64,000 bases of DNA from Geothrix fuzhouensis (lineage in GTDB: Bacteria; Acidobacteriota; Holophagae; Holophagales; Holophagaceae). Where the stretch lies: contig NZ_JANHMQ010000001.1 of assembly GCF_024609325.1 (NCBI RefSeq), positions 248,001 to 312,000 on the forward strand. The letters run 5' to 3'. Position 1 is the first letter of the stretch, and each line of letters starts with the position of its first letter. Below the pieces are notes generated by a model. That model ran no database searches. It was not told the DNA's origin and worked only from the letters and a program-made list of their open reading frames with translations. This document shows, piece after piece, positions 1-64,000 of the stretch. The position numbers were made by a program, and so were the translations under genes.

Positions 1-1
1 G

Positions 2-196
2 GGCCTGCTCGCCCAGCTGAAGATCCAGGCCTTTGCGGTGGGGACCACCATCGCCTTTTCCGTGGTCATGACCCTGCTCATCGCCTTCCTGGTGGAGAAG
101 GTCGTCGGTTTCCGCGTGACCGAGGCGGTGGAGAAGACCGGCCTCGACCACGACCTGCACGGGGAACGCGCCTACGGCCTGAACAACCTCAACTAG
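2..196 (+). CDS. amt: Ammonium transporter, C-terminal fragment
   Basis: Only the last 64 residues lie in the window; the gene enters from the left edge. A hydrophobic helix (about residues 8-30 of the fragment, rich in A, V, T, L, I, F) is followed by VEKVVGFRVTEAVEKTGLD and a short cytoplasmic tail with HGERAYGLNN. This matches the last membrane helix and C-terminal tail of Amt/MEP ammonium channels, where the tail contacts the trimer and the PII regulator. A PII gene starts 19 bp after the TAG stop, the usual amt-glnK pairing, which strengthens the call. The protein would move ammonium across the inner membrane. The N-terminal pore residues are outside the window and cannot be checked. Confidence 0.88.
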   Translation, partial: GLLAQLKIQAFAVGTTIAFSVVMTLLIAFLVEKVVGFRVTEAVEKTGLDHDLHGERAYGLNNLN

Positions 197-215
197 GCTG
201 AACCAGGAGGCTCAG

Positions 216-557
216 ATGAAGCTCATCACCGCCATCATCCCTGAAGAGAAGCTCGACGAAGTCCGCGAAGCGCTGATCGAAGCGGAGATCGAGCGAATCA
301 CTGTCACTCGGGTCAGCGGCCACGGTCGCCAGCAGGAGATCATGGTCCAGCGTGGCAAGAAGATCGTGCCCAACCTGATTCCCAAGGTCCAGATCACCAT
401 CGCCTGCAATGACCAGTTCGAGGACATCACCGTGGACACCATCATCCGCACGGCGCGGCACGGCGCGGGCGAGGTGGGCGATGGGAAGATCTTCGTCCAG
501 GATCTGAAGGAGTGCATCCGCATCCGCACCGGCGAGCGGGGCGGCCAGGCCATCTGA
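216..557 (+). CDS. glnK: Nitrogen regulatory protein PII (Amt-linked, GlnK-type)
   Basis: A 113-residue PII-family protein, normal length, with KLDEVREALIEAEI in the first helix, the VTRVSGHGRQ entry to the T-loop, the B-loop and strand RTARHGAGEVGDGKIFV and the IRIRTGE C-terminus. PII trimers bind ATP/ADP and 2-oxoglutarate and plug or release the ammonium channel; the adjacent amt gene supports that role. The start has a good ribosome site (AGGAGG at about 206-211). The odd point is the T-loop, which reads RGKKIVPNLIPK: the residue aligned with the uridylylated Tyr51 of enterobacterial PII is Ile50, and the loop is one residue shorter. Control by GlnD-type uridylylation at that position is therefore not possible. 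Confidence 0.95.
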   Translation: MKLITAIIPEEKLDEVREALIEAEIERITVTRVSGHGRQQEIMVQRGKKIVPNLIPKVQITIACNDQFEDITVDTIIRTARHGAGEVGDGKIFVQDLKECIRIRTGERGGQAI

Positions 558-585
558 ATTTCGCGTTCCGGGCTAGGCTTTCTGC

Positions 586-1998
586 ATGCGAAGCATCGTC
601 TGGTTCCGGGGCAAGGATCTCCGTGTGGCGGACCACCGGCCCCTGGCGGAGGGCGCCGCCACGGGCGACGTGATCCCACTCTTCGTGCTGGATCCCTTCT
701 TCTTCGCACCGGAACGGGCCCGGAACCTGCCCCATCGCCTGCAGTTCCTGCTGGAATCGCTGAGCGCCCTGGAAGCCAACCTCGCCCACCTGGGGTCGCG
801 CCTGCTGGTGGTGCCGGGGCGCAGCGTGGACGTGGTGCCCCGCCTGGCAGCCCAATGGAAGGCCGACCAGGTGCTGGCCCACCGCTGGGTGGAGCCCTTC
901 GCGCGGGAGCGTGACCGCCGGGTGGACGAGGGGCTGGCCCGTGTGGGCGTCGCGTTCCGCCTGTTCGAGGGCGAGACCCTGCTGCCGCCCGGCTCGGTGC
1001 GGAACGGGCAGGGCGACATGTTCCGGGTGTTCACGCCCTTCGCCCGGGCCTGCGGGGTGAAGCTGGATCTGGAACCGGCGCTGGCCGCCCCGCGGTCGCT
1101 CCCGCCAGTTCCGGGAGACGTCTGGGCCGAAACGGTACCAATCCCTTCGCTGGAGGCCCTGGGGCTCACGCCCAATTCTCGCCTCCAGGCCGGCGGAGAG
1201 CGAGCGGCCCGCCAGCGCCTGAAGGCCTTCCTGGAAGGTCCCCTGACGGACTACGGAGTGGACCGGGACCGCATGGATCTGCCCGGCACGTCGCGCCTCA
1301 GCGCAGACCTGAAGTTCGGCACGCTGTCCGTGCGGGCCCTGTGGCAGGCCGTGGCGGCAGCCGGAGCAAGCGACTCCGGGCACCGCTACCTCAACGAGCT
1401 GCTGTGGCGCGAGTTCAGCCACCACCTGCTGTGGGAGTGGCCCGAGCTGCTGGAGCGGCCCTTCCGGCCCGCGTTCGAGGGCTTCCCCTGGCGCGACGAC
1501 GAAGCCGCCTGGGAAGCCTGGACGGAAGGCCGCACGGGCTACCCCGTGGTGGATGCCGCCGCCCGGCAGCTGTGGGCCGAAGGCTTCGTCCACAACCGGG
1601 CCCGCATGGTGGCCGCGAGCTTCCTCGCGAAGCACCTGCTCATCGATTACCGGCGCGGCGAGGCCCACTTTCTGCGTTGGCTCACGGACGGCGATTGGGC
1701 CGCGAACAACGCCGGCTGGCAGTGGTGCGCCGGCTGCGGCTGCGACGCCCAGCCCTGGTTCCGCATCTTCAACCCTGTGACCCAGGGCCGGAAGTTCGAT
1801 CCGAGAGGCGACTACGTGCGGCGCTGGGTGTCCGAGCTGGCCGACTGCCCGACCGCCTTCATCCACGAGCCCTGGAAGGCGCCGCAGGCAGTTCGCACAC
1901 GCCTCGACTACCCCGAGCCCATCGTGGACCACGCCTTCGCACGGGAGCGCTTTTTGGCGGTGGCGAAAGCACATCTGGGTCATGCGAAGATGGGCTGA
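586..1998 (+). CDS. phr: Deoxyribodipyrimidine photolyase (cryptochrome/photolyase family)
   Basis: 470 residues, the usual length for class I CPD photolyases. The N-terminal alpha/beta antenna domain opens with IVWFRGKDLRVADHRPL. The C-terminal FAD domain carries GRTGYPVVDAAARQL, the HNRARM segment and DGDWAANNAGWQW, all hallmark FAD and lesion-binding blocks. The enzyme would use blue light and reduced FAD to split cyclobutane pyrimidine dimers. Start ATG at 586 begins immediately with the antenna fold; the ribosome site is weak. It lies 28 bp after glnK and 16 bp before the next gene, probably by chance of packing. A cryptochrome or (6-4) photolyase role cannot be excluded from motifs alone. 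Confidence 0.93.
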   Translation: MRSIVWFRGKDLRVADHRPLAEGAATGDVIPLFVLDPFFFAPERARNLPHRLQFLLESLSALEANLAHLGSRLLVVPGRSVDVVPRLAAQWKADQVLAHRWVEPFARERDRRVDEGLARVGVAFRLFEGETLLPPGSVRNGQGDMFRVFTPFARACGVKLDLEPALAAPRSLPPVPGDVWAETVPIPSLEALGLTPNSRLQAGGERAARQRLKAFLEGPLTDYGVDRDRMDLPGTSRLSADLKFGTLSVRALWQAVAAAGASDSGHRYLNELLWREFSHHLLWEWPELLERPFRPAFEGFPWRDDEAAWEAWTEGRTGYPVVDAAARQLWAEGFVHNRARMVAASFLAKHLLIDYRRGEAHFLRWLTDGDWAANNAGWQWCAGCGCDAQPWFRIFNPVTQGRKFDPRGDYVRRWVSELADCPTAFIHEPWKAPQAVRTRLDYPEPIVDHAFARERFLAVAKAHLGHAKMG

Positions 1999-2014
1999 TC
2001 AGCCCGGAGACAGC

Positions 2015-3886
2015 ATGCGCAAGCATTTCCATCTCAAAACCCTGGGCGGTGTGTGTTTCCTGATATTCGGTTCGTCACTGATGGCCCAGGCACCACCGGC
2101 TCAGATCACCCAGATTCCATCTTCGATCCGAGTCGAAGGGCGCGTTCTGGATTTGAAGGGCGATCCGGTGCCCGCCGCCGTGGTGGCCCTGGTCCCCGCC
2201 AATCCAGCCGATGCCAGGATCAGTGGCGTGGATGCCGCTGGCCACTTCTCGCTGGACGGCGCGCCCGGGAAGAAATGGGGGCTGACGGTCACGGCCGCGG
2301 GCTTCCTTCCTCATTTCAGCAATCTGGATCTAGACGAAGCGAAGATCATCCCGCCCCTGGAGGTGAGGATGGCGCCTGGGGGCTACCGGGTTTCAGGTAC
2401 CGTCACTCCAGCAAGAGGCCACACCTTAGAAGGGTTACGTCTCGCTTTCTCTCGATGGAGCCAAGAGGAAGGCGACCTCTTCTTTGCGGAGGTGAAGCAT
2501 CAACGCTTCGATCTGACCCTGGCCCCCGGGTCTTACACCATTGATGCCGCCACCAAGGATCAATCCTTCATCGGTGGCCGTTTCGAGCTGAAGGGTGAGA
2601 AGACGGATGTCGGGATCACATTGAAAGCCGAACCCATCCCGGCTGGGGCTGAGGTCCTGGCGTGGATCAAGGGGAACGCCATTCCTCTTCGTACCGTCTT
2701 GGCAGGGCAAGGTTTCCAGGATCTGCAACCGCTGGAGGCCATCGTGGGTGATGCGCGGGTGCTGGGATTGGGGGAAGCCACGCACGGAACGAAGGAGTTC
2801 TTCCAACTCAAGCACCGGATGCTGGAGTTCCTGGTGGAAAAGAAGGGATTCACCATCTTCGCCATGGAAGCCGCCATGCCAGAAACATCGCTTCTGGATA
2901 ACTACGTTCTTACCGGGAAGGGCGACCCTGCCGAGGCGCTCGCGATGACCCATCCGGTGTGGAACGTCGAAGAAATGCTTGCCCTGATCCGGTGGATGCG
3001 GACCTACAACGCGAACCCGTCCCATTCGAGGAAGCTGCGGTTCTACGGTTTCGACATGCAGGAACGGAAACAAACCTACGCCCGCGTCAAGTCGTGGCTG
3101 GACCAGGAGGATCCTGGCGAGGCCGCCCATCTGGCGAGCCTGAATGACCGGATGAGCGCACTCCTTGGAGCGCCGCAGGGCAGCTCCGGGCCCGAGAGCC
3201 TCAAGGCGTGGCAAGGGGTGGCCCATGAAGTCGAAGCCATCGCACTGCGCCTGGAGAAGCGGATGGCAGCCTCGAGTCCCGTAGTTCCTGTCGAGATGGA
3301 CAAACGCCAGATCCAGAACCTCCGCCTGCTGGCACAGTTCGCTGCATTCAGGGGAGATGCCAATCGAGGCCTCCGGGATCAGTTCATGGCGACGAATGTG
3401 GCCTGGAGGCTGTCCCAAGATCCCGACGCGAAGATGGTCCTGTGGGCACACAACGGTCACATCGCCTATCGTTCAGGGGCGAAGTATGGGGCCGATTCCA
3501 TGGGCTGGTACCTGCGGCGCTTCATGGGACAGGCCTACCGGAACTTCGGCTTCGCCTTCCGGGATGGCGCCTTTCGGGCATGGGATCTGGGGCCAGAACG
3601 GAATGGGGGGATGACCTTCACCGTGACGCCACAGGCCAAGGGCACACTGGACGCGGCGCTGGGCGCCACGAATCTCCCCATCCTGGCGTTGGACTTGAGA
3701 CGGTTGCCGGAACAGGGGCCGGTCCGGACCTGGTTCGAGTCACCCCAAGGCACTTGGGACGTCGGGGATGGGTTCAGCCCAGCTTTTGCCGATCGCTTCC
3801 TCCAGAAGGAGCCCATCACGGACTACTACGACGCCCTGCTATTTGTAAGTAGGACCACGGCTGCCACGGCCTGCCAAAAGCCCTAA
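2015..3886 (+). CDS. Secreted erythromycin-esterase-family protein with N-terminal carboxypeptidase-regulatory-like domain
   Basis: 623 residues from ATG 2015, chosen over an in-frame ATG 33 bases upstream because GGAGA lies just before it and the protein then opens with a signal peptide (MRKHFHLKTLGG then a hydrophobic run to about residue 27). Residues about 35-115 form a carboxypeptidase-regulatory-like beta-sandwich (RVEGRVLDLKGDPVPAAVV). The rest is an erythromycin esterase (Ere) domain: GEATHG with Glu254 and His257, the two residues central in Ere enzymes, FAMEAAMPE, and WAHNGHI. Family members linearise macrolides by ester hydrolysis, but many chromosomal relatives have unknown substrates, and the sandwich domain plus secretion suggests an envelope or extracellular substrate. 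Antibiotic resistance should not be assumed. Confidence 0.85.
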   Translation: MRKHFHLKTLGGVCFLIFGSSLMAQAPPAQITQIPSSIRVEGRVLDLKGDPVPAAVVALVPANPADARISGVDAAGHFSLDGAPGKKWGLTVTAAGFLPHFSNLDLDEAKIIPPLEVRMAPGGYRVSGTVTPARGHTLEGLRLAFSRWSQEEGDLFFAEVKHQRFDLTLAPGSYTIDAATKDQSFIGGRFELKGEKTDVGITLKAEPIPAGAEVLAWIKGNAIPLRTVLAGQGFQDLQPLEAIVGDARVLGLGEATHGTKEFFQLKHRMLEFLVEKKGFTIFAMEAAMPETSLLDNYVLTGKGDPAEALAMTHPVWNVEEMLALIRWMRTYNANPSHSRKLRFYGFDMQERKQTYARVKSWLDQEDPGEAAHLASLNDRMSALLGAPQGSSGPESLKAWQGVAHEVEAIALRLEKRMAASSPVVPVEMDKRQIQNLRLLAQFAAFRGDANRGLRDQFMATNVAWRLSQDPDAKMVLWAHNGHIAYRSGAKYGADSMGWYLRRFMGQAYRNFGFAFRDGAFRAWDLGPERNGGMTFTVTPQAKGTLDAALGATNLPILALDLRRLPEQGPVRTWFESPQGTWDVGDGFSPAFADRFLQKEPITDYYDALLFVSRTTAATACQKP

Positions 3887-3961
3887 GGCGGAGGCGCCCT
3901 GATAGAGTGGAGGAAGCGGTTCGCCGCTATCCCTTCTGCTTTATTGACTTATGGGTATTGC

Positions 3962-4243
3962 ATGCACACCATCCGATTCGACGGCAAGAAAGCTGGCACC
4001 GCGGACTGCGAGCAGGAGACGGCGCTGCTCGCGGCCAGCACCCGCGCAGGCGTTCCGCTGCCCCACCGCTGTGGCGGTCACGCGCGCTGCGGCACCTGCC
4101 TCGTCACCGTGGTGGAAGGTGCCGAGCATCTGAGTGAGAAAGGCATCACTGAGACCCGGGTATTGGATGTACTCAAGGCCAAACCCGACCAGCGTCTGGC
4201 CTGCCAGGCTTGGGCGAAGGGCGATGTGAGCGTGACGTACTAG
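3962..4243 (+). CDS. [2Fe-2S] ferredoxin, adrenodoxin/ISC type
   Basis: 93 residues. Cluster ligands C37, C43, C46 and C81 show the C-x5-C-x2-C-x34-C spacing of adrenodoxin/ISC ferredoxins rather than the C-x4-C-x2-C-x29-C of plant-type ones. The fold starts HTIRFDGKKAGTADC and ends LACQAWAKGDVSVTY, as expected. Start ATG 3962 is preferred over an in-frame ATG 18 bases upstream because it begins directly with the first beta strand, though neither has a strong ribosome site. It is an electron carrier, possibly for cluster assembly or an oxygenase; no isc genes or P450 are adjacent, so the partner is unknown. Confidence 0.88.
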   Translation: MHTIRFDGKKAGTADCEQETALLAASTRAGVPLPHRCGGHARCGTCLVTVVEGAEHLSEKGITETRVLDVLKAKPDQRLACQAWAKGDVSVTY

Positions 4244-4250
4244 CCTCGGG

Positions 4251-4850
4251 CTAGGCGACGGGCCGGCGTCCCTCCATGGCCCGATCCAGGGTGAGTTCGT
4301 CAGCATATTCGAGGTCGCTGCCGATCGGCAGGCCCAGGCCGATCCGGGTGGTGCGGACGCCGATGGGTTCGAGGATGCGGGCCAGCCAGCTGGCGGTGGC
4401 TTCGCCGTCGACCGTGGGATTGGTGGCCAGGATGACCTCCTGGATGGCGCCGTCCTCCAGGCGTTTCAGCAATTCGCGGATGCGTAGCTGGTCAGGTCCC
4501 ACGCCGCGCAGGGGCGAAATAAGGCCGCCCAGCACGTGGTAACGGCCCCGGAAGTGGCCGCTGCGCTCGAAGCTGAGCACGTTGGAAGCCTCCGCCACGA
4601 TGACGAGGCTGGCGGGGTCGCGCCGCGGATCCAGGCAGATGGGGCAGGTCGGCTGGTCTGTGAAGGCCCCGCAGACCTGGCAGAAGCCCACCTTCTCGGC
4701 GGCCTGCTGGAGCTGGTGGGCCAAGTGGGCCATGGCTTCCGGGCCTTCCTTGAGCAGATGCAGAGCCATGCGCTGGGCGGACTTGGCGCCCACACCAGGC
4801 AGCTTCTGGAGGCTTTCCACGACGGCTTCGAGGGGCGCGGGCAGCCTCAC
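4251..4850 (-). CDS. recR: Recombination protein RecR
   Basis: 199 residues, normal length. N-terminal helix-hairpin-helix (LQKLPGVGAKSAQRMALHLL), a four-Cys zinc finger (C57, C60, C69, C72), then a Toprim domain with VIVAEASNVL and FRGRYHVLGGLISPLRGVGP and the C-terminal Walker-B-like stretch. RecR forms a ring that clamps DNA and, with RecO and RecF, loads RecA on gapped DNA. It lies 59 bp downstream of ybaB on the same strand, a very common pairing; the usual upstream dnaX is absent here. It ends 8 bp from the convergent ferredoxin gene. Confidence 0.96.
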   Translation of the reverse strand: MRLPAPLEAVVESLQKLPGVGAKSAQRMALHLLKEGPEAMAHLAHQLQQAAEKVGFCQVCGAFTDQPTCPICLDPRRDPASLVIVAEASNVLSFERSGHFRGRYHVLGGLISPLRGVGPDQLRIRELLKRLEDGAIQEVILATNPTVDGEATASWLARILEPIGVRTTRIGLGLPIGSDLEYADELTLDRAMEGRRPVA

Positions 4851-4909
4851 GGCAGGCCTCCAGCTCCAGCGTTACGGCCGATCGCCGACAGCTGACACCT
4901 GGCTGTCAT

Positions 4910-5212
4910 CTACAACCCGAGGCCAGGCAGGTTGAGGCCGGCGCCCATGCCGCCCATCTGCTTCTTCATGGTCTCGTCGACCTTGGTGGTGGCATCGCGG
5001 AAGGCTGCCATCAGCAGATCTTCGAGCATGGAGGGATCCTCGGGGTCCATGGCGTCCTTGCCGATGGAGATGGCCATCAGTTCTTTGGAACCGTTGAGGG
5101 TGACCTTCACAAGCTCGCCGCCGGCGGTGCCTTCGACCCGCAGGTTGGCCTGTGTTTCCGCCAGCTTCGCCTGCATCTGCTGGGCCTGTTTCATGAGGAA
5201 GCGCATGTCCAT
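4910..5212 (-). CDS. ybaB: YbaB/EbfC family nucleoid-associated protein
   Basis: 100 residues with the family pattern: N-terminal helix DMRFLMKQAQQMQAKLAETQ, a central beta segment VEGTAGGELVKVTLNGSKEL, then IGKDAMDPEDPSMLEDLLMAAFRDA and a Gly/Met-rich tail (KKQMGGMGAGLNLPGLGL). Members are small DNA-binding dimers associated with the nucleoid. It is followed by recR and preceded, with a single base between, by the DUF2062 gene, so ybaB-recR are probably co-transcribed with thiL-DUF2062. Confidence 0.95.
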   Translation of the reverse strand: MDMRFLMKQAQQMQAKLAETQANLRVEGTAGGELVKVTLNGSKELMAISIGKDAMDPEDPSMLEDLLMAAFRDATTKVDETMKKQMGGMGAGLNLPGLGL

Positions 5213-5213
5213 G

Positions 5214-5726
5214 TCAGTCTCCGGAAGGGGGTTGAATCTTCGGGCTGCGCATCCGGTGCGCCAGCCGCAACATCAGAAAATATCCCACAGGAAGGGCCAG
5301 GGCACTCATCACGAAACCGCCCAGCAAATAGGGCGCGAGGATCGGCTTGAGCATGGCGGCGGCGGCCTCGAAGCCTTCGCGGGTGCTGACGCTCTGCCAG
5401 CCGATGCTCTTCCAGACCACGCCGCTCAGGTCGAGGTGCAAGCCCCGGCCCAGCAGGATGTTGCCGAACAGGGCGGAGCCAGTGGCCATGGGCACCATGG
5501 TCCAAGGGTTGTTGGTGAAGGCACCCAGGAAAGCGAGCGGCCGATGCAGCTTCTTCGCCAGTGCGCAGATCATGACCACCAGGCCGGTATGGGTTCCCAG
5601 GAGAGGATTCCATGCGATGGCGAACCCCATGGCGAAACTCCAGGCCAAGTGGTGGGGTTCCAGGTCCGGATCAGCCAGGAACCGCTTGGTACGAGCCCAG
5701 ATGTGCGTCTTGTCGTGATGCTTCAT
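5214..5726 (-). CDS. DUF2062 membrane protein
   Basis: 170 residues. The DUF2062 pattern is clear: a short soluble N-terminus (KRFLADPDLEPHHLAWSFAMGFAIAWNPLLGTHT), a helix pair with ALAKKLHRPLAFLGAFTNNPWTMVPM (the N-x-x-T/W-x-x-P motif), then a second hydrophobic pair near residues 122-152. It is an inner-membrane protein with no assigned biochemical function. Its ATG overlaps the thiL stop by 4 bp and its own stop is one base from ybaB, so it is part of a four-gene minus-strand unit thiL-DUF2062-ybaB-recR. Confidence 0.85.
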   Translation of the reverse strand: MKHHDKTHIWARTKRFLADPDLEPHHLAWSFAMGFAIAWNPLLGTHTGLVVMICALAKKLHRPLAFLGAFTNNPWTMVPMATGSALFGNILLGRGLHLDLSGVVWKSIGWQSVSTREGFEAAAAMLKPILAPYLLGGFVMSALALPVGYFLMLRLAHRMRSPKIQPPSGD

Positions 5727-6640
5727 GAAGGTCCGAAGTGGTCGAAGCTGAGGTCGGGGAGGGGCCGGAGCAAACCTCCATCATAGGCCAGCAGTGGTGA
5801 TTCCCCGCGCGGCAGGGCGACACCCACAGGGATGAGGGGCAGGCCGAGGCGGGTCTCGAGTTCCGCCTGGGGCAGGGAACTGCCGAAACAGCGGGCGTAG
5901 TCCTCGCCGCCGCGCAGCATGTCCTCGTCCAGGTCTGGAGCCACGGTGATGCTGAGGCCGGAGGCTTCCGCCAGATTGCGCAGATCTCGGCTGAGACCGT
6001 CGGAAAGGTCCAGGCAAGCGTGGACCTCAGGCATCTCCGCCAGCCGCGGGCCCAGGCCCAGTCTTGGTCGGGGGGAAAGATGGGCCTCCAGATCCGCGTC
6101 GGGCTGCGAGGGGTTCCAGCGCTGGCCTGCCTGGAGCTTTCGCAAGCCCCGCAGACTGGCGCCGGGGCGCTGGTCCACGAAGAGCCGGTCGCCGGACCGT
6201 AGGCCGTCCCGCCGCAGCCAACGGGAGGCGAAGCCGAAGGCGGTGAGACCCAGGCCCAGGCCCGTGGGCCGTCCTACAGTGTCCCCGCCCAGCACTTGGA
6301 CCTCGGTTTCGCGGGATACCGCGGCCAGGCCCTCCAGGAAGCTGTCCAGCCAGAGGCCATCGATGTGCGGCCCTAAAGCCAGCGTGAGGGTGTAGCCGAA
6401 GGGCCGGGCTCCGGAGGCGTCCAGATCCGACAGATTGATCATCAGCAGCTTGCGGGCGAGGAGGTCCGGTGGGTGCCAGTCGAGCTGGAAGTGCTGACCG
6501 GATTCCATGAGGTCCGTGGTCACCAGTAGGGTCTGTCCAGCCGGCGCCATGGGCAGGGCGCCGCAGTCGTCGGTCAGGCTGCTGCCGCCGGGGAGCAGAT
6601 CCCGGATCCGGGCAAGAATTCCCGTCTCCTGCAGGCTCAT
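5723..6640 (-). CDS. thiL: Thiamine-monophosphate kinase
   Basis: 305 residues from ATG 6640, which places MSLQETGILARIRDLLPG at the N-terminus as in ThiL; longer upstream readings add no family sequence. Motifs: LTDDCGALP (phosphate/metal site), LLVTTDLMESGQHF, RKLLMINLSDLDASGARP, GGDTVGRPTGLGLGLTAFG, and DLSDGLSRDLRNLAEASG. ThiL phosphorylates thiamine monophosphate to the active diphosphate. It leads a minus-strand unit and overlaps the next gene by 4 bp (ATGA). No TPP riboswitch is seen in the 115 bp upstream. Confidence 0.94.
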   Translation of the reverse strand: MSLQETGILARIRDLLPGGSSLTDDCGALPMAPAGQTLLVTTDLMESGQHFQLDWHPPDLLARKLLMINLSDLDASGARPFGYTLTLALGPHIDGLWLDSFLEGLAAVSRETEVQVLGGDTVGRPTGLGLGLTAFGFASRWLRRDGLRSGDRLFVDQRPGASLRGLRKLQAGQRWNPSQPDADLEAHLSPRPRLGLGPRLAEMPEVHACLDLSDGLSRDLRNLAEASGLSITVAPDLDEDMLRGGEDYARCFGSSLPQAELETRLGLPLIPVGVALPRGESPLLAYDGGLLRPLPDLSFDHFGPS

Positions 6641-6775
6641 GGGTGGACCTCCGTCACAAGTCCAGTCTCCCACGCCCCTAAAGGCGAGGCGAAGCTTGGT
6701 TCGAGGCCGTGGCGATGCTAGCTTGATTGAGTTCGCCCATCGCCAGGGCCCCAATTGAATTTCGAGGAGACGACC

Positions 6776-7030
6776 ATGGCCATCACCAAAGTCTGGATCG
6801 ACGAAGGCTGCATCGTGTGCAATGCCTGCGAGGCCGAGTGCCCCGACGTGTTCCACGTCACCGACACCAGCTGCAACATCAATGGCTCCGTGCGCGAGGA
6901 CGGCGTCGATTCCGAGAACCGGGATGAGCAGAGCCCCCTCTCCGGCAGCTTTGGTACCGACTTGGAAGCCAGCATCGAGGCCGCCGCGGCTGGTTGCCCC
7001 GTGGAAGTCATCAAGTTCGAGAAGGCCTAG
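6776..7030 (+). CDS. Single-cluster [4Fe-4S] ferredoxin
   Basis: 84 residues from ATG 6776, which sits 5 bp after GAGGAGA. Cys residues C12, C15, C18 and C22 (CIVCNACEAECP) plus C74 in GCPVEVI match monocluster ferredoxins; an extra C33 is present. About 40 residues of acidic, Ser/Asn-rich linker separate the two Cys groups. The protein is a small soluble electron carrier. Two hairpins follow the stop immediately, so it is probably a single-gene transcript. Its redox partner is not indicated by the neighbours. Confidence 0.9.
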   Translation: MAITKVWIDEGCIVCNACEAECPDVFHVTDTSCNINGSVREDGVDSENRDEQSPLSGSFGTDLEASIEAAAAGCPVEVIKFEKA

Positions 7031-7032
7031 GG

Positions 7033-7055
7033 CTGAAACGGCGCCGCCGTTTCAG
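7033..7055 (+). terminator. Hairpin after ferredoxin gene
   Basis: CTGAAACGG pairs with CCGTTTCAG across a 5-base loop, starting 2 bases after the ferredoxin stop. There is no T-tract, so it may stabilise the mRNA 3' end or act together with the stronger hairpin just downstream. Confidence 0.5.
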
Positions 7056-7058
7056 GTA

Positions 7059-7086
7059 AGAACGGGCGCCGGTTGGCGCCCGTTCT
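7059..7086 (+). terminator. Strong GC hairpin, probable terminator without T-tract
   Basis: A perfect 12-bp stem (AGAACGGGCGCC with GGCGCCCGTTCT) around a GGTT loop, 28 bp after the ferredoxin stop. Only a short mixed sequence follows, not a U-run. Its position between two same-strand genes with separate ribosome sites suggests termination. Confidence 0.6.
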
Positions 7087-7136
7087 GTACTTGATGCGGG
7101 AACTGCGTCACCATGGAGCTTCACCCGGAGGTTCCC

Positions 7137-7586
7137 ATGCTCACCCGTCTGCAGGCCGATCTGAAAACCGCCATGCTGGCCAGGGACGCAGCCCGGACCC
7201 AGGTGCTCCGCATGGCCCTGGCCGCCTACAAGAACGAAGCGGTGGCCAAAGGGCTCAGCCCCCAGGGCATCTTGGCTGAGGCGGATGCCCTGGCTGTCCT
7301 CAAGCGCCTGGTGAAGTCCCGGGAGGACAGCATCGCCCAGTTCGAGAAGGTGGGCCAGGCGGACCGGGCGGCTCAGGAGCGGGCGGAGATTGAGCTGTTG
7401 AAGCCCTACCTGCCGGCCATGATCGAGGGTCCGGCCCTGGAGGCAGCCGTGAAGGCGGCCATTGCCGAGACCGGGGCCACGACGAAGAAGGACATGGGCC
7501 TGGTCATGAAGGCTCTACAGGCCACCCATGGCGGCGCCTTCGACGGGAAGGCCGCCAGTACACTGGTGCAGAGTCTGCTGGGGTGA
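7137..7586 (+). CDS. yqeY: GatB/YqeY domain protein
   Basis: 149 residues from ATG 7137; GGAGG at 7127-7131 and the N-terminus MLTRLQADLKTAMLARDAA decide this start over an ATG 24 bases upstream. Family marks: TQVLRMALAAYKNEAVAKG, VLKRLVKSREDSIAQFEKVGQADRA split by short gaps, and the C-terminal TKKDMGLVMKALQATHGGAFDGK tRNA-binding-like helical domain. It resembles the tail of the GatB amidotransferase subunit; the precise job is unknown, although it often sits near translation genes, and here proS follows 131 bp downstream. Confidence 0.9.
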   Translation: MLTRLQADLKTAMLARDAARTQVLRMALAAYKNEAVAKGLSPQGILAEADALAVLKRLVKSREDSIAQFEKVGQADRAAQERAEIELLKPYLPAMIEGPALEAAVKAAIAETGATTKKDMGLVMKALQATHGGAFDGKAASTLVQSLLG

Positions 7587-7717
7587 TGCGGCGTAGCTGC
7601 GGACGTGCTGGCCAGGCTTCGCCTGGACAGCGCGTGGGGGTCGAAGGGGGGACTTCGCGAGCGAAGCGAGCAGGCGGTCCCACCTTCCTGGGATAAACTC
7701 GAAGTTTCGAGGCCCCC

Positions 7718-9558
<1,841 letters not shown>

Positions 9559-9559
<1 letters not shown>

Positions 9560-10032
9560 TGGCCGAGGGCCGGGTCCACCTCACGACGTTCATCGAGGGG
9601 GTGCTCGTCCACGGCCAGCAGACGCCCTTCGTGCTGCTTGTGCCATCGCCCCATAGCCCGCATCGGGGCCTGCTCATGCCCGCTCAGATCCCCTGGTCGC
9701 CCGGTTTCCTGCCCACCGCGTTGCTGAACGCGCAGATCGAGGCCGGGTGGGGCATGCCCTACCGCTTCGTGGACAAGTCAACCCTCCCAGTGGTCTTCGA
9801 CGAACGCACGAGCCGCCTGCCCACGCCCTGGCTGCTCAGGCTGGAGGGGCTGGAAGGCCAGCAGCGCCTCTACCTCAGCCACCTCCTGCGGACCAAGGCA
9901 CCTGAGGACCTACTGCCCCCGCCACCTACCGGCGGCCAGTGGTTGAACGACAAGGGCCTACAGAACGCGGACCTGTTGCCGGGTGTGCGAAGGCTCTGCC
10001 AGGCGGCCTTGCAGGCGGTGATGGAAGGGTGA
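9559..10032 (+). CDS. Hypothetical protein coupled to proS
   Basis: 157 residues, function not recognised. It starts on the ATG inside the proS stop (TAATG) and is followed 25 bp later by a strong hairpin, so it is very likely co-transcribed and coupled. The protein is Pro-rich (LLVPSPHSPHRGLLMPAQIP, and a run LLPPPPTGG near residues 115-122), with no signal peptide, membrane helix or Cys cluster. It contains RLPTPWLLRLEGLEGQQRL, which looks like a small folded beta-rich core. It could be lineage-specific. Confidence 0.7.
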
Positions 10033-10057
10033 GGTTCTGACCCTCCTCTGCACCAAC

Positions 10058-10087
10058 GGAAATCGGCGCCGAACGGCGCCGATTTCC
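10058..10087 (+). terminator. Strong GC hairpin after proS operon
   Basis: A perfect 13-bp stem (GGAAATCGGCGCC with GGCGCCGATTTCC) around GAAC, lying between the convergent proS-hypothetical unit and ndk. There is no long T-tract on the plus strand. The core GGCGCC-N4-GGCGCC is the same as in the hairpin at 7059. Confidence 0.65.
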
Positions 10088-10110
10088 GCAGGGGCTTCGA
10101 CCCGCATCGA

Positions 10111-10530
10111 TCAGAACTGTTCGAAGGCGTTGAAGAAGTAGCTCACTTCGAACTTGGCGCTCTCGGGTTTGTCACTGCCATGGGTGGCGTTGCGGCCGAT
10201 GCTGGCGCCGAAACGCTTGCGGAGGGTGCCCTCGGCGGCGTTGGCGGGGTTGGTGGCGCCCATGAGGTCGCGCCAGCGCAGGATGGCGTTCTCGCCCTCG
10301 AGCACCATGATGGCCACCGGGCCTTCCGTCATGAAGGCTTCCAACTCTGTGTAGAAGCCCTTGCCCACGTGTTCGTGATAGAACCCCTGGCAGATCGCAG
10401 GGGTGAGCCGGGTCAGCTTGAGGCCCACGATTTTCAGGCCGCTCTGCTCGATGGCGGTGAGGATCTCGCCCATGTGGCCGTCCTTGACGGCGTCGGGCTT
10501 GACGATGGCAAAGGTGCGTTCAAGGGACAT
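10111..10530 (-). CDS. ndk: Nucleoside diphosphate kinase
   Basis: 139 residues from ATG 10530, with GGAGAAATC just upstream. Typical NDK sequence: [20 protein letters not shown], then [37 protein letters not shown] and the active-site [12 protein letters not shown], with phospho-accepting His117. The enzyme balances NTP pools by moving phosphate through that His. It is a single gene, divergent from secA; the 139-bp gap must hold both promoters, but none could be assigned confidently. Confidence 0.97.
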
Positions 10531-10669
10531 GATTTCTCCAGAATCCAAACGATCAGTCTGCCCAGACCAGGTAAATTCGGCAACCAAGGATGCTTGGCTG
10601 GCGGTCCTCACGCTGGGAAATGGCGATCCGTCAGGCTACAATCAATGGTTTACGCGACTGGACGGATTC

Positions 10670-13288
<2,619 letters not shown>

Positions 13289-13310
13289 TTTCCCAGACCT
13301 CTTTGACTTG

Positions 13311-13350
13311 AGAAAATCGCAGGGGGTCAGCCGGCCCCCTGCGATTTTCT
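13311..13350 (+). terminator. Terminator after secA
   Basis: A perfect 16-bp stem (AGAAAATCGCAGGGGG with CCCCCTGCGATTTTCT) around an 8-base loop. The AT arm makes it bidirectional in form and gives a short TTTTCTT on the plus strand. It lies 22 bp after the secA stop. Confidence 0.8.
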
Positions 13351-13386
13351 TGGGCAGGCCCTCCGGCCCTGCTACGGTTTCTGGAT

Positions 13387-14238
13387 ATGGAACTCATCGT
13401 CGTAACGGGACTTTCCGGAGCCGGGCGCCATTCGGTGCTGGGCGCGCTGGAGGACAGCGGCTGCACAGCCCTGGACAATGTCCCGCCCCGGCTCCTCGAG
13501 CCCCTGATCGAGCTGGAATCGAAGCTCCGGCCAGGACGGGAGCGCCTGGTGGTGGGCATGGACAGCCGGCAGGCCGACTTCGCGCATGAGTTCGGCCCTC
13601 TGCTGGAGCGCCTCGGTACTGGCAATGTGCCGGTACAGGTGGTCTTCGTGGAGGCGGATGACAGCGCGCTGCTGCGCCGGTATTCGGAGACTCGGCGGCC
13701 CCACCATTTCGCGCTGCTGGGCTCGGCGGGAGAGGGTATCCAGCGCGAGCGGGAACTGCTCGCCCCGATCCGCGCCCTGGCCACCACCATCCTCGATACC
13801 ACCGGCCTGAGCCTGGCGGAGCTGCGCCAACGCGTGGCCGCCCTCGTACCCCAGTTGCCGACTCGCAGCACAGCCGTGCGGCTGCTCAGCTTCGGCTTCA
13901 AGCGGGGCGTGCCTGCGGATGCGGACGTGGTGCTCGACGCGCGGTTCCTGCCCAATCCCTACTATGTGGAAGCGCTGAAGCCCCTGACTGGGCAGGACTC
14001 GGCGGTGCAGGAGTACCTGCTGGAGTCGCCGGATTTCAGGGAATTCCTGGAGCGGGCGGAATCCTGGCTGCGCTGGTCGCTGCCCCTGGTCCGCCAGGAA
14101 GGCCGGGCCTACCACACCCTCGCCATCGGCTGTACCGGCGGCCAGCACCGCTCCGTGGCCCTGGTGGAGCTGCTCGCCCACCGGATACGCAACGATGTGG
14201 CCGCTTTGACCGTGCGACATCGGGAGTTGAACGGCTGA
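13387..14238 (+). CDS. rapZ: RapZ/YvcJ family nucleotide-binding protein with altered Walker A
   Basis: 283 residues, the family length. It has VVFVEADDSALLRRYSETRR (Walker B region and the conserved RR) and the conserved C-terminal GCTGGQHRS at 248-256. RapZ is an RNase adapter controlling GlmS in enterobacteria; its relatives are NTPases of broader role. The Walker A site at residues 8-16 reads GLSGAGRHS: the usual Lys is Arg14 and the following Ser/Thr is His15, so nucleotide binding or hydrolysis may be impaired. It is alone between the secA terminator and a convergent gene; the usual hprK/ptsN neighbours are not present. Confidence 0.9.
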   Translation: MELIVVTGLSGAGRHSVLGALEDSGCTALDNVPPRLLEPLIELESKLRPGRERLVVGMDSRQADFAHEFGPLLERLGTGNVPVQVVFVEADDSALLRRYSETRRPHHFALLGSAGEGIQRERELLAPIRALATTILDTTGLSLAELRQRVAALVPQLPTRSTAVRLLSFGFKRGVPADADVVLDARFLPNPYYVEALKPLTGQDSAVQEYLLESPDFREFLERAESWLRWSLPLVRQEGRAYHTLAIGCTGGQHRSVALVELLAHRIRNDVAALTVRHRELNG

Positions 14239-14254
14239 GCCATCCAATCCCTAA

Positions 14255-15376
14255 TCAGCGCTCCGTGAACATCACGCCGCGCTTCGCCAATTCCGCGCGG
14301 ATGAAGTCCCAGGCGCCGGGCTTCTGCCCCAGGAACTCGGGCGGGTTGATGCCCTGACGGACGTAGCCACCCTTGGCCAGGAGGCGCACGGCGGCGGTGC
14401 AGGTGTAGCCGGTGGTCCGCGCCATGGACGTGGTCTTCGTGGCGCGGTCGTAGCGATCCAGGAGGTCCAGTTCGCGGCGCACCCGCTGTCCGTCCTTCAA
14501 ACCGGTCACGGTGACACGCATGACCGTGAAGTCCTCGTCGCCCTCCTGCATGAACCACATGGGGAAGAGCAGGGCGGTCGTGAGGTCCAGGGGGCTGATC
14601 TCCACCCCGGCGACCTGGAGCTTCTCCTTGTTGAAAAATCCGGACTCCCGCAGCATCCGCATCTTCTCGATGTGGCCAGGGTAGCGGAGGGTCTTCTCCT
14701 TCATGTCAGGCACCTGGGGGATGGTGTGGATGAGGCTGCGCAGCCCGTCCGTGTTGAAGGACTCCAGGGTGCCGAGGCCCTCGAAGTCCAGCAGTTCCGG
14801 CTCGGACAAGGCGGGCATTGTGATCGTGCGGCCATCCTTCACGTAGCGGGCGGGGCGGGTGTATTCCTCGATGACGTCGATGGGGCTGAAGCCGGCCTTG
14901 TACTCGTAGGGCCAGGTCCGCACGGCCGGCAGGCCGCCCACCAGGCACTCGAAGGAATCCACGTGATCCCACTGCCGGAGCGTGTCGCCCAGGATGATGT
15001 TGCCGCACCCCGGTGCCACCCCGCAGTCCACGATGGCGGTGAGGCCCTGGGCCTTCGCCAGGGCATCCAGCTCGAAGCAGTCCTCATCGAAGAAGGAAAT
15101 GTCGACGAGGGGCCTGCCGGCCTCCAGCACGGCCTTGGCCGTGGCGAAGCCCAAGAACCCCGGCACGGCGCCCACCACCAAATCCGCGTCCGCCACGGCG
15201 GCCCTTACGCCATCCGGGGAAGCCAGGTCGGCGGGCCGGGTAGCCAGCCCCGCACCCCGCATGCGGGCCAGGGCGGCCTCGGAACGGTCGGCCACCGTCA
15301 CCTTGAAATCCGGGGCCAGGTCCTTGGCCATGGCGCCGCCGACGCGACCGGCTCCAAGAACGACGACGTGGGTCAT
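14255..15376 (-). CDS. Saccharopine dehydrogenase-family oxidoreductase (possible lysine dehydrogenase)
   Basis: 373 residues. The N-terminal Rossmann fold shows VVVLGAGRVGGAMAKDLA and AVADADLVVGAVPGFLGF; the middle has IVDCGVAPGCGNIILGDTL and the C-terminal domain GGLPAVRTWPYEYKAGFSP. This is the saccharopine dehydrogenase/lysine 6-dehydrogenase-like family, which acts on lysine-derived amino acids with NAD(P). Its ATG overlaps by 4 bp the stop of an amino-acid permease, so uptake and oxidation of one amino acid, lysine being the obvious candidate, is plausible. The exact substrate cannot be told from sequence. Confidence 0.82.
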   Translation of the reverse strand: MTHVVVLGAGRVGGAMAKDLAPDFKVTVADRSEAALARMRGAGLATRPADLASPDGVRAAVADADLVVGAVPGFLGFATAKAVLEAGRPLVDISFFDEDCFELDALAKAQGLTAIVDCGVAPGCGNIILGDTLRQWDHVDSFECLVGGLPAVRTWPYEYKAGFSPIDVIEEYTRPARYVKDGRTITMPALSEPELLDFEGLGTLESFNTDGLRSLIHTIPQVPDMKEKTLRYPGHIEKMRMLRESGFFNKEKLQVAGVEISPLDLTTALLFPMWFMQEGDEDFTVMRVTVTGLKDGQRVRRELDLLDRYDRATKTTSMARTTGYTCTAAVRLLAKGGYVRQGINPPEFLGQKPGAWDFIRAELAKRGVMFTER

Positions 15377-16803
15377 GGGAGACTCCCTTCAGGGGCCGCG
15401 GCGCGGGGCTTCACGGCGAGGTAGACCGGCCAGCCCAGGGCCACCAGGGCCAGGCCCGGCCAGGAATAGCTGGGGCGATGGATGAACAGGGCGCCGATGA
15501 TGGCGATGGCGCCGAAGAGGTACAGCCCCGGGACGAAGGGGTAGCCCCAGACCTTCACCGGGCGCTCGAGGTCAGGCCGCCGCCAGCGGAGGAGGAAGAT
15601 CCCGCCCACGGCCAGGACGTAGAACAGGATCGTGGGCAGCATCACGAAGTCCAGCAGCTGGCCATAGGTGCCTGTGAGGGTGAGCGCGCAGGTCCAGAGC
15701 GCCTGGATCCACAGGCCGAACCCCGGGACACCGTGCTCGTTGAGCAGGGCCGCGCGGGGGTAGAAAAGGCCATCCTCAGCCATGCGCTGGTAGACCCGGG
15801 CACCGGACAGCACCAGGCCGTTGAGACAGCCGAACATCGACACGAGGATGCTGCCAGCCATGATGAGTCCGCCGCCGCTCCCCAACAGGGTCTGCAGCGC
15901 GGCACTACCCACGCGATCCTGCGGGGCGCTCGCGATACCGGAGGGTCCCAGCACCTTCAGATAGGCTCCGTTGGCCAGGATGTAGAGGCCGCAAACCAGG
16001 GTGGTGCCGATGAGCAGGGCGAAGGGAATCGTCCGTTCGGGTGCCTTCACCTCCCCGGCGATGAAGGTGATGGAATTCCAGGCGTCCGCGGAGAACATGC
16101 TCCCTGTCTGCACCACCAGCAGGGCTGTGAGGAAGGGCAGGGCGGCGCCGTCCGTGGCGATGAAGGGGGCCTGCGAGGGCGCGACGGCAGGCTTCAGCAG
16201 CAGGCCCAGCAGGATCAGGGCCGCGAGGCCGCCGATCTTGGCCACGGTGAAGAGATCCTGGATGCGGGTGCCCAGCCGCACGCCGTAGAGGTTCACGGCG
16301 CTCAGCAGCACCACCACGGCGATGCCGGACAGGCGTGAAGGGGTGAGGCCCAGGTGGTAGGGCCCCACGGCGATGGCGTGGGTGACCTTCATGAGGGGCA
16401 CATCCAGGTGGGGACCCAGCCAGGCCGAATCCGTGACCGCCGGGAGGAAGCTGCCCAGGTATTTCCCGAAGCCTACGGCCACGGCGGCGATGGTGCCGCA
16501 CTCGATGACGACGAAGAAGGTCCAGCCATAGAGGAAGCCCACGGCCGGGCCGTAGGTCTCGCGCAGGTAGGTGTACTGGCCGCCAGCCTGGGGGAACATC
16601 CCCGCCAGTTCGCCGTAGCTGAGGGCCGCGAAGAGCGTGAGGATCGCTGTGAGGCCCCAGGCCGCCAACAGGAAGCCCCCGGAGCCACCGGTGCGCACCA
16701 TGTCCGCGGCGACAATAAAAACGCCACTGCCGATCATGGAGCCGGCGATGAGCATGGTGGCGGAGAACAGGCCGACATGCCGACGGTAACCAGGTGCGCT
16801 CAT
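15373..16803 (-). CDS. APC-family amino-acid permease
   Basis: 476 residues from ATG 16803 (MSAPGYRRHVGLFSATMLIAG), about 12 hydrophobic helices. The APC signature GSMIGSGVFIVAADMVRTGG lies in helix 1, followed by LTLFAALSYGELAGMFPQAGG and the Y-T-Y-L-R-E-T-Y-G-P segment. APC permeases import amino acids or exchange them for related compounds. It is the first gene of a two-gene unit with the saccharopine-dehydrogenase-like enzyme (4-bp overlap), and it diverges from mltG with 47 bp between start codons. Confidence 0.9.
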   Translation of the reverse strand: MSAPGYRRHVGLFSATMLIAGSMIGSGVFIVAADMVRTGGSGGFLLAAWGLTAILTLFAALSYGELAGMFPQAGGQYTYLRETYGPAVGFLYGWTFFVVIECGTIAAVAVGFGKYLGSFLPAVTDSAWLGPHLDVPLMKVTHAIAVGPYHLGLTPSRLSGIAVVVLLSAVNLYGVRLGTRIQDLFTVAKIGGLAALILLGLLLKPAVAPSQAPFIATDGAALPFLTALLVVQTGSMFSADAWNSITFIAGEVKAPERTIPFALLIGTTLVCGLYILANGAYLKVLGPSGIASAPQDRVGSAALQTLLGSGGGLIMAGSILVSMFGCLNGLVLSGARVYQRMAEDGLFYPRAALLNEHGVPGFGLWIQALWTCALTLTGTYGQLLDFVMLPTILFYVLAVGGIFLLRWRRPDLERPVKVWGYPFVPGLYLFGAIAIIGALFIHRPSYSWPGLALVALGWPVYLAVKPRAAAPEGSLP

Positions 16804-16850
16804 GGGTTCCTTGGGTGGATGGATCCACGCTATCACGGCATTCTGGAGGC

Positions 16851-17867
16851 ATGGCGCGATCTTCCATGTCCCTCCGGTTCTTCCTGGCCACCCTCATCCT
16901 GGCGGCGGCTCCCGTCGCTGGCGGATGGTGGGCCTGGAAAGGCCAGGGGCCGCTCCGACAGGAGGCCACGGTCCTGGTGAAACGGGGGACCAGCATCAAC
17001 CAGATGGCTGACCAGCTGGAGCGGGACGGGGTGATCCGGTCTGCGTCGCTCTTCAGGCTGTGGGCCCGGGCCCGCAAGCTCCAGCTCATCCGTGGTGAGT
17101 ACACCTTCACGGCCCGGGCCAGCCTGTCGGACGTGGCGGGCAAGCTACGCCGCGCCGAGATCCACTACACCGCCGTCTCCATTCCCGAAGGAGCCCATGC
17201 CTGGGCCGTGCAGAGGCGCCTGAATGACTTCGTGCCCGAGGAGGTTTTCTGGACCCTCTGGAAGAGCCCCAGACTGGCTAAGACGGCTGGCTTCGAGGAG
17301 GCCGAGAGCCTCGAGGGACTGGTGGCCCCAGCCACCTACAAGCTGCACCACGCCATGGAGCCCGAAGAAATCATGCTCATGCTGGTGGAGGCCTTCCGGC
17401 ACCAGGTGCGGCCGAAGCTGGAGGGTGGGGTGCTGCCCCCCTACCAGACCTTGATTCTGGCCAGCCTGGTGGAAAAGGAGACGAAGCTGCCGGAGGAGCA
17501 GCCCCGGGTGGCGGGGGTCTACAAGAAGCGGCTGGACATCGGCATGCGCCTCCAGTGCGACCCCACCAGCCTCTATGCCCGCTGGGCCTCAGGCGACCTG
17601 CGGTTCACCGCGCCCACGCCGCAGGACATCCGCCGCCCAAGCCGTTTCAACACCTACACGGTGAAGGGGCTACCGCCCACGCCCATTGCTATCCCAGGCG
17701 CTTCGGCCCTGGAGGCGGCCAAAGCACCCGAGACCGGGAAGGATATCTATTTCGTGGCTACCGGCAAAGGCGGCCACAACTTCGCCCCGAACCTGCGTGA
17801 CCACAACCGGAATGTGGGGGTCTACCGCAAGGAACTCGCCCGGCAGAAGAAGGCCCTTCGTGGCTAA
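16851..17867 (+). CDS. mltG: Endolytic murein transglycosylase MltG
   Basis: 338 residues, YceG/MltG family. One N-terminal membrane helix (FFLATLILAAAPVAGGWWAW), a LysM-like region (VLVKRGTSINQMADQLERDG), then the catalytic block LASLVEKETKLPEEQPRVAG, with the key Glu in VEKET, and MRLQCDPTSLYA. It cuts nascent glycan strands in the periplasm. GGAGG lies only one base before ATG 16851 and 16 bases before an in-frame ATG at 16866, so the start is uncertain by five residues. The 3' end overlaps tlyA. Confidence 0.93.
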   Translation: MARSSMSLRFFLATLILAAAPVAGGWWAWKGQGPLRQEATVLVKRGTSINQMADQLERDGVIRSASLFRLWARARKLQLIRGEYTFTARASLSDVAGKLRRAEIHYTAVSIPEGAHAWAVQRRLNDFVPEEVFWTLWKSPRLAKTAGFEEAESLEGLVAPATYKLHHAMEPEEIMLMLVEAFRHQVRPKLEGGVLPPYQTLILASLVEKETKLPEEQPRVAGVYKKRLDIGMRLQCDPTSLYARWASGDLRFTAPTPQDIRRPSRFNTYTVKGLPPTPIAIPGASALEAAKAPETGKDIYFVATGKGGHNFAPNLRDHNRNVGVYRKELARQKKALRG

Positions 17868-18639
17868 GTCCCGACTGGATCTGCTCCTCGTGCAGCTCGG
17901 TCTGTGCGAGACCCGGGCCAAGGCGCAAGCCCGCATCCTGGCCGGGGACGTGCTGGTGAATGACCATCCCGTCACCAAGGCTGGCACGGCCGTGGATGAG
18001 GCGGCACCCATCCGCTTGCGGGGCGATGCGCTGCCCTTCGTGAGCCGGGGCGGCCTGAAGCTGGCCGGGGCCCTGGATCGCTGGGGCATCGATCCCACGG
18101 GCCGCATCTGCTTCGATGCCGGGGCCAGCACCGGCGGTTTCACGGACTGTCTGCTCCAGCGGGGTGCGGCGAAGGTCTACGCCGTGGACGTGGGCACGAA
18201 CCAGCTCCACTGGAAGCTCCGCAGCGATCCCCGGGTGGTCTCCATGGAGCATGTGAACCTCCGCACCTGGGAGCCGGCCAGCATCCCCGAGCGCTGCAGC
18301 CTGCTGGTGGCCGACCTGAGCTTCATCTCCCTCCGCCTGGCCATTCCGCCGGTTCTGCTCAGCCTTGAAGCCGGAGCCGAAGCCGTATTGCTGGTCAAGC
18401 CCCAGTTCGAGGCCGGCCGCGGGGATGTGGGGCCGGGGGGCATCGTGCGCGATCCCGCCGTCCACCGACGCGTGCTGGTGGAAATCTGGACTTTCTTCTC
18501 AGGTACGGAACTGCGTCCCCTGGACCTGGCCGAAAGCCCCATCAAGGGGGGCGAGGGCAACACCGAATTCCTGCTGAGGCTGGGTCTGGGCGCCGCACCC
18601 GGGAGCCTGGGCCCGGCCCTCGAAGCTCTGGGATTCTGA
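17860..18639 (+). CDS. tlyA: TlyA family rRNA methyltransferase
   Basis: 259 residues from GTG 17860, which overlaps the mltG end by 8 bp. An N-terminal S4 RNA-binding domain (SRLDLLLVQLGLCETRAKAQ) is followed by an FtsJ-like SAM domain with CFDAGASTGGFTDCLLQRGA, VYAVDVGTNQLHWKLR, LVADLSFISLRLAIP and LLVKPQFEAGRGDVG. TlyA 2'-O-methylates 16S and/or 23S rRNA in the family members studied. The GTG start is supported by the S4 domain beginning at once and by the coupling to mltG. Confidence 0.93.
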   Translation: MAKSRLDLLLVQLGLCETRAKAQARILAGDVLVNDHPVTKAGTAVDEAAPIRLRGDALPFVSRGGLKLAGALDRWGIDPTGRICFDAGASTGGFTDCLLQRGAAKVYAVDVGTNQLHWKLRSDPRVVSMEHVNLRTWEPASIPERCSLLVADLSFISLRLAIPPVLLSLEAGAEAVLLVKPQFEAGRGDVGPGGIVRDPAVHRRVLVEIWTFFSGTELRPLDLAESPIKGGEGNTEFLLRLGLGAAPGSLGPALEALGF

Positions 18640-18719
18640 ATCTGGCTCTTGGCATCCCAAGCCTCCGAGCCCCAGTCCTCGGCCTTCAGCCTGTACACTG
18701 GGGGATTGCCGGAGTCCGG

Positions 18720-19469
18720 GTGTTCGACAACATTTCCATCCCCACCATCCTCGTCAGCTATGTGGCCCTCCTCTTCAGCCTGAGCGTGCACGAAGCCAGC
18801 CACGCTTCGATGGCCTATTGGCTGGAAGACGACACCGCGGCGCGGCTGGGCCGGATGACGCTGAATCCCCTGGCCCACATGGACCTGCTGGGCACGTTTG
18901 TGTTTCCCCTGATGGGCTTGGCCACGGGCTTTCCCTTCATCGGCTGGGCCAAGCCCGTGCCGGTGGACCCCCGCAAGCTGACGCGCCGGTTCAGCCAGCG
19001 GGGCGGCTACGCCCTGGTGGCCAGCGCGGGGCCCATCTCGAACTTGATCCAGGCCGTGGTCTTCCTGGGGATCATGTTCCTGGTGGTGAAGGCCGTGGTT
19101 CCGGCCCCTGAACTTGAGTACCCGGTGTTCGTCCGCTCACTGCTGGCCATGCGGGTCGAGAGCCTCCAGGTGCTCCAACTCGGCACGACCGCCACACTTT
19201 TCCTGGCGTTGCTGGGCCGCCTGGTGCTCATCAACCTCGGCTTGGCCCTCTTCAACCTGCTGCCCATGGGCCCCCTGGACGGCGCGGGCATCCTGCGGGG
19301 GTTCCTGCCCTGGCGCTGGCTGCCGAAGTTCGACCGGGCCCAACCCTGGATGGGCGGCATCCTGATCGTGCTGGCCCTCACCGGCCTCCTGGGCTACGTC
19401 CTGGGGCCTGTATTCGGGCTGTTGTTCTATGGCATCGAGCTGGTCGCCCGCCTCGTCCTCCGCTTCTGA
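18720..19469 (+). CDS. Site-2 protease family metallopeptidase (M50)
   Basis: 249 residues from GTG 18720, with GGAG about 5 bases upstream. Several membrane helices. The zinc motif HEASH is at residues 24-28 in helix 1 (SVHEASHASMAYWLEDDTA), followed by LGRMTLNPLAHMDLLGT; the third ligand lies in NLLPMGPLDGAGIL (the N/L-P-x-x-P-L-D-G form). These short rhomboid-like S2P enzymes cleave within the membrane; targets of this subgroup are mostly unknown. It lies 24 bp before trpS on the same strand, a pairing that suggests one transcript but no shared pathway. Confidence 0.9.
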   Translation: MFDNISIPTILVSYVALLFSLSVHEASHASMAYWLEDDTAARLGRMTLNPLAHMDLLGTFVFPLMGLATGFPFIGWAKPVPVDPRKLTRRFSQRGGYALVASAGPISNLIQAVVFLGIMFLVVKAVVPAPELEYPVFVRSLLAMRVESLQVLQLGTTATLFLALLGRLVLINLGLALFNLLPMGPLDGAGILRGFLPWRWLPKFDRAQPWMGGILIVLALTGLLGYVLGPVFGLLFYGIELVARLVLRF

Positions 19470-19493
19470 TCCACGCGCTCCATCGGAGTTTCC

Positions 19494-20483
19494 ATGCAAC
19501 GCATCCTTTCCGGCATCCAGCCCTCGGGCTCCCAGCACATTGGCCACCTGGTGGGAGCCCTGGACAACTTCACGCGGCTGCAGGGGCAAGGCGAAGCCTT
19601 CTACATGATCGCGGACTGGCACGCACTCACTTCGAAGTACGAGTCCGTCGAGGAGATTTGGCCGGCCACGCTGGAGCTCACCGCGACCTATCTGGCGGCG
19701 GGCCTGGATCCACAGAAGTCCACGATCTTCGTGCAGAGCCTGGTGAAGGAGCACGCGGAACTGCACCTGCTGCTGTCGATGGTGACGCCGCTCTCCTGGC
19801 TGGAGCGGGTGCCCACGTATAAGGAAAAACTGCAGAATTCCCTGGCGGACCTTGGCAGCTACGGCTTCCTGGGCTACCCCCTGCTGATGACTGCGGACAT
19901 CATCATCTACCGGGCCCACAAGGTGCCCGTGGGCGAGGATCAACTCTTCCACGTGGAGCTCGCCCGGGAAGTGCTCCGCCGCTTCAACTTCCTCTTCAAG
20001 GAGGAGGTCTTCCCCGAGCCCGAGGCCGTGCTCACCAAGACGCCCAAGGTGCCTGGCCTGGACGGCCGAAAGATGTCGAAGAGCTACGGGAACTGCATCT
20101 ACCTGCGCGATAACAACGCCGAGATTCTGGAGAAGTGCACACGGCAGATGACCTCCGATCCGGCCCGAGTGCGCAAGACCGATCCCGGCAACCCGGATAT
20201 CTGCCCCGTCTTCGACTTCCACAAGCTTTTCAGCGACGATGCCACTGTGCAGATGGTGAACACCGAATGCCGCCGGGCGGGCATCGGCTGTTTCGACTGC
20301 AAGAAGCGCGTGGCCGAGGCCATCATCCGCCGGGTCGAACCCGTGCGCGAGAAGATCGAAGGCTACCTGGGCCGGCCCGCCGAACTTCAGGAAGTGCTGA
20401 GGGATGGGAGCGCCCGGGCCCGGGCGGTGGCGGTGGAAACCATGACCGATGTGCGTTCGGCCATGAAGATGCCCAGCCTCTAA
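19494..20483 (+). CDS. trpS: Tryptophanyl-tRNA synthetase
   Basis: 329 residues, normal length. The class I HIGH-like motif is PSGSQHIGHLVGALDN near residue 9 and the KMSKS motif is GRKMSKSYGN. The AIDQ-type specificity region MTADIIIYRAHKVPVGEDQ is present. It charges tRNA-Trp with tryptophan. It starts 24 bp after the M50 protease and is followed 62 bp later by tRNA-Lys. Confidence 0.97.
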   Translation: MQRILSGIQPSGSQHIGHLVGALDNFTRLQGQGEAFYMIADWHALTSKYESVEEIWPATLELTATYLAAGLDPQKSTIFVQSLVKEHAELHLLLSMVTPLSWLERVPTYKEKLQNSLADLGSYGFLGYPLLMTADIIIYRAHKVPVGEDQLFHVELAREVLRRFNFLFKEEVFPEPEAVLTKTPKVPGLDGRKMSKSYGNCIYLRDNNAEILEKCTRQMTSDPARVRKTDPGNPDICPVFDFHKLFSDDATVQMVNTECRRAGIGCFDCKKRVAEAIIRRVEPVREKIEGYLGRPAELQEVLRDGSARARAVAVETMTDVRSAMKMPSL

Positions 20484-20504
20484 GAACGGGCGGGGAACTG
20501 ACTC

Positions 20505-20532
20505 TTGCGTTCCCATGCTGTCCTGGTAGACT
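20505..20532 (+). promoter_or_regulatory. Possible promoter of tRNA-Lys
   Basis: TTGCGT and TAGACT with a 16-base spacer; the -10 ends 13 bases before the mature tRNA 5' end. The match is modest, so this is a suggestion only. Confidence 0.35.
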
Positions 20533-20545
20533 TTCTTTTGCTCGT

Positions 20546-20622
20546 GGTCCCTTAGCTCAGCTGGTTAGAGCATCTGACTCTTAATCAGAGGGTCCCCGGT
20601 TCGAGTCCGGGAGGGACCACCA
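20546..20622 (+). tRNA. tRNA-Lys (anticodon CTT)
   Basis: 77 nt including an encoded CCA. Acceptor arm GGTCCCT pairs with AGGGACC; D-arm GCTC/GAGC; anticodon stem TCTGA/TCAGA with loop CTCTTAA giving anticodon CTT (codon AAG, Lys); T-arm CCCGG/CCGGG-type stem with TTCGAGT. The discriminator is A. A rho-independent terminator follows at once. No duplicated 3' end was seen nearby, so no attachment site is indicated. Confidence 0.96.
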
Positions 20623-20626
20623 ACAG

Positions 20627-20657
20627 AGCCCGCAGACGTAAAGTCTGCGGGCTTTTT
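20627..20657 (+). terminator. Rho-independent terminator of tRNA-Lys
   Basis: An 11-bp perfect stem (AGCCCGCAGAC with GTCTGCGGGCT), loop GTAAA, then TTTTT. It begins 5 bases after the tRNA CCA end. Confidence 0.92.
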
Positions 20658-20784
20658 CGTTGTGTCTCCCCCGTCACATCTCCGCTGCCCTTGCGTCTGC
20701 GCAAGGCTTGCTCCCGCTATATTTGAAGGGCTGCCCAATCCTCACGGATGGGCCGGGAAACGCAGGAACGACGGGAGGAACACC

Positions 20785-21681
20785 GTGGATCTGAAACGCA
20801 TCGTTCTCGACCTCATGCCGGACGCGCTAGTCCGCACCTTTGCCGCTCCCTACTGCGCGGGCAAAGGCATCGCCAGCGGGGTGGGCAAGGCGGATGAGAT
20901 TCACACCAAGAGCGGGCTCTCCGCCACCCTGGACCTGCTGGGCGAAGAGGTGTTCAAGCGGGAGGATGTGGAAGCCACCGTCCAGGTGTACTTTCGCATG
21001 ATCGAGGCCGTGAAGGACCGCCCCTTCGCCAGCATCAGCCTCAAGCCCACCCAGCTGGGCATCAACGAGAGCGAGGCCTATTGTCAGGACAACCTCCGCC
21101 GCATCGTGGCCGCCGCGGCCGCGCACGGCATCCACATCACCCTGGACATGGAGGACCGGCACTTCACGGATGTCACCCTGCGGATGTTCAAAGCTATCCG
21201 GAACGAATTCGACAACTTCGGCATCGTGCTGCAGAGTCGCCTCTTCCGTACTGCGGAAGACATCAAGGCGCTCCACCTCAAGCCTTGCAAGGTCCGCATC
21301 TGCATTGGAATCTACCGGGAGCCCGCGGATGTAGCTCTGCAGGACAAGCGCGACATGAAGGAGAAGCTGTTCGAGTACGTGCAGCTGTTGCTGGATCACG
21401 GCCACTATCCCGAGATCGCCACCCACGATGAGCCGCTGATCCGGCGCTGCATCGACTACCTGGACAAGCGCGGCGTGCCGAAGGACGCCTACGAGTTCCA
21501 GATGCTGATGGGCGTGCCCCGCGCGGATCTCCAGCAGGAGATCGTCAAGCGCGGCAACATCATGCGTCTCTACGTCCCCTTCGCCGAGGACTGGAAGTAC
21601 GCCGTGGCCTACATGAAGCGCCGCCTGGGCGCCAACCCGGCCATGGCGCCCATGGTGATCAAGAACCTTTTCGGGCGTTGA
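20785..21681 (+). CDS. Proline dehydrogenase (monofunctional)
   Basis: 298 residues from GTG 20785, which follows GGGAGGA by 5 bases; an in-frame ATG far upstream lacks family sequence. The FAD-dependent beta/alpha barrel shows FASISLKPTQLGIN, ITLDMEDRHFTDVTL, VLQSRLFRTAEDI, CKVRICIGIYREP, ATHDEPLI, YEFQMLMGVPRAD and MRLYVPFAEDWKYAVAYMKR (last one split across helices). It oxidises proline to pyrroline-5-carboxylate, passing electrons to quinone. No P5C dehydrogenase is adjacent, so this is the separate-gene form rather than PutA. Confidence 0.93.
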   Translation: MDLKRIVLDLMPDALVRTFAAPYCAGKGIASGVGKADEIHTKSGLSATLDLLGEEVFKREDVEATVQVYFRMIEAVKDRPFASISLKPTQLGINESEAYCQDNLRRIVAAAAAHGIHITLDMEDRHFTDVTLRMFKAIRNEFDNFGIVLQSRLFRTAEDIKALHLKPCKVRICIGIYREPADVALQDKRDMKEKLFEYVQLLLDHGHYPEIATHDEPLIRRCIDYLDKRGVPKDAYEFQMLMGVPRADLQQEIVKRGNIMRLYVPFAEDWKYAVAYMKRRLGANPAMAPMVIKNLFGR

Positions 21682-21762
21682 ACGGAATTAAGCATCCAGT
21701 GCAGACCCGGAGGCGGCTACATTGCTCCGGTGGGCCTGTTGCCCACTATGACGGAGAATTCC

Positions 21763-21948
21763 ATGAAGAAGATGCTGGTGCTGGCTCTGGTGAGTTCCTT
21801 CACCTTCGCGGGTTACGCCGCCGAGGAGAAGAAGGCCGAGCCCAAGAAGGGCTGCGGAATGGCCTGCTGCGAGAAACACAAGGCTGCTTCCTGCAAGGAT
21901 TGCTCTGATTGCAGCAAGAAGAAGGACACCGCCCCCAAGAAGGGATGA
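21763..21948 (+). CDS. Small secreted Cys-rich peptide
   Basis: 61 residues from ATG 21763, with GGAGA 5 bases upstream. Residues 1-20 are a signal peptide (MKKMLVLALVSSFTFAGYAA). The mature part is about 41 residues, Lys-rich at both ends, with Cys at 31, 35, 36, 44, 47 and 50 (CGMACC, then CKDCSDC) plus His39 and Met33. The pattern suggests periplasmic metal binding or a disulfide-linked mini-protein; no named family was recognised. It is a monocistronic unit with its own strong terminator 26 bp after the stop. Function is unknown. Confidence 0.75.
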   Translation: MKKMLVLALVSSFTFAGYAAEEKKAEPKKGCGMACCEKHKAASCKDCSDCSKKKDTAPKKG

Positions 21949-21973
21949 TGCTGCACACCCGGTCACCCTGGCC

Positions 21974-22018
21974 GGAACGCAAAAACCCCGGAGCCTGGCT
22001 CCGGGGTTTTTGCGTTCC
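21974..22018. terminator. Long palindromic terminator
   Basis: A perfect 21-bp stem (GGAACGCAAAAACCCCGGAGC with its complement) with a 3-base CTG loop. The plus strand has GGGGTTTTTGCG and the minus strand the mirror, so it can stop transcription in both directions. It closes the Cys-rich peptide gene. Confidence 0.9.
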
Positions 22019-22045
22019 ACCCGGGTTCATGGTTGTCTGGAGGAG

Positions 22046-23920
22046 ATGAAACTCCGTCCATTCCTTCCTGCTGCCATCCTCCTCCTTTGTGGGGCGGCCG
22101 TCGCCGGCTGGGTGTGGACCCGCGAGCAGCCCCCGATCGTGCAATCCGAGGAAGGGACCGCCGGGAAGAAACTGAAGAATGGGGTGCGCCGAGCGGCCCC
22201 GGCCCGCGAGTGGGTGGTGGACCAAAGTCCCCTCCTGAACGCGAGGACGCTCCTGACCTTGGCCACGACGCCGGAGGAACAGCAGCTGGCCCGCCAGGCC
22301 GAGCGTTTGGCCAACCATGAGGTGGATCTGGCGTTTGCCGCGGCGCTTCGCCGGGTGGCCAGTGCCCAGGTGCAGCCGACGCCTGAACTCAAGGCACTGG
22401 CCGACCTCAAGGCCAAAGCCCAGGCCACCTTTGAAGCTGATCAGCAGACCATTGACCGCCTGACCAAGCAGCTCGCGGCCGCCCGGGAGTCCCGGAAAGC
22501 CCCCCTGGAGGACCAGCTGGATGTCGCCAAGGCCCAGCTGGAACTGGATCGCGACGAACTGGAGGCGGCCTCTGACGACCTGGCCCGGGCCGGAGGCGAT
22601 CCTCAGGCCCGGATCCGCAGGCTGAAGGAGGCCTTCGAGGCCGGCGACAAGGAATCCGTCCAGGTCCTCGCGTCGGGGCGTCCCACTTCCGCCTTCGCGG
22701 CCGGGAGCCTCCTGGCCCGCCTCAGTGAATGGCGGGTGCAGCGGGGCAAGCTGGCCCGTCTGGTCCAGGCCCGTCAGGCTGCATTCGCCAAGGCCCAGGC
22801 CCTATCGCAACGCCGCGCCACCATCGAGGCCCAGGCCAACAAGGAGAAAGAGGACCGGGAAGCCGCCAGGTTCTGGGCCTCAAGCCTGGTGAAAGGGGCT
22901 GCCGGAGGAGGGGCGGACGCCGGCCGGGAGCAGGCGAAAGATGCTGTCTCCTATTTGAAGCGCTATGGCGATGTGCAGCAACGGCTCGCCAGCATGAACC
23001 GGCGCATCCTCGACCAGCAGGAACTGGCCGAGGTGTACGCCACTTGGATGGGCATCGCCGATGTCCAGCGGAATACGGCCCTCCACACGCTGCTCTCGCG
23101 CCTCCTGTGGGTGCTGGGCCTGGTGGCAGCGGCATATCTGGCGGGCCTGGCCATCGATCAGCTCTTCCACCGCGCCGCCGCGGGCGACAACAAGGGCTCC
23201 GGGACCCTGCGGACTGTGATAAAGCTTGGCGTCCAGGTGCTGTGTGTCCTGGCCATCGGCTTCGTGATCTTCGGCATGCCTGGACAGATCACGACCGTGC
23301 TGGGCCTGGCTGGCGCGGGCCTCACGGTGGCCCTCAAGGACTTCATCGTGGCCTTCTTCGGCTGGTTCATCCTCATGGGTCGCAACGGCATCCGTGTGGG
23401 CGACTGGGTGGAGATCCGCGGCGTGGGTGGCGAGGTGGTGGAGATCGGGCTGTTGCGCACGGTGGTGCTGGAGACGGGCAGCTGGAGCGACGCGGGCCAC
23501 CCCACGGGACGCCGCGTGGCCTTCGTGAATAATTTCGCCATCGAGGGCCACTTCTTCAACTTCTCCACCTCGGGGAAGTGGATGTGGGACGAACTGCGGG
23601 TGCTGATCCCGCCGGGGCAGGATCCCTATCCCGTCATCGACGGCGTCCAGAAGCTTGTGGAGCAGCAGACCGAGGCCAACGCCCGGCTGGCCGAGCAGGA
23701 GTGGAAGCGCGCCACGACGCGGTACCGCGTGCAGGCCTTCTCCGCCGCTCCGGGCCTCAACGTGGTGCCCGCCATGAATGGTGTGGAGATCAGGGCCCGC
23801 TACATCACTCGCGCTTTCGAACGCCACGAAACCCGCCTGCGGCTGAACCAGGCCGTTTTAGAACTGATGCACGGCCCCCGGGGAGTTGCGGGTGGATCAA
23901 GCTTGAAAGCCGAGGATTGA
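22046..23920 (+). CDS. MscS-family mechanosensitive channel with long coiled-coil N-terminus
   Basis: 624 residues from ATG 22046 (GGAGGAG just upstream). A signal or first membrane helix (LRPFLPAAILLLCGAAVAGW) is followed by about 320 residues rich in Ala, Glu, Lys and Arg with heptad character, probably periplasmic coiled coil. Membrane helices come at about 353-375 and 393-440; the pore helix region reads TTVLGLAGAGLTVALKDFIV, typical of MscS TM3. The beta domain has VGDWVEIRGVGGEVVEIGL. Such MscK/YbdG-like channels open under membrane tension. The stop overlaps the next ATG by one base (TGATG), an unexpected coupling to an ABC-F gene. Confidence 0.9.
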   Translation: MKLRPFLPAAILLLCGAAVAGWVWTREQPPIVQSEEGTAGKKLKNGVRRAAPAREWVVDQSPLLNARTLLTLATTPEEQQLARQAERLANHEVDLAFAAALRRVASAQVQPTPELKALADLKAKAQATFEADQQTIDRLTKQLAAARESRKAPLEDQLDVAKAQLELDRDELEAASDDLARAGGDPQARIRRLKEAFEAGDKESVQVLASGRPTSAFAAGSLLARLSEWRVQRGKLARLVQARQAAFAKAQALSQRRATIEAQANKEKEDREAARFWASSLVKGAAGGGADAGREQAKDAVSYLKRYGDVQQRLASMNRRILDQQELAEVYATWMGIADVQRNTALHTLLSRLLWVLGLVAAAYLAGLAIDQLFHRAAAGDNKGSGTLRTVIKLGVQVLCVLAIGFVIFGMPGQITTVLGLAGAGLTVALKDFIVAFFGWFILMGRNGIRVGDWVEIRGVGGEVVEIGLLRTVVLETGSWSDAGHPTGRRVAFVNNFAIEGHFFNFSTSGKWMWDELRVLIPPGQDPYPVIDGVQKLVEQQTEANARLAEQEWKRATTRYRVQAFSAAPGLNVVPAMNGVEIRARYITRAFERHETRLRLNQAVLELMHGPRGVAGGSSLKAED

Positions 23921-25551
23921 TGATTTCGTTTTCCAATGTGAGCAAGCAGTACGGCAGGCAGATCCTGTTCATTGAAGCCGATTTCCAGCTCAATCCCGGT
24001 GAGAAGGTGGGCCTGGTGGGCCCGAATGGGGCCGGCAAGTCAACTTTGTTCCGCATGATCATGGGTGAGGAGGCGCCGGATGACGGCTCCGTCACCCTGC
24101 CCAAGAAGCTGACCCTCGGCTACTTCCGGCAGGAGGTGGACGAAATGGCGGGCCGCCCAGTGCTCGACGAGGCCATCGCGGGCAGCGGGCGCCTGGGTGA
24201 CTTGCACCACGAGCTGATCGACCTGGAACATGCCATGTCCGATCCGAGCCGAGGAGATGAACTGGAGGCCGTTCTTGAGCGCTTCGGCCACGTCCAGGAG
24301 GAGTACCAGCATCTGGGCGGCTACGAGCTGGAGGCCCGGGCCCGGGCCTGCCTGCATGGCCTCGGCTTCGAGGACGAGCAGATCGATGGTGACGTGGGCG
24401 CCCTCTCCGGGGGCTGGAAGATGCGTGTCTCCATGGCCAAGGTGCTGCTGGGGAACTTCGACGTGCTGCTCATGGACGAACCCACCAACCATCTGGATAT
24501 CGAATCCATCCTCTGGCTGGAGAGCTTTCTCAAGTCCGTGCCTGCCACGCTGCTGATGACCAGCCACGACCGGGACTTCATGAACCGCGTCGTCACAAAG
24601 GTGCTGGAGATCGACGGCGGCGACATCGTCACCTATTCCGGTAACTACGATTTCTACGTCAAAGAGCGTGAGCAGCGGGATGCCAACCAGGAGGCCGCCT
24701 ATGCCCGCCAGCAGGCCAAGCTGGCCAAGGAGCAGCGGTTCATCGAGCGGTTTTCCGCCCATGCCGCCAAGGCCGCCCAGGTGCAGAGCCGCGTGAAGGC
24801 TCTGGACAAGATCGAGCGCATCGAACCGCCCAAGAAGCGCCGCGTGGTGAAGTGGGATTTCCGTGTTCCCGGCCGTTCCGGCGACGACGTGGCCATGCTG
24901 GAGGGCGTCTGCAAGGCCTACGGCAGCCGCAGGCTCTACAACCAGTTCGCCTTCCACATCCGGCGCGGTGAGCGCTGGTGTGTCATGGGCCGGAACGGTG
25001 CCGGCAAGTCCACCCTGTTGAAGATGATGGCGGGGGCCATCCAGCCCGATGCCGGGACCGTGAAGCTGGGTGCCAGCCTCAAGCTCGGCTACTTCTCACA
25101 GCAGGCCCTGGATCTGCTGGACCCGGATCTCACCGTGATCGAGCAGATGCAGCAGGACTTCCCCATGGAGGGCCTGGGGGTGTTACGCAACCTGCTGGGC
25201 GCCTTCCAGTTCTCCGGTGACGACGTGGACAAGCGGGTCCGGTCGCTATCGGGCGGCGAGAAGTCCCGGTTGGTGATGGCTCGCATGCTCTTTGATCCGC
25301 CCAACTTCCTGGTCCTGGACGAGCCCACCAACCATCTGGACCTGGCCACGAAGGAGATGCTCATCGAGGCGCTGAAGAATTTCGAAGGCACCATGCTCTT
25401 CGTGTCCCACGACCGCACCTTCCTGCGCGGTCTGGCCAACCGGGTGCTGGAACTGGGCGGGGAGGAGCACGAGGGCCCGCTGGCTTTCGGAGGCTCCTAC
25501 CTCGAATACGTTGAGCGCATGGGCCGCGAAGCCCCGGGCGTCCACAACTAG
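23920..25551 (+). CDS. ABC-F family ATPase (translation-associated)
   Basis: 543 residues with two ATPase domains and no membrane part. Domain 1: GPNGAGKSTLF, LSGGWKMRVSMAKVLL, LLMDEPTNHLDIESILWLE. Linker (about 245-310) is charged and helical, as in the P-site tRNA interaction motif of ABC-F proteins. Domain 2: GRNGAGKSTLLKMMAG, LSGGEKSRLVMARMLF, LVLDEPTNHLDLATKEML. These proteins act on the ribosome E-site; some protect from antibiotics and others (EttA, Uup, YbiT types) tune translation. The subtype is not clear. The start codon shares a base with the mscS-like stop. Confidence 0.94.
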   Translation: MISFSNVSKQYGRQILFIEADFQLNPGEKVGLVGPNGAGKSTLFRMIMGEEAPDDGSVTLPKKLTLGYFRQEVDEMAGRPVLDEAIAGSGRLGDLHHELIDLEHAMSDPSRGDELEAVLERFGHVQEEYQHLGGYELEARARACLHGLGFEDEQIDGDVGALSGGWKMRVSMAKVLLGNFDVLLMDEPTNHLDIESILWLESFLKSVPATLLMTSHDRDFMNRVVTKVLEIDGGDIVTYSGNYDFYVKEREQRDANQEAAYARQQAKLAKEQRFIERFSAHAAKAAQVQSRVKALDKIERIEPPKKRRVVKWDFRVPGRSGDDVAMLEGVCKAYGSRRLYNQFAFHIRRGERWCVMGRNGAGKSTLLKMMAGAIQPDAGTVKLGASLKLGYFSQQALDLLDPDLTVIEQMQQDFPMEGLGVLRNLLGAFQFSGDDVDKRVRSLSGGEKSRLVMARMLFDPPNFLVLDEPTNHLDLATKEMLIEALKNFEGTMLFVSHDRTFLRGLANRVLELGGEEHEGPLAFGGSYLEYVERMGREAPGVHN

Positions 25552-26447
25552 GTTGAGCGCAACGGTGGAGGCGGCTGGCATTGGAGCGTGAGCCAGGTGC
25601 CGGTCCGGGGATGCCTCAACTCCAGCCGCTGGGCGTGGAGCAGGTAGCCGGGATCGCCAGGCACGGCGCACGTTCCCGGAAGCGGCGTTCCCCCAGGCCC
25701 GTACAGCGGGTCGCCCACCAGGGGATGGCCTGCGGAGGCCAAGTGGATCCGGATCTGATGGGGGCGGCCGGTGAGGATCTCCACCTCCAGCAGGGAGGTG
25801 TCCTTTCGCCGCTCCAGGACGGTGACCCGGCTCAGGGAAGGGCGCCCACCGGGGGTGGCCGCATGGAGCAACCCCAGAGGTGCGTAGGGCACCTCTCCAA
25901 TCGGGGTGGTGATCTCGAAGGCATCCAAGGCGGGCTGGCCTTGGCAGAGGGTGCGATAGACCTTACGGGTCTGCCGCTCCTGGAACACGGCCTGGAGGGG
26001 TTTCCGCGCGGCAGCGGTGCGGGCGAAGAGCACCAGTCCCGACGTGCCCCGGCCGAGGCGATGCATGGGGCTGGCTTCGGGGGCCCGGCGGCGCACCAGG
26101 GCGAGGAGGGTGTGTTCCAGGAATTCGCCGCCCCCTGGCAAGGTGGGCAGGCCGCTGGGTTTGGCCACGGCCAGCAACTCCTCGTCCTCGAAGAGCACGG
26201 CGGTGGCGAAGGGGACTTCGGGTTCGATCCAGGGGGGGCGGGCCCAGGTGATCCACTGGCCCGGGCGCAGAGGTGCTTCGGGAGGTGCGGAGATTTCATC
26301 CAGGCGCACCTGGCCCTCCAGGATCCGCGCCCGCCAGAGCTCCGGACCAGCCAAGGGATGCCGGGCCGCAAGATGGGCCAGAAGGGTGCACCCGACCCCC
26401 TCGGCGCCGACCTGTTCCCGGTGGACATAGCCCTGGTTGAACCCCAT
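25548..26447 (-). CDS. RluA-family pseudouridine synthase-like protein lacking the catalytic Asp
   Basis: 299 residues from ATG 26447, which has a GGGAG site about 11 bases upstream; a GTG four codons earlier is possible. The family layout is clear: LLAVAKPSGLPTLPGGG, then MHRLGRGTSGLVLFARTA, RKVYRTLCQG and EVEILTGRPHQIRIHLASAG, GHPLVGDPLYG. In RluA enzymes the second motif is HRLD-x-x-TSG and its Asp is the catalytic nucleophile. Here that position is Gly132. Either this is a subgroup with a different mechanism, or a non-catalytic RNA-binding protein. The 3' end overlaps the convergent ABC-F gene by 4 bp. Confidence 0.85.
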   Translation of the reverse strand: MGFNQGYVHREQVGAEGVGCTLLAHLAARHPLAGPELWRARILEGQVRLDEISAPPEAPLRPGQWITWARPPWIEPEVPFATAVLFEDEELLAVAKPSGLPTLPGGGEFLEHTLLALVRRRAPEASPMHRLGRGTSGLVLFARTAAARKPLQAVFQERQTRKVYRTLCQGQPALDAFEITTPIGEVPYAPLGLLHAATPGGRPSLSRVTVLERRKDTSLLEVEILTGRPHQIRIHLASAGHPLVGDPLYGPGGTPLPGTCAVPGDPGYLLHAQRLELRHPRTGTWLTLQCQPPPPLRST

Positions 26448-26602
26448 GCGGTCGGTCACTCCCCCGGACCCGCCGGCACCCCATTATCACCCAGGCCCGG
26501 GACTCCCTGGTTAGGCCGTGGGGGCACTCAATATATTGCCAAAATCAACCCGTTTTTTTCTGACACTACTCCTCAAGTCCCGACACTCTAGAACCGAAGG
26601 GG

Positions 26603-26632
26603 TGGACAGGGAGCCTGTCAAAGGGCTATATG
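26603..26632 (+). promoter_or_regulatory. Possible sigma70-type promoter with overlapping palindrome
   Basis: TGGACA and TATATG separated by 18 bases in the plus direction. A GACAGG-GAG-CCTGTC palindrome (26605-26619) overlaps the -35 box and could be an operator. It would start transcription around 26638-26640, just before a terminator. Confidence 0.4.
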
Positions 26633-26638
26633 TTACGT

Positions 26639-26698
26639 GTTCACACATACTCTCCCCGGGGGGGGGAGTGGGGGGGTCGCAAGACCCCCCTTTTTTTA
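26639..26698 (+). ncRNA. Candidate short terminated RNA or leader
   Basis: Inferred from the promoter-like pair at 26603-26632 and the terminator at 26672-26698, with no open reading frame of note between. The predicted transcript is about 60 nt, with a C-rich/G-rich hairpin (CTCCCC/GGGGAG at about 26652-26669) before the terminator. It could be a small RNA, or an attenuated leader of the DUF6445 gene that starts 46 bp after the T-tract. Confidence 0.3.
26672..26698 (+). terminator. Rho-independent terminator with no upstream plus-strand gene
   Basis: An 8-bp GGGGGGTC/GACCCCCC stem, a GCAA (GNRA) loop and seven Ts. The nearest plus-strand gene upstream ends at 25551 and a minus-strand gene lies between, so the terminator needs another transcript. 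Confidence 0.85.
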
Positions 26699-26743
26699 TG
26701 TCCGAGGTAGGCTGGACGCTTTCCATCTTCCGGAGCATGCCCC

Positions 26744-27427
26744 ATGCCCACGACCCCTCCGGTTCCCTCGCGGCTCCCGTCACTTCCCTACCGGAAGCCC
26801 ACTGAAGGGCGGGACTTCTGGATCGTGGACGCGGTTCTGCCGGATGCTGAGGCGGTGGCTGCGCGCTTCCGGGCCTTGGAGGAATGGGAACTGGGCTTCC
26901 CGCATACCCGGGAGACGTGGCCGGGCATGCGCTCCCGAAACGCCCTGAGCCCGGAGGAACTGGAACTCATCGAGACCCAGGTCCGCAAGCTCACAGGTGC
27001 GAAGCGCCTCTGGACCGAGACCGCGCCCGATGGTGCCTATCTCAACCACAACGTGGTGCAGGTGGTCGGGGCCAACGAGTCCGGGCCAAGGCCTCACACG
27101 GATTCCCGCAGCCTCTGTCGCTACGCGGCCGTCATCTACCTCACCCCCCGGGCACCCGCAAACGCCGGCACCACTTTCTATCGGCTGCGTTACCCCAACG
27201 GCGCCCTCAGCGGAAACCTCTGTCCGCCGCCGCACGCGAACCTGCGCGAAGCCCTGGGCGTCACGGGGCTGCCGCTTCAGGCTTGGCATCCGGATGTCTC
27301 CGTGGCCAATGTCTTCAACCGCCTGCTGCTCTATCGCGCGGATCTGGTGCACTCCGCGACCAGCTACTTCGGTCACGACCTCGCCACCAAGCGCATGACC
27401 GCGCTGTTTTTCTGGATGGCGGAGTAG
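26744..27427 (+). CDS. DUF6445 / 2-oxoglutarate-Fe(II) dioxygenase-like protein
   Basis: 227 residues from ATG 26744 with CGGAG about 8 bases upstream. It looks like the DUF6445 group of the double-stranded beta-helix oxygenases: a His-x-Asp pair in GPRPHTDSRSLCRYAAVIYL, TTFYRLRYPNG, and a distal His in RADLVHSATSYFGHD, the spacing expected for an Fe(II) site. LFFWMAE closes the last strand. Substrate unknown. It is a single gene preceded by an unusual terminator and a possible promoter. Confidence 0.7.
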   Translation: MPTTPPVPSRLPSLPYRKPTEGRDFWIVDAVLPDAEAVAARFRALEEWELGFPHTRETWPGMRSRNALSPEELELIETQVRKLTGAKRLWTETAPDGAYLNHNVVQVVGANESGPRPHTDSRSLCRYAAVIYLTPRAPANAGTTFYRLRYPNGALSGNLCPPPHANLREALGVTGLPLQAWHPDVSVANVFNRLLLYRADLVHSATSYFGHDLATKRMTALFFWMAE

Positions 27428-27475
27428 AACACCCCCGGCTTCGCCAGGGATGTCCTACTCGGATGAGAATGACGG

Positions 27476-29323
27476 CTACTTCTTCGCCTTGTTCAGCCGG
27501 TCCAAAAGCTTCTGATCCACATGGTCCGTGATGACTTTTAATTTCTCACCAGCTTGCGTCAGCAAGCTGGCGCACTCCCGCTGCATGTCGGCGACGTAGG
27601 CCGCATCCGTGATGTCCTTGAGGTTGATGACCACGTTCCAGATGCCGCCGCGTACGCCAGCGTAGGCCATCTGGGCCCCCACAGCCGCGTCGGTGATGGA
27701 CGCCACCTTGCCCAGGCGGGCGGCCTCGCCGGCCAGTTCCAGGGCTTCGAGGCTGGTCTTTGCCGTATCCAGGGGCACGTCGATGGCCACCTTGAGCCCG
27801 GCCTGCATGGCGGCCTGGCGGGCGGCCTTCTGCTCGGGGGTGGCGTCCGGCAGGCGCCGCGCGTCCATGAAGGCGTTGAAGGCGTTGGTGTCGGCGTCGA
27901 CGGCCACCATGAGGCGATCCTTCAGCGCTTGGGCCTGTTCAGCCAGGACGATGAGCTTGGCGTCCTTCTCGGCGTCCGGCCCGCCCTGAGCCAGGTTGGC
28001 CACCATGCTGGCCAGCGCCGCGCCCAGGCTGCCCGCCAGGGCCGCGATGGAGCCGCCGCCGGGGGCCGGCGTGTCGCGGCTGACCTCGTCCGTGAAGGCG
28101 TGGACGGGCATGGCGACGAGGGCCTTCGCATCGTAGGTGGGCAGGCCCAGCACCTTCTTCTCGATGTCGAAGGGCGCCACATCGCCGAGGCCCATGGAGA
28201 ACACGGCGGTCTGGAGGATGTCGGAGGCGGGCACGCCCGTGGACTTGCCCATGGCCTTCAGGTAGTGGCGGCCGGAGGCCAGCAGGCACTGGAAAGGCAC
28301 CAGTCCTACGATCTCGCTGCCCGTGACCACCAGGCCCCGCTCGGCCGCGAGGCGACGGGCCTCTTCCAGCACGGTATGGGGAGCCGTCTGCTTGTAGTCC
28401 GTGAGGTTCACGCTGATCTGGGCCCGGCGGTACGTGTCCACGTACCAGCCGATGGCCTTGCAGTGGTTGAAGGTGCCGCGGCGGCGGACCTTCTGGCCTA
28501 CCGGTTTCGCGGGATCGACATCGTTCAGCCGCATGAGGGCGGGGAGGTCGTAGCCGTGGGCGGAGGCGCAGTGGTCCACCGTTTCCTGCCAGGTGCCGCC
28601 TGTGAAGTCGCAGTTGCCGCAGGGGAACGATCCTTCGGCGTAGTAGATCAGCTCGCCGGCCTGGTAGTAGGGCTTCACGCGGCCGCGCCGGGCCACGCGG
28701 CCCTTCTCGCGCAGTTCGAAGGCGATGTCCGTGGCGTGGGCCTTGTCGGCGCTGTTCAGCGTCACGTTGTAGGCCACCAGGAACTCCCGGGCGCCGATGA
28801 TGGTGGCCCCAGCGCCAGGGTTGTAGGCCGCGGCGAAGTCCGGTGCCCACTGGGGGTCCCGCAGCTTCTTCTCCAGGCCTTCGTACTCGCCGCGGCGCAC
28901 CTCGGCCAGGTTGCGGCGCTCGGGCCGCGACGCGGCGGACTCGTAGAGGTAGACGGGGATGGCCAGCTCGGCGGCCACGCGGGCGCCCAGTCGGCGGGCC
29001 AGCTCCGCGCAATCCTCCATGGTCATGCCCTCCACGGGCACGAAGGGCACCACGTCCGTGGCGCCCATGCGGGGATGGGCCCCGTGGTGCTGGCGCATGT
29101 CGATGACCTTGGCAGCCTCGGCGATGCACGCGAAGGCCCCCGCCAGCACCACATCTGGCTCGCCGACGAACGTGATCACCGTACGGTTGGTATCCGCGCC
29201 CGGGTCCACATCCAGCACCTGAACCCCGGACACGGCGCTGATGGCGTCCACCACCTGCTTGATCTTCGCGGCATCCCGGCCTTCCGAGATGTTCGGCACG
29301 CACTCCACCAGCTTGCGGGACAT
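27476..29323 (-). CDS. ftcD: Bifunctional glutamate formiminotransferase / formiminotetrahydrofolate cyclodeaminase
   Basis: 615 residues from ATG 29323 (MSRKLVECVPNISEGRD), the family start. Formiminotransferase N- and C-domains cover about 1-345 (VECVPNISEGRD, DMRQHHGAHPRMGATDVVPF, with the active-site His in HHGAHPRMGA), and the cyclodeaminase is about 405-595 (FTDEVSRDTPAPGGGSIAAL). It ends histidine breakdown by passing the formimino group to tetrahydrofolate. Inside the first half, residues 232-290 hold an extra segment with C235, C238, H251 and H256, a C-x2-C-x12-H-x4-H pattern. No other hut genes are nearby. Confidence 0.93.
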   Translation of the reverse strand: MSRKLVECVPNISEGRDAAKIKQVVDAISAVSGVQVLDVDPGADTNRTVITFVGEPDVVLAGAFACIAEAAKVIDMRQHHGAHPRMGATDVVPFVPVEGMTMEDCAELARRLGARVAAELAIPVYLYESAASRPERRNLAEVRRGEYEGLEKKLRDPQWAPDFAAAYNPGAGATIIGAREFLVAYNVTLNSADKAHATDIAFELREKGRVARRGRVKPYYQAGELIYYAEGSFPCGNCDFTGGTWQETVDHCASAHGYDLPALMRLNDVDPAKPVGQKVRRRGTFNHCKAIGWYVDTYRRAQISVNLTDYKQTAPHTVLEEARRLAAERGLVVTGSEIVGLVPFQCLLASGRHYLKAMGKSTGVPASDILQTAVFSMGLGDVAPFDIEKKVLGLPTYDAKALVAMPVHAFTDEVSRDTPAPGGGSIAALAGSLGAALASMVANLAQGGPDAEKDAKLIVLAEQAQALKDRLMVAVDADTNAFNAFMDARRLPDATPEQKAARQAAMQAGLKVAIDVPLDTAKTSLEALELAGEAARLGKVASITDAAVGAQMAYAGVRGGIWNVVINLKDITDAAYVADMQRECASLLTQAGEKLKVITDHVDQKLLDRLNKAKK

Positions 29324-29433
29324 GATTCCTCCGGAACGTCCAAGTCTAGCAGTGGCGCACGTTTGATGCGGAGCAGACGGGTTTATTGACCTAGAGATAT
29401 ATAATCTGGGCAGATTTCCCACAAGGAGGAGTC

Positions 29434-30042
29434 ATGCCTTCGCTCTTGAAGTTCACGGGTGGTGTTGCGGCTGCCTGCCTGCTGGCCGGGGTCGGGTGTG
29501 CCTTCACGACGGAGACCATCCACATCGAGTATCCGGCGCCCGTTTCCGTCGAGAAGATCAAGGGGGCGGAGGCCATCAAGGTCAAGGTGGAGGTCAGGGA
29601 TCTGCGGTCGAAACCCACACGGGAAGTGGCCAAGAAGATCAACGGTTTCGGTTCGGAGACGGCCTCCATCTTCAATGACGAGGATGTGCAACTGCTCGTG
29701 AAGCGCTCGGTCGAGACCGAACTGCGGGCCCGCGGGTACAACCTCGAAGGCGGCAAGGTGCCGCTCCAGATCGAGTTGTTGACGTTCATGCATCGCTACA
29801 ACGCCGGGTTCTTCTCCGGTGACAGTCAGGCCGAAGTGAGCTTTGTGGTGCGGGTCAGAGATGCCCAGGGGAAGGAGCTCTACACTGATACCTTCATGGA
29901 TGTCTTCAAGCATGCGATCGGGTACGCCGGTGGCGGCAATGTGAAGCAGGCTTATGAACAGGCCCTCCCAGGCGCCATCCGGAAGCTCATGGGCAAGGCG
30001 GAATTCCACGCAGCTCTGGCCAAGGCAGCGGAAGGCTCCTGA
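29434..30042 (+). CDS. YajG-like putative lipoprotein
   Basis: 202 residues with AGGAGGAG about 5 bases before ATG 29434. The N-terminus is a signal with an imperfect lipobox (LLAGVGC, Cys22). The body (KIKGAEAIKVKVEVRDLRSK, DVQLLVKRSVETELRARGYN, VSFVVRVRDAQGKELYTDTF) resembles the YajG/DUF-type lipoproteins whose function is unknown. A TATAAT at 29400-29405 may be its -10 box, though no -35 at the right distance is clear. Confidence 0.7.
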   Translation: MPSLLKFTGGVAAACLLAGVGCAFTTETIHIEYPAPVSVEKIKGAEAIKVKVEVRDLRSKPTREVAKKINGFGSETASIFNDEDVQLLVKRSVETELRARGYNLEGGKVPLQIELLTFMHRYNAGFFSGDSQAEVSFVVRVRDAQGKELYTDTFMDVFKHAIGYAGGGNVKQAYEQALPGAIRKLMGKAEFHAALAKAAEGS

Positions 30043-30052
30043 ACACCCGCTA

Positions 30053-30964
30053 TCAATCCTTTGACGTCTCGTTTTTCACGCCGCTGACCACATGCCCCGT
30101 GGGTCCTACTTTGGCGGCGGTGTCGCAGTAGCCGGTCTGGTCGTCGAAGAAGAAGTCGGGTTCGAATTCACGAAGGAAGTCGGCCTTCTCCAGGCCGCCC
30201 AGGAACATGGCCTCGTCCACCTGGATGTTCCAGGCCATGAGCGTACGGATGGCGCGCTCGTGGGCAGGGGCGCTGCGGGCAGTGACGAGGGCGGTGCGGA
30301 TGCGCATGGGCGCGTCCGTGCCCATGTCCTGCAGAGGCTGCAGGGCCTGGAGCAGGGGCTTGAAGGGGCCGGGGGGCAGGGGGATCGCCGCCCGTTCGAT
30401 TTCGTGGGCCTGGAAGGCCGCCAGGCCGCCCTGGGCATACACGCGCTCCGCCTCGTCGCTGAACAGCACGGCGTCACCGTCAAAGGCGATGCGGATCTCG
30501 TCCGAATGCCTGTCGGCGGCCAGGGTGCTGTCCGGATAGACCCGAGCGGCGGCGAACCCCGCGTTGAGGGCGGCGCGGACGTCTTCCTCCTTGGCGGAGA
30601 GAAACAGGTTCGCGCCCAGGGAGGTGAGGTAGGGATAGGGATTCCGGCCCCGGGTGAAGACGCCGCGCTCCAGCTGGAGGTTCGACTCCTGGGCGCTGCG
30701 GAAGACCCGCAGGCCACTCACCGGATCGTTGCGCGAGAGGATCACCACGGCCACGCGGTTCTCCCCCTCGGTATTGAAGGCCAGCAGCTTCTTCACCAGC
30801 GGAAACGCCACGCCTGGCTTGGCGGGCATATCCAGTCGCGAGAGCTGGAGCTCCATGTACGCCCGGTCGTCGGCTTCCTCGAAGACCCGGTTCTCCTCCT
30901 CGAAGTCGAAGAGCGCGCGGCTCGAGATGGCCACCACAAGCTTACCTTCCAGGGATTTGGGCAT
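30053..30964 (-). CDS. 5'-nucleotidase (cytosolic 5'-nucleotidase I-like)
   Basis: 303 residues from ATG 30964 (MPKSLEGKLVVAISSRALFD). The sequence follows the PF06189-type 5'-nucleotidase: ISSRALFDFEEENRVF (HAD-like motif position with D), VAVVILSRNDPVSGLRVF, FDGDAVLFSDEAE, then ALVTARSAPAHERAIRTL and FDDQTGYCDTAA near the end. It would remove phosphate from nucleoside monophosphates in the cytosol. It is a single gene convergent with the YajG-like one. Confidence 0.85.
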   Translation of the reverse strand: MPKSLEGKLVVAISSRALFDFEEENRVFEEADDRAYMELQLSRLDMPAKPGVAFPLVKKLLAFNTEGENRVAVVILSRNDPVSGLRVFRSAQESNLQLERGVFTRGRNPYPYLTSLGANLFLSAKEEDVRAALNAGFAAARVYPDSTLAADRHSDEIRIAFDGDAVLFSDEAERVYAQGGLAAFQAHEIERAAIPLPPGPFKPLLQALQPLQDMGTDAPMRIRTALVTARSAPAHERAIRTLMAWNIQVDEAMFLGGLEKADFLREFEPDFFFDDQTGYCDTAAKVGPTGHVVSGVKNETSKD

Positions 30965-31024
30965 GCACCAGGGTAGCTCGGGAGGAATAGACAGGACATC
31001 TGGAACCGGAGATGTCGCGGATTC

Positions 31025-31164
31025 CGCAGATGAAATGAAAGGAGGAGATGAGAACCACCAAGAACACAAAGGGCACAAAAATAGTTTTTGTGTTCTTTAT
31101 GGCCATGGCTTTCCCTTTCTTCCCCCCTGCGGAACGCCCGATCAGCCACCGGATTTCATCTGCG
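31025..31164. repeat. Nested imperfect palindrome between genes
   Basis: Outer arms CGCAGATGAAAT (31025-31036) and ATTTCATCTGCG (31153-31164) enclose inner arms AAGAACACAAA (31060-31070) and TTTGTGTTCTT (31087-31097). The left half is purine-rich and the right half pyrimidine-rich. It fills most of the 233-bp gap between the 5'-nucleotidase and the NifS-like gene. Similar patches occur at 36357 and 44862. Confidence 0.6.
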
Positions 31165-31198
31165 CGATCTGCGCCATCTGCGGTTGAATGTCTTCTCT

Positions 31199-32233
31199 AT
31201 GGACCGCCTCTACTTCGACGCCAACGCCACGACGCCGCCCCATCCCGACGTGGTGGAGGCGGTACGGCGGGCGATGGTGGAGGACTGGGCCAACCCCACC
31301 AGCACGCACCGGGAGGGCCAGCGGGCGCGGTTCCGCCTCGAGGAGGCCCGCCGGGAACTCGCGACACTCCTGAAGGTGGCGCCGGGAGAGCTGGTGATCT
31401 GCGCCAGCGCCACCGAAGCCCTGCACCTGCTCATCCGCGGCCTTCACCCGGCCCTGGGGGACCGGCCTGCGGCGGTGTTCCCGGGGGAGCACAGCGCCTG
31501 CCTGAACCCCCTGCGGGACTGGTCGCGGGTGAGTTGGCTGCCGGAGATTCCCGTGGACTGCGCCACGGTGGTGCAGATGGCCGCCAGCAACGAGACGGGG
31601 ATCCTCTACGGGATGCCGACCGTGCTGGATGCGGTCCGCGTCAAAGACTGCTGCCAGGCCTGGGGCAAGGTGCCCGTGGACCTGTCGGACTGCGATGCCG
31701 CCGTGTTCAGTGGCCACAAGATGGGCGGCCCCAGGGGCGCGGCCCTGCTGTGGATGCGGCCTGGCCTGCCCTGGGAGCCCGTCATGGAAGGCCCCCAGGA
31801 GCGCCGCCGGCGGGGCGGCACGGAGGATCTTCCCGCCATCCTGGGCCTGGCAGCAGCGGCGCGTCACTTGACGGAGCGTCAAGCCCAGAACGGCGCATTG
31901 GCCTCGGTTCGCGATGCTTTCGAGGGGGAAATCACCGCCTGGGGTCGCGACATCGAGGTCATCGGCCAGGGCTCGCCCCGTCTGCCGAATACAAGTTGCG
32001 TGCTGTTCCGGGGCCGCAACGGCGAGGCCCTGCAGGTGGCCCTGGATCTGGCGGGCTTCGCCGTCAGCACCGGCAGCGCCTGTCACAGCGGGGCGGTGAA
32101 GCCCAGTCATGCAATCTTGACCTTGGGGTATAGTTCGGACGACGCGCGATCGGTGCTTCGCTTCTCGATGCTCCCAGACGCGCGGCCCGACGAAGTGGAG
32201 GCCCTGGTGGCCGCCCTCCGGCGGTTGACATGA
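31199..32233 (+). CDS. NifS-like cysteine desulfurase / class V aminotransferase
   Basis: 344 residues from ATG 31199; shorter than typical NifS/IscS (about 390-400). PLP enzyme marks: FDANATTPPHPDVVEAV at the start, ASATEALHLL, MAASNETGILYGMP, the Lys174 Schiff-base motif SGHKMGGPRG, RRGGTEDLP and the catalytic loop STGSACHSG with Cys295. It would release sulfur from cysteine for Fe-S or thio-tRNA use. No scaffold (iscU/sufU) is adjacent. It is preceded by a palindromic repeat and followed 33 bp later by a transporter gene. Confidence 0.9.
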   Translation: MDRLYFDANATTPPHPDVVEAVRRAMVEDWANPTSTHREGQRARFRLEEARRELATLLKVAPGELVICASATEALHLLIRGLHPALGDRPAAVFPGEHSACLNPLRDWSRVSWLPEIPVDCATVVQMAASNETGILYGMPTVLDAVRVKDCCQAWGKVPVDLSDCDAAVFSGHKMGGPRGAALLWMRPGLPWEPVMEGPQERRRRGGTEDLPAILGLAAAARHLTERQAQNGALASVRDAFEGEITAWGRDIEVIGQGSPRLPNTSCVLFRGRNGEALQVALDLAGFAVSTGSACHSGAVKPSHAILTLGYSSDDARSVLRFSMLPDARPDEVEALVAALRRLT

Positions 32234-32266
32234 GCCCCTAGGAAGGCCATCAGGCGCGGAGCGAGC

Positions 32267-33949
32267 ATGATCGAGCGGACCCTCTTCTTCTTCGCGCAGA
32301 ACCCGCTCCTGATGCTGTTCGCCGTGGTGGCGCTGGGCTACCCCATCAGCAAGATCCGCATTGCCGGGGCCTCCTTTGGCATCGCCAGCATCCTCTTTGC
32401 AGGCATCGCCCTGGGGGCACTGGTCATGGCGCCGGGCCTGGATCCGGGCCTCAAGAAGGACATCTCGCGGGAGATGAAGCTGGTCTACGAACTGGGCCTG
32501 GCGGTGTTCGTCTACGCCATGGGGCTCTCCATCTCCCACAGCTTCTGGGCCGCCTTCAGCCGCGAGGGCATGCAGAAGAACGCCGTGGTCTTCCTCGTGA
32601 TGGTCACCTCCACGCTCTTCGTCGTACTACTGGCGCGGATCATGGGCTTCAACGCCCGCTACGCCGCGGGCCTGCTCACTGGCAGCTTCACGAACATGCC
32701 CGCCCTGGCGGGCGTCATCGAGCGCGTGAAGTCCATGGGCGCAGGGCCCCTGGAGCTGGCCCAGCCCACGGTGGCCTCGGCCATAGCCTACCCCATCGGC
32801 GTGCTGGTGCCCATGCTGGTCATCCTCGTGAGCCCGCGGCTCTTCCGCGTGAACCTGCAGGCGGAGGCGGACGGCCTCAAGGACTACCAGACCGGCCATC
32901 ACAAGCTGGAGGTGTGGACGCTAAGGGTGACGAAGCCTGAGGCGGAGACCCTCACGAAGCGTGAGATCCGCACGGCCGGCCGGTTCCAGGTGGTCTTCGG
33001 GCGCGTGCTGCGCAACGCGGAGCTGCTCCTGCCGGGGCCGGATTTCCGGCTGAAGCTGGGCGACCTGGTGACGGTGGTGGGGTCGCCGGACGATCTCGTC
33101 CGGGTGGCGGCCCTCATCGGGGAACGCAGCCATGTGGAGCTGGACCGGGACCAGAGCGCGCTGGACGCCACGCGGGTCTTCGTCTCCAACTGGGATGTGG
33201 TGGGGGTGCCCCTCGGCAAGCTGGACCTGGTGAACAAGCGCCAGGCCATCATCACCCGCGTGCGACGGGGGGATCTCTGGTTCGTGCCGGCGGGCGACAC
33301 GGTGCTGGAACTCGGCGACCGGGTTCGCGTCACCACCCGCCGGGACAACATCGAGGCCATCGAGGCCTTCTTCGGGGACAGCTACCGCGCCCTCAGCGAG
33401 GTGAGCTTTCTCACCTTCGCCATGGGCCTGGCGGCGGGCCTGGCGCTCGGGCAGGTGCCCATCCCCTTGGGCCACGGCATCGTGTTCAAGCTCGGCTTCG
33501 CGGGCGGACCCCTGGCCGTGGCCCTCATCCTCGGCCGCTTCCACCGGATCGGCCCCCTGGTCTGGAACTTCCCCTACAGCGCCAACCACACCATCCGCCA
33601 GTTCGGGCTGGTGCTGTTCGCGGCGGGCATCGGCGTGATCTCCGGCGAGGGCTTCCGGGCCATCGTCTCCGGCAATGCCGGCGTGCTGCCCCTCTTTCTG
33701 GGCGCGGCCTTCCTGGTCTGCCTGATGGCCGATTCGCTCACCATGCTGATCGGGCACAAGGGTTTCGGCATCCCCCTCAACGTGATGTTCGGCATCGTGG
33801 CGGGCACGCACACCCAGCCGGTGGTGCTGGGGTACGCGAACCACCAGACGGGCAACGAACTGCCCAACGTGGGCTTCGCCACGGTGTATCCGCTGGCCAC
33901 CATCCTCAAGATCGTCCTGGCGCAGGTGCTGCTGGCGCTGATCCGCTGA
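32267..33949 (+). CDS. AspT/YidE-YbjL family antiporter (AAEx) with TrkA-C domains
   Basis: 560 residues. Two membrane halves, each with about five helices (first about 10-190, second about 375-555), flank two soluble TrkA-C-like domains (ELRV-type strands, LGDLVTVVGSPDDLVRVA and LGDRVRVTTRRDN). The halves carry the family's repeated motifs (AAGLLTGSFTNMPALAGV; AGTHTQPVVLGYAN). AspT-type members exchange aspartate for alanine, but most chromosomal YidE/YbjL proteins have unknown substrates. It starts 33 bp after the NifS-like gene and ends one base from the convergent phosphodiesterase gene. Confidence 0.88.
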   Translation: MIERTLFFFAQNPLLMLFAVVALGYPISKIRIAGASFGIASILFAGIALGALVMAPGLDPGLKKDISREMKLVYELGLAVFVYAMGLSISHSFWAAFSREGMQKNAVVFLVMVTSTLFVVLLARIMGFNARYAAGLLTGSFTNMPALAGVIERVKSMGAGPLELAQPTVASAIAYPIGVLVPMLVILVSPRLFRVNLQAEADGLKDYQTGHHKLEVWTLRVTKPEAETLTKREIRTAGRFQVVFGRVLRNAELLLPGPDFRLKLGDLVTVVGSPDDLVRVAALIGERSHVELDRDQSALDATRVFVSNWDVVGVPLGKLDLVNKRQAIITRVRRGDLWFVPAGDTVLELGDRVRVTTRRDNIEAIEAFFGDSYRALSEVSFLTFAMGLAAGLALGQVPIPLGHGIVFKLGFAGGPLAVALILGRFHRIGPLVWNFPYSANHTIRQFGLVLFAAGIGVISGEGFRAIVSGNAGVLPLFLGAAFLVCLMADSLTMLIGHKGFGIPLNVMFGIVAGTHTQPVVLGYANHQTGNELPNVGFATVYPLATILKIVLAQVLLALIR

Positions 33950-33950
33950 G

Positions 33951-35123
33951 TCAGCGGGCGAGCAGCGTCGCCACGGGCTTTCCGTCCGGAGCCTGCGCCC
34001 ACCGGATGCCCAGCCACGATGCCGCGGTGGGGGCGATGTCCCAGGCGGGCACGTCCGCCAGGGGACCCCGGCCCGCGCCCAGCACCACCAGCCAGGACCG
34101 CATGGGCAGGGATTCCGGGGCGTAGGCATGGGCGCCGGCGCGGCCATGACGCTCGGATTCATCCTCGCGGCTGCTGCGGGCCTGGGAGAGCCAGGTGCCC
34201 AGGGGGGCCAGGACGACCACATCCCCCACCCGCGGACTCGCACCCAGGTGGTAGTGGGCGGGCACCGCTTCGCGGGGCCAGGCCTTCAGGCCGGCTTTCC
34301 GGAGGCGCGCCAGGGCGCGGGCCATGTCTCTGGGTTGTTTCAGGTAGACGTATGCGCTGCCGCCGTGGGTGATGAGATCCACCGGAATGCCGTCGAGGAC
34401 GCTCGGCAGGTGCACGCGGCGCTTCATTGGGACCATGCCGTGGTCCGCCGTGAGGATCACCCGGAGGCCCGGATGGGCGGCCACCATGCGGGCAAGCCAG
34501 GGGGCGAGTTCGGCGTCGAGGGCGCGCAGCTTGGCCAGGGCCTCGGGACTGCGGGGGCCGTGCAGATGGCCCTCCTCGTCCGTTCCGGACAGGTAGGCCA
34601 TGACCAGGCGGGCTTCATCCGCCAGGGCCGCTTCGCAGAAGGCCAAGCCCTCCGTGTCCGGCACGCCGAGCTTGAAGGGCTGCATGCGCCAGGGGGTCAC
34701 ACCCTCCCAGGGGCCGTTGGAACCGACCCAGTGGAAGACGGCCGTGCGGACCCCGCTACGGGTGGCGGCCACCCACAGCGGCTCCCGCAGGATGTCTTCC
34801 ACCCGGTTGGCCGCCGCGACGCGCTGGCGATCCTCCGGGCGGAGGTAGCCGTTGGCCACGACGCCGTGGTGCTCGGGCCAGCAGCCGGTGGCCAGGGTGA
34901 CGTGTCCATTGAAGGTCGTGGCGGGGAAGGGTGGGAGCACCGCCCCCTGCCGGCCCTGCTGCGCCAGGGCCCAAAGTTGCGGCATGGTGTCCGGCCGGAA
35001 CTGATCGGCGCCCAGGCCGTCTTCGCTGATGAGCAGCACCGGGCTTGCGGTGGGAGTCGGTGGACTGCCGGCCCGGACGGGGAAGAAGGCGAGCAGGACG
35101 GCAAGCAGGGCGGAGCAGCGCAT
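33951..35123 (-). CDS. Secreted alkaline-phosphatase-superfamily phosphodiesterase
   Basis: 390 residues with a signal peptide (MRCSALLAVLLAFFPVRAGS). The type I phosphodiesterase/nucleotide pyrophosphatase pattern is visible: metal Asp in VLLISEDGLGADQ, catalytic Thr in FPATTFNGHVTLATG, HHGVVANGYL, YLSGTDEEGHLHGP, and ILTADHGMVPMKR. It would hydrolyse phosphodiester or pyrophosphate bonds outside the cytoplasm; the substrate is not set by sequence. Single gene, stop one base from the transporter stop. Confidence 0.88.
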   Translation of the reverse strand: MRCSALLAVLLAFFPVRAGSPPTPTASPVLLISEDGLGADQFRPDTMPQLWALAQQGRQGAVLPPFPATTFNGHVTLATGCWPEHHGVVANGYLRPEDRQRVAAANRVEDILREPLWVAATRSGVRTAVFHWVGSNGPWEGVTPWRMQPFKLGVPDTEGLAFCEAALADEARLVMAYLSGTDEEGHLHGPRSPEALAKLRALDAELAPWLARMVAAHPGLRVILTADHGMVPMKRRVHLPSVLDGIPVDLITHGGSAYVYLKQPRDMARALARLRKAGLKAWPREAVPAHYHLGASPRVGDVVVLAPLGTWLSQARSSREDESERHGRAGAHAYAPESLPMRSWLVVLGAGRGPLADVPAWDIAPTAASWLGIRWAQAPDGKPVATLLAR

Positions 35124-35153
35124 CCTTCCAGCCTAACAAGCTACCCTGGACCC

Positions 35154-36344
35154 ATGAACACGCCCCGCTGGCCCTACCCCTTGCTCCGTCTGAAACCTGG
35201 CAAGGAGACCATGCTCTCCAAGCGCCATCCCTGGGTGTTCTCTGGGGCCTTGGCCCAGCCATCGGACGCCCACCTGGTGCGCCTCGCCGATGATTCAGGC
35301 CAGGTGCTCGGCGTGGGTACGGCCAGCCCCGCGAGCCCGCTGGCGGCGCGGATCTTCCGCTTCGAGGACGCGCCCCTGGACGAAGCCTTTTTCCGCTCGC
35401 GGTTCGAATCGGCTTTGGCCCTGCGCAAGGCACTGGGCCTGTGGAACCCCGAAGGAGGCTGTCGCTGGATCTTTGGCGAGGGCGACGGCCTGCCGGGCCT
35501 GGTCGTGGATCGCTACGCCCATGCCCTGGTGCTCCAGGTGGGCACGGCGGGGCTGGAGGTGCTGCGCGACACGTGGTGGCCCATCCTCTTCGAGCTGGGG
35601 AAGCGTGAAGGCATCGCCGCCTTCGTGGAGCGCAGCCAATCCGGCCGCCGGGAGGAGGGACTCGAGCCCGTGAATCGCCTGCTCAAAGGCAGCCTTGCGG
35701 GGCCTGTGACGGTGCACGAGGGCGCTGCACGGCTCGGCGTGGACCTCCTGCGGGGTCAGAAAACAGGATTCTTCTTGGACCAGCGGGCCCACCGGCTGCA
35801 GGTTGGCGCCCACGCCGAGGGCTGCCGCGTGCTCAACACCTTCGGCTACACCGGCGGATTCAGCATCCACGCGGGTCTGGGCGGCGCCTCGCAGGTGGCC
35901 ACCCTGGACATCAGCACCCCGGCCCTGGACCAGGCGGAGCGCGACTGGGCCGCCAACGGCCTGGATCCCGCGGTCCACGTCCGCATGGAGGGCGATGCCT
36001 TCGAGCTGATGCGCCAACTGGAGCCCGGCGGTTGGGACCGCGTCATAGTGGACCCGCCCGCCTTCGCCAAGCAGCGCAAGGATGTGGACAAGGCCTTCAA
36101 GGCCTACAAGGACGTCTACCGCCTCGGTGCCCGGGCCACAGCGCCCGGTGGCATGCTCTGGGTCTTCTCCTGCAGCCAGCACCTGGACCGCACCCGCTTC
36201 CAGGAAGCCGTCTGGACCGCCCTGCTCGAAGCCGGTCGCGAAGCGCGCGTCCTGGCACACCTCGGCCAGCCCGCCGACCATCCCTACTCGCTGAACCATC
36301 CCGAAGGGTTCTACCTCAAGGGGCTGTGGCTGAGCTTGTCCTGA
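35154..36344 (+). CDS. RlmI-like 23S rRNA methyltransferase
   Basis: 396 residues from ATG 35154. A PUA-type RNA-binding domain lies at the N-terminus (LKPGKETMLSKRHPWVFSGA); the central part has GGCRWIFGEGDGLPGLVVDRY; the Rossmann methyltransferase has VLNTFGYTGGFSIHAG (motif I region), MDISTPALDQAE-type DISTPAL, and VIVDPPAFAKQRKD (motif IV). Such enzymes (RlmI/RlmK C-domain) make 5-methylcytosine in 23S rRNA. It stands alone, divergent from the phosphodiesterase with 30 bp between starts. Confidence 0.92.
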   Translation: MNTPRWPYPLLRLKPGKETMLSKRHPWVFSGALAQPSDAHLVRLADDSGQVLGVGTASPASPLAARIFRFEDAPLDEAFFRSRFESALALRKALGLWNPEGGCRWIFGEGDGLPGLVVDRYAHALVLQVGTAGLEVLRDTWWPILFELGKREGIAAFVERSQSGRREEGLEPVNRLLKGSLAGPVTVHEGAARLGVDLLRGQKTGFFLDQRAHRLQVGAHAEGCRVLNTFGYTGGFSIHAGLGGASQVATLDISTPALDQAERDWAANGLDPAVHVRMEGDAFELMRQLEPGGWDRVIVDPPAFAKQRKDVDKAFKAYKDVYRLGARATAPGGMLWVFSCSQHLDRTRFQEAVWTALLEAGREARVLAHLGQPADHPYSLNHPEGFYLKGLWLSLS

Positions 36345-36356
36345 ACGGAATGGGAT

Positions 36357-36450
36357 AAGCGGAGGAGAGCGGAAAAGCGGAGGAAAGCGGAATACGAGAG
36401 GGCCTGTTTCAGTTCTCCGCTTTCCTCAGTTCCTCACCTCTCCTCCGCTT
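36357..36450. repeat. Nested purine/pyrimidine palindrome between genes
   Basis: Outer arms AAGCGGAGGAGAG (36357-36369) and CTCTCCTCCGCTT (36438-36450); inner arms GAGGAAAGCGGA (36380-36391) and TCCGCTTTCCTC (36416-36427). The left half is a run of AGCGGA units. It lies between the convergent RlmI-like gene and ttcA and could fold into a long hairpin. Confidence 0.65.
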
Positions 36451-36476
36451 CCTTCCATTCCTTTTCGATGGCCAAA

Positions 36477-37328
36477 TCAGCCCAGCCGCTCCACGGCCTC
36501 GTCGACGCCTGTGGCATGCAGGGCGCCGAGCTTCAAATCCAGCAGGTGGCTCAGCTTCACGTTGCCCATGGCGCCGAGCATGGAGGCCTTGAGGCGGGGG
36601 ATGCTGCCTTCCATGGAAGCGATGAGTTCCTTCACCTGCTTGCGGCGGCTCTCCAGGCTGGAGCAACCGCAGAGAGGGCAGCCGCAGGGCACGATGGGGA
36701 AGCCGCGCAGCCAGGCGTAGCGCTGCAGGTCCTTCTCCTCGCAGGTGCCCAAGGGGCGTATCACCGTGTTGGCACCATCGTCGCTCACCAGGCGCAGAGG
36801 CATGGTGCTGAGGCGGCCTTCGAAGAACAGGTTGATGAGCAGCGTTTCGACGAGGTCATCCAGGTGATGGCCCAAGGCGATCTTCGTGTAGCGGTGCTGC
36901 TTGGCGAAGGAATAGAGCACGCCGCGCCGCAGCCGAGAGCAGATGATGCAGGGCAGCTCCTCTGGCTTGCTGCGCACCATCTTGTCGATGGGGGCGAGGA
37001 TGATGTGGTGGGGCACGCCCAGTCGCTCGCAAGTCTCGGCGATGGGATCGGGGTTGAACTGCGGGAAGCCGGGATCCACCGTGACGGCTTCAACCGTGAA
37101 GTCGACGGGTGCCCGCTTGCGCAGCCGCTCCAAGACATCGAGCAAAGCCCAGGAATCCTTGCCACCGCTCACGGCCACCAGAATGCGGTCGCCCTCTTCG
37201 ATGAGCTGGTAGGCCGCGTTGGTCTCACCCACACGGCGGGCGAGCTTCTTTTCCAGCTGGGGCAAGGTCTTGAGCTCAGCCTCGGTGGGTGGCAGGGCCA
37301 GGCTGGGAAGGGCGCAGGGATTACTCAC
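36477..37328 (-). CDS. ttcA: tRNA 2-thiocytidine(32) synthetase TtcA
   Basis: 283 residues. PP-loop SGGKDS at 54-59 (AVSGGKDSWALLDVLERL), the cluster-binding C127-x2-C130 in LPCIICSRLRRG, LGHHLDDLVETLLINLFF and a third Cys site in PIVPCGCPLCGCSSL, as TtcA uses a [4Fe-4S] cluster. It thiolates cytidine 32 in some tRNAs. It lies 13 bp downstream of the Rrf2 regulator on the same strand, so a shared link to sulfur or Fe-S supply is plausible. Confidence 0.94.
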   Translation of the reverse strand: MSNPCALPSLALPPTEAELKTLPQLEKKLARRVGETNAAYQLIEEGDRILVAVSGGKDSWALLDVLERLRKRAPVDFTVEAVTVDPGFPQFNPDPIAETCERLGVPHHIILAPIDKMVRSKPEELPCIICSRLRRGVLYSFAKQHRYTKIALGHHLDDLVETLLINLFFEGRLSTMPLRLVSDDGANTVIRPLGTCEEKDLQRYAWLRGFPIVPCGCPLCGCSSLESRRKQVKELIASMEGSIPRLKASMLGAMGNVKLSHLLDLKLGALHATGVDEAVERLG

Positions 37329-37341
37329 AGGAAGGCTGACC

Positions 37342-37848
37342 CTACATCACGCCGCAGGCTTTGCGTTCGCCGCGGACGATCTGTCCCTGGACATCCTTCA
37401 CGTACTCGGGGCAGGTGCAATCGGGACAAGTGTTGCTGGAGGTCTCAGAGCACAGGTCGGCGAAGGTCACTTTCTCCATGAAGGCGGAGATATGGTCTGA
37501 GAGGCGGTTCCAAAGCATGAGGCTCATGCGCTCATCGGCCATGAGGGCTTGATTCGCGGCCTTGGGATCTTCCTTGGCTACGGCATAGAAGCTGCTGTCC
37601 GTGAGGCGAAGGACCTCGCCCACACTCACCTGGTTGCAGGGCCGTGTGAGGATGTACCCGCCTTTGGGGCCGCGCACACTGGCAACGACACCGGCTTTTT
37701 TCAATTTGTTGAAGATCTGTTCGAGGAAGGGCAGGGAGAGCTTCTGGCGCTCGGCGATGACGTGCAAGGGTACCGGCTGGCCATGGCTGTGGTGGGCCAG
37801 GTCAAACAGGGCCTGCATGCTGTACCTGCCTCGGGCCGAGATCTTCAC
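37342..37848 (-). CDS. Rrf2/IscR-family transcriptional regulator
   Basis: 168 residues from GTG 37848 (VKISARGRYSMQALFDLA), with GGAG about 8 bases upstream. The winged-helix Rrf2 domain is clear (IAERQKLSLPFLEQIFNKLK, VRGPKGGYILTR). The C-terminal third carries many Cys (LCSETSSNTCPDCTCPEYV and ERKACGVM), fitting an Fe-S-sensing regulator of the IscR type, though the spacing differs from classic IscR. It directly precedes ttcA. An imperfect palindrome in its own promoter region suggests autoregulation. Confidence 0.9.
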   Translation of the reverse strand: MKISARGRYSMQALFDLAHHSHGQPVPLHVIAERQKLSLPFLEQIFNKLKKAGVVASVRGPKGGYILTRPCNQVSVGEVLRLTDSSFYAVAKEDPKAANQALMADERMSLMLWNRLSDHISAFMEKVTFADLCSETSSNTCPDCTCPEYVKDVQGQIVRGERKACGVM

Positions 37849-37878
37849 GAAAAATGCTCCAGGTTCCAGGCTAGTATT

Positions 37879-37897
37879 CCTGAGTGAATGAGTCAAG
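37879..37897 (-). promoter_or_regulatory. Possible Rrf2 operator in its own promoter region
   Basis: On the minus strand CTTGACT-CATTC-ACTCAGG: an imperfect palindrome with 5 of 7 pairs matching, resembling the GACT-N5-AGTC core of IscR-type sites. It lies 31 bp upstream of the regulator start. TTGACT could also be a -35 box. Confidence 0.3.
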
Positions 37898-37933
37898 TTT
37901 ATCGCATGGCTAGACTGGAACCCGGAGATCCCC

Positions 37934-38506
37934 ATGAAAGCTGTCCTTCTGGCCTTCGGAACCCTGGGCCTGGCGGCCCAGCCCCCCGTCGTCCTCGCCC
38001 AACCGCCGGAAGCCCTTCCCGCCGGGGTACGCCTCGATGCTCGCGACCATCAGCCCCTGCTCCTGGGTGAAACGACCGCAAAGGCCATCCTGGCCCACCG
38101 GGCGATCTTCCGAGACAACCTGGCGGCGAGTCCGCTGCCTGCAGAGCTGAAGGCCCGCTGGAAGGCCGTGAGCCACCCGCTGACTCTGGTGGCGGTCTTC
38201 GGGTCCTGGTGCGGTGACAGCCAGTATCAGCTTCCGGATCTGCTGGCCCTGGAGGCGGATCCCAACCCCTTCATCGAGGTTCATTACCTGGGAGTCGACC
38301 GGGAGAAGCACCTCGCCGAGGCCGCGTGGCCCAAGGGTTGCGCACCCCAGGTGGTAGTCCGCGTCCCGACTTTCTACCTGTTCGCCACCCAGCCGGGGGG
38401 TGTGCAGACGTTGGTGGGGGCGGTGGTGGAGAACCCGCCGCGGGCGGGGCAACGCATGGCCGAGGCCCTGGTGGAACTGGCGGAAACCGCCCCCAAGCAG
38501 CCCTGA
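37934..38506 (+). CDS. Thioredoxin-like periplasmic protein with CGDS motif
   Basis: 190 residues with a signal peptide (MKAVLLAFGTLGLAAQPP). The thioredoxin-fold pattern is present (LTLVAVFGSWCGDSQYQL, VVRVPTFYLFATQPGG with the cis-Pro VP-T). The active site reads W92-C93-G-D-S96: the second Cys is Ser, as in some thioredoxin-like proteins that cannot make an intramolecular disulfide. It may be a mixed-disulfide or binding protein rather than a full reductase. Single gene, divergent from the Rrf2 regulator by 85 bp. Confidence 0.85.
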   Translation: MKAVLLAFGTLGLAAQPPVVLAQPPEALPAGVRLDARDHQPLLLGETTAKAILAHRAIFRDNLAASPLPAELKARWKAVSHPLTLVAVFGSWCGDSQYQLPDLLALEADPNPFIEVHYLGVDREKHLAEAAWPKGCAPQVVVRVPTFYLFATQPGGVQTLVGAVVENPPRAGQRMAEALVELAETAPKQP

Positions 38507-38555
38507 GGTGCACCGGATTTCAGGCCTTGGGCCAAAGGGCCGATGAGGGGGCACC

Positions 38556-40121
38556 ATGCCTTGGCGCTCCCTCATCCTGATGACCTGCCTCCTCTGCGGC
38601 CTAGGCGCCGTGGAACCCATCCGGGTGGCGGTGGATGGCTGGACCACCCTGAACCCCCTCCTCATGACTCGAGATACGGACGGGGAGGCAGTGGATCTCG
38701 TCTTCGATCGCCTGGTGACCATGGACGCCCAAGGCACCTTCATCCCAGGGTTATTGCAGGGCTGGACGGTCCTCAAGGGTGGCCGGGAGGTCGTCCTGGA
38801 CCTTCGCCCTGGCATGACCTGGCAAGATGGCACGCCCATCGAGGCCGAGGATCTGGTGTTCACCTGGCGGGCGCTGCGGCTTCCCCAGGTCCGGGCCGTT
38901 GCTGACACCGTCGGCGGGGTGGCTTCGCTGGACAGCCTGGTGGCCGAGGGGCCCCTGCGGGTGCGGATCCACCTGGCGCGGCCGCGGGGAACGCTGCTTT
39001 CCGATCTCTACAACTTCATCCCCGTGCCCCGCCGCCATTACCAGGTCGGCCCGAACCCCCTGATAGATCTCGTGAACTTCCAGCCCGTGGGCTCGGGCCC
39101 CTACCGGGTCGTCGGCCGGGCGACCACCACCCATTTAAGGCTGGAGCTCTGGCCCGGGTACAAGGGCGCCCATCCTGGGACCTGGCCTGCGTTTGAATTC
39201 TCGGATTCCACGGACGAGAAGAACTTGGTTCAGGCCCTCCTGGACCACCGCTACCATTACGCCTTGGTGGGCGGACTGCCGCACTACCTCGTCCGGAAGG
39301 GCGCCCGGGGCGGGGGGCAGCTCCAGGCCTACTCGGTGCCCCAGGCAGCCTTCGGGGCGTTTTTCCTCAACTGTGATCCCAAGCTGAGCCTGCTGGGCGA
39401 TCTCGCCTTGCGCCAGGCCCTGGCGGAACTGGTGCCATGGAAAGAGCTGGCGCGCGCACGGCGCTTCTTCCCGGCCCGGTTGGCCTCATCGTTCTGGCCG
39501 CCGGAGAACTGGGCCCATGATGATTCTCCGCGACCTTTGCCTCAGATCGGGCGGGCCGAGGCGATCCTGGATGCCGCGGGATGGCGGATGGGCCCGGACG
39601 GCCTGCGCCATGACGAGAAAGGTCGCCCGTTGTCCCTGGTGGCCTACGAGCAGAACATGTCCGTCAGCCGGAGCACGGCCCGCCTCCTGGCGGAACAGGC
39701 GGCAAAAGTCGGCATGCACATCGAGGTCCGACGCCTGACATTTGAGGCCCTCACGGAGAAATCAGCCAATCATGATGGGGACATCTGGTCCTACGGGTGG
39801 ACGACGTCCCTGGATCCCGACGTGGACGCCCCTCTGTTCACCAAGGAGGGTTACCGCACCAAGGCGAATGTGAGCAGCTACTTGAATCCGGAGGTAGACC
39901 GACTGTTCGAGGAGGGGCGCTACACGTTGGACCGGGTGTCCCGCCGGAAAATCTACCTGAAGCTCTCGGAGATCATCTGGCGGGACAAGCCCGTGATTCC
40001 CCTCAACTACATCCTGGTGCGGGTGCTCGCGGACGCCCGGCTCCGGGGTGTGTCCTTCAACGTGCTGGGGCAGGCCTACGGCTTCTGGCCGGGCAAGCGT
40101 GGTTGGAGGCTGGAGAACTAA
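38556..40121 (+). CDS. ABC transporter substrate-binding protein, oligopeptide type (orphan)
   Basis: 521 residues with a signal peptide (LILMTCLLCGLGAVEP). The SBP_bac_5 pattern is clear: PLLMTRDTDGEAVDLVFDRL, LQGWTVLKGGREVVLDLRPG, the W-x-DGTPIEAEDLVFTW motif, GSGPYRVV, LNCDPKLSLLGDLALRQAL and PVIPLNYILVR. It would bind peptides or a similar ligand in the periplasm. No permease or ATPase genes are adjacent, so it must use components encoded elsewhere. It follows the thioredoxin-like gene by 49 bp. Confidence 0.9.
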   Translation: MPWRSLILMTCLLCGLGAVEPIRVAVDGWTTLNPLLMTRDTDGEAVDLVFDRLVTMDAQGTFIPGLLQGWTVLKGGREVVLDLRPGMTWQDGTPIEAEDLVFTWRALRLPQVRAVADTVGGVASLDSLVAEGPLRVRIHLARPRGTLLSDLYNFIPVPRRHYQVGPNPLIDLVNFQPVGSGPYRVVGRATTTHLRLELWPGYKGAHPGTWPAFEFSDSTDEKNLVQALLDHRYHYALVGGLPHYLVRKGARGGGQLQAYSVPQAAFGAFFLNCDPKLSLLGDLALRQALAELVPWKELARARRFFPARLASSFWPPENWAHDDSPRPLPQIGRAEAILDAAGWRMGPDGLRHDEKGRPLSLVAYEQNMSVSRSTARLLAEQAAKVGMHIEVRRLTFEALTEKSANHDGDIWSYGWTTSLDPDVDAPLFTKEGYRTKANVSSYLNPEVDRLFEEGRYTLDRVSRRKIYLKLSEIIWRDKPVIPLNYILVRVLADARLRGVSFNVLGQAYGFWPGKRGWRLEN

Positions 40122-40144
40122 CGGTCGAGGCTGGAGAACAAGCG

Positions 40145-41212
40145 CTAAAGCCGATCGAAGTGAATGGTCTCCACCTTACCGGCCTTTCCCTTTGGGGCGT
40201 CCTCCCGCTCGCGGTCGCGGTCGCGCTCGGGACGGGGTTCGCGGTGGGGCTTCGCCTCGGGCCGGGCTTCGGTTCGAGCTTCGGGCTTCGCCTCCGCATG
40301 ATGCCGAGGCTCATGCCGGCGTGATTCGGGCTCGTGCCGGCGGGGTTCCTGGTCCGGCCTGGGGGCAGGCTTTGGTGCTGGTAGGGCGGCCTGGCGCTCG
40401 CGGCCGGCCCACACGGCACCCACCTGCTTGATGCGATCCACCAGCCGGGCGGGCTCCAGCACCTGGATGCCGTCGCCGAACTGCATGGCCCAACGGGCGA
40501 TGGCGCGAAGGTCCGTGGCCGTGAAGGTCACGAGTGCCTGGCCGTCGCCCTGTTCCTCGATCTTGAAGTGAGGGAAAGCCGGGGGCGCCTGCTTCACGGC
40601 GAAGACCCACTGCTTGAGCAGGGTGGCCTTGACGGGAATGGGCTCGCCGCCCAGCCAGCCGCCGATCTGGTTGGCGGGGGTGCCCTCGGCGTAGGGGCCC
40701 TGGGCCGCGCGGCCCACGCCCTCCACGTCGTTCACCTCGGCCAGGAGATCCACCCGGTGGTGGCGCTCGGCGTTGTAGCGGCGGTCCCAGCCCCAGACGT
40801 ACCAGGCCTGGGCCAAGGCGTCGAAGGTCAGCTGCCGGGGCTCGAAAGTGCGAGGGGCGTTGGCGTCGGCGTCGGCGAAGATGAACTCCACGGGACGGCC
40901 TTCGCGGATCGCGGCCAGGATGGCCTCCACCAGAGGCGGCAAGGTGGAAGGTGGCGTGGCCTTCCGCATGGCGGGCTTCGGAGCCGGGGCGGTAGGAACA
41001 ACGGCCACCGGGGCTTCCGGCGCGGCTTCAACGATCTTGGGGACCTTGGATTTCGCGGGCGCCTTGGTGGCTGGCTTGGCCTTGGGTTCCGCGGCCTCAG
41101 CCTTCTTGGGGGTCGCCTTCTTGGCGGGGGCGGCCTTGGCCTTGGTGGCGGGTTTCTCCACTTCGGGCGTTGTGCCGGTGGGCTTCTTGCGGGGGGCTTT
41201 GGTCACGGCCAT
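40145..41212 (-). CDS. WYL-domain protein with histone-H1-like and charged tails
   Basis: 355 residues in three parts. Residues 1-90 are Lys/Ala/Pro repeats with no order (histone-H1-like). Residues about 91-162 are a WYL domain (PLVEAILAAIREGRPVEF, LTFDALAQAWYVWGWD, HHRVDLLAEV), and 190-268 a WCX-like domain (IPVKATLLKQWVF, ARWAMQFGDGIQVLEP). Residues 283-345 are Arg/Glu/His/Pro repeats (RRHEPESRRHEPRHH and more). Most WYL proteins begin with a helix-turn-helix; none is seen here. WYL domains bind nucleic acids or ligands and control DNA damage or defence genes. A nucleic-acid-binding role without sequence-specific DNA reading is a reasonable guess. Confidence 0.72.
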   Translation of the reverse strand: MAVTKAPRKKPTGTTPEVEKPATKAKAAPAKKATPKKAEAAEPKAKPATKAPAKSKVPKIVEAAPEAPVAVVPTAPAPKPAMRKATPPSTLPPLVEAILAAIREGRPVEFIFADADANAPRTFEPRQLTFDALAQAWYVWGWDRRYNAERHHRVDLLAEVNDVEGVGRAAQGPYAEGTPANQIGGWLGGEPIPVKATLLKQWVFAVKQAPPAFPHFKIEEQGDGQALVTFTATDLRAIARWAMQFGDGIQVLEPARLVDRIKQVGAVWAGRERQAALPAPKPAPRPDQEPRRHEPESRRHEPRHHAEAKPEARTEARPEAKPHREPRPERDRDREREDAPKGKAGKVETIHFDRL

Positions 41213-41311
41213 GGGTCTGTGGCTCCTGGCCCATCATCGCCCATACCACCACAGCTGGTCCATGCCCATTTCGGTGGCGGCGACCTGTGCCCTTGCGGCC
41301 ATGCTGGAAGG

Positions 41312-42190
41312 ATGGGCCATCGCAATCTCCGCTTCGCCGCCGTCATGGGGCTCCACACCTTCATCTCCGCGGGGACCTTCCTGCTCGGGAAGACCGCCGC
41401 CGATGCGATCCCGACCTTGGCCCTGGGCCTGCTGCGTTTCCTCATCGCCGGGGCCGGGTTCCTGATCCTGGCTCGGCTGCGGCATCTGGAACTGTGGACC
41501 GTCGCCCGCGCGGAATGGCGGACCTACCTCCTGGCTGGGTTCCTGGGGGTGACCTTGAACCAGCTGGCCTTCCTCAGCGGATTGGCTTTCACGCTGCCCT
41601 CGCATGCGGCGCTGCTCTATGCGCTCACACCCACGGTGGTGCTGCTGCTGGCCTGGGCCCGCGGTCAGGAGCGGCCGGGGCCCCGGAAACTGGGTGGCCT
41701 GGCGCTGGCTTTCTCCGGGGTGCTGGTGCTGTTCTCGGACAAGGGGGGCGGCACTCTGCCGCCGCGGTGGATCCTGGGTGACCTCCTGGTGTTGGTGGCG
41801 GTCATCGCCTGGGCTGGCTACACAGTCATGAGTCGGCCCCTGGTCCAGAAACATGGAGCCCAGCGCGCCACCACGCTCTCCATCCTCTTCGGCCTTGCGA
41901 TCTTCGCACCCCTCGGCGCCCTGGGCCTCCCGAAGCTGGTGGTGGCCACGGTGCCACCCATGGCCTGGGTGGGTCTGGTGTACCTCGGCCTGATGACCAG
42001 CGTGGCGTCGTACCTGCTCTGGTTTCACGCGCTCTCCACGAAGGAGCCGAGCCGCGTGGCCATCGCCACCAACGGCCAGCCGGTGGCCACCGCCATCCTG
42101 GCCTGGCTCTTCTATGGCCAGGCCATCACCCCGGCCTTTGCGGTGGGCGCGGTGCTGGTACTCGGAGGGGTCCTGCTGACGCAGTTGTGA
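41312..42190 (+). CDS. EamA/DMT-family transporter
   Basis: 292 residues from ATG 41312, the first codon giving the family N-terminus (RFAAVMGLHTFISAGTFLLGK). Ten hydrophobic helices in two EamA repeats: LALGLLRFLIAGAGFLILAR, LAGFLGVTLNQLAFLSGLAF, PSHAALLYALTPTVVLLLAW, then WILGDLLVLVAVIAWAGYTV and AIATNGQPVATAILAWLFYG. Likely an exporter of small metabolites; substrate unknown. The ribosome site GGAAGG is very close to the ATG. Convergent with xerD, 7 bp apart. Confidence 0.88.
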   Translation: MGHRNLRFAAVMGLHTFISAGTFLLGKTAADAIPTLALGLLRFLIAGAGFLILARLRHLELWTVARAEWRTYLLAGFLGVTLNQLAFLSGLAFTLPSHAALLYALTPTVVLLLAWARGQERPGPRKLGGLALAFSGVLVLFSDKGGGTLPPRWILGDLLVLVAVIAWAGYTVMSRPLVQKHGAQRATTLSILFGLAIFAPLGALGLPKLVVATVPPMAWVGLVYLGLMTSVASYLLWFHALSTKEPSRVAIATNGQPVATAILAWLFYGQAITPAFAVGAVLVLGGVLLTQL

Positions 42191-42197
42191 GGGGTTG

Positions 42198-43133
42198 TCA
42201 GTTCTGGCTGCGGGGGTGCATCTGGTCGTAGAGTGCCCTCAGCCGGGTCTGATGGACATGGGTGTAGATCTGGGTCGTGCTGATGTCGGCGTGGCCGAGC
42301 ATGGCCTGGACCGAGCGCAGGTCGGCACCGTGGTCGAGGAGGTGGGTGGCGAACGCGTGCCGCAGCACATGAGGACTCACGGCCTCGGCGCGGAGGCCCG
42401 CCGTGCGTGCGTAGCCTTTCAGCAGGCGCCAGAGGTGCTGTCGCGTGAGGCCCTCACCGCGCTGGCCCACAAAGAGCTCCCCGCCCTTCGGCCTGAAGCC
42501 TGGCCGCAAGGCCAGCCAGGCGCGGATCCACGTCTCGGCGCCCTGGCCGAAAGGAATGAGCCGCTCCTTCCTCCCTTTGCCCATGACCTTCAGGAAGCCT
42601 TCATCCAGGAACACCGACAAGGCCGGAAGCTCCGTCAGCTCGGAGACGCGGAGGCCGGAGGCGTAGAGCAGCTCCAGCCAGGCGCGATCCCGCACACCCA
42701 GCGGCGTGGCCGTGTCCGGAGCCTCGAGCAGGGCCTCCACCTGGCTTTCGCCCAGGGTACGGGGCAGGATGCGGGGCGGTCGCGGCGGTTTCACCACGGC
42801 CTCGGGTCCCGCCCCGCCACCGCCTTCCATGCGCAGGAAGGACAGGAAGGCGCGCAGGCTCGAACTCAGCCGGGCCAGGCTGCGGGGGGCTTTGCCCTCG
42901 GATTGCTGGGCCACGAGAAAGGCCGTGAGGTGGTCGCGGGTGAGGTCGGTGGCGGGGAGTTCCCGGCCGCAGGCCCAGACGGCCAGATGGTTCAGATCGG
43001 AGAGGTAGCCTGCGGCCGTGTGGGGCGACAGCCCTCGCTCCACCGTCACGAACGTGCGGAATTCCCTGAGGCTGGCGGCCCAGCCGAGGGGCCAGCCGTG
43101 CTCAGGTTCCTCGAGGGTCTTGGGGCGGGGCAT
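42198..43133 (-). CDS. xerD: Tyrosine recombinase XerD
   Basis: 311 residues from ATG 43133. SAM-like N-terminal domain (WAASLREFRTFVTVERGLSPHTAAGYLSDL) and catalytic domain with all residues: R162 (SGLRVSEL), K186, H255 and R258 (SPHVLRHAFATHLL), H281 (MLGHADISTTQ) and Y290 (IYTHV). Length and motifs fit the chromosome-dimer-resolving XerC/XerD; the HVHQTRLRALYDQMHPR tail favours XerD. It is not flanked by att-like repeats and is not a phage integrase. Confidence 0.9.
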   Translation of the reverse strand: MPRPKTLEEPEHGWPLGWAASLREFRTFVTVERGLSPHTAAGYLSDLNHLAVWACGRELPATDLTRDHLTAFLVAQQSEGKAPRSLARLSSSLRAFLSFLRMEGGGGAGPEAVVKPPRPPRILPRTLGESQVEALLEAPDTATPLGVRDRAWLELLYASGLRVSELTELPALSVFLDEGFLKVMGKGRKERLIPFGQGAETWIRAWLALRPGFRPKGGELFVGQRGEGLTRQHLWRLLKGYARTAGLRAEAVSPHVLRHAFATHLLDHGADLRSVQAMLGHADISTTQIYTHVHQTRLRALYDQMHPRSQN

Positions 43134-43270
43134 GGGACCATCCTCCACGGCCTGGGTACCGGCGCAATCCTTACTGTCATGAGGCCCGGGGGTGGCCACC
43201 TTCTACCTGGAGTTTGGACATCGGGCTGGGGGTATGTTAGGGTTTCCAGGTTCGTTTGGAGGAGCCCACG

Positions 43271-43510
43271 ATGGCTGATGTACGTAAGAAGGTCATTGCG
43301 ATCATTGCTGAGCAGTTGGCCAAGCCCGAAGATTCCATCTCCGAGTCCAGCCATTTCGTCGACGACCTCGGCGCTGACAGCCTTGACACTGTCGAGATCA
43401 TCATGGCCATCGAAGAGGCCTTCAGCCTCGAGATCCCCGAGAGTGAGCAGGAGAAGATCCGCACGGTGGGCGATGCCATCGCCTACATCGAGAAGCACGC
43501 GAAGGCTTGA
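43271..43510 (+). CDS. acpP: Acyl carrier protein
   Basis: 79 residues from ATG 43271, with GGAGGAG about 6 bases upstream. Strongly acidic with the phosphopantetheine site GADSLDTVEIIMAIEEAF, attachment Ser37. It carries growing acyl chains in type II fatty acid synthesis. A terminator-like hairpin separates it from fabF, yet the acpP-fabF order is the usual one, so partial read-through is likely, giving more ACP than FabF. Confidence 0.97.
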   Translation: MADVRKKVIAIIAEQLAKPEDSISESSHFVDDLGADSLDTVEIIMAIEEAFSLEIPESEQEKIRTVGDAIAYIEKHAKA

Positions 43511-43525
43511 TCCAGAGCGATCGTG

Positions 43526-43568
43526 ACGTGCCGCAGCGCCCCAGACGGCCCTGCGGCACGTTTGTTTT
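43526..43568 (+). terminator. Hairpin between acpP and fabF
   Basis: An 11-bp stem (ACGTGCCGCAG with CTGCGGCACGT) around a 14-base loop, then TTTGTTTT. It lies 15 bp after acpP and could be a partial terminator that lowers fabF expression. Confidence 0.75.
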
Positions 43569-43589
43569 CCCGTCCTACGAGGTGAAACC

Positions 43590-44843
43590 ATGACCAGGAC
43601 CGTCCAGCGTCGCCGCGTTGTCATCACGGGCATGGGGACGATCAACCCCTGCGGCCTCACCGTCCCTGAAACCTGGAACAACCTGCTGGCGGGAAAGAGC
43701 GGCATCAGCACCATCGACCGCTTCGATGTCACCGACTTTGCCTGCAAGATCGCGGGACAAGTGAAGGGTTTCAGCCCCGATCTGTTTATCGACAAGAAAG
43801 AACAGAAGAAGATGGACATCTTCATCCAGTACGCCCTTGGCGCCGCCCATGAGGCCTGGGTGGACGCCGGGTTCGATCAGGTGCAGCTCACCAAGGCCGA
43901 GCGTGAAGTGTTCGGCGCGTATATCGGCAGCGGCATCGGCGGCCTCAGCACCATCTGGGACGAGGCCAACGGCTACCGAGGACCCCGCCGCACCAGCCCC
44001 TTCTTCATCCCCAGCCTCATCGTGAACATGGCCAGCGGCCAGGCCAGCATCAAGTACGGGCTCCAGGGCCCCAACAGCGCCGTGGCCACCGCCTGCGCCA
44101 CGGGAGCCCACGCCATCGGCGATGCGGCCCGCCTCATCGCCTTTGGCTATGCGGATCGCATGATGGCCGGCGGCAGCGATTCTGTCGTCAACCAGCTGGG
44201 CGTGGGCGGGTTCGCCGCTATGCGCGCCCTAAGCACCCGCAACGACGAGCCCGAGCGAGCCTCCCGACCCTTCGATGTGGATCGCGACGGCTTCGTCATG
44301 GCCGAGGGCGCTGGCATCGTCATCCTCGAGGAGTATGAGCTGGCCAAGGCCCGTGGCGCCAAGATCTACGCCGAAGTCGCCGGCTATGGCATGAGCGGCG
44401 ACGCCAACCACATCACCACCCCTGCCCCCGAGGGCGAGGGCGGTCAGCGCGTCATGCGCGCCGCCATCAAGGACGCGGACATCGCGCCCGAGGAAGTGGG
44501 CTATGTGAACATGCACGGCACCAGCACGCCCGTGGGCGACAAGCTGGAGTGCATGGCCATCCAGAAAGTATTCGGAGAACACGCAAAGAAAATCAAGGTG
44601 AGCAGTACCAAGTCCATGCACGGGCACTTACTGGGCGCCGCAGGCGGGCTGGAGACCATCGTGGCGGTCATGACCGTCAAGACGGGGCAGATCCCCCCGA
44701 CCATCAACGTGGACAACCAGGATCCCGACTGTGATCTGGACGTGACCGCCAACGTGGCTGGTACCCTGGATTCCGAATACGTCATGAACAATGGCTTCGG
44801 TTTCGGCGGCACCAACGGCTGCCTGGTGCTGCGGAAGGTCTAG
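43590..44843 (+). CDS. fabF: 3-oxoacyl-ACP synthase II
   Basis: 417 residues. The condensing-enzyme triad is C169 (VATACATGAHAIGDA), H309 (GYVNMHGTSTPVGDK) and H346 (STKSMHGHLLGAAGG), with NGFGFGGTNGCLVLR at the end. FabF extends the acyl chain, including the temperature-sensitive C16 to C18 step in model bacteria. It directly follows acpP and its internal terminator hairpin. Note the KSMHGH instead of the common KSMTGH. Confidence 0.97.
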   Translation: MTRTVQRRRVVITGMGTINPCGLTVPETWNNLLAGKSGISTIDRFDVTDFACKIAGQVKGFSPDLFIDKKEQKKMDIFIQYALGAAHEAWVDAGFDQVQLTKAEREVFGAYIGSGIGGLSTIWDEANGYRGPRRTSPFFIPSLIVNMASGQASIKYGLQGPNSAVATACATGAHAIGDAARLIAFGYADRMMAGGSDSVVNQLGVGGFAAMRALSTRNDEPERASRPFDVDRDGFVMAEGAGIVILEEYELAKARGAKIYAEVAGYGMSGDANHITTPAPEGEGGQRVMRAAIKDADIAPEEVGYVNMHGTSTPVGDKLECMAIQKVFGEHAKKIKVSSTKSMHGHLLGAAGGLETIVAVMTVKTGQIPPTINVDNQDPDCDLDVTANVAGTLDSEYVMNNGFGFGGTNGCLVLRKV

Positions 44844-44861
44844 CAGAAAGAGATCCCCAGG

Positions 44862-44898
44862 AGACGCGAAGGAAAGACGAAACTTTTCCTTCGCGTCT
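44862..44898. repeat. Perfect palindrome between fabF and uvrB
   Basis: 14-bp arms AGACGCGAAGGAAA (44862-44875) and TTTCCTTCGCGTCT (44885-44898) with a 9-base loop, then a T-rich run. It may terminate fabF. Its purine/pyrimidine arms resemble the repeats at 31025 and 36357. Confidence 0.7.
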
Positions 44899-44927
44899 TT
44901 GTGTCTTCGTGCTTTTCTTTTGCTTCT

Positions 44928-46940
44928 ATGGCCAAGGCAATCCCCTTCAAGCTCGTCTCGCCCTACCAGCCCGCCGGGGACCAGCCCGAGGCCATCGCGC
45001 AGCTGGTGGCGGGGCTGGAGCGCGGGGACCGGGCCCAGACGCTGCTGGGGGTGACGGGGTCGGGGAAGACCTACACCATGGCCAGCACCATCGCCCGGGC
45101 GGGCCGGCCGGCACTCATCTTCGCGCCCAACAAGACGCTGGCCGCGCAGCTGTTCAGCGAGTTCAAGCAGTTCTTCCCCGAGAACGCCGTCGAGTACTTC
45201 GTCAGCTACTACGACTACTACCAGCCCGAGGCCTACGTGCCCGAGCGGGACCTGTTCATCGACAAGGACGCGAAGATCAACGAGGAGCTGGAGAAGCTGC
45301 GCCTGAGCGCCACCCGCTGCCTGCTGGAGCGCCGGGACACCATCGTGGTGGCCTCCGTCAGCTGCATCTACGGCCTGGGCGATCCCAGCTCGTATCTGAA
45401 CCTTTCAGTGACGCTCAAGACGGGTCAATCCATCGACCGGGCCATGCTGCTGCGGGACCTGGTGGCCATCCAGTACCAGCGCAACCACCTGAGTTTCGAA
45501 CCAGGGATCTTCCGCGTGCGGGGCGACGTGGTGGAGGTCTACCCGGCCTACGAAGACGTGGCCTATCGCATCGAGCTCTGGGGCGATGAGGTGGAGCGCC
45601 TGTCGAAGGTCGACCCGCTGCGGGGCGCGGTGATCGAGAAGCTGGACGAGCTCACCATCTGGCCCAAGACCCACTATGTGACGCCCGAGGACAAGCTCAA
45701 GACCGCCATCCACGATATCAAAATTGAGCTGGAGGAACGGGAGAACGAGTTCCGGGCCGCGGGCAAGATCGTGGAGCTGCAGCGCCTCCACCAGCGCGTC
45801 ATCTACGACGTGGAGATGATGAAGGAGATGGGCCACTGCAGCGGCATCGAGAACTACAGCCGCTTCCTGGACGGCCGCCAGCCAGGCCAGCCACCCCACA
45901 CGCTGCTGGACTACTTCCCCGAGGACTTCATCGTCTTCATGGACGAAAGCCACGTAGCCACCGGCCAGCTCCACGGCATGTACAACGGCGACCGATCCCG
46001 CAAGACGACACTCGTCGATTACGGCTTCCGCCTCCCATCAGCACTGGACAACCGTCCTCTCAAATTCGAAGAATTTGAGAGCCGGGTGAAACAAGTGGTC
46101 TACGTCTCCGCGACCCCCGGCGACTATGAGCTGCAGCAGAGCGGTGGGGCCTTCGTGGAGCAGGTGGTACGGCCCACGGGGCTGGTGGATCCCATGGTGG
46201 AAGTCCGCCCCGTGGGCACCCAGGTGGACGACCTGCTGGAGGAGATCCGCAAGACCGTGGCCCGGGACGAGCGGGTGCTGGTGACGGTGCTCACCAAGAA
46301 GCTGGCGGAGCAGCTCACGGCCTACTACCAGGAGCTGGGGGTGAAGGCCGAGTACCTCCATAGCGAGATTGACACCCTGGAGCGGGTGGAGCTGCTGAAG
46401 AACCTGCGGCGCGGTGTGTTTGACGTGCTGGTGGGCATCAACCTGCTGCGGGAGGGGCTGGACCTGCCGGAAGTGAGCTTGGTGGCCATCCTGGACGCGG
46501 ACAAGGAAGGCTTCCTCCGCAACAACCGCAGCCTCATCCAAACCATCGGCCGCGCCGCCCGCCACGTGAACGGCCGGGCCATCCTCTACGCCGATGTGAT
46601 GACGGGCTCCATGAAGCAGGCCATTGGCGAGACCGAGCGGCGACGCAACAAGCAGCTGGCTCACAATCTCGAACACGGCATCACGCCAGAGACCGTGAAG
46701 CGCAACCTGGACGACGTCATGGGCGAAGCCCTGGCCCGGGAATTCATCAACGTCACCAAGGAAGAACAGGCCGCCGAAGAGCCGCTGCTCTACCTGGAAG
46801 ACAAGGCCTTCGAGCGCGAAGTCGCCAAGCTTGAGAAGCGCATGAAGGAACTGGCCTCCCACATGAAGTTTGAGGATGCCGCGGAATTACGCGACCGCAT
46901 TCTTCGTGCCCGACGCGAACGGCTGGTCGCCGTCCTATGA
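44928..46940 (+). CDS. uvrB: Excinuclease ABC subunit B with altered C-terminus
   Basis: 670 residues from ATG 44928 ([20 protein letters not shown]). Motifs: [12 protein letters not shown] (Walker A), [37 protein letters not shown] and the C-terminal UVR domain ([20 protein letters not shown] then [12 protein letters not shown]). UvrB checks damage with UvrA and recruits UvrC. The end is unusual: after ARRERL the protein stops as VAVL, and a 54-bp repeat of the preceding sequence follows 50 bp later, leaving a second, unused tail (LDVSGVPATGPEV) in another frame. The UVR helix pair itself appears complete. Confidence 0.95.
46872..46925 (+). repeat. 54-bp direct repeat, copy 1 (inside uvrB)
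   Basis: Identical to 46976-47029 except one base (T46907 against C47011). It codes for the last helix of the UvrB UVR domain. Confidence 0.95.
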
Positions 46941-46975
46941 CGCGGGAGGTCTCGCGTATGCCGCAGGCATACCGA

Positions 46976-47029
46976 GAGGATGCCGCGGAATTACGCGACC
47001 GCATTCTTCGCGCCCGACGCGAACGGCTG
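46976..47029 (+). repeat. 54-bp direct repeat, copy 2 (after uvrB stop)
   Basis: Second copy, 104 bp downstream, so out of frame with copy 1. Read in its own frame it continues to a TAA at 47069-47071. The 50 bp between the copies contain the uvrB stop and a TATGCC-GCA-GGCATA palindrome. Confidence 0.95.
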
Positions 47030-47071
47030 CTGGATGTGAGTGGTGTTCCGGCAACAGGCCCGGAGGTTTAA

Positions 47072-48454
47072 CTACTTCGCGTATTGCCGGATCACCTTCT
47101 CGATGGCGGCCCGGCAGGCGGCGCAGAAGCCCACGTCATCCCGGGTGAACATGAGGCAGTCCTCCTGGCTGCGGAAGTAGCCCTTGGCCTCGTAGTTGGC
47201 GCCTTCGAAGGCGCCCACCTTCCCGCTGTGCGCGTCGGTACCCAGGACCTTCGTCTCGAAGACCTTCTCTCGGGCAAAGAGGGCGTCCATCTCAGCTTCG
47301 GGCTTGTTGGCGGCGCGAATGGCGCGACGTTCCTTCTGGTAGGCGTGGCTGTGGGCCTCGAATTCATCCTTCTTCCAGGGAGTGGGCAGGGGCACGCTGG
47401 GGGTAAGCAGATTCGCCCATTTCGGATGCTTCGGATCCGCCGTGGCATTGGGTTCCCAGGGTTCGGGACGAGCAGGGCTGTTGGTAACGGCCACATCCGA
47501 GGTGTAGTACTCGTCCGCCAGGCCCGCGAAGTGGTGACCGAACTCGTGGACGAAGAGGTAGCCGATGGTGCTGTTGCCCGCGGAGGCGGTGCTGTAGAGG
47601 TTGTGGATGCCTCCGCCGCCGTAGGTTTCGGCGTTCACCAGAATCTCCACAAACTCATAAGGGGCCTGGGCCGCGATGTCGCGGAAGCCACGGTTGTCGA
47701 AGGTGAGCACGTAGCGCTCGCTGCCGAAGGCGTCATAGGTGGCGCCGAGGGGCGTGCGCTTGTGGACACCCGTGGAGGGTCGGGAGATGCCACTTTCCTT
47801 GGATTCAGGGCAGAGGGCCCACACGTTGAAGTCTTTCCGGTGCTCTTTGAAGGGGGTCTGTGCAAAGAGCAGCTCCATGACCTTGCGGGCCTGGGCCTCG
47901 AACTTGCCCCGCTCAGCGGCGGTGTAGCCGTCGCCGAGGATGAGGAAGTCCACTTTGCCCGCTGGATCTCCGGCCTTCTGAAGGGCGAGCAGGGCGCCCG
48001 CTTCCGGGGCTGGGGCGCGCTCGATGAGGGGATCCTTGGGATCGAGGTCGAAGGTCCAAAGGGTCTTGAAGGCGTTCCGTTCGTCGCGCTTCCGCACCTG
48101 GATGCGCACGGGGGCATCCGGTTGCGGGAAACGCAGGGATTCGGAGAACGTCCGACTCAGGGCCTTGGCCTCGTCTGTGGTCTCCCATTCGCCATAGATG
48201 CTGGCGAAGCCGCGGGAATAGAGCAGTTTCCCGGTGGCCTTGTCCGCCACCTCGAAGCAGTATTTCCCAAGGTTGCTGGTATCCACGGCCTTGGCGAGGT
48301 CTCCGGGCCAGGGCAGCGGTTCCAGCACCACCCGGTCCAGGCCGAACCGTTCCACGGTGGCGTCTCCCGTATGTCCGTAGTCCACTCGCAGCGTGCGGGG
48401 CGGGGCGGCCAGGCAGACCAGGGTGGCGAGGGAGAACAGCAGGGTACGAAGCAT
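47072..48454 (-). CDS. M64 (IgA peptidase-like) family metallopeptidase
   Basis: 460 residues from ATG 48454, giving a signal peptide (MLRTLLFSLATLVCLAAPP). The zinc motif is HEFGH at 303-307 in YLFVHEFGHHFAGLADEYY, which also supplies the third ligand region. Other M64 marks are DFLILGDGYTAAERGKFEAQ, SGISRPSTGVHKRTPLGATY and ETYGGGGIHNLYS. C-terminal Cys (DCLMFTRDDVGFCAACRAAI) may form a disulfide or zinc site. It would cleave proteins outside the cytoplasm. Single gene, divergent from a YhbY gene, and only 1 bp from the stranded uvrB tail. Confidence 0.88.
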   Translation of the reverse strand: MLRTLLFSLATLVCLAAPPRTLRVDYGHTGDATVERFGLDRVVLEPLPWPGDLAKAVDTSNLGKYCFEVADKATGKLLYSRGFASIYGEWETTDEAKALSRTFSESLRFPQPDAPVRIQVRKRDERNAFKTLWTFDLDPKDPLIERAPAPEAGALLALQKAGDPAGKVDFLILGDGYTAAERGKFEAQARKVMELLFAQTPFKEHRKDFNVWALCPESKESGISRPSTGVHKRTPLGATYDAFGSERYVLTFDNRGFRDIAAQAPYEFVEILVNAETYGGGGIHNLYSTASAGNSTIGYLFVHEFGHHFAGLADEYYTSDVAVTNSPARPEPWEPNATADPKHPKWANLLTPSVPLPTPWKKDEFEAHSHAYQKERRAIRAANKPEAEMDALFAREKVFETKVLGTDAHSGKVGAFEGANYEAKGYFRSQEDCLMFTRDDVGFCAACRAAIEKVIRQYAK

Positions 48455-48499
48455 GGGGGCACCTTGGCTTCCACGATAAACTGATCGCCTGGAGATCCG

Positions 48500-48799
48500 A
48501 TGCTCACCTCGAAACAGCGCCAGTTTCTCAAGGCCCAGGCCCACAAGTTGAAGCCGGTCATGCACGTGGGCAAGGGGGGGGTGACTCCCGCCCAGGCCGT
48601 GGAACTTGATGTGATGGTGGATAGCCTCGAACTCGTGAAGATCAAGATCAACCAGAACAGCTTCGAGAGCGAGGATACGGCCACCGCCGCCCTCTGTTCC
48701 GCCGTACCCGGTCTCGAGCATGTCTGGACCATCGGCCACACGATGCTGTTCTTCCGGCCCAGCCGCACCCACGACACGCGGTTTCCCTTGCCCGGCTGA
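48500..48799 (+). CDS. yhbY: YhbY family RNA-binding protein
   Basis: 99 residues with the CRM-domain pattern: LTSKQRQFLKAQAHKLKPVM, HVGKGGVTPAQAVELDVMVD (with the GKGG loop), ELVKIKINQNS. YhbY binds pre-50S ribosomal subunits. Most relatives are about 95-100 residues, as here. It is followed by a signalling-protein gene 48 bp on. Confidence 0.93.
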   Translation: MLTSKQRQFLKAQAHKLKPVMHVGKGGVTPAQAVELDVMVDSLELVKIKINQNSFESEDTATAALCSAVPGLEHVWTIGHTMLFFRPSRTHDTRFPLPG

Positions 48800-48847
48800 T
48801 TCAAGCCCGGGGCGTTCCGTTCCGAGGAGTCAGGGAAAGGAGTTCCG

Positions 48848-50947
48848 ATGCCCTACCTGTCATGGATGGAGGGGGACCAGCCCTTCCGGCATGCCGTGGT
48901 GGAGGAGCCCTGCCTGCTGGGCCGTGACCCCGTGGCCTGCGCCGTGGCGCAACCGGCCCTTGGTACCGTGTCGCCCATCCACGCCGCCCTGTCCCGAAGC
49001 GGGGGCCTCTGGCGGGTGAAAGTTCTGGAATCGGCCGACGGCTCCGCTTTGAACGGGGTTCCCCTGCACCCTTCCCAGGGGCACCCCCTGCAGGATGGGG
49101 ACGAGCTGGTGTTGGGCACCTGGCGTTTGACCTTCACAGAGGGATTCCCGGGGCTCGATGGCGCCACCTTCGTGGAACGGGTGGGGGACCTTTTTGACGA
49201 GATGCAGGCCCACCCCGGCCAGACCTTTCTCCCGGAACTGAAACAGCTCTACAGCGCCACGGAAAAGCTGCTGGGGGAAGCGGATTCGGACGCCCTGGAA
49301 AGAACCCTCCTGGAGGAGTCCCTGCGCTTGATGGCCGGGGATCGCGGCTTCTTTGTCGTGCGATTGAAGCAGGGCGGCTGGCGCACCACCCATCGGCTGG
49401 GAGCAGCCGGGAAGGAGTCCGGACCATCGCCAGCCGTGCTCGATTACGCCACCCGGGAACATACGGCCATCCTCTCCAACCAGCCTCAGGCGGATCCCCG
49501 ATTCGAGGCTGCAGGCCACCCCGAGCAGAGGCGCGGCCCGCTGCTGTGCGCTCCCCTGGCCGAGGAGGGTGGCCTGGTGGGCGCCCTGTATCTAGACCGC
49601 GGTGCGGAGGACCGGCCGTTCAGCCGGCTTGACCTGGCGATGCTCCAGGCCTACGTGCGCCGGGGTTCCCTGGTGCTCCGCCAGGCTCGGCTCCAGCGCC
49701 ACGCCCTCGGTCAGGCGGAACAGCAGGGTGAGCTTCTGCGCCTGCGGAACGAGTTGCAGCGCGACACGGAACGCCGCGGCGAGCGACTCGCGGCCATGGC
49801 CGCGTCCCTTCGCCGCATCCAGGGTTGGGTCCAGGAACTGCCCGAGGCGGCCGGTGCGGCCATCCGGTTCCAGCTGGAGCACCTGTCCACCCTTCTCGAA
49901 GAAGGACAGCGCGGAGCCTGCCTCGATGCCGCGCCGGTAGCGGGGCATCCCCTTTTAGTGGCAGCCTTGCAGGCGGACCTGGCCAAACGCTGGGACGCAC
50001 TCTTGGCCCTCCGTCACGCCAAATTGCGGTTGCCCGCCCCTCCCCAGGGAGCCATCTGGTGCCGCGGTGGCCCGCTCCAGCAGGCCCTGGATGGGCTTGT
50101 CGAGCCCGTGATCATGCAGCTGCCCCAGGACTCGGAGGCGTCCCTCCGCTGGGATCACGAGCGTGGGCTCCAGGTACTCCGCCTTGGCCTTCCCGCGGGG
50201 CTGCGAGGCCCTGCCCCAGATGACTGGACCCAGCGGACCTTGCAGGAGGCCGGGGTCCGGTGGCGCTGGGCGGATCAGACCCTGGACGTGTTCCTGCCTG
50301 AAGGGCCGGAAGCCATGCCTGAAGAGCCCGCGCGACCCTTGCTGGGGCTGGTGAGCGAGGACCTGGATCTGCTGGGGCTCTTCCAGACAGTGGCCGAGGC
50401 GGGGGACCTGTTGCTCAATCGCCTCGAACTCGTGCCCCCGCCCCCGCCTCTGCCCAAGTACCGGTTCTTGGTGATTGATGCGAAGGAGGCCAGGGATCCG
50501 CAAGGCACCATCCGGGCCTACCGGCACCATCCCTCCTTCGCCACCACCCCCATCCTGGTGGTCCGATGCACGGAGGACGACACCCCGCAGCTCATCGAGG
50601 CTGGGGCCACGGACTGGCTGGCCGAGGGGTTCCGTTGGGAGGCGCTGTACCATCGCCTCCGCGTGCTGCGCGGCCACACGGAACTTCGGCAGCGGGCCCT
50701 GGCGGCCGAGCGCCTGGAATCTTTCCGGCAGATGGCCGGAACCCTCAAACACGAAATCAACAACCCTCTGGCGGTCATCTCCATGCAGGTGGAGATGCTG
50801 CAGCGAAAGTATCCGGAGGAGGCCAAATTGGCCAAGATCGGGGAGATGGTCGATCGCATCCAGACCCTGGTGCAAGTCCTGCAGAAGATCCGCGAGACCC
50901 CCACGGAAGGCTACGCGGATGGGTCGAGCATTCTGCGGCTGGGGTAA
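48848..50947 (+). CDS. FHA-GAF protein with rearranged histidine-kinase parts
   Basis: 699 residues, no membrane helix. FHA-like domain at 20-97 (LLGRDP, SPIHAALSR, ALNGVPL); GAF-like domain at about 145-280; charged coiled coil at 283-330; a degenerate HATPase-like region at about 365-485 (PLQQALDGLVEP, without the Asn of a normal N-box); a receiver-like domain at about 495-610 (YRFLVIDAKEARD, TPILVVRCTEDD, AGATDWLAEGFRW); then an H-box at 635 (GTLKHEINNPLAVI) with its second helix ending the protein. The usual order is H-box then ATPase; here the ATPase part comes first and is degraded. It may act as a scaffold or phospho-relay. Single gene with AAAGGAG about 5 bases before the start. Confidence 0.78.
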   Translation: MPYLSWMEGDQPFRHAVVEEPCLLGRDPVACAVAQPALGTVSPIHAALSRSGGLWRVKVLESADGSALNGVPLHPSQGHPLQDGDELVLGTWRLTFTEGFPGLDGATFVERVGDLFDEMQAHPGQTFLPELKQLYSATEKLLGEADSDALERTLLEESLRLMAGDRGFFVVRLKQGGWRTTHRLGAAGKESGPSPAVLDYATREHTAILSNQPQADPRFEAAGHPEQRRGPLLCAPLAEEGGLVGALYLDRGAEDRPFSRLDLAMLQAYVRRGSLVLRQARLQRHALGQAEQQGELLRLRNELQRDTERRGERLAAMAASLRRIQGWVQELPEAAGAAIRFQLEHLSTLLEEGQRGACLDAAPVAGHPLLVAALQADLAKRWDALLALRHAKLRLPAPPQGAIWCRGGPLQQALDGLVEPVIMQLPQDSEASLRWDHERGLQVLRLGLPAGLRGPAPDDWTQRTLQEAGVRWRWADQTLDVFLPEGPEAMPEEPARPLLGLVSEDLDLLGLFQTVAEAGDLLLNRLELVPPPPPLPKYRFLVIDAKEARDPQGTIRAYRHHPSFATTPILVVRCTEDDTPQLIEAGATDWLAEGFRWEALYHRLRVLRGHTELRQRALAAERLESFRQMAGTLKHEINNPLAVISMQVEMLQRKYPEEAKLAKIGEMVDRIQTLVQVLQKIRETPTEGYADGSSILRLG

Positions 50948-50955
50948 GGGGACAG

Positions 50956-51519
50956 CTACTCCCGGTCCCGATCAATCAGCCACCTGATGCCGCGCTCGCT
51001 CAGCAAGGCCTGGACTGGCCAATCGTGGGGCTCGATGGGGACAGGCAGGTGCATCTGGGCTTCGAAGCCCACGCCTACGGTGAGGATCTCTTCCGGCAGC
51101 TTCGCCAGGAGGGCGTCGTAGAAGCCGCGACCGTAGCCCATGCGGTAGCCCGCCTCGTCGAAGGCGAGACCAGGCACCAGCAGCAGTTGCACGGGCGGGA
51201 GGAAGTGCTGGGCCAGAGCTGGTTCCAGGAGGCCCCAGTGGCCCTTCTCCAGAGGTTCCGAGCCCCAGACGAGTCGGGGGGGCTGGGTGGAGGCCACGCG
51301 TGGAAAAAACCAGAGCCAGTCCGGGTGGGCCGTGACCGCCGGGCGCAAATCGACCTCCGAGCCGAAGGGCCAGAAGGCGCCGATGCGCCGGAAGTGCCGG
51401 TTGCGGCAGAGGTCGCCGAGATGGGTGGCGATGGCGGCAGACCAGGCCGCACGGGAATCCGTGGGCAGAGTGTCCCGGCGAGCTTTGAGATGGGTGCGGT
51501 ATTCGGCCTTGGTCTCCAC
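50956..51519 (-). CDS. 5-formyltetrahydrofolate cyclo-ligase
   Basis: 187 residues. Family marks: KAEYRTHLKARRDTL with the first Arg/Lys residues, RRIGAFWPFGSEVDLRP, PVQLLLVPGLAFDEAGYRMGYGRGFYDALL (split across strands), with the ATP-site GYGRGFYD. The enzyme turns 5-formyl-THF to methenyl-THF using ATP. Convergent with the signalling-protein gene 8 bp away. It connects loosely with ftcD, which also makes one-carbon folate forms. Confidence 0.92.
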   Translation of the reverse strand: METKAEYRTHLKARRDTLPTDSRAAWSAAIATHLGDLCRNRHFRRIGAFWPFGSEVDLRPAVTAHPDWLWFFPRVASTQPPRLVWGSEPLEKGHWGLLEPALAQHFLPPVQLLLVPGLAFDEAGYRMGYGRGFYDALLAKLPEEILTVGVGFEAQMHLPVPIEPHDWPVQALLSERGIRWLIDRDRE

Positions 51520-51587
51520 GCCTTCACCTCACCAGACCGACGATGGCTTCGTCAACGGAGTATCCTCGCACCTGGAGCGACGCCGTC

Positions 51588-52790
51588 ATGACCCCACGTC
51601 CCATGCTGCTGATCCTCGCCGCTTGCCTGGCCCTCGGTGCCCCGCAGTCTGTGCGGGCACAGGCCGGCATCCAGCCTCCAGTTCCCACCACGTCCCTGGT
51701 GCAGTCCGTTCCTGCTGAGACGGGCCTGGCTGATCCCACCGTGCCATTTGCCAAGGATGCCTGGGTGGACATGATCCGTGGCGCGAAGGTCAGCGTGGAC
51801 GCGGCGGAGTTCTATGTCACCAACCGGCCCGGTAGCGCCCTGGAGCCCGTGCTGGAGGAACTGGAGAAGGCCGGTACGCGGGGTGTGAAGGTGCGTTTCC
51901 TCCTCTCCGCGAAGATGCTGGACCAGGATCCGGCCTCCGTGGCCCGACTCCGGCGTATCCCCGGCGCCGAGGTGCGGAGCTTCGATCTCTCAGCGGTCTC
52001 GAAGGGCATCCTCCACGCCAAGTACTTCGTGGTGGACGGCCGTGAGGCCGCCCTGGGTAGCCAGAACTTCGACTGGCGGGCCCTGGAGCAGATCCACGAG
52101 CTAGGCGTGCGGACCACAGATCCACGGATCGTCGTTCGGCTGGCGGAGCTGTTTGCCATCGACTGGGCCTTCGCCGGAAGCGGCAAGCTGCCTAGCCTGC
52201 CGGGGCGGCCTACGCCGGTCCTCCGGCCTGACGCCGAGCTGGTGGCCAGTCCGCCCTTCCTCACGCCGAAGGATCTCCGGCCCGCCATCGATGCCCTGGT
52301 GGAACTGATCGGCCAGGCCAAGGAGAGCGTGCGGGTGCAGCTGCTGACCTACTCACCAGTGGCTGGCCAGGACCGGTTCTGGCCCGTGCTGGACAATGCC
52401 CTTCGGGCTGCTGCGGTGCGGGGCGTGAGCGTGCGCCTGCTGGTCTCCGACTGGGTGCTGGGCGGGCGGGCCCTTCCTCATCTCAAAGCGTTGACCCTGA
52501 TCCCCAATGTCGAGGTGAAGGTGGTCTCGATCCCCGAAGCCAAGGAAGGCCACATCCCCTATGCCCGTACCGTCCACAGCAAGTACCTGGTGGTGGACGG
52601 CATGCATTTGGTGATCGGTACCAGCAACTGGGAGGAGAGCTATTTCATGGACTCCCGCAATGTCGAGCTCATCTTCCGGGATTCGCCCCTGGCCGCCCAG
52701 GCGGTGCGCATCCACGATCGTCTGTGGAAAAGCCGCTTCGCCTTCCCGCTGGACCCCATGAAGGCCTACGAGAAGCGGAAGGTCGACTAG
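51588..52790 (+). CDS. Secreted phospholipase D-like protein
   Basis: 400 residues from ATG 51588, with GGAG upstream and a signal peptide (MLLILAACLALGAPQSVRAQ). Two HKD motifs: H143-x-K145-x4-D150 (ILHAKYFVVDGREAALGSQN) and H330-x-K332-x4-D337 (TVHSKYLVVDGMHLVIGTSN). Both are complete. PLD-family enzymes cut or transfer phosphodiesters of lipids or nucleic acids; periplasmic members include cardiolipin synthase relatives and nucleases. The stop shares CTAG with the convergent mqnE stop. Confidence 0.88.
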   Translation: MTPRPMLLILAACLALGAPQSVRAQAGIQPPVPTTSLVQSVPAETGLADPTVPFAKDAWVDMIRGAKVSVDAAEFYVTNRPGSALEPVLEELEKAGTRGVKVRFLLSAKMLDQDPASVARLRRIPGAEVRSFDLSAVSKGILHAKYFVVDGREAALGSQNFDWRALEQIHELGVRTTDPRIVVRLAELFAIDWAFAGSGKLPSLPGRPTPVLRPDAELVASPPFLTPKDLRPAIDALVELIGQAKESVRVQLLTYSPVAGQDRFWPVLDNALRAAAVRGVSVRLLVSDWVLGGRALPHLKALTLIPNVEVKVVSIPEAKEGHIPYARTVHSKYLVVDGMHLVIGTSNWEESYFMDSRNVELIFRDSPLAAQAVRIHDRLWKSRFAFPLDPMKAYEKRKVD

Positions 52791-53914
52791 ACCTGGGCGT
52801 AGACGTTGTAGAGGTTGTCCCGCTCCAGCGCCTCGAAGCCAGCCTCCTCGATGAGCCGCACCAGCTCGTCCCGGCGGAGGCCCTGAGGCGTCTTGGCACC
52901 GGCGTCGTGGGCGATCTCTTCGGCGATGACAGTGCCGTCCACGTCGTCCGCCCCGTAGCTCAGGCCCGCCTGGGCCAGGCCCGGCGAGATCATCACCCAG
53001 TAGGCCTTGATGTGCGGGATGTTGTCGAGGAGCAGCCGGGCCACGGCGATCTCGCGCAGGTCCTGGGTGCCGGTGGTCTCGTGGATCACGTGGGTGGCGC
53101 TCAGCTCGTTGTCCTCGTTCTGGTAGGCCAGGGGGATGAAGGCCAGGAACCCCTGGTAGCCTGCGGCCTGGGAACGATCCTGCAGATCCCGCAGGCGCAG
53201 CAGGTGGTCCACCCGGTGCTTCGCCTCTTCGATGTGGCCGTAGAGCATGGTGCAGTTGGTGGGCAGGCCCTTGCGGTGGCAGAGCTCGGCCGTGTCCAGC
53301 CAAACCTGCGCGTCCTTCTTGCCGATGCAGATCTGTTCGCGCAGCGCCTCGTCGAAGATCTCCGCGCCGCCGCCAGGGCAGCTCTCCAGGCCCGCGGCCA
53401 TGCAGCGATCCAGGAAGGCCTCGGTGCTTAGGCCCGAGATGCGGGAGTAGTAGTCCATCTCGATCATGGTGAAGACCTTGAGGTGGATGGACGGGAAGCG
53501 CGCCTTGATCTTGGTGAACAGGTCCTCGAAGTAGTCGATCTTCAGCTTCGGGTTGTGGCCCGAGGTCATGTGCAATTCGCGGACGTCCGCGTTCTCGGGC
53601 TTCTCCAGCTCGGCGATGATCTGCTCGGCCGAGAGGGCGTAGGCCCGGGGATCACCGGGCTTGGCCTGGAAGGCGCAGAACTGGCAGTGGGTGAAGCAGA
53701 CGTTGGTGTAAGACAGCCGTCGGCTCATGACGTAGTAGGCGGCCCGGCCGTTCTTCTGGAGGCGCACATGGTGCGCCATGGCACCAATGCCTGTGAGATC
53801 AGGGCTCTCGTAGAGCAGCAGGCCATCGTCAAAGGTCAAGCGTTCGCCGTGCAGCACCTTGTCAGCCAGGGGCAGCAGGCGCGGATCACGGATCTTCGAA
53901 TGGAGTGACAACAT
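52787..53914 (-). CDS. mqnE: Aminofutalosine synthase MqnE (futalosine pathway)
   Basis: 375 residues from ATG 53914, with a GGAGATCGAGG-type site upstream. Radical SAM cluster C73, C77, C80 (NVCFTHCQFCAFQ), LHMTSGHNPKLKIDYFEDLF, GLESCPGGGAEIFDE and HVIHETTGTQDLREIAVARL (split). It joins a SAM-derived radical to 3-[(1-carboxyvinyl)oxy]benzoate in menaquinone synthesis by the futalosine route. MqnC is a close relative; the GGGAEIFDE block favours MqnE. No other mqn genes are in the window. Confidence 0.9.
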   Translation of the reverse strand: MLSLHSKIRDPRLLPLADKVLHGERLTFDDGLLLYESPDLTGIGAMAHHVRLQKNGRAAYYVMSRRLSYTNVCFTHCQFCAFQAKPGDPRAYALSAEQIIAELEKPENADVRELHMTSGHNPKLKIDYFEDLFTKIKARFPSIHLKVFTMIEMDYYSRISGLSTEAFLDRCMAAGLESCPGGGAEIFDEALREQICIGKKDAQVWLDTAELCHRKGLPTNCTMLYGHIEEAKHRVDHLLRLRDLQDRSQAAGYQGFLAFIPLAYQNEDNELSATHVIHETTGTQDLREIAVARLLLDNIPHIKAYWVMISPGLAQAGLSYGADDVDGTVIAEEIAHDAGAKTPQGLRRDELVRLIEEAGFEALERDNLYNVYAQV

Positions 53915-53978
53915 CGAAACCTCGATCTCCCAGTGTAGCGCTGGGCCATTCATCCTTGTTTGACCTTCTTTTCAGGGA

Positions 53979-54995
53979 CTATCCCAGCCCCTCGTGGATG
54001 CGTCGCACGAGGCTGGGCCCCTCGAAGATCAGAGCGCTGTAGATCTGAGCCAGAACGGCTCCGTCGTCCAGGGCGCCCTGTACGTCCTCCGCCGAGCCCA
54101 GGCCACCGCAGGCCACCAAGGGCAGGCGGCCGCGCAGGGCGGCGAGAATGTGTCGGCGGATGTCGCGGGCCTTGGCCTTGAGCGGAACACCGCTGAGGCC
54201 GCCGGAGCCCTTGGATTCCACCAGGGTCCGCAGAGGTTCGGCCACCACGCCGCGATCCAGTGTCGTGTTGGTGGCGACGAGGCCGGAGATGCCCGAGGCC
54301 GCGGCCACTTCGACGATGGCGTCCAGGTCCTCAGGAGCCAGATCCGGCGCCAGCTTCAGCAGCAGGGGCTGGCGTTCCAGGCCCATCTCCTTGCGCAGAT
54401 CCAGCATGCCCGCCAGCAGGGGCTTCAGGGCCTCGGGCGCCTGGAGGTTCCGCAGGCCCGGCGTGTTGGGGCTGCTGACGTTCAGGGCGATGTAGTCCAC
54501 CTGCGGCGCGATGAGACGGTAGGCGGCGCGGTAGTCGTCCAGGGCCTGGGCCTCGGGTGTCTCCTTGTTCTTGCCCAGGTTGCCGCCGACGATCAGGCCC
54601 GTCGGACGGTGTTTCAGCCGCCCAGCCACCACCTCAGCACCCTCGCTGTTGAAGCCCATCCGGTTGAGGATCAGGCCCGCCTCGGGGAAGCGAAACAGGC
54701 GTGGCTTGGGATTGCCGGGCTGCGGGCGCGGCGTGACTGTGCCGATCTCCACGTGCCCGAACCCCAGGCTCTTCCAGAGGGGCAGCAGCGTAGCCCCCTT
54801 GTCCAAGCCCGCGGCGAGGCCCAGGGGGGTGGGGAAGGTCAGGCCGAAGGCGGTTCGGCGGGAGGAGGTTGGATGCTCTGGCTTCGGCAGCCAGGGCCAG
54901 GAGCAGGCGCGTTCACCCAACCAGAAGGCGAGATTGTGGGCGGTTTCGGGATCCAGGCGAAAGATCAGCGGCCGCAGGGCGGCGTACAGATCCAT
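53979..54995 (-). CDS. pyrD: Dihydroorotate dehydrogenase, class 2
   Basis: 338 residues from ATG 54995 (MDLYAALRPLIFRLDPETAH), whose N-terminal helices are the membrane anchor of the quinone-linked class 2 enzyme. Marks: GLAAGLDKGATLLPLW, IGTVTPRPQPGNPKPRLFR, NRMGFNSEGAEVV, NVSSPNTPGLRNLQ (catalytic Ser), ATNTTLDRGV, LSGVPLKAKARD and ACGGLGSAEDVQGAL. It makes orotate for pyrimidine synthesis, feeding electrons to menaquinone, which fits the mqnE neighbour. The start shares a base with the stop of the upstream gene. Confidence 0.95.
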   Translation of the reverse strand: MDLYAALRPLIFRLDPETAHNLAFWLGERACSWPWLPKPEHPTSSRRTAFGLTFPTPLGLAAGLDKGATLLPLWKSLGFGHVEIGTVTPRPQPGNPKPRLFRFPEAGLILNRMGFNSEGAEVVAGRLKHRPTGLIVGGNLGKNKETPEAQALDDYRAAYRLIAPQVDYIALNVSSPNTPGLRNLQAPEALKPLLAGMLDLRKEMGLERQPLLLKLAPDLAPEDLDAIVEVAAASGISGLVATNTTLDRGVVAEPLRTLVESKGSGGLSGVPLKAKARDIRRHILAALRGRLPLVACGGLGSAEDVQGALDDGAVLAQIYSALIFEGPSLVRRIHEGLG

Positions 54996-55351
54996 CACTT
55001 CACCGTGACGGTGGCCAAGGCAGTGATCTCTGGAAAGTCCTCGCGGCGGACTTCCACATGAAAGGTTCCAGTTGCCGCAGGAGCGGTGTAGAGGCCGGCG
55101 CCCGTGATGCTTCCTCCCTCGGGTTCCACTACTCGCCACCCGACCGGCTGCCGCATGTAGCGCACGCCTTCGGGATAGTTGATCTCCGCCTGGAAGGCCT
55201 GGGTGGCGCCCTTGGCCAGACTGACGGCCACCGGCCGAAGGCTCAGGAAGGGCTTGAAGGGTTCAGCGGGCTTGGCGGGCACGGCATCCCCCGGGGCGTT
55301 GCAGGCGAGCGTGAACAGGATGGCGGTGGCAGGGAGCATGCGATTCATCAT
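54995..55351 (-). CDS. Small exported Ig-like protein
   Basis: 118 residues. The N-terminus is hydrophobic with a Cys at 17 (LFTLAC, a poor lipobox). The rest resembles a bacterial Ig-like repeat: VSLAKGATQAFQAEI, GWRVVEPEGGSITGAGLYTA, and TGTFHVEVRREDF. Such domains bind or decorate surface proteins. It is coupled to pyrD by a TGATG overlap, though the link in function is not evident. Confidence 0.7.
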   Translation of the reverse strand: MMNRMLPATAILFTLACNAPGDAVPAKPAEPFKPFLSLRPVAVSLAKGATQAFQAEINYPEGVRYMRQPVGWRVVEPEGGSITGAGLYTAPAATGTFHVEVRREDFPEITALATVTVK

Positions 55352-55357
55352 GGGGCC

Positions 55358-56020
55358 TCACAGACCGGTCATTTCAGTTACGTGGTCCATCACGAGAGGG
55401 GGCTCGGTCTGGGCCTGGACTTCTTCTCGGGTGACGCCTGGGGCCACTTCCACCAGCCGCAGGCCTTCGCGGCCCGGCACCACGTCGATGACGGCCAGAT
55501 CGGTGATGATGCGATGCACGCAGCGCTGGCCCGTGAGGGGGAGGTTGCACTTGCGAAGGATCTTGAACTCGCCTTCCTTGCTGGTGTGGTCCATGACCAC
55601 CACCACGCGCTTGGCCGCCGCCACAAGGTCCATGGCGCCCCCCATGCCCTTGACCATCTTGCCGGGGATCATCCAGTTGGCGAGGTTGCCCTCCATGTCC
55701 ACCTGCATGGCGCCCAGGATGCTGAGATCGATCTTGCCGCCGCGGATCATGGCGAAGCTGTCGGCGCTGTTGAAGAAGCTGGCGCCCGGAGCTGTGGTCA
55801 CCGTCTGTTTGCCCGCGTTGATGAGATCCGCGTCCACTTCCTCTGGCGTGGGGAAGGGGCCGATGCCCAGCAGGCCATTCTCGCTCTGGAGAATCACCTC
55901 CATACCCTCGGGAATCGCATTGGCGATGAGGGTGGGGATGCCGATGCCGAGGTTGACGTAGTACCCATCGTGCAGCTCCTGCGCCGCGCGGCGGACCAGT
56001 TGATCGCGGGACAACGCCAT
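55358..56020 (-). CDS. scoB: 3-oxoacid CoA-transferase subunit B (unpaired)
   Basis: 220 residues from ATG 56020 ([16 protein letters not shown]). Family marks: [18 protein letters not shown], the catalytic Glu47 in [34 protein letters not shown] and [20 protein letters not shown] (split). SCOT moves CoA from succinyl-CoA to acetoacetate and related acids. Subunit A is normally next door in an operon; here neither side has it. It could be elsewhere on the chromosome, or this subunit may act with a different partner. Confidence 0.9.
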
Positions 56021-56066
56021 TCGCACCTCGATAAGGGCATCCAGGATAGCGCAGGCGGTCCAGGCT

Positions 56067-57371
56067 TCAGAAGACGCGGAAGCTCTGGAAGATGGTGAAG
56101 GCCCAGCCCCAGCGCGCGGGCGAGCCAGGGAACTCATCCCTCCGCGAGGCGACGGTGGCGCCGATCCTGCCGGTGGGCGTGCGCCACTGGGCCTCACCCT
56201 GGAGGAACCAGGAACCGGGGCCCAACGGATCATCCAGGGCTGCCGTGGCCCGGACGGCCCTGAGCCGCCCCTGACCTTCCAGGAAGAGGGGCAGACCGAG
56301 TTCGATCGTGCGCGTGACGGCATCACGTCCAAAGGCCGCTCCCAGCGGATCGCCGTGCGTCGAGAACCCCGCGAGGTTGGCAGGCTGGGTGAAGGAGGCA
56401 GAGGCTCGGTGGGAAACGGCTCCGGCGTATTCAAGTCCGAGATCCCAGCGTTCCCAGACCAGTTGGAGACCTCCGAGATCGCGGGCAGGGACCAAGGTGA
56501 CGGAACGGCTCTCCGGGGCGGCGCTACGGCTGAAGTGGAGCGAGGCGCCCTGGGCATGGACAAAGCGGGCCAGGGCGGGCGCCCGCACCTTCAGTTCCGC
56601 CAGAGTCGAGGTGCGTTCGGCGGCGCTGGGCGCGCTCTGGCCCTGGGCATCCTGACCACTCCCTAAGGTCATCGCTCCCAAGGTGGCTTCCACGAGGGAT
56701 CCGAAGGAAGCCCGCACCAGGGCGCCCCGTAAAAGTGGCTTCTGTAGATCCAGTCCCGCGGCCTGGGCGGCGATCCGCGCGTCCCGATTGAGAATCCATT
56801 CCGGGATGGGTGGGTCCGACTCCAAGCGCCCGACGAAAGCTTCCGCACGCCAATGGCTCGAGAGGAAGGTGGCTTCCCCGGTCGCCAGGGAGAGCCGCGC
56901 AAAGGGCCGAGCGGAATTACCCAGCAGATCGCCGCCCAGGAGGCCGGATCCCCAGGCGAAGGGGGTTTGCTCAAGAGCCAGGCGCCAACCCGCTTTCCAC
57001 TGGTAGGCGAGGGCTGCGCGCTGGAGGGTGCCGGAGGTGTGGTCCTGATCTCTCAGGCCCAGGACCGTGGCCGAAAAGGACCAGCCCCCTTGGACGTACC
57101 GGCCCTGCAGACCAAGCCCCCAGCCCTGGGTGCCGTGGCCCAGGCCTTCACCTCCGATGAGGGGGGCATAGTGCCCATCCGACCCGGCCCCGCCCAGGCC
57201 CACTTCGAGGGAGGGGAAGGACAAGGGTGGCAGGGGTGGCTCCCCCAACGTCCAGGACCGCTGCGCCTGCCGAAGGGCGGTGGCGCCATCCTGGAGCAGG
57301 GGCGCCTGGGCCCAGGCTCCGAGCCCCGCCGTCAGGCCGATGGCTATGGTCCGGCAGCCCTGTCGCTTCAC
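56067..57371 (-). CDS. Probable outer-membrane beta-barrel protein
   Basis: 434 residues with a signal peptide (about 1-22, ending AWAQA). The body alternates Gly/aromatic strands ([35 protein letters not shown]) and ends in Phe, as outer-membrane barrels do. It somewhat resembles Wzi/capsule-assembly or porin-like barrels, but no family was confirmed. Its ATG overlaps by 4 bp the stop of the upstream HEAT/cyclophilin gene, suggesting coupled synthesis. Confidence 0.6.
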
Positions 57372-59173
57372 GGCTCAAGGACCTTGATGGCGACGATCTT
57401 GGCGCCGAGTTCAAGGTCATCGAGGATCTTCAACGCGTGATCCAGATCCTCCACCTCGCCTAGGCGCGTGTACCGGCCCGTCAGATGCGGCGTGGCGTTG
57501 GTGGTGATGAAGAACTGGCTGCCGCCGGTGTCCTTGCCCGAGAGGGCCATGCCTACGCTGCCGGGGCCGTACCAGTCCAGGCTGTTCTCGCAGCGCACGG
57601 TGTAGCCTGGCCCGCCGTCCATGGTGTCGAAGGGAGAGCCCATTTGCACGACGAAGTCCGACACCACTCGGGGCACCAGTCGACCGTTGAAGTAGCCCTT
57701 GCGGGCCAACAGCACCAGGTTGGCGACGTTCATGGGCGCCACGGTGGGATCGAGGCGGAGCGTAAAGCTTCGCTTTCCGCTCAAGGAAATGCGCAGGCGG
57801 ACGGGTTTTCCACGCTCGGCGAGGCGTGTGGCTTCTTTCAGGATGGCCCGGTCGGTCTCCGTGGGTTCCGGCGCGGCTGGCCAGGGCGTGGCCGGGTCCA
57901 GCTTCAGCAAAGCCCGGTAGGCCTCCCAGCGGCAGGTCCAGTTGGGATGCTGGAGCCACGGGCGCAGCTGGGTTTTCTGGTCCTGCACGGGCAGCTTCCA
58001 GCGGGCGTAGCTCTGGATGAGCGTCTGCTGGGTTTCGAATTGGGAGTCGGTCCAGACGCGTCTGGTCAGCGCATCGAGGTCTGCGGGAGGTGCGGGCAGA
58101 TCCTCGATGGCGGCGGCGCGGGCGATGGGGTCTGATCCGGCCAGGAGGCGTGCCCGCACCCGGTCCGCTTGTTCGGGACTCTGGATTCGCATGGCTGGCA
58201 GCAACGCGCCCAGCAGCAGCGCGCTGGAGGCACCGAGAGGATGGTCCTGTTCCATGAGCCTTCGGAGACCGGGCAGAGGTGATTCGAGCTTGGCCAGCGC
58301 CTGGAATCCGTACCACTGGGCCAGCGGGCTGTTTGAGCAGGGCCAAGGACCACCTTCCACCTCGAACGCCTCCACGGGCGCTGGCTTTGGGACGCCCTCG
58401 CCCAGCCTCGAGAGGATGCCGACACAAGCCTGATCCAGCGTGGCCTGATCCGGGCGGCCAAGGCCGAACCTGGCCCAGGCCGGGGATTCTGGCGAGAGCG
58501 AGGTGAAGGCCTTCAGCGCCAGATCCCGGCGGGTGGACCAGGGACCGCGGTTCCACGCATCCATCAACGCCAGAATCGTCCCCGCCGTTGCGGGGACCGG
58601 CGGCAGCAATTCCTTCTCCTTACCCGCCATCACCAACCGCAGCCTGGCGGCCTGGGCCCGAACGGGATCGACCTTGCCGGCCTTCTGGAGCGCCTCGAGG
58701 AAGGCCTGGAGGGCAGGGGATACCTCGGCGCCATTCAGCCGGGCCGTGGCGATGGACGCTTCCAGGCGCAGGTGTTTCGGCCAGGCGGCAGCGTCGGCAG
58801 GCGTGAGGCCATCGAGGGCCAGGAGGGCCTTCGGGCTCTTGAGCCGGTTCAGGAAGAAGAGGGCATCGAACCGCTCTCGGGGGAACTTGGCCGAGGCGGC
58901 TTGCTTGAGCCACAGGGCCTCGGTGGGTTTCTCCAACTCCAGAGGAACTAGGGCGAGCGCGCCGGGTGCACCGATGCGTTGAATGGCACGCTCCAGCCGT
59001 GCACGGTCCGGTTGGGGCATGGCCGCCTTTTGGTCTTCGGTGAACGTCAATGGCTGTCGCGTCCACTCTGCCTGAATCGCATCGCGCACGGTGAAGCAAG
59101 GGACCTTCGCGAAGAGTGGCGACACAATGAGCAAACAGGCAATCCGCCGAGAGGATACGGATGCGATGGGCAT
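57368..59173 (-). CDS. Secreted cyclophilin-type peptidyl-prolyl isomerase with HEAT-like repeats
   Basis: 601 residues with a signal peptide (IACLLIVSPLFAKVPCF). Residues about 45-430 are helical, HEAT-like repeats rich in Ala, Leu and Pro. The C-terminal 150 residues are a cyclophilin domain: FTLRLDPTVAPMNVANLVLL, KGYFNGRLVPRVVSDFVVQM, GSVGMALSGKDTGGSQFFIT and TPHLTGRYTRLGEVEDLDHA. Such periplasmic PPIases help proteins fold. The 4-bp overlap with the outer-membrane barrel gene suggests the barrel as a client. Confidence 0.85.
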   Translation of the reverse strand: MPIASVSSRRIACLLIVSPLFAKVPCFTVRDAIQAEWTRQPLTFTEDQKAAMPQPDRARLERAIQRIGAPGALALVPLELEKPTEALWLKQAASAKFPRERFDALFFLNRLKSPKALLALDGLTPADAAAWPKHLRLEASIATARLNGAEVSPALQAFLEALQKAGKVDPVRAQAARLRLVMAGKEKELLPPVPATAGTILALMDAWNRGPWSTRRDLALKAFTSLSPESPAWARFGLGRPDQATLDQACVGILSRLGEGVPKPAPVEAFEVEGGPWPCSNSPLAQWYGFQALAKLESPLPGLRRLMEQDHPLGASSALLLGALLPAMRIQSPEQADRVRARLLAGSDPIARAAAIEDLPAPPADLDALTRRVWTDSQFETQQTLIQSYARWKLPVQDQKTQLRPWLQHPNWTCRWEAYRALLKLDPATPWPAAPEPTETDRAILKEATRLAERGKPVRLRISLSGKRSFTLRLDPTVAPMNVANLVLLARKGYFNGRLVPRVVSDFVVQMGSPFDTMDGGPGYTVRCENSLDWYGPGSVGMALSGKDTGGSQFFITTNATPHLTGRYTRLGEVEDLDHALKILDDLELGAKIVAIKVLEP

Positions 59174-59281
59174 GAAAGACTCCTCGTCAAGGACGCTGCG
59201 ACTCCTGAAATTGCTATGAGGGTTGCCTTAGGTATGCTGGATGATAACTACAGACCTACAGCACCGATTTGGAGCTTTAGC

Positions 59282-60376
59282 ATGCCTTCTTTCGCTCAAT
59301 TGGACGTTCCAAAGAAATTGCATCCTGAAGACTTGGCTTGGTTCAGGGATTTGCAGACTGCCGCCAAACCTGTGCCGGCAGATTCACAAGGGCCCGGTTC
59401 CAGAATCAAGCGATGGATCTCACGCCAAGTGGCTCGGGCTGCCTGGCGAGGGGGGCGCGATCTCTTTTTGGACCAGCAACAATTAAATTTGGCGCTGATT
59501 GAGGCCCTTCGGAATCTGTCAGCCACAGTGAATGACCTAGTGGTCCGGCAGCACGCCTTACTCCGTCAGTCCGATCATCCCGAAGGCATCCAGGAGGCTC
59601 TGCGTGCCATTCGGGAGGACCTTCTGGCGATTCGGCAAAGAGAGGCACCGGGTGCCCCGATCGCTCAGAGTGGCGCCACCTCGGCAGGCGGGGAAAGCTT
59701 CGATCGGTACTACCGAGCCTTTGAGGATGCCTTTCGGGGCAGCGAGGCCATGATCGAGGAACGTCTGGAGGTTTACGTGCCCAGGGTGAAGAGGGCCTTC
59801 GTCGGGGTCCAGGATCCCCTGTGGCTCGATCTCGGTTGCGGGCGCGGCGAATGGCTTCGGGTCCTGGCGCGCACTGGCATCCGGGGCCTTGGTGTGGACA
59901 GCAACCAGGGCATGGCCGAGGTGGCCAAGAACTCGGGTCTGGACGTCCAGGTCGGAGACTTGATGGAATGCCTGCGTACCCGCGATGCAGGCAGCGTAGA
60001 TGGGCTCAGCGCCTTCCATGTGGTTGAGCACCTGCCCTCGGAACTGGTGATCGAACTGCTGCGGGAAGGGCTTCGGGTGGTGAGGCCCGGGGGGCTCCTC
60101 ATCCTGGAGACGCCGAATGCCGAAAATCTGCAGGTGGGGGCACACACCTTCTATCTGGATCCGTCCCACAGGAGCCCGGTTCCGCAGGCTTTCCTAGCCT
60201 TTATGGCCACCCAGATCGGATGGGAGCAGGCGGAGATCCTCCGGCTTCATGGCGACGAGCGGGACCTTCAGCGTGCGAAAAAGGCCTGGTCAGGGAATAA
60301 GTCACTTCTGAAAGCTGCGGATTGCCTCTTTGGGCCCCGAGACTATGCCTTGGTGGCAGTTCGCCCCTTGGTCTAA
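59282..60376 (+). CDS. SAM-dependent methyltransferase with helical N-terminus
   Basis: 364 residues from ATG 59282, which has GGAG 7 bases upstream; other in-frame ATGs lie further up. The first 170 residues are mostly helical and polar (QQQLNLALIEALRNLSATVN), then a class I methyltransferase: PLWLDLGCGRGEWLRVLA (motif I), IRGLGVDSNQGMAEVAK, SAFHVVEHLPSELVIELL, RPGGLLILETPNAENLQVG. Relatives occur in O-antigen or capsule clusters, and a sugar patch follows. The first 300 bp are AT-richer than neighbours, a common sign of sugar-gene transfer. Confidence 0.8.
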   Translation: MPSFAQLDVPKKLHPEDLAWFRDLQTAAKPVPADSQGPGSRIKRWISRQVARAAWRGGRDLFLDQQQLNLALIEALRNLSATVNDLVVRQHALLRQSDHPEGIQEALRAIREDLLAIRQREAPGAPIAQSGATSAGGESFDRYYRAFEDAFRGSEAMIEERLEVYVPRVKRAFVGVQDPLWLDLGCGRGEWLRVLARTGIRGLGVDSNQGMAEVAKNSGLDVQVGDLMECLRTRDAGSVDGLSAFHVVEHLPSELVIELLREGLRVVRPGGLLILETPNAENLQVGAHTFYLDPSHRSPVPQAFLAFMATQIGWEQAEILRLHGDERDLQRAKKAWSGNKSLLKAADCLFGPRDYALVAVRPLV

Positions 60377-60398
60377 ACTTCCCCCAATCGAGGGATGT

Positions 60399-61442
60399 TT
60401 AGCGGTAGCCAGCCCGAGGGGCCTCGGCATGCCCGGCGTCGCGCAGCACCTGCTCCTTCTGGGCCAACCGGAGATCCGAGTCCACCATCATGGCGGCCAG
60501 GGCCCGGATGTCCGTCTTCGGCTCCCAGCCCAGGATCCGGCGGCTCTTGGTGGCGTCGCCTTCCAGGTGGTCCACTTCGGCGGGCCGGAAGTAGCGGGGA
60601 TCGATCTCCACGTGCTTCTGCCAATCCAGGTCCAGGCGGCCGAAGGTCAGTCCCAGGAAGTCGCGGATGGTGATGCTCTCGCCGGTGGCCACCGCGTAAT
60701 CATCGGGCGTGTCCTGCTGGAGCATGCGCCACATGGCCTCCACATAGTCGCCCGCGAAGCCCCAGTCCCGCCGGGCATCAAGGTTGCCCAGGAACAGCTT
60801 GTCCTGCAGCCCCAACTTGATTCGCGTGGCGGCCCGGGTGATCTTGCGGGTCACGAAGGTCTCCCCTCGGCGCGGACTCTCGTGGTTGAAGAGGATGCCA
60901 TTGCAGGCAAAGAGCCCGTAACTTTCCCGGTGGTTGATCACTTGGTAGTGGGCGTAGACCTTGGCGCAAGCATAGGGACTGCGGGGTTCGAAGCGGGTCC
61001 GCTCGTGCTGCCTGGGCTTGGCGCTGCCGAACATCTCGGAGCTGCCGGCCTGGTAGAAGCGGATCTGCTTCTTTGTGTGCTTCATGTAGCTGCGGATGGC
61101 CTCCAGCAGCCGGATAACGGCCACACCCACCACGTCCACGGTGTACTCGGGCTGGTCGAAGCTCACCCGCACGTGGCTCTGGGCCCCCAGGTTATAGACC
61201 TCGTCCGGCTGGATCTCATCCAACAGGTTCCGCAGGGCGCCCGCATCGGACAGGTCACCGTAGTGAAGAAAAAAGGCGGGATCCGGTGTCTCGCCCACGT
61301 GCAGGTGATCGATGCGGTCCGTATTGAACAGGCTGGCCCGCCGCACTACGCCATGGACCTGATAGCCCTTCGACAGCAGCAGCTCTGCCAGATAGCTGCC
61401 GTCCTGGCCAGTCACGCCCGTAATGAGTGCGGTTTTCTGCAT
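60399..61442 (-). CDS. gmd: GDP-mannose 4,6-dehydratase
   Basis: 347 residues from ATG 61442. Extended SDR marks: [20 protein letters not shown] (NADP site), [49 protein letters not shown], and the active-site Y-x3-K in [29 protein letters not shown] and [20 protein letters not shown] complete it. It makes GDP-4-keto-6-deoxymannose, precursor of GDP-fucose or GDP-rhamnose. The next gene looks like the matching reductase. Confidence 0.95.
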
Positions 61443-61520
61443 GGGTTCCCCGGAATAGATGGAAGTACCCACTCTACCTCGCGGGGCTGCCCTGGAGGAA
61501 GGGCAGGTCTCGGTCCAGCC

Positions 61521-62390
61521 TCATGGCAGGGAGGCGATGGCCCTGGCTGTGTCCTCCAGGGTGAACCGTGGCGACCACCCCGTGGCCTCCCTCAATCGGA
61601 TGGAATCACCGACCATGATCTCCACCGCCGGGTCTGCGAATTGGATGGATCGTTCCAACCCGTGGGCCTGGACCAAGGCGCGGACCAGGTCGGAAACGCG
61701 GGTTGGGCGGCCCGAGCAGAGATTCCAGATCGATCCGCTGGGAGCGTCGAGATCCAGCAGATGGAGGTAGGCCTCCACAGCGTCGCGCCAGTCGAGAAAG
61801 TCGCGGACATCGTCCCGGCCCTGCATTTGGAGCGGGTCCTCTCCCTTGTGGATTCGGTGCAGTAGATCGGGCACGAGCAGCCCAGCCGCCATGCCGGGGC
61901 CGATCAAGTTGAATGGCCGGACGATGAATACCTTCAGAGATGCCTGCCGACTCAGGGCCCAGACTTCCCCCAGGTGCTTGGAGAGAGCATACGGATGGGC
62001 GGATCCGAGGGGGTCCGTTTCTTTGATCGGCTGGGAACTTGGGGCGTAGACGAAGGCGCTGGATGCGAAGACGGCCTTGCAACCGGGAGCCCTGGCGGCC
62101 AGATGGTCGAAGACCCGCGCAGTCATCCGTAAGTTGGCCATGACCAGATCCTGGGTCCAGGCCATGCCGGGCACCGAGTAGGCGGCGAGATGGATGGCGG
62201 CATCCCAGGGCCTGCCATCCGGGGCCGGCAGGGCGTCATGGCCAAGGAGGTCCACTGCCTGGCAACGCAGTCGGGGGGCGCCTGCCTGGGGGGCCCGATC
62301 CCAGATCTCGACCTCGTGGCCGGCCTCGAGAAGGCGGACCGTCAGGGCCCTTCCCACGAAACCGGAGCCTCCCACCACAAGGATTTTCAT
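61521..62390 (-). CDS. rmd: NAD(P)-dependent sugar epimerase/reductase, Rmd-like
   Basis: 289 residues from ATG 62390 (MKILVVGGSGFVGRALTVRL). SDR marks: the GGSGFVG dinucleotide site, VFASSAFVYAPSS, the Y-x3-K in HPYALSKHLGEVWAL, VRPFNLIGPG and RDFLDWRDAVEAYLHLLD. It is most like GDP-6-deoxy-lyxo-hexulose reductase, giving GDP-D-rhamnose from the Gmd product. It lies 78 bp upstream of gmd on the same strand. GDP-fucose synthase is less likely because it usually has other motifs and is about 320 residues. Confidence 0.82.
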   Translation of the reverse strand: MKILVVGGSGFVGRALTVRLLEAGHEVEIWDRAPQAGAPRLRCQAVDLLGHDALPAPDGRPWDAAIHLAAYSVPGMAWTQDLVMANLRMTARVFDHLAARAPGCKAVFASSAFVYAPSSQPIKETDPLGSAHPYALSKHLGEVWALSRQASLKVFIVRPFNLIGPGMAAGLLVPDLLHRIHKGEDPLQMQGRDDVRDFLDWRDAVEAYLHLLDLDAPSGSIWNLCSGRPTRVSDLVRALVQAHGLERSIQFADPAVEIMVGDSIRLREATGWSPRFTLEDTARAIASLP

Positions 62391-62530
62391 GCATTCCACT
62401 CCATGGACCTGAGGGTGCTCTGGTGGTTCCAACGCAACTCTGATGCGGGCCTCGCCAGGCGAGGCCTGATGAAATGCTACCATCTAGGCCCTTCCGACTT
62501 TGCTGCTGGGCGTTACATCCAGGAGGCTTG

Positions 62531-63757
62531 ATGCGGCTCGCCATATTCCATCCAGCTTTCGAGACGGTGGGTGGAGCAGAGCTGCTGGTAGCGGCCCAGA
62601 CCAGGTATTTCCATAGCCAGGGCGCGGCCCCTGAGCTCGTGACCCTGGGCTTCGATGAGGCCCGATGGGGTTCCCGGCTACAGGGAATTCCCATTCACAC
62701 GGTGCAGAAGCGGCATTGGAGCGATCCGTTGTTCGGCTGGAGTCGCCTGGCCAAGCTGCGCCGGCGGGGATTGCGGGCTGCGAAGGCACTCGAGGGATAC
62801 GACCTGGTGATCGCCCACAACTTCCCCGCCAGCGCGATGCTAGGGGCAGCCCCGATACGTGCCCGCAAAATCTGGCAGTGCAACGAACCCCCGCGGGGCA
62901 TCTACCAGCGGGAGGCGAACCCCACGCTGACCGCGAGGGTCCTGGCCACGGGCGGGGGAGGTCCTGAAGAGGCGACGCTCGCCTTCGCCCGGAATCTGGA
63001 ACGCCATGATCAGGAGATGGCCAGGGACACCGGGGTTCGCGCTCGCCATGCCTATGATCTGGTGGCCACGCGGAACCTGGATCTCATCTATGCCATCAGT
63101 GAGTTCAGCCGTGACAATGCCCGGCAAATTTATGGCCGGTGCCGCGATGAAGTGATCTACCCCATCGTGCGATTCCCCGCAGGGGGCCGGAACCGTGCGG
63201 GATTGGAGCGTTCCGTACGCCGGGTGCTGGTGCATTCCCGCCTGGAGGTACTCAAGAACATCGATACCGTCATCCGCGGCTTCGCCAAATTTCAGGCGGC
63301 CAGCCCGGTGCCTTGTGAGCTGCATGTGGTGGGGGAAGGGCCTCTTCACAACCGATTGGAGGCTTTGGCCGGGAACATCTGTGTCGCAGGCTCGGTACGG
63401 TTTCATGGCTATCTGACCGATGAAGACCTGCGGAAGGTCTACGATGCCTGCGATGTTTTCGCACTGCTGACGCTGGATGAACCCTTCGGAATGGTCTATC
63501 CGGAGGCTGCTGCTAGGGGGCTGCTTCTCGTGGGGCCTGATCATGGGGGTCCTTTGGAAATCCTGGACGGAGGTCGGCTCGGGTGGGTTGTGGACGCCTT
63601 CAGCCCGGAGGCACTGGCGGGTGCACTGGAGGAGGTCTGGGAACTTGACGATGTCGAAGTGGACCGACGCCGGGAAGCCGCGGATCGGGCCTGTCGAGGC
63701 CGGTACGGCGTCGACAGAGTGGGTCCTCAGCTCATGGCGCTTTTATCGGAGGCCTGA
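62531..63757 (+). CDS. Glycosyltransferase family 4 protein
   Basis: 408 residues from ATG 62531, preceded by AGGAGG. GT-B layout: N-terminal FETVGGAELLVAAQTRYFHS (the GGAE donor-side motif), middle IYAISEFSRDNARQIYGR, C-terminal LDEPFGMVYPEAAARG (E-x7-E) and DHGGPLEILDGGRLG. It adds a sugar, likely from GDP-deoxyhexose, to a surface glycan. It diverges from the rmd gene with a 140-bp gap that probably holds both promoters. Confidence 0.9.
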   Translation: MRLAIFHPAFETVGGAELLVAAQTRYFHSQGAAPELVTLGFDEARWGSRLQGIPIHTVQKRHWSDPLFGWSRLAKLRRRGLRAAKALEGYDLVIAHNFPASAMLGAAPIRARKIWQCNEPPRGIYQREANPTLTARVLATGGGGPEEATLAFARNLERHDQEMARDTGVRARHAYDLVATRNLDLIYAISEFSRDNARQIYGRCRDEVIYPIVRFPAGGRNRAGLERSVRRVLVHSRLEVLKNIDTVIRGFAKFQAASPVPCELHVVGEGPLHNRLEALAGNICVAGSVRFHGYLTDEDLRKVYDACDVFALLTLDEPFGMVYPEAAARGLLLVGPDHGGPLEILDGGRLGWVVDAFSPEALAGALEEVWELDDVEVDRRREAADRACRGRYGVDRVGPQLMALLSEA

Positions 63758-63771
63758 CTTAGACTTGGGGG

Positions 63772-64000
63772 ATGCTTTTCGATTCTCCTTCCTCTTTCGG
63801 CCGGGCCTTTCGCATCGTCACCTTTGGCGAGAGCCATGGGCTTGCGGTGGGAGTGGTGATCGATGGCGTGAAGCCGGGGTTGCCCTTCGATCTGGAGGCC
63901 ATCCAGAAGGAACTGGACCGCCGGCGACCGGGCCAGTCGGACCTGGTGACGCCACGGAATGAGGCAGACCGGGTGCAGGTGCTCAGCGGGGTCTTCGAAG
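63772..64000 (+). CDS. aroC: Chorismate synthase, N-terminal fragment
   Basis: The first 76 codons (229 bp, the last incomplete) before the right edge. [20 protein letters not shown] and [18 protein letters not shown], with the FGESHG and RRPGQS signatures, identify chorismate synthase, which makes chorismate from EPSP using reduced FMN. It starts 14 bp after the glycosyltransferase gene. The full gene lies outside the window. Confidence 0.96.

Follow-up and report, generated by a model that had tools for sequence, protein, structure and literature searches.

ChpT and Spo0B carry a DHp hairpin whose histidine shuttles phosphate, and neither autophosphorylates (PMC3433190). In Rhodobacter sphaeroides the phospho-acceptor histidine and the ATPase of the CheA3/CheA4 pair reside on separate proteins (PMC3591291), and RetS of Pseudomonas combines an intact H-box bearing a phosphatase-type motif with a dead ATPase and a receiver (PMC5992135). 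Pseudo-receivers have been defined as receivers that lack at least one of the conserved DD, D, T and K residues (Bourret et al. 2025, PMC12632262). A literature search for proteins combining FHA, GAF and histidine kinase domains in Acidobacteria found nothing.

The protein described here has 699 residues and is encoded in a 64-kb stretch of Geothrix DNA, referred to below as the window (Table 1). Like ChpT and Spo0B, it appears to possess a DHp hairpin with a candidate shuttle histidine and to be without the kinase part. ChpT has a Bergerat-like domain after its DHp, whereas the degenerate CA-like domain typical of Spo0B and ChpT is absent from the Geothrix protein, which has only a tail of 16-18 residues at this position; unlike in either protein, FHA and GAF domains and a dead hybrid-kinase core precede the DHp. 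The intact H-box with a phosphatase-type motif, the dead ATPase and the receiver are shared with RetS. However, RetS is a membrane sensor with the ATPase after its H-box, while in the Geothrix protein the dead ATPase lies before the second DHp and is paired with a dead first DHp. As in CheA3/CheA4, the candidate phospho-acceptor histidine is carried apart from an ATPase, but the P1 domain of CheA is an HPt domain and the Geothrix domain is a HisKA-type DHp.

Table 1. Features of the 699-residue protein and its locus, in positions of the window
Feature	Residues	Position	Strand	Evidence or remark
yhbY (presumed), CRS1-YhbY RNA-binding protein		48500..48799	+	48 bases upstream of the 699-residue gene
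Ribosome-binding site AAAGGAG		48836..48842	+	sequence; ATG 5 bases on
Whole gene: FHA - GAF - psiDHp - psiHATPase - psiREC - live DHp - tail	699 aa	48848..50947	+	
FHA domain	23-90	48914..49117	+	Pfam E 3.4e-8
GAF domain	145-270	49280..49657	+	Pfam E 3.5e-7
Pseudo-DHp, helical hairpin without His	about 291-360	49718..49927	+	
Pseudo-HATPase	365-487	49940..50308	+	hhalign 85.8%, score 41.7 vs shuffle maximum 15.6
Pseudo-receiver	495-610	50330..50677	+	hhalign 91.7%, score 42.0 vs shuffles <= 14.6
Second, intact DHp/HisKA hairpin	611-683	50678..50896	+	Pfam HisKA E 1e-7; hhalign 99%
Predicted phospho-acceptor in H-E-I-N-N (ExxN at +1/+4)	His635	50750..50752	+	
Conserved C-terminal tail, Y689-x-x-G692-x-x-I695-L-x-L	684-699 (about 16-18 residues)	50897..50944	+	
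5-formyltetrahydrofolate cyclo-ligase gene (presumed), convergent		50956..51519	-	3' end 8 bases past the stop of the 699-residue gene

The terminal DHp hairpin and its tail

H635 lies within LKHEINNPLAVI and is invariant in all 46 orthologues, as are E636 and N639 and the tail residues Y689, G692 and I695. HATPase_c gave no match past residue 683, the protein stops at residue 699, and there is no HATPase_c match in the 64-kb window. Throughout the genome, 30 of 31 HisKA matches have HATPase_c immediately behind them, the 699-residue protein being the sole exception. The first-pass annotation had recognized a good terminal H-box around H635 with no ATPase after it, and the Pfam HisKA match and the invariance of the histidine bear this out. 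It had also taken the H-box for the very last part of the protein, which has to be amended, as the conserved tail follows the hairpin.

The family of Geothrix includes soil and sediment bacteria. At E <= 1e-20, 63 of the 77 family genomes contain a match, in 8 of 11 genera; those relatives that carry a name are either species of Geothrix or MAGs assigned to Holophagaceae (Acidobacteriota). We aligned 42 full-length orthologues from 7 genera, 28 from the genus itself and 14 from others; they measure 696-708 residues and share a common C-terminal end. An ATPase behind the H-box, which would have spoken against the original reading, was sought and is present in none of the orthologues. The dead upstream ATPase and the lack of one behind the H-box could raise the suspicion of a kinase that is decaying or was cut short at its 3' end, or of a faulty assembly. 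The common end of the orthologues refutes this, frameshift included, and so do the open frames free of internal stops and the purifying selection in every part. In addition, the 3' end of a conserved gene lies 8 bases after the stop; because this convergent cyclo-ligase gene is so close, the missing ATPase has no space there. We consider an explanation of this kind hardly credible. One MAG has the gene broken into two overlapping frames (L035 / L087), through sequencing error or a real break. The very divergent orthologue L065 (G077, 40%) has lost the FHA contact residues and retains the DHp and tail.

The best-conserved parts of the protein are the terminal hairpin (611-683) and the tail. Pooled pN/pS is lowest for the DHp (0.06), followed by the tail and the pseudo-receiver (0.10 each), GAF (0.14), and FHA, pseudo-DHp and pseudo-ATPase (0.25-0.27, with the latter two at 0.26-0.27). 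These values indicate that the degenerate parts remain selected as protein, albeit less strongly. DHp domains generally dimerise, and with the ATPase absent and both GAF and FHA being binding domains, the hairpin might serve solely as the dimerisation stalk of a sensor scaffold that performs no phosphochemistry. Such a stalk would have no need to keep H-E-x-x-N-P, yet the residues of H-box chemistry do not vary and purifying selection is strongest on them, and we regard this possibility as quite improbable.

The middle of the protein and its loss in short forms

Neither HATPase_c nor Response_reg of Pfam matched the 699-residue protein, and a single-sequence HMMER search with a home-made ATPase profile left the pseudo-ATPase undetected (E 0.08); only profile-profile comparison found it. 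Residues of about 309-460 are collinear with the DHp and HATPase of a comparison profile built from 25 ordinary kinases. The hhalign probability of this match is 92.6% and its score 51.7, while the reversed control scored 15.7 and ten column shuffles scored 17.9 or less. Taken alone, the pseudo-DHp gives a weak signal (hhalign score 17.4 vs a shuffle maximum of 15.2); in the predicted model its region forms helices at 260-328 and 333-354. The pseudo-HATPase lacks the N-box Asn, the G1 Asp-x-Gly and the ATP lid, and a conserved glutamate, E419, occupies the N-box Asn position, supporting the earlier judgement that this stretch is degraded. AlphaFold models segment 365-487 at a pLDDT of about 90 with the order beta-alpha-beta-beta-alpha-beta-beta-alpha-beta-beta. 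By our reading of this secondary structure, the order would be that of a Bergerat domain minus its ATP lid. The proposed ATPase fold is based on profile-profile comparison together with predicted topology.

The hhalign alignment of the receiver spans residues 536-607, and matches to receivers are otherwise weak (best E 9.8e-4). The acidic pair at 504/505 is kept and D544 stands at the phospho-acceptor position with the correct spacing, invariant in 42 of 42 orthologues. The Thr site is R573 and the Lys site E593. The earlier impression that the receiver has no normal phospho-Asp is wrong; the residues that are missing are the Thr and the Lys. With T and K lost, region 495-610 counts as a pseudo-receiver in the sense of Bourret et al. 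2025 (PMC12632262), but it differs from aspartate-less pseudo-receivers in that the acidic pair and the phospho-Asp remain. A conserved poly-Pro stretch, PPPPPLP, replaces receiver helix 2 (window 50420-50460, about residues 527-535); a phmmer match to a SETD2 fragment at this stretch is at chance level.

By profile comparison, a hybrid kinase that has decayed makes up the middle ~320 residues, as psiDHp-psiATPase-psiREC in normal order: collinear DHp, HATPase and REC are present though degenerate, and the N-box Asn, G1 Asp and ATP lid are absent. The first-pass annotation had described histidine-kinase parts in a new order, with a coiled coil at 291-360. Since this supposed coiled coil resembles the hairpin of a decayed DHp and goes together with the ATPase-like stretch, that stretch is not out of order; the DHp-ATPase pair and the receiver follow the usual hybrid order and stand before a second DHp. 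We accordingly do not favour the idea of an ATPase moved ahead of the H-box that it serves, as in the alignment the stretch pairs with a dead DHp of its own, just before it.

Four Geothrix genomes, including those of G. campi and G. oryzisoli, encode short forms of 376-385 residues in which FHA-GAF is fused directly to the DHp and tail. In the tree these short forms fall into one subclade together with the 699-residue protein (support moderate, 67-90), and all deep genera have the long form, a tree compatible with a single loss of the middle. That four genomes lack the whole middle and keep FHA-GAF-DHp-tail shows the middle to be dispensable. As the receiver is absent from the short forms, transfer from the protein's own D544 cannot be general.

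Input domains and neighbouring genes

FHA, GAF and HisKA are the Pfam domains above cut-off, the last at residues 627-676. Most orthologues carry the FHA motif SRxH...NGT. In the 699-residue protein this reads SPIH...DGS, with G25, R26, S42 and H45 retained, R43 replaced by P and N64 by D. The motif is eroded further in the short forms: within their subclade SR has drifted to SP or AP and NGT to DGS, SGT or GGT, with NGT intact in two members (L003 and L006). With these replacements, the proposed binding of phospho-Thr by the FHA domain is doubtful in the lineage of the 699-residue protein; in most other orthologues the contact residues are intact. Structure searches with the full model returned GAF structures with Z up to 18.6, aligned to model residues of about 102-309; in Foldseek/VIA, where one domain filled the list, the matches were chiefly GAF and phytochrome-type.

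The gene lies behind one that we take from its sequence to be yhbY, and the two are probably on the same transcript. Same-strand yhbY is immediately upstream in all orthologue loci examined, across genera, so that a gene for a ribosome-associated protein constantly adjoins this FHA-GAF-DHp signalling gene throughout the family. The convergent gene downstream is presumably that for 5-formyltetrahydrofolate cyclo-ligase, likewise named from sequence. In one Holophagaceae MAG, a gene for an FHA-GAF protein whose C-terminus is PP2C/SpoIIE-like follows uvrB and immediately precedes the pair of yhbY and the orthologue (L085 3877-5524; L052 1502-3149). The FHA-GAF paralogues that we read are mostly phosphatases or cyclases rather than candidate partner kinases; no partner kinase or regulator gene adjoins the Geothrix locus.

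Proposed phosphotransfer in trans and related Acidobacteriota proteins

Having no ATPase of its own, H635 would have to be served in trans or used otherwise, which supports the earlier suggestion of a phospho-acceptor that needs another protein. Our best explanation, to which we give an even chance, is a sensor-regulated, ATPase-less DHp dimer phosphorylated in trans. We infer the dimer, the phosphorylation of H635, the partner, the direction of transfer and the role of the tail. The protein would be a cytoplasmic sensor with the ATPase-less DHp dimer as its working end, to which GAF input, and FHA input where the binding residues survive, would be relayed through a long helix. H635 may obtain its phosphoryl group in trans from a second kinase's ATPase domain, as in CheA3/CheA4, or alternatively from a phospho-receiver, as in Spo0B or ChpT, and may exchange it with a response regulator, giving or taking it. 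The middle 320 residues would be a structural or regulatory spacer at most.

E636-x-x-N639 is possibly also a phosphatase motif. A modulator resembling RetS would use its DHp to pair with or dock on another kinase or a receiver, which it would inhibit or dephosphorylate through H-E-x-x-N; here the histidine would be catalytic and no relay station. RetS itself acts on GacS through HExxT, and its HisKA is accompanied by a degenerate HATPase (PMC5992135). E636 and N639 are invariant, and related ATPase-less genes frequently adjoin a complete kinase (8 of 19 examined ATPase-less loci, with kinases from four families), but the Geothrix locus has no adjacent kinase, and relatives with A or N in place of the Glu after the His keep the His itself unchanged, which fits phosphotransfer better. 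In HisKA domains the histidine is not essential for phosphatase activity and cannot be bypassed in phosphotransfer (PMC12632262), so its strict retention favours phosphotransfer over pure phosphatase action. That it is kept even in relatives without the neighbouring Glu favours phosphotransfer over either a phosphatase or a stalk, short of proof. We therefore find a modulator of the RetS kind rather unlikely, and retain phosphotransfer in trans as the preferred reading.

Profiles of the DHp and tail detected sporadic ATPase-less proteins elsewhere in Acidobacteriota, of REC-DHp (about 230-290 residues) and (pseudo)REC-GAF-DHp type (about 390-440 residues), which end shortly after Y-x(4,6)-[ILMV]-[LVIF]-x-[LIFV]. 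These uncharacterised proteins (e.g. L142, L144, L182) share the C-terminal ATPase-less DHp and tail with the Geothrix protein, but mostly have a normal REC, are shorter (about 230-440 residues) and lack FHA and the dead kinase core. Their recurrence in the phylum with this tail pattern, and the complete kinase beside 8 of 19 loci, also count in favour of phosphotransfer in trans. Tail-bearing proteins match the whole profile at E of about 1e-17 or better, and complete kinases at 3e-16 or worse with alignments ending before the tail; apart from a few weaker tail-bearing matches the two are clearly separated, which is partly training bias, although several members (L180-L183) are outside the profile. 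The tail occurs at 66 of 68 ATPase-less DHp ends vs 1 of 38 complete kinases, a biased sample; because most ATPase-less members are orthologues or came from the tail-containing profile, the count shows only that complete kinases lack the tail. Several Geothrix genomes (L038 924-1716, L041, L187, L188) encode a separate REC-DHp-tail protein of 237-268 residues with the H-box AHALAQPL or AHELAQPL, adjoining ispG in L038 and L041. The same profile found none in the genome of the 699-residue protein.

In one genome of the same taxonomic class (L186), a gene pair with an ATGA overlap encodes PAS-GAF-DHp-ATPase and REC-DHp-tail, PAS being our own reading of the sequence. The domain order of this pair is the linear order of the Geothrix single chain, a likeness that may or may not reflect common descent. 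We put forward, tentatively, that tail-type ATPase-less DHp domains may form a distinct, undescribed Acidobacteriota class of phosphotransfer outputs with REC, REC-GAF, PAS-like or FHA-GAF inputs, a partner kinase in trans and a docking tail, in which the Geothrix protein would unite such a kinase/REC-DHp pair in one chain, with the kinase half dead, and gone in some lineages.

The Geothrix protein is a variant within the known pseudo-kinases and phosphorelay DHp domains, and becomes more interesting if the tail-bearing group is a real class. In it, evolution has tested which parts a signalling kinase cannot do without: the ATPase-receiver core was killed and then removed, with the phospho-acceptor module left nearly unchanged. 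The conserved tail gives the search for partners a definite starting point. Annotation usually labels ATPase-less DHp proteins as kinases or response regulators; if phosphate is supplied in trans, these proteins would act as overlooked phosphorelay nodes or kinase modulators.
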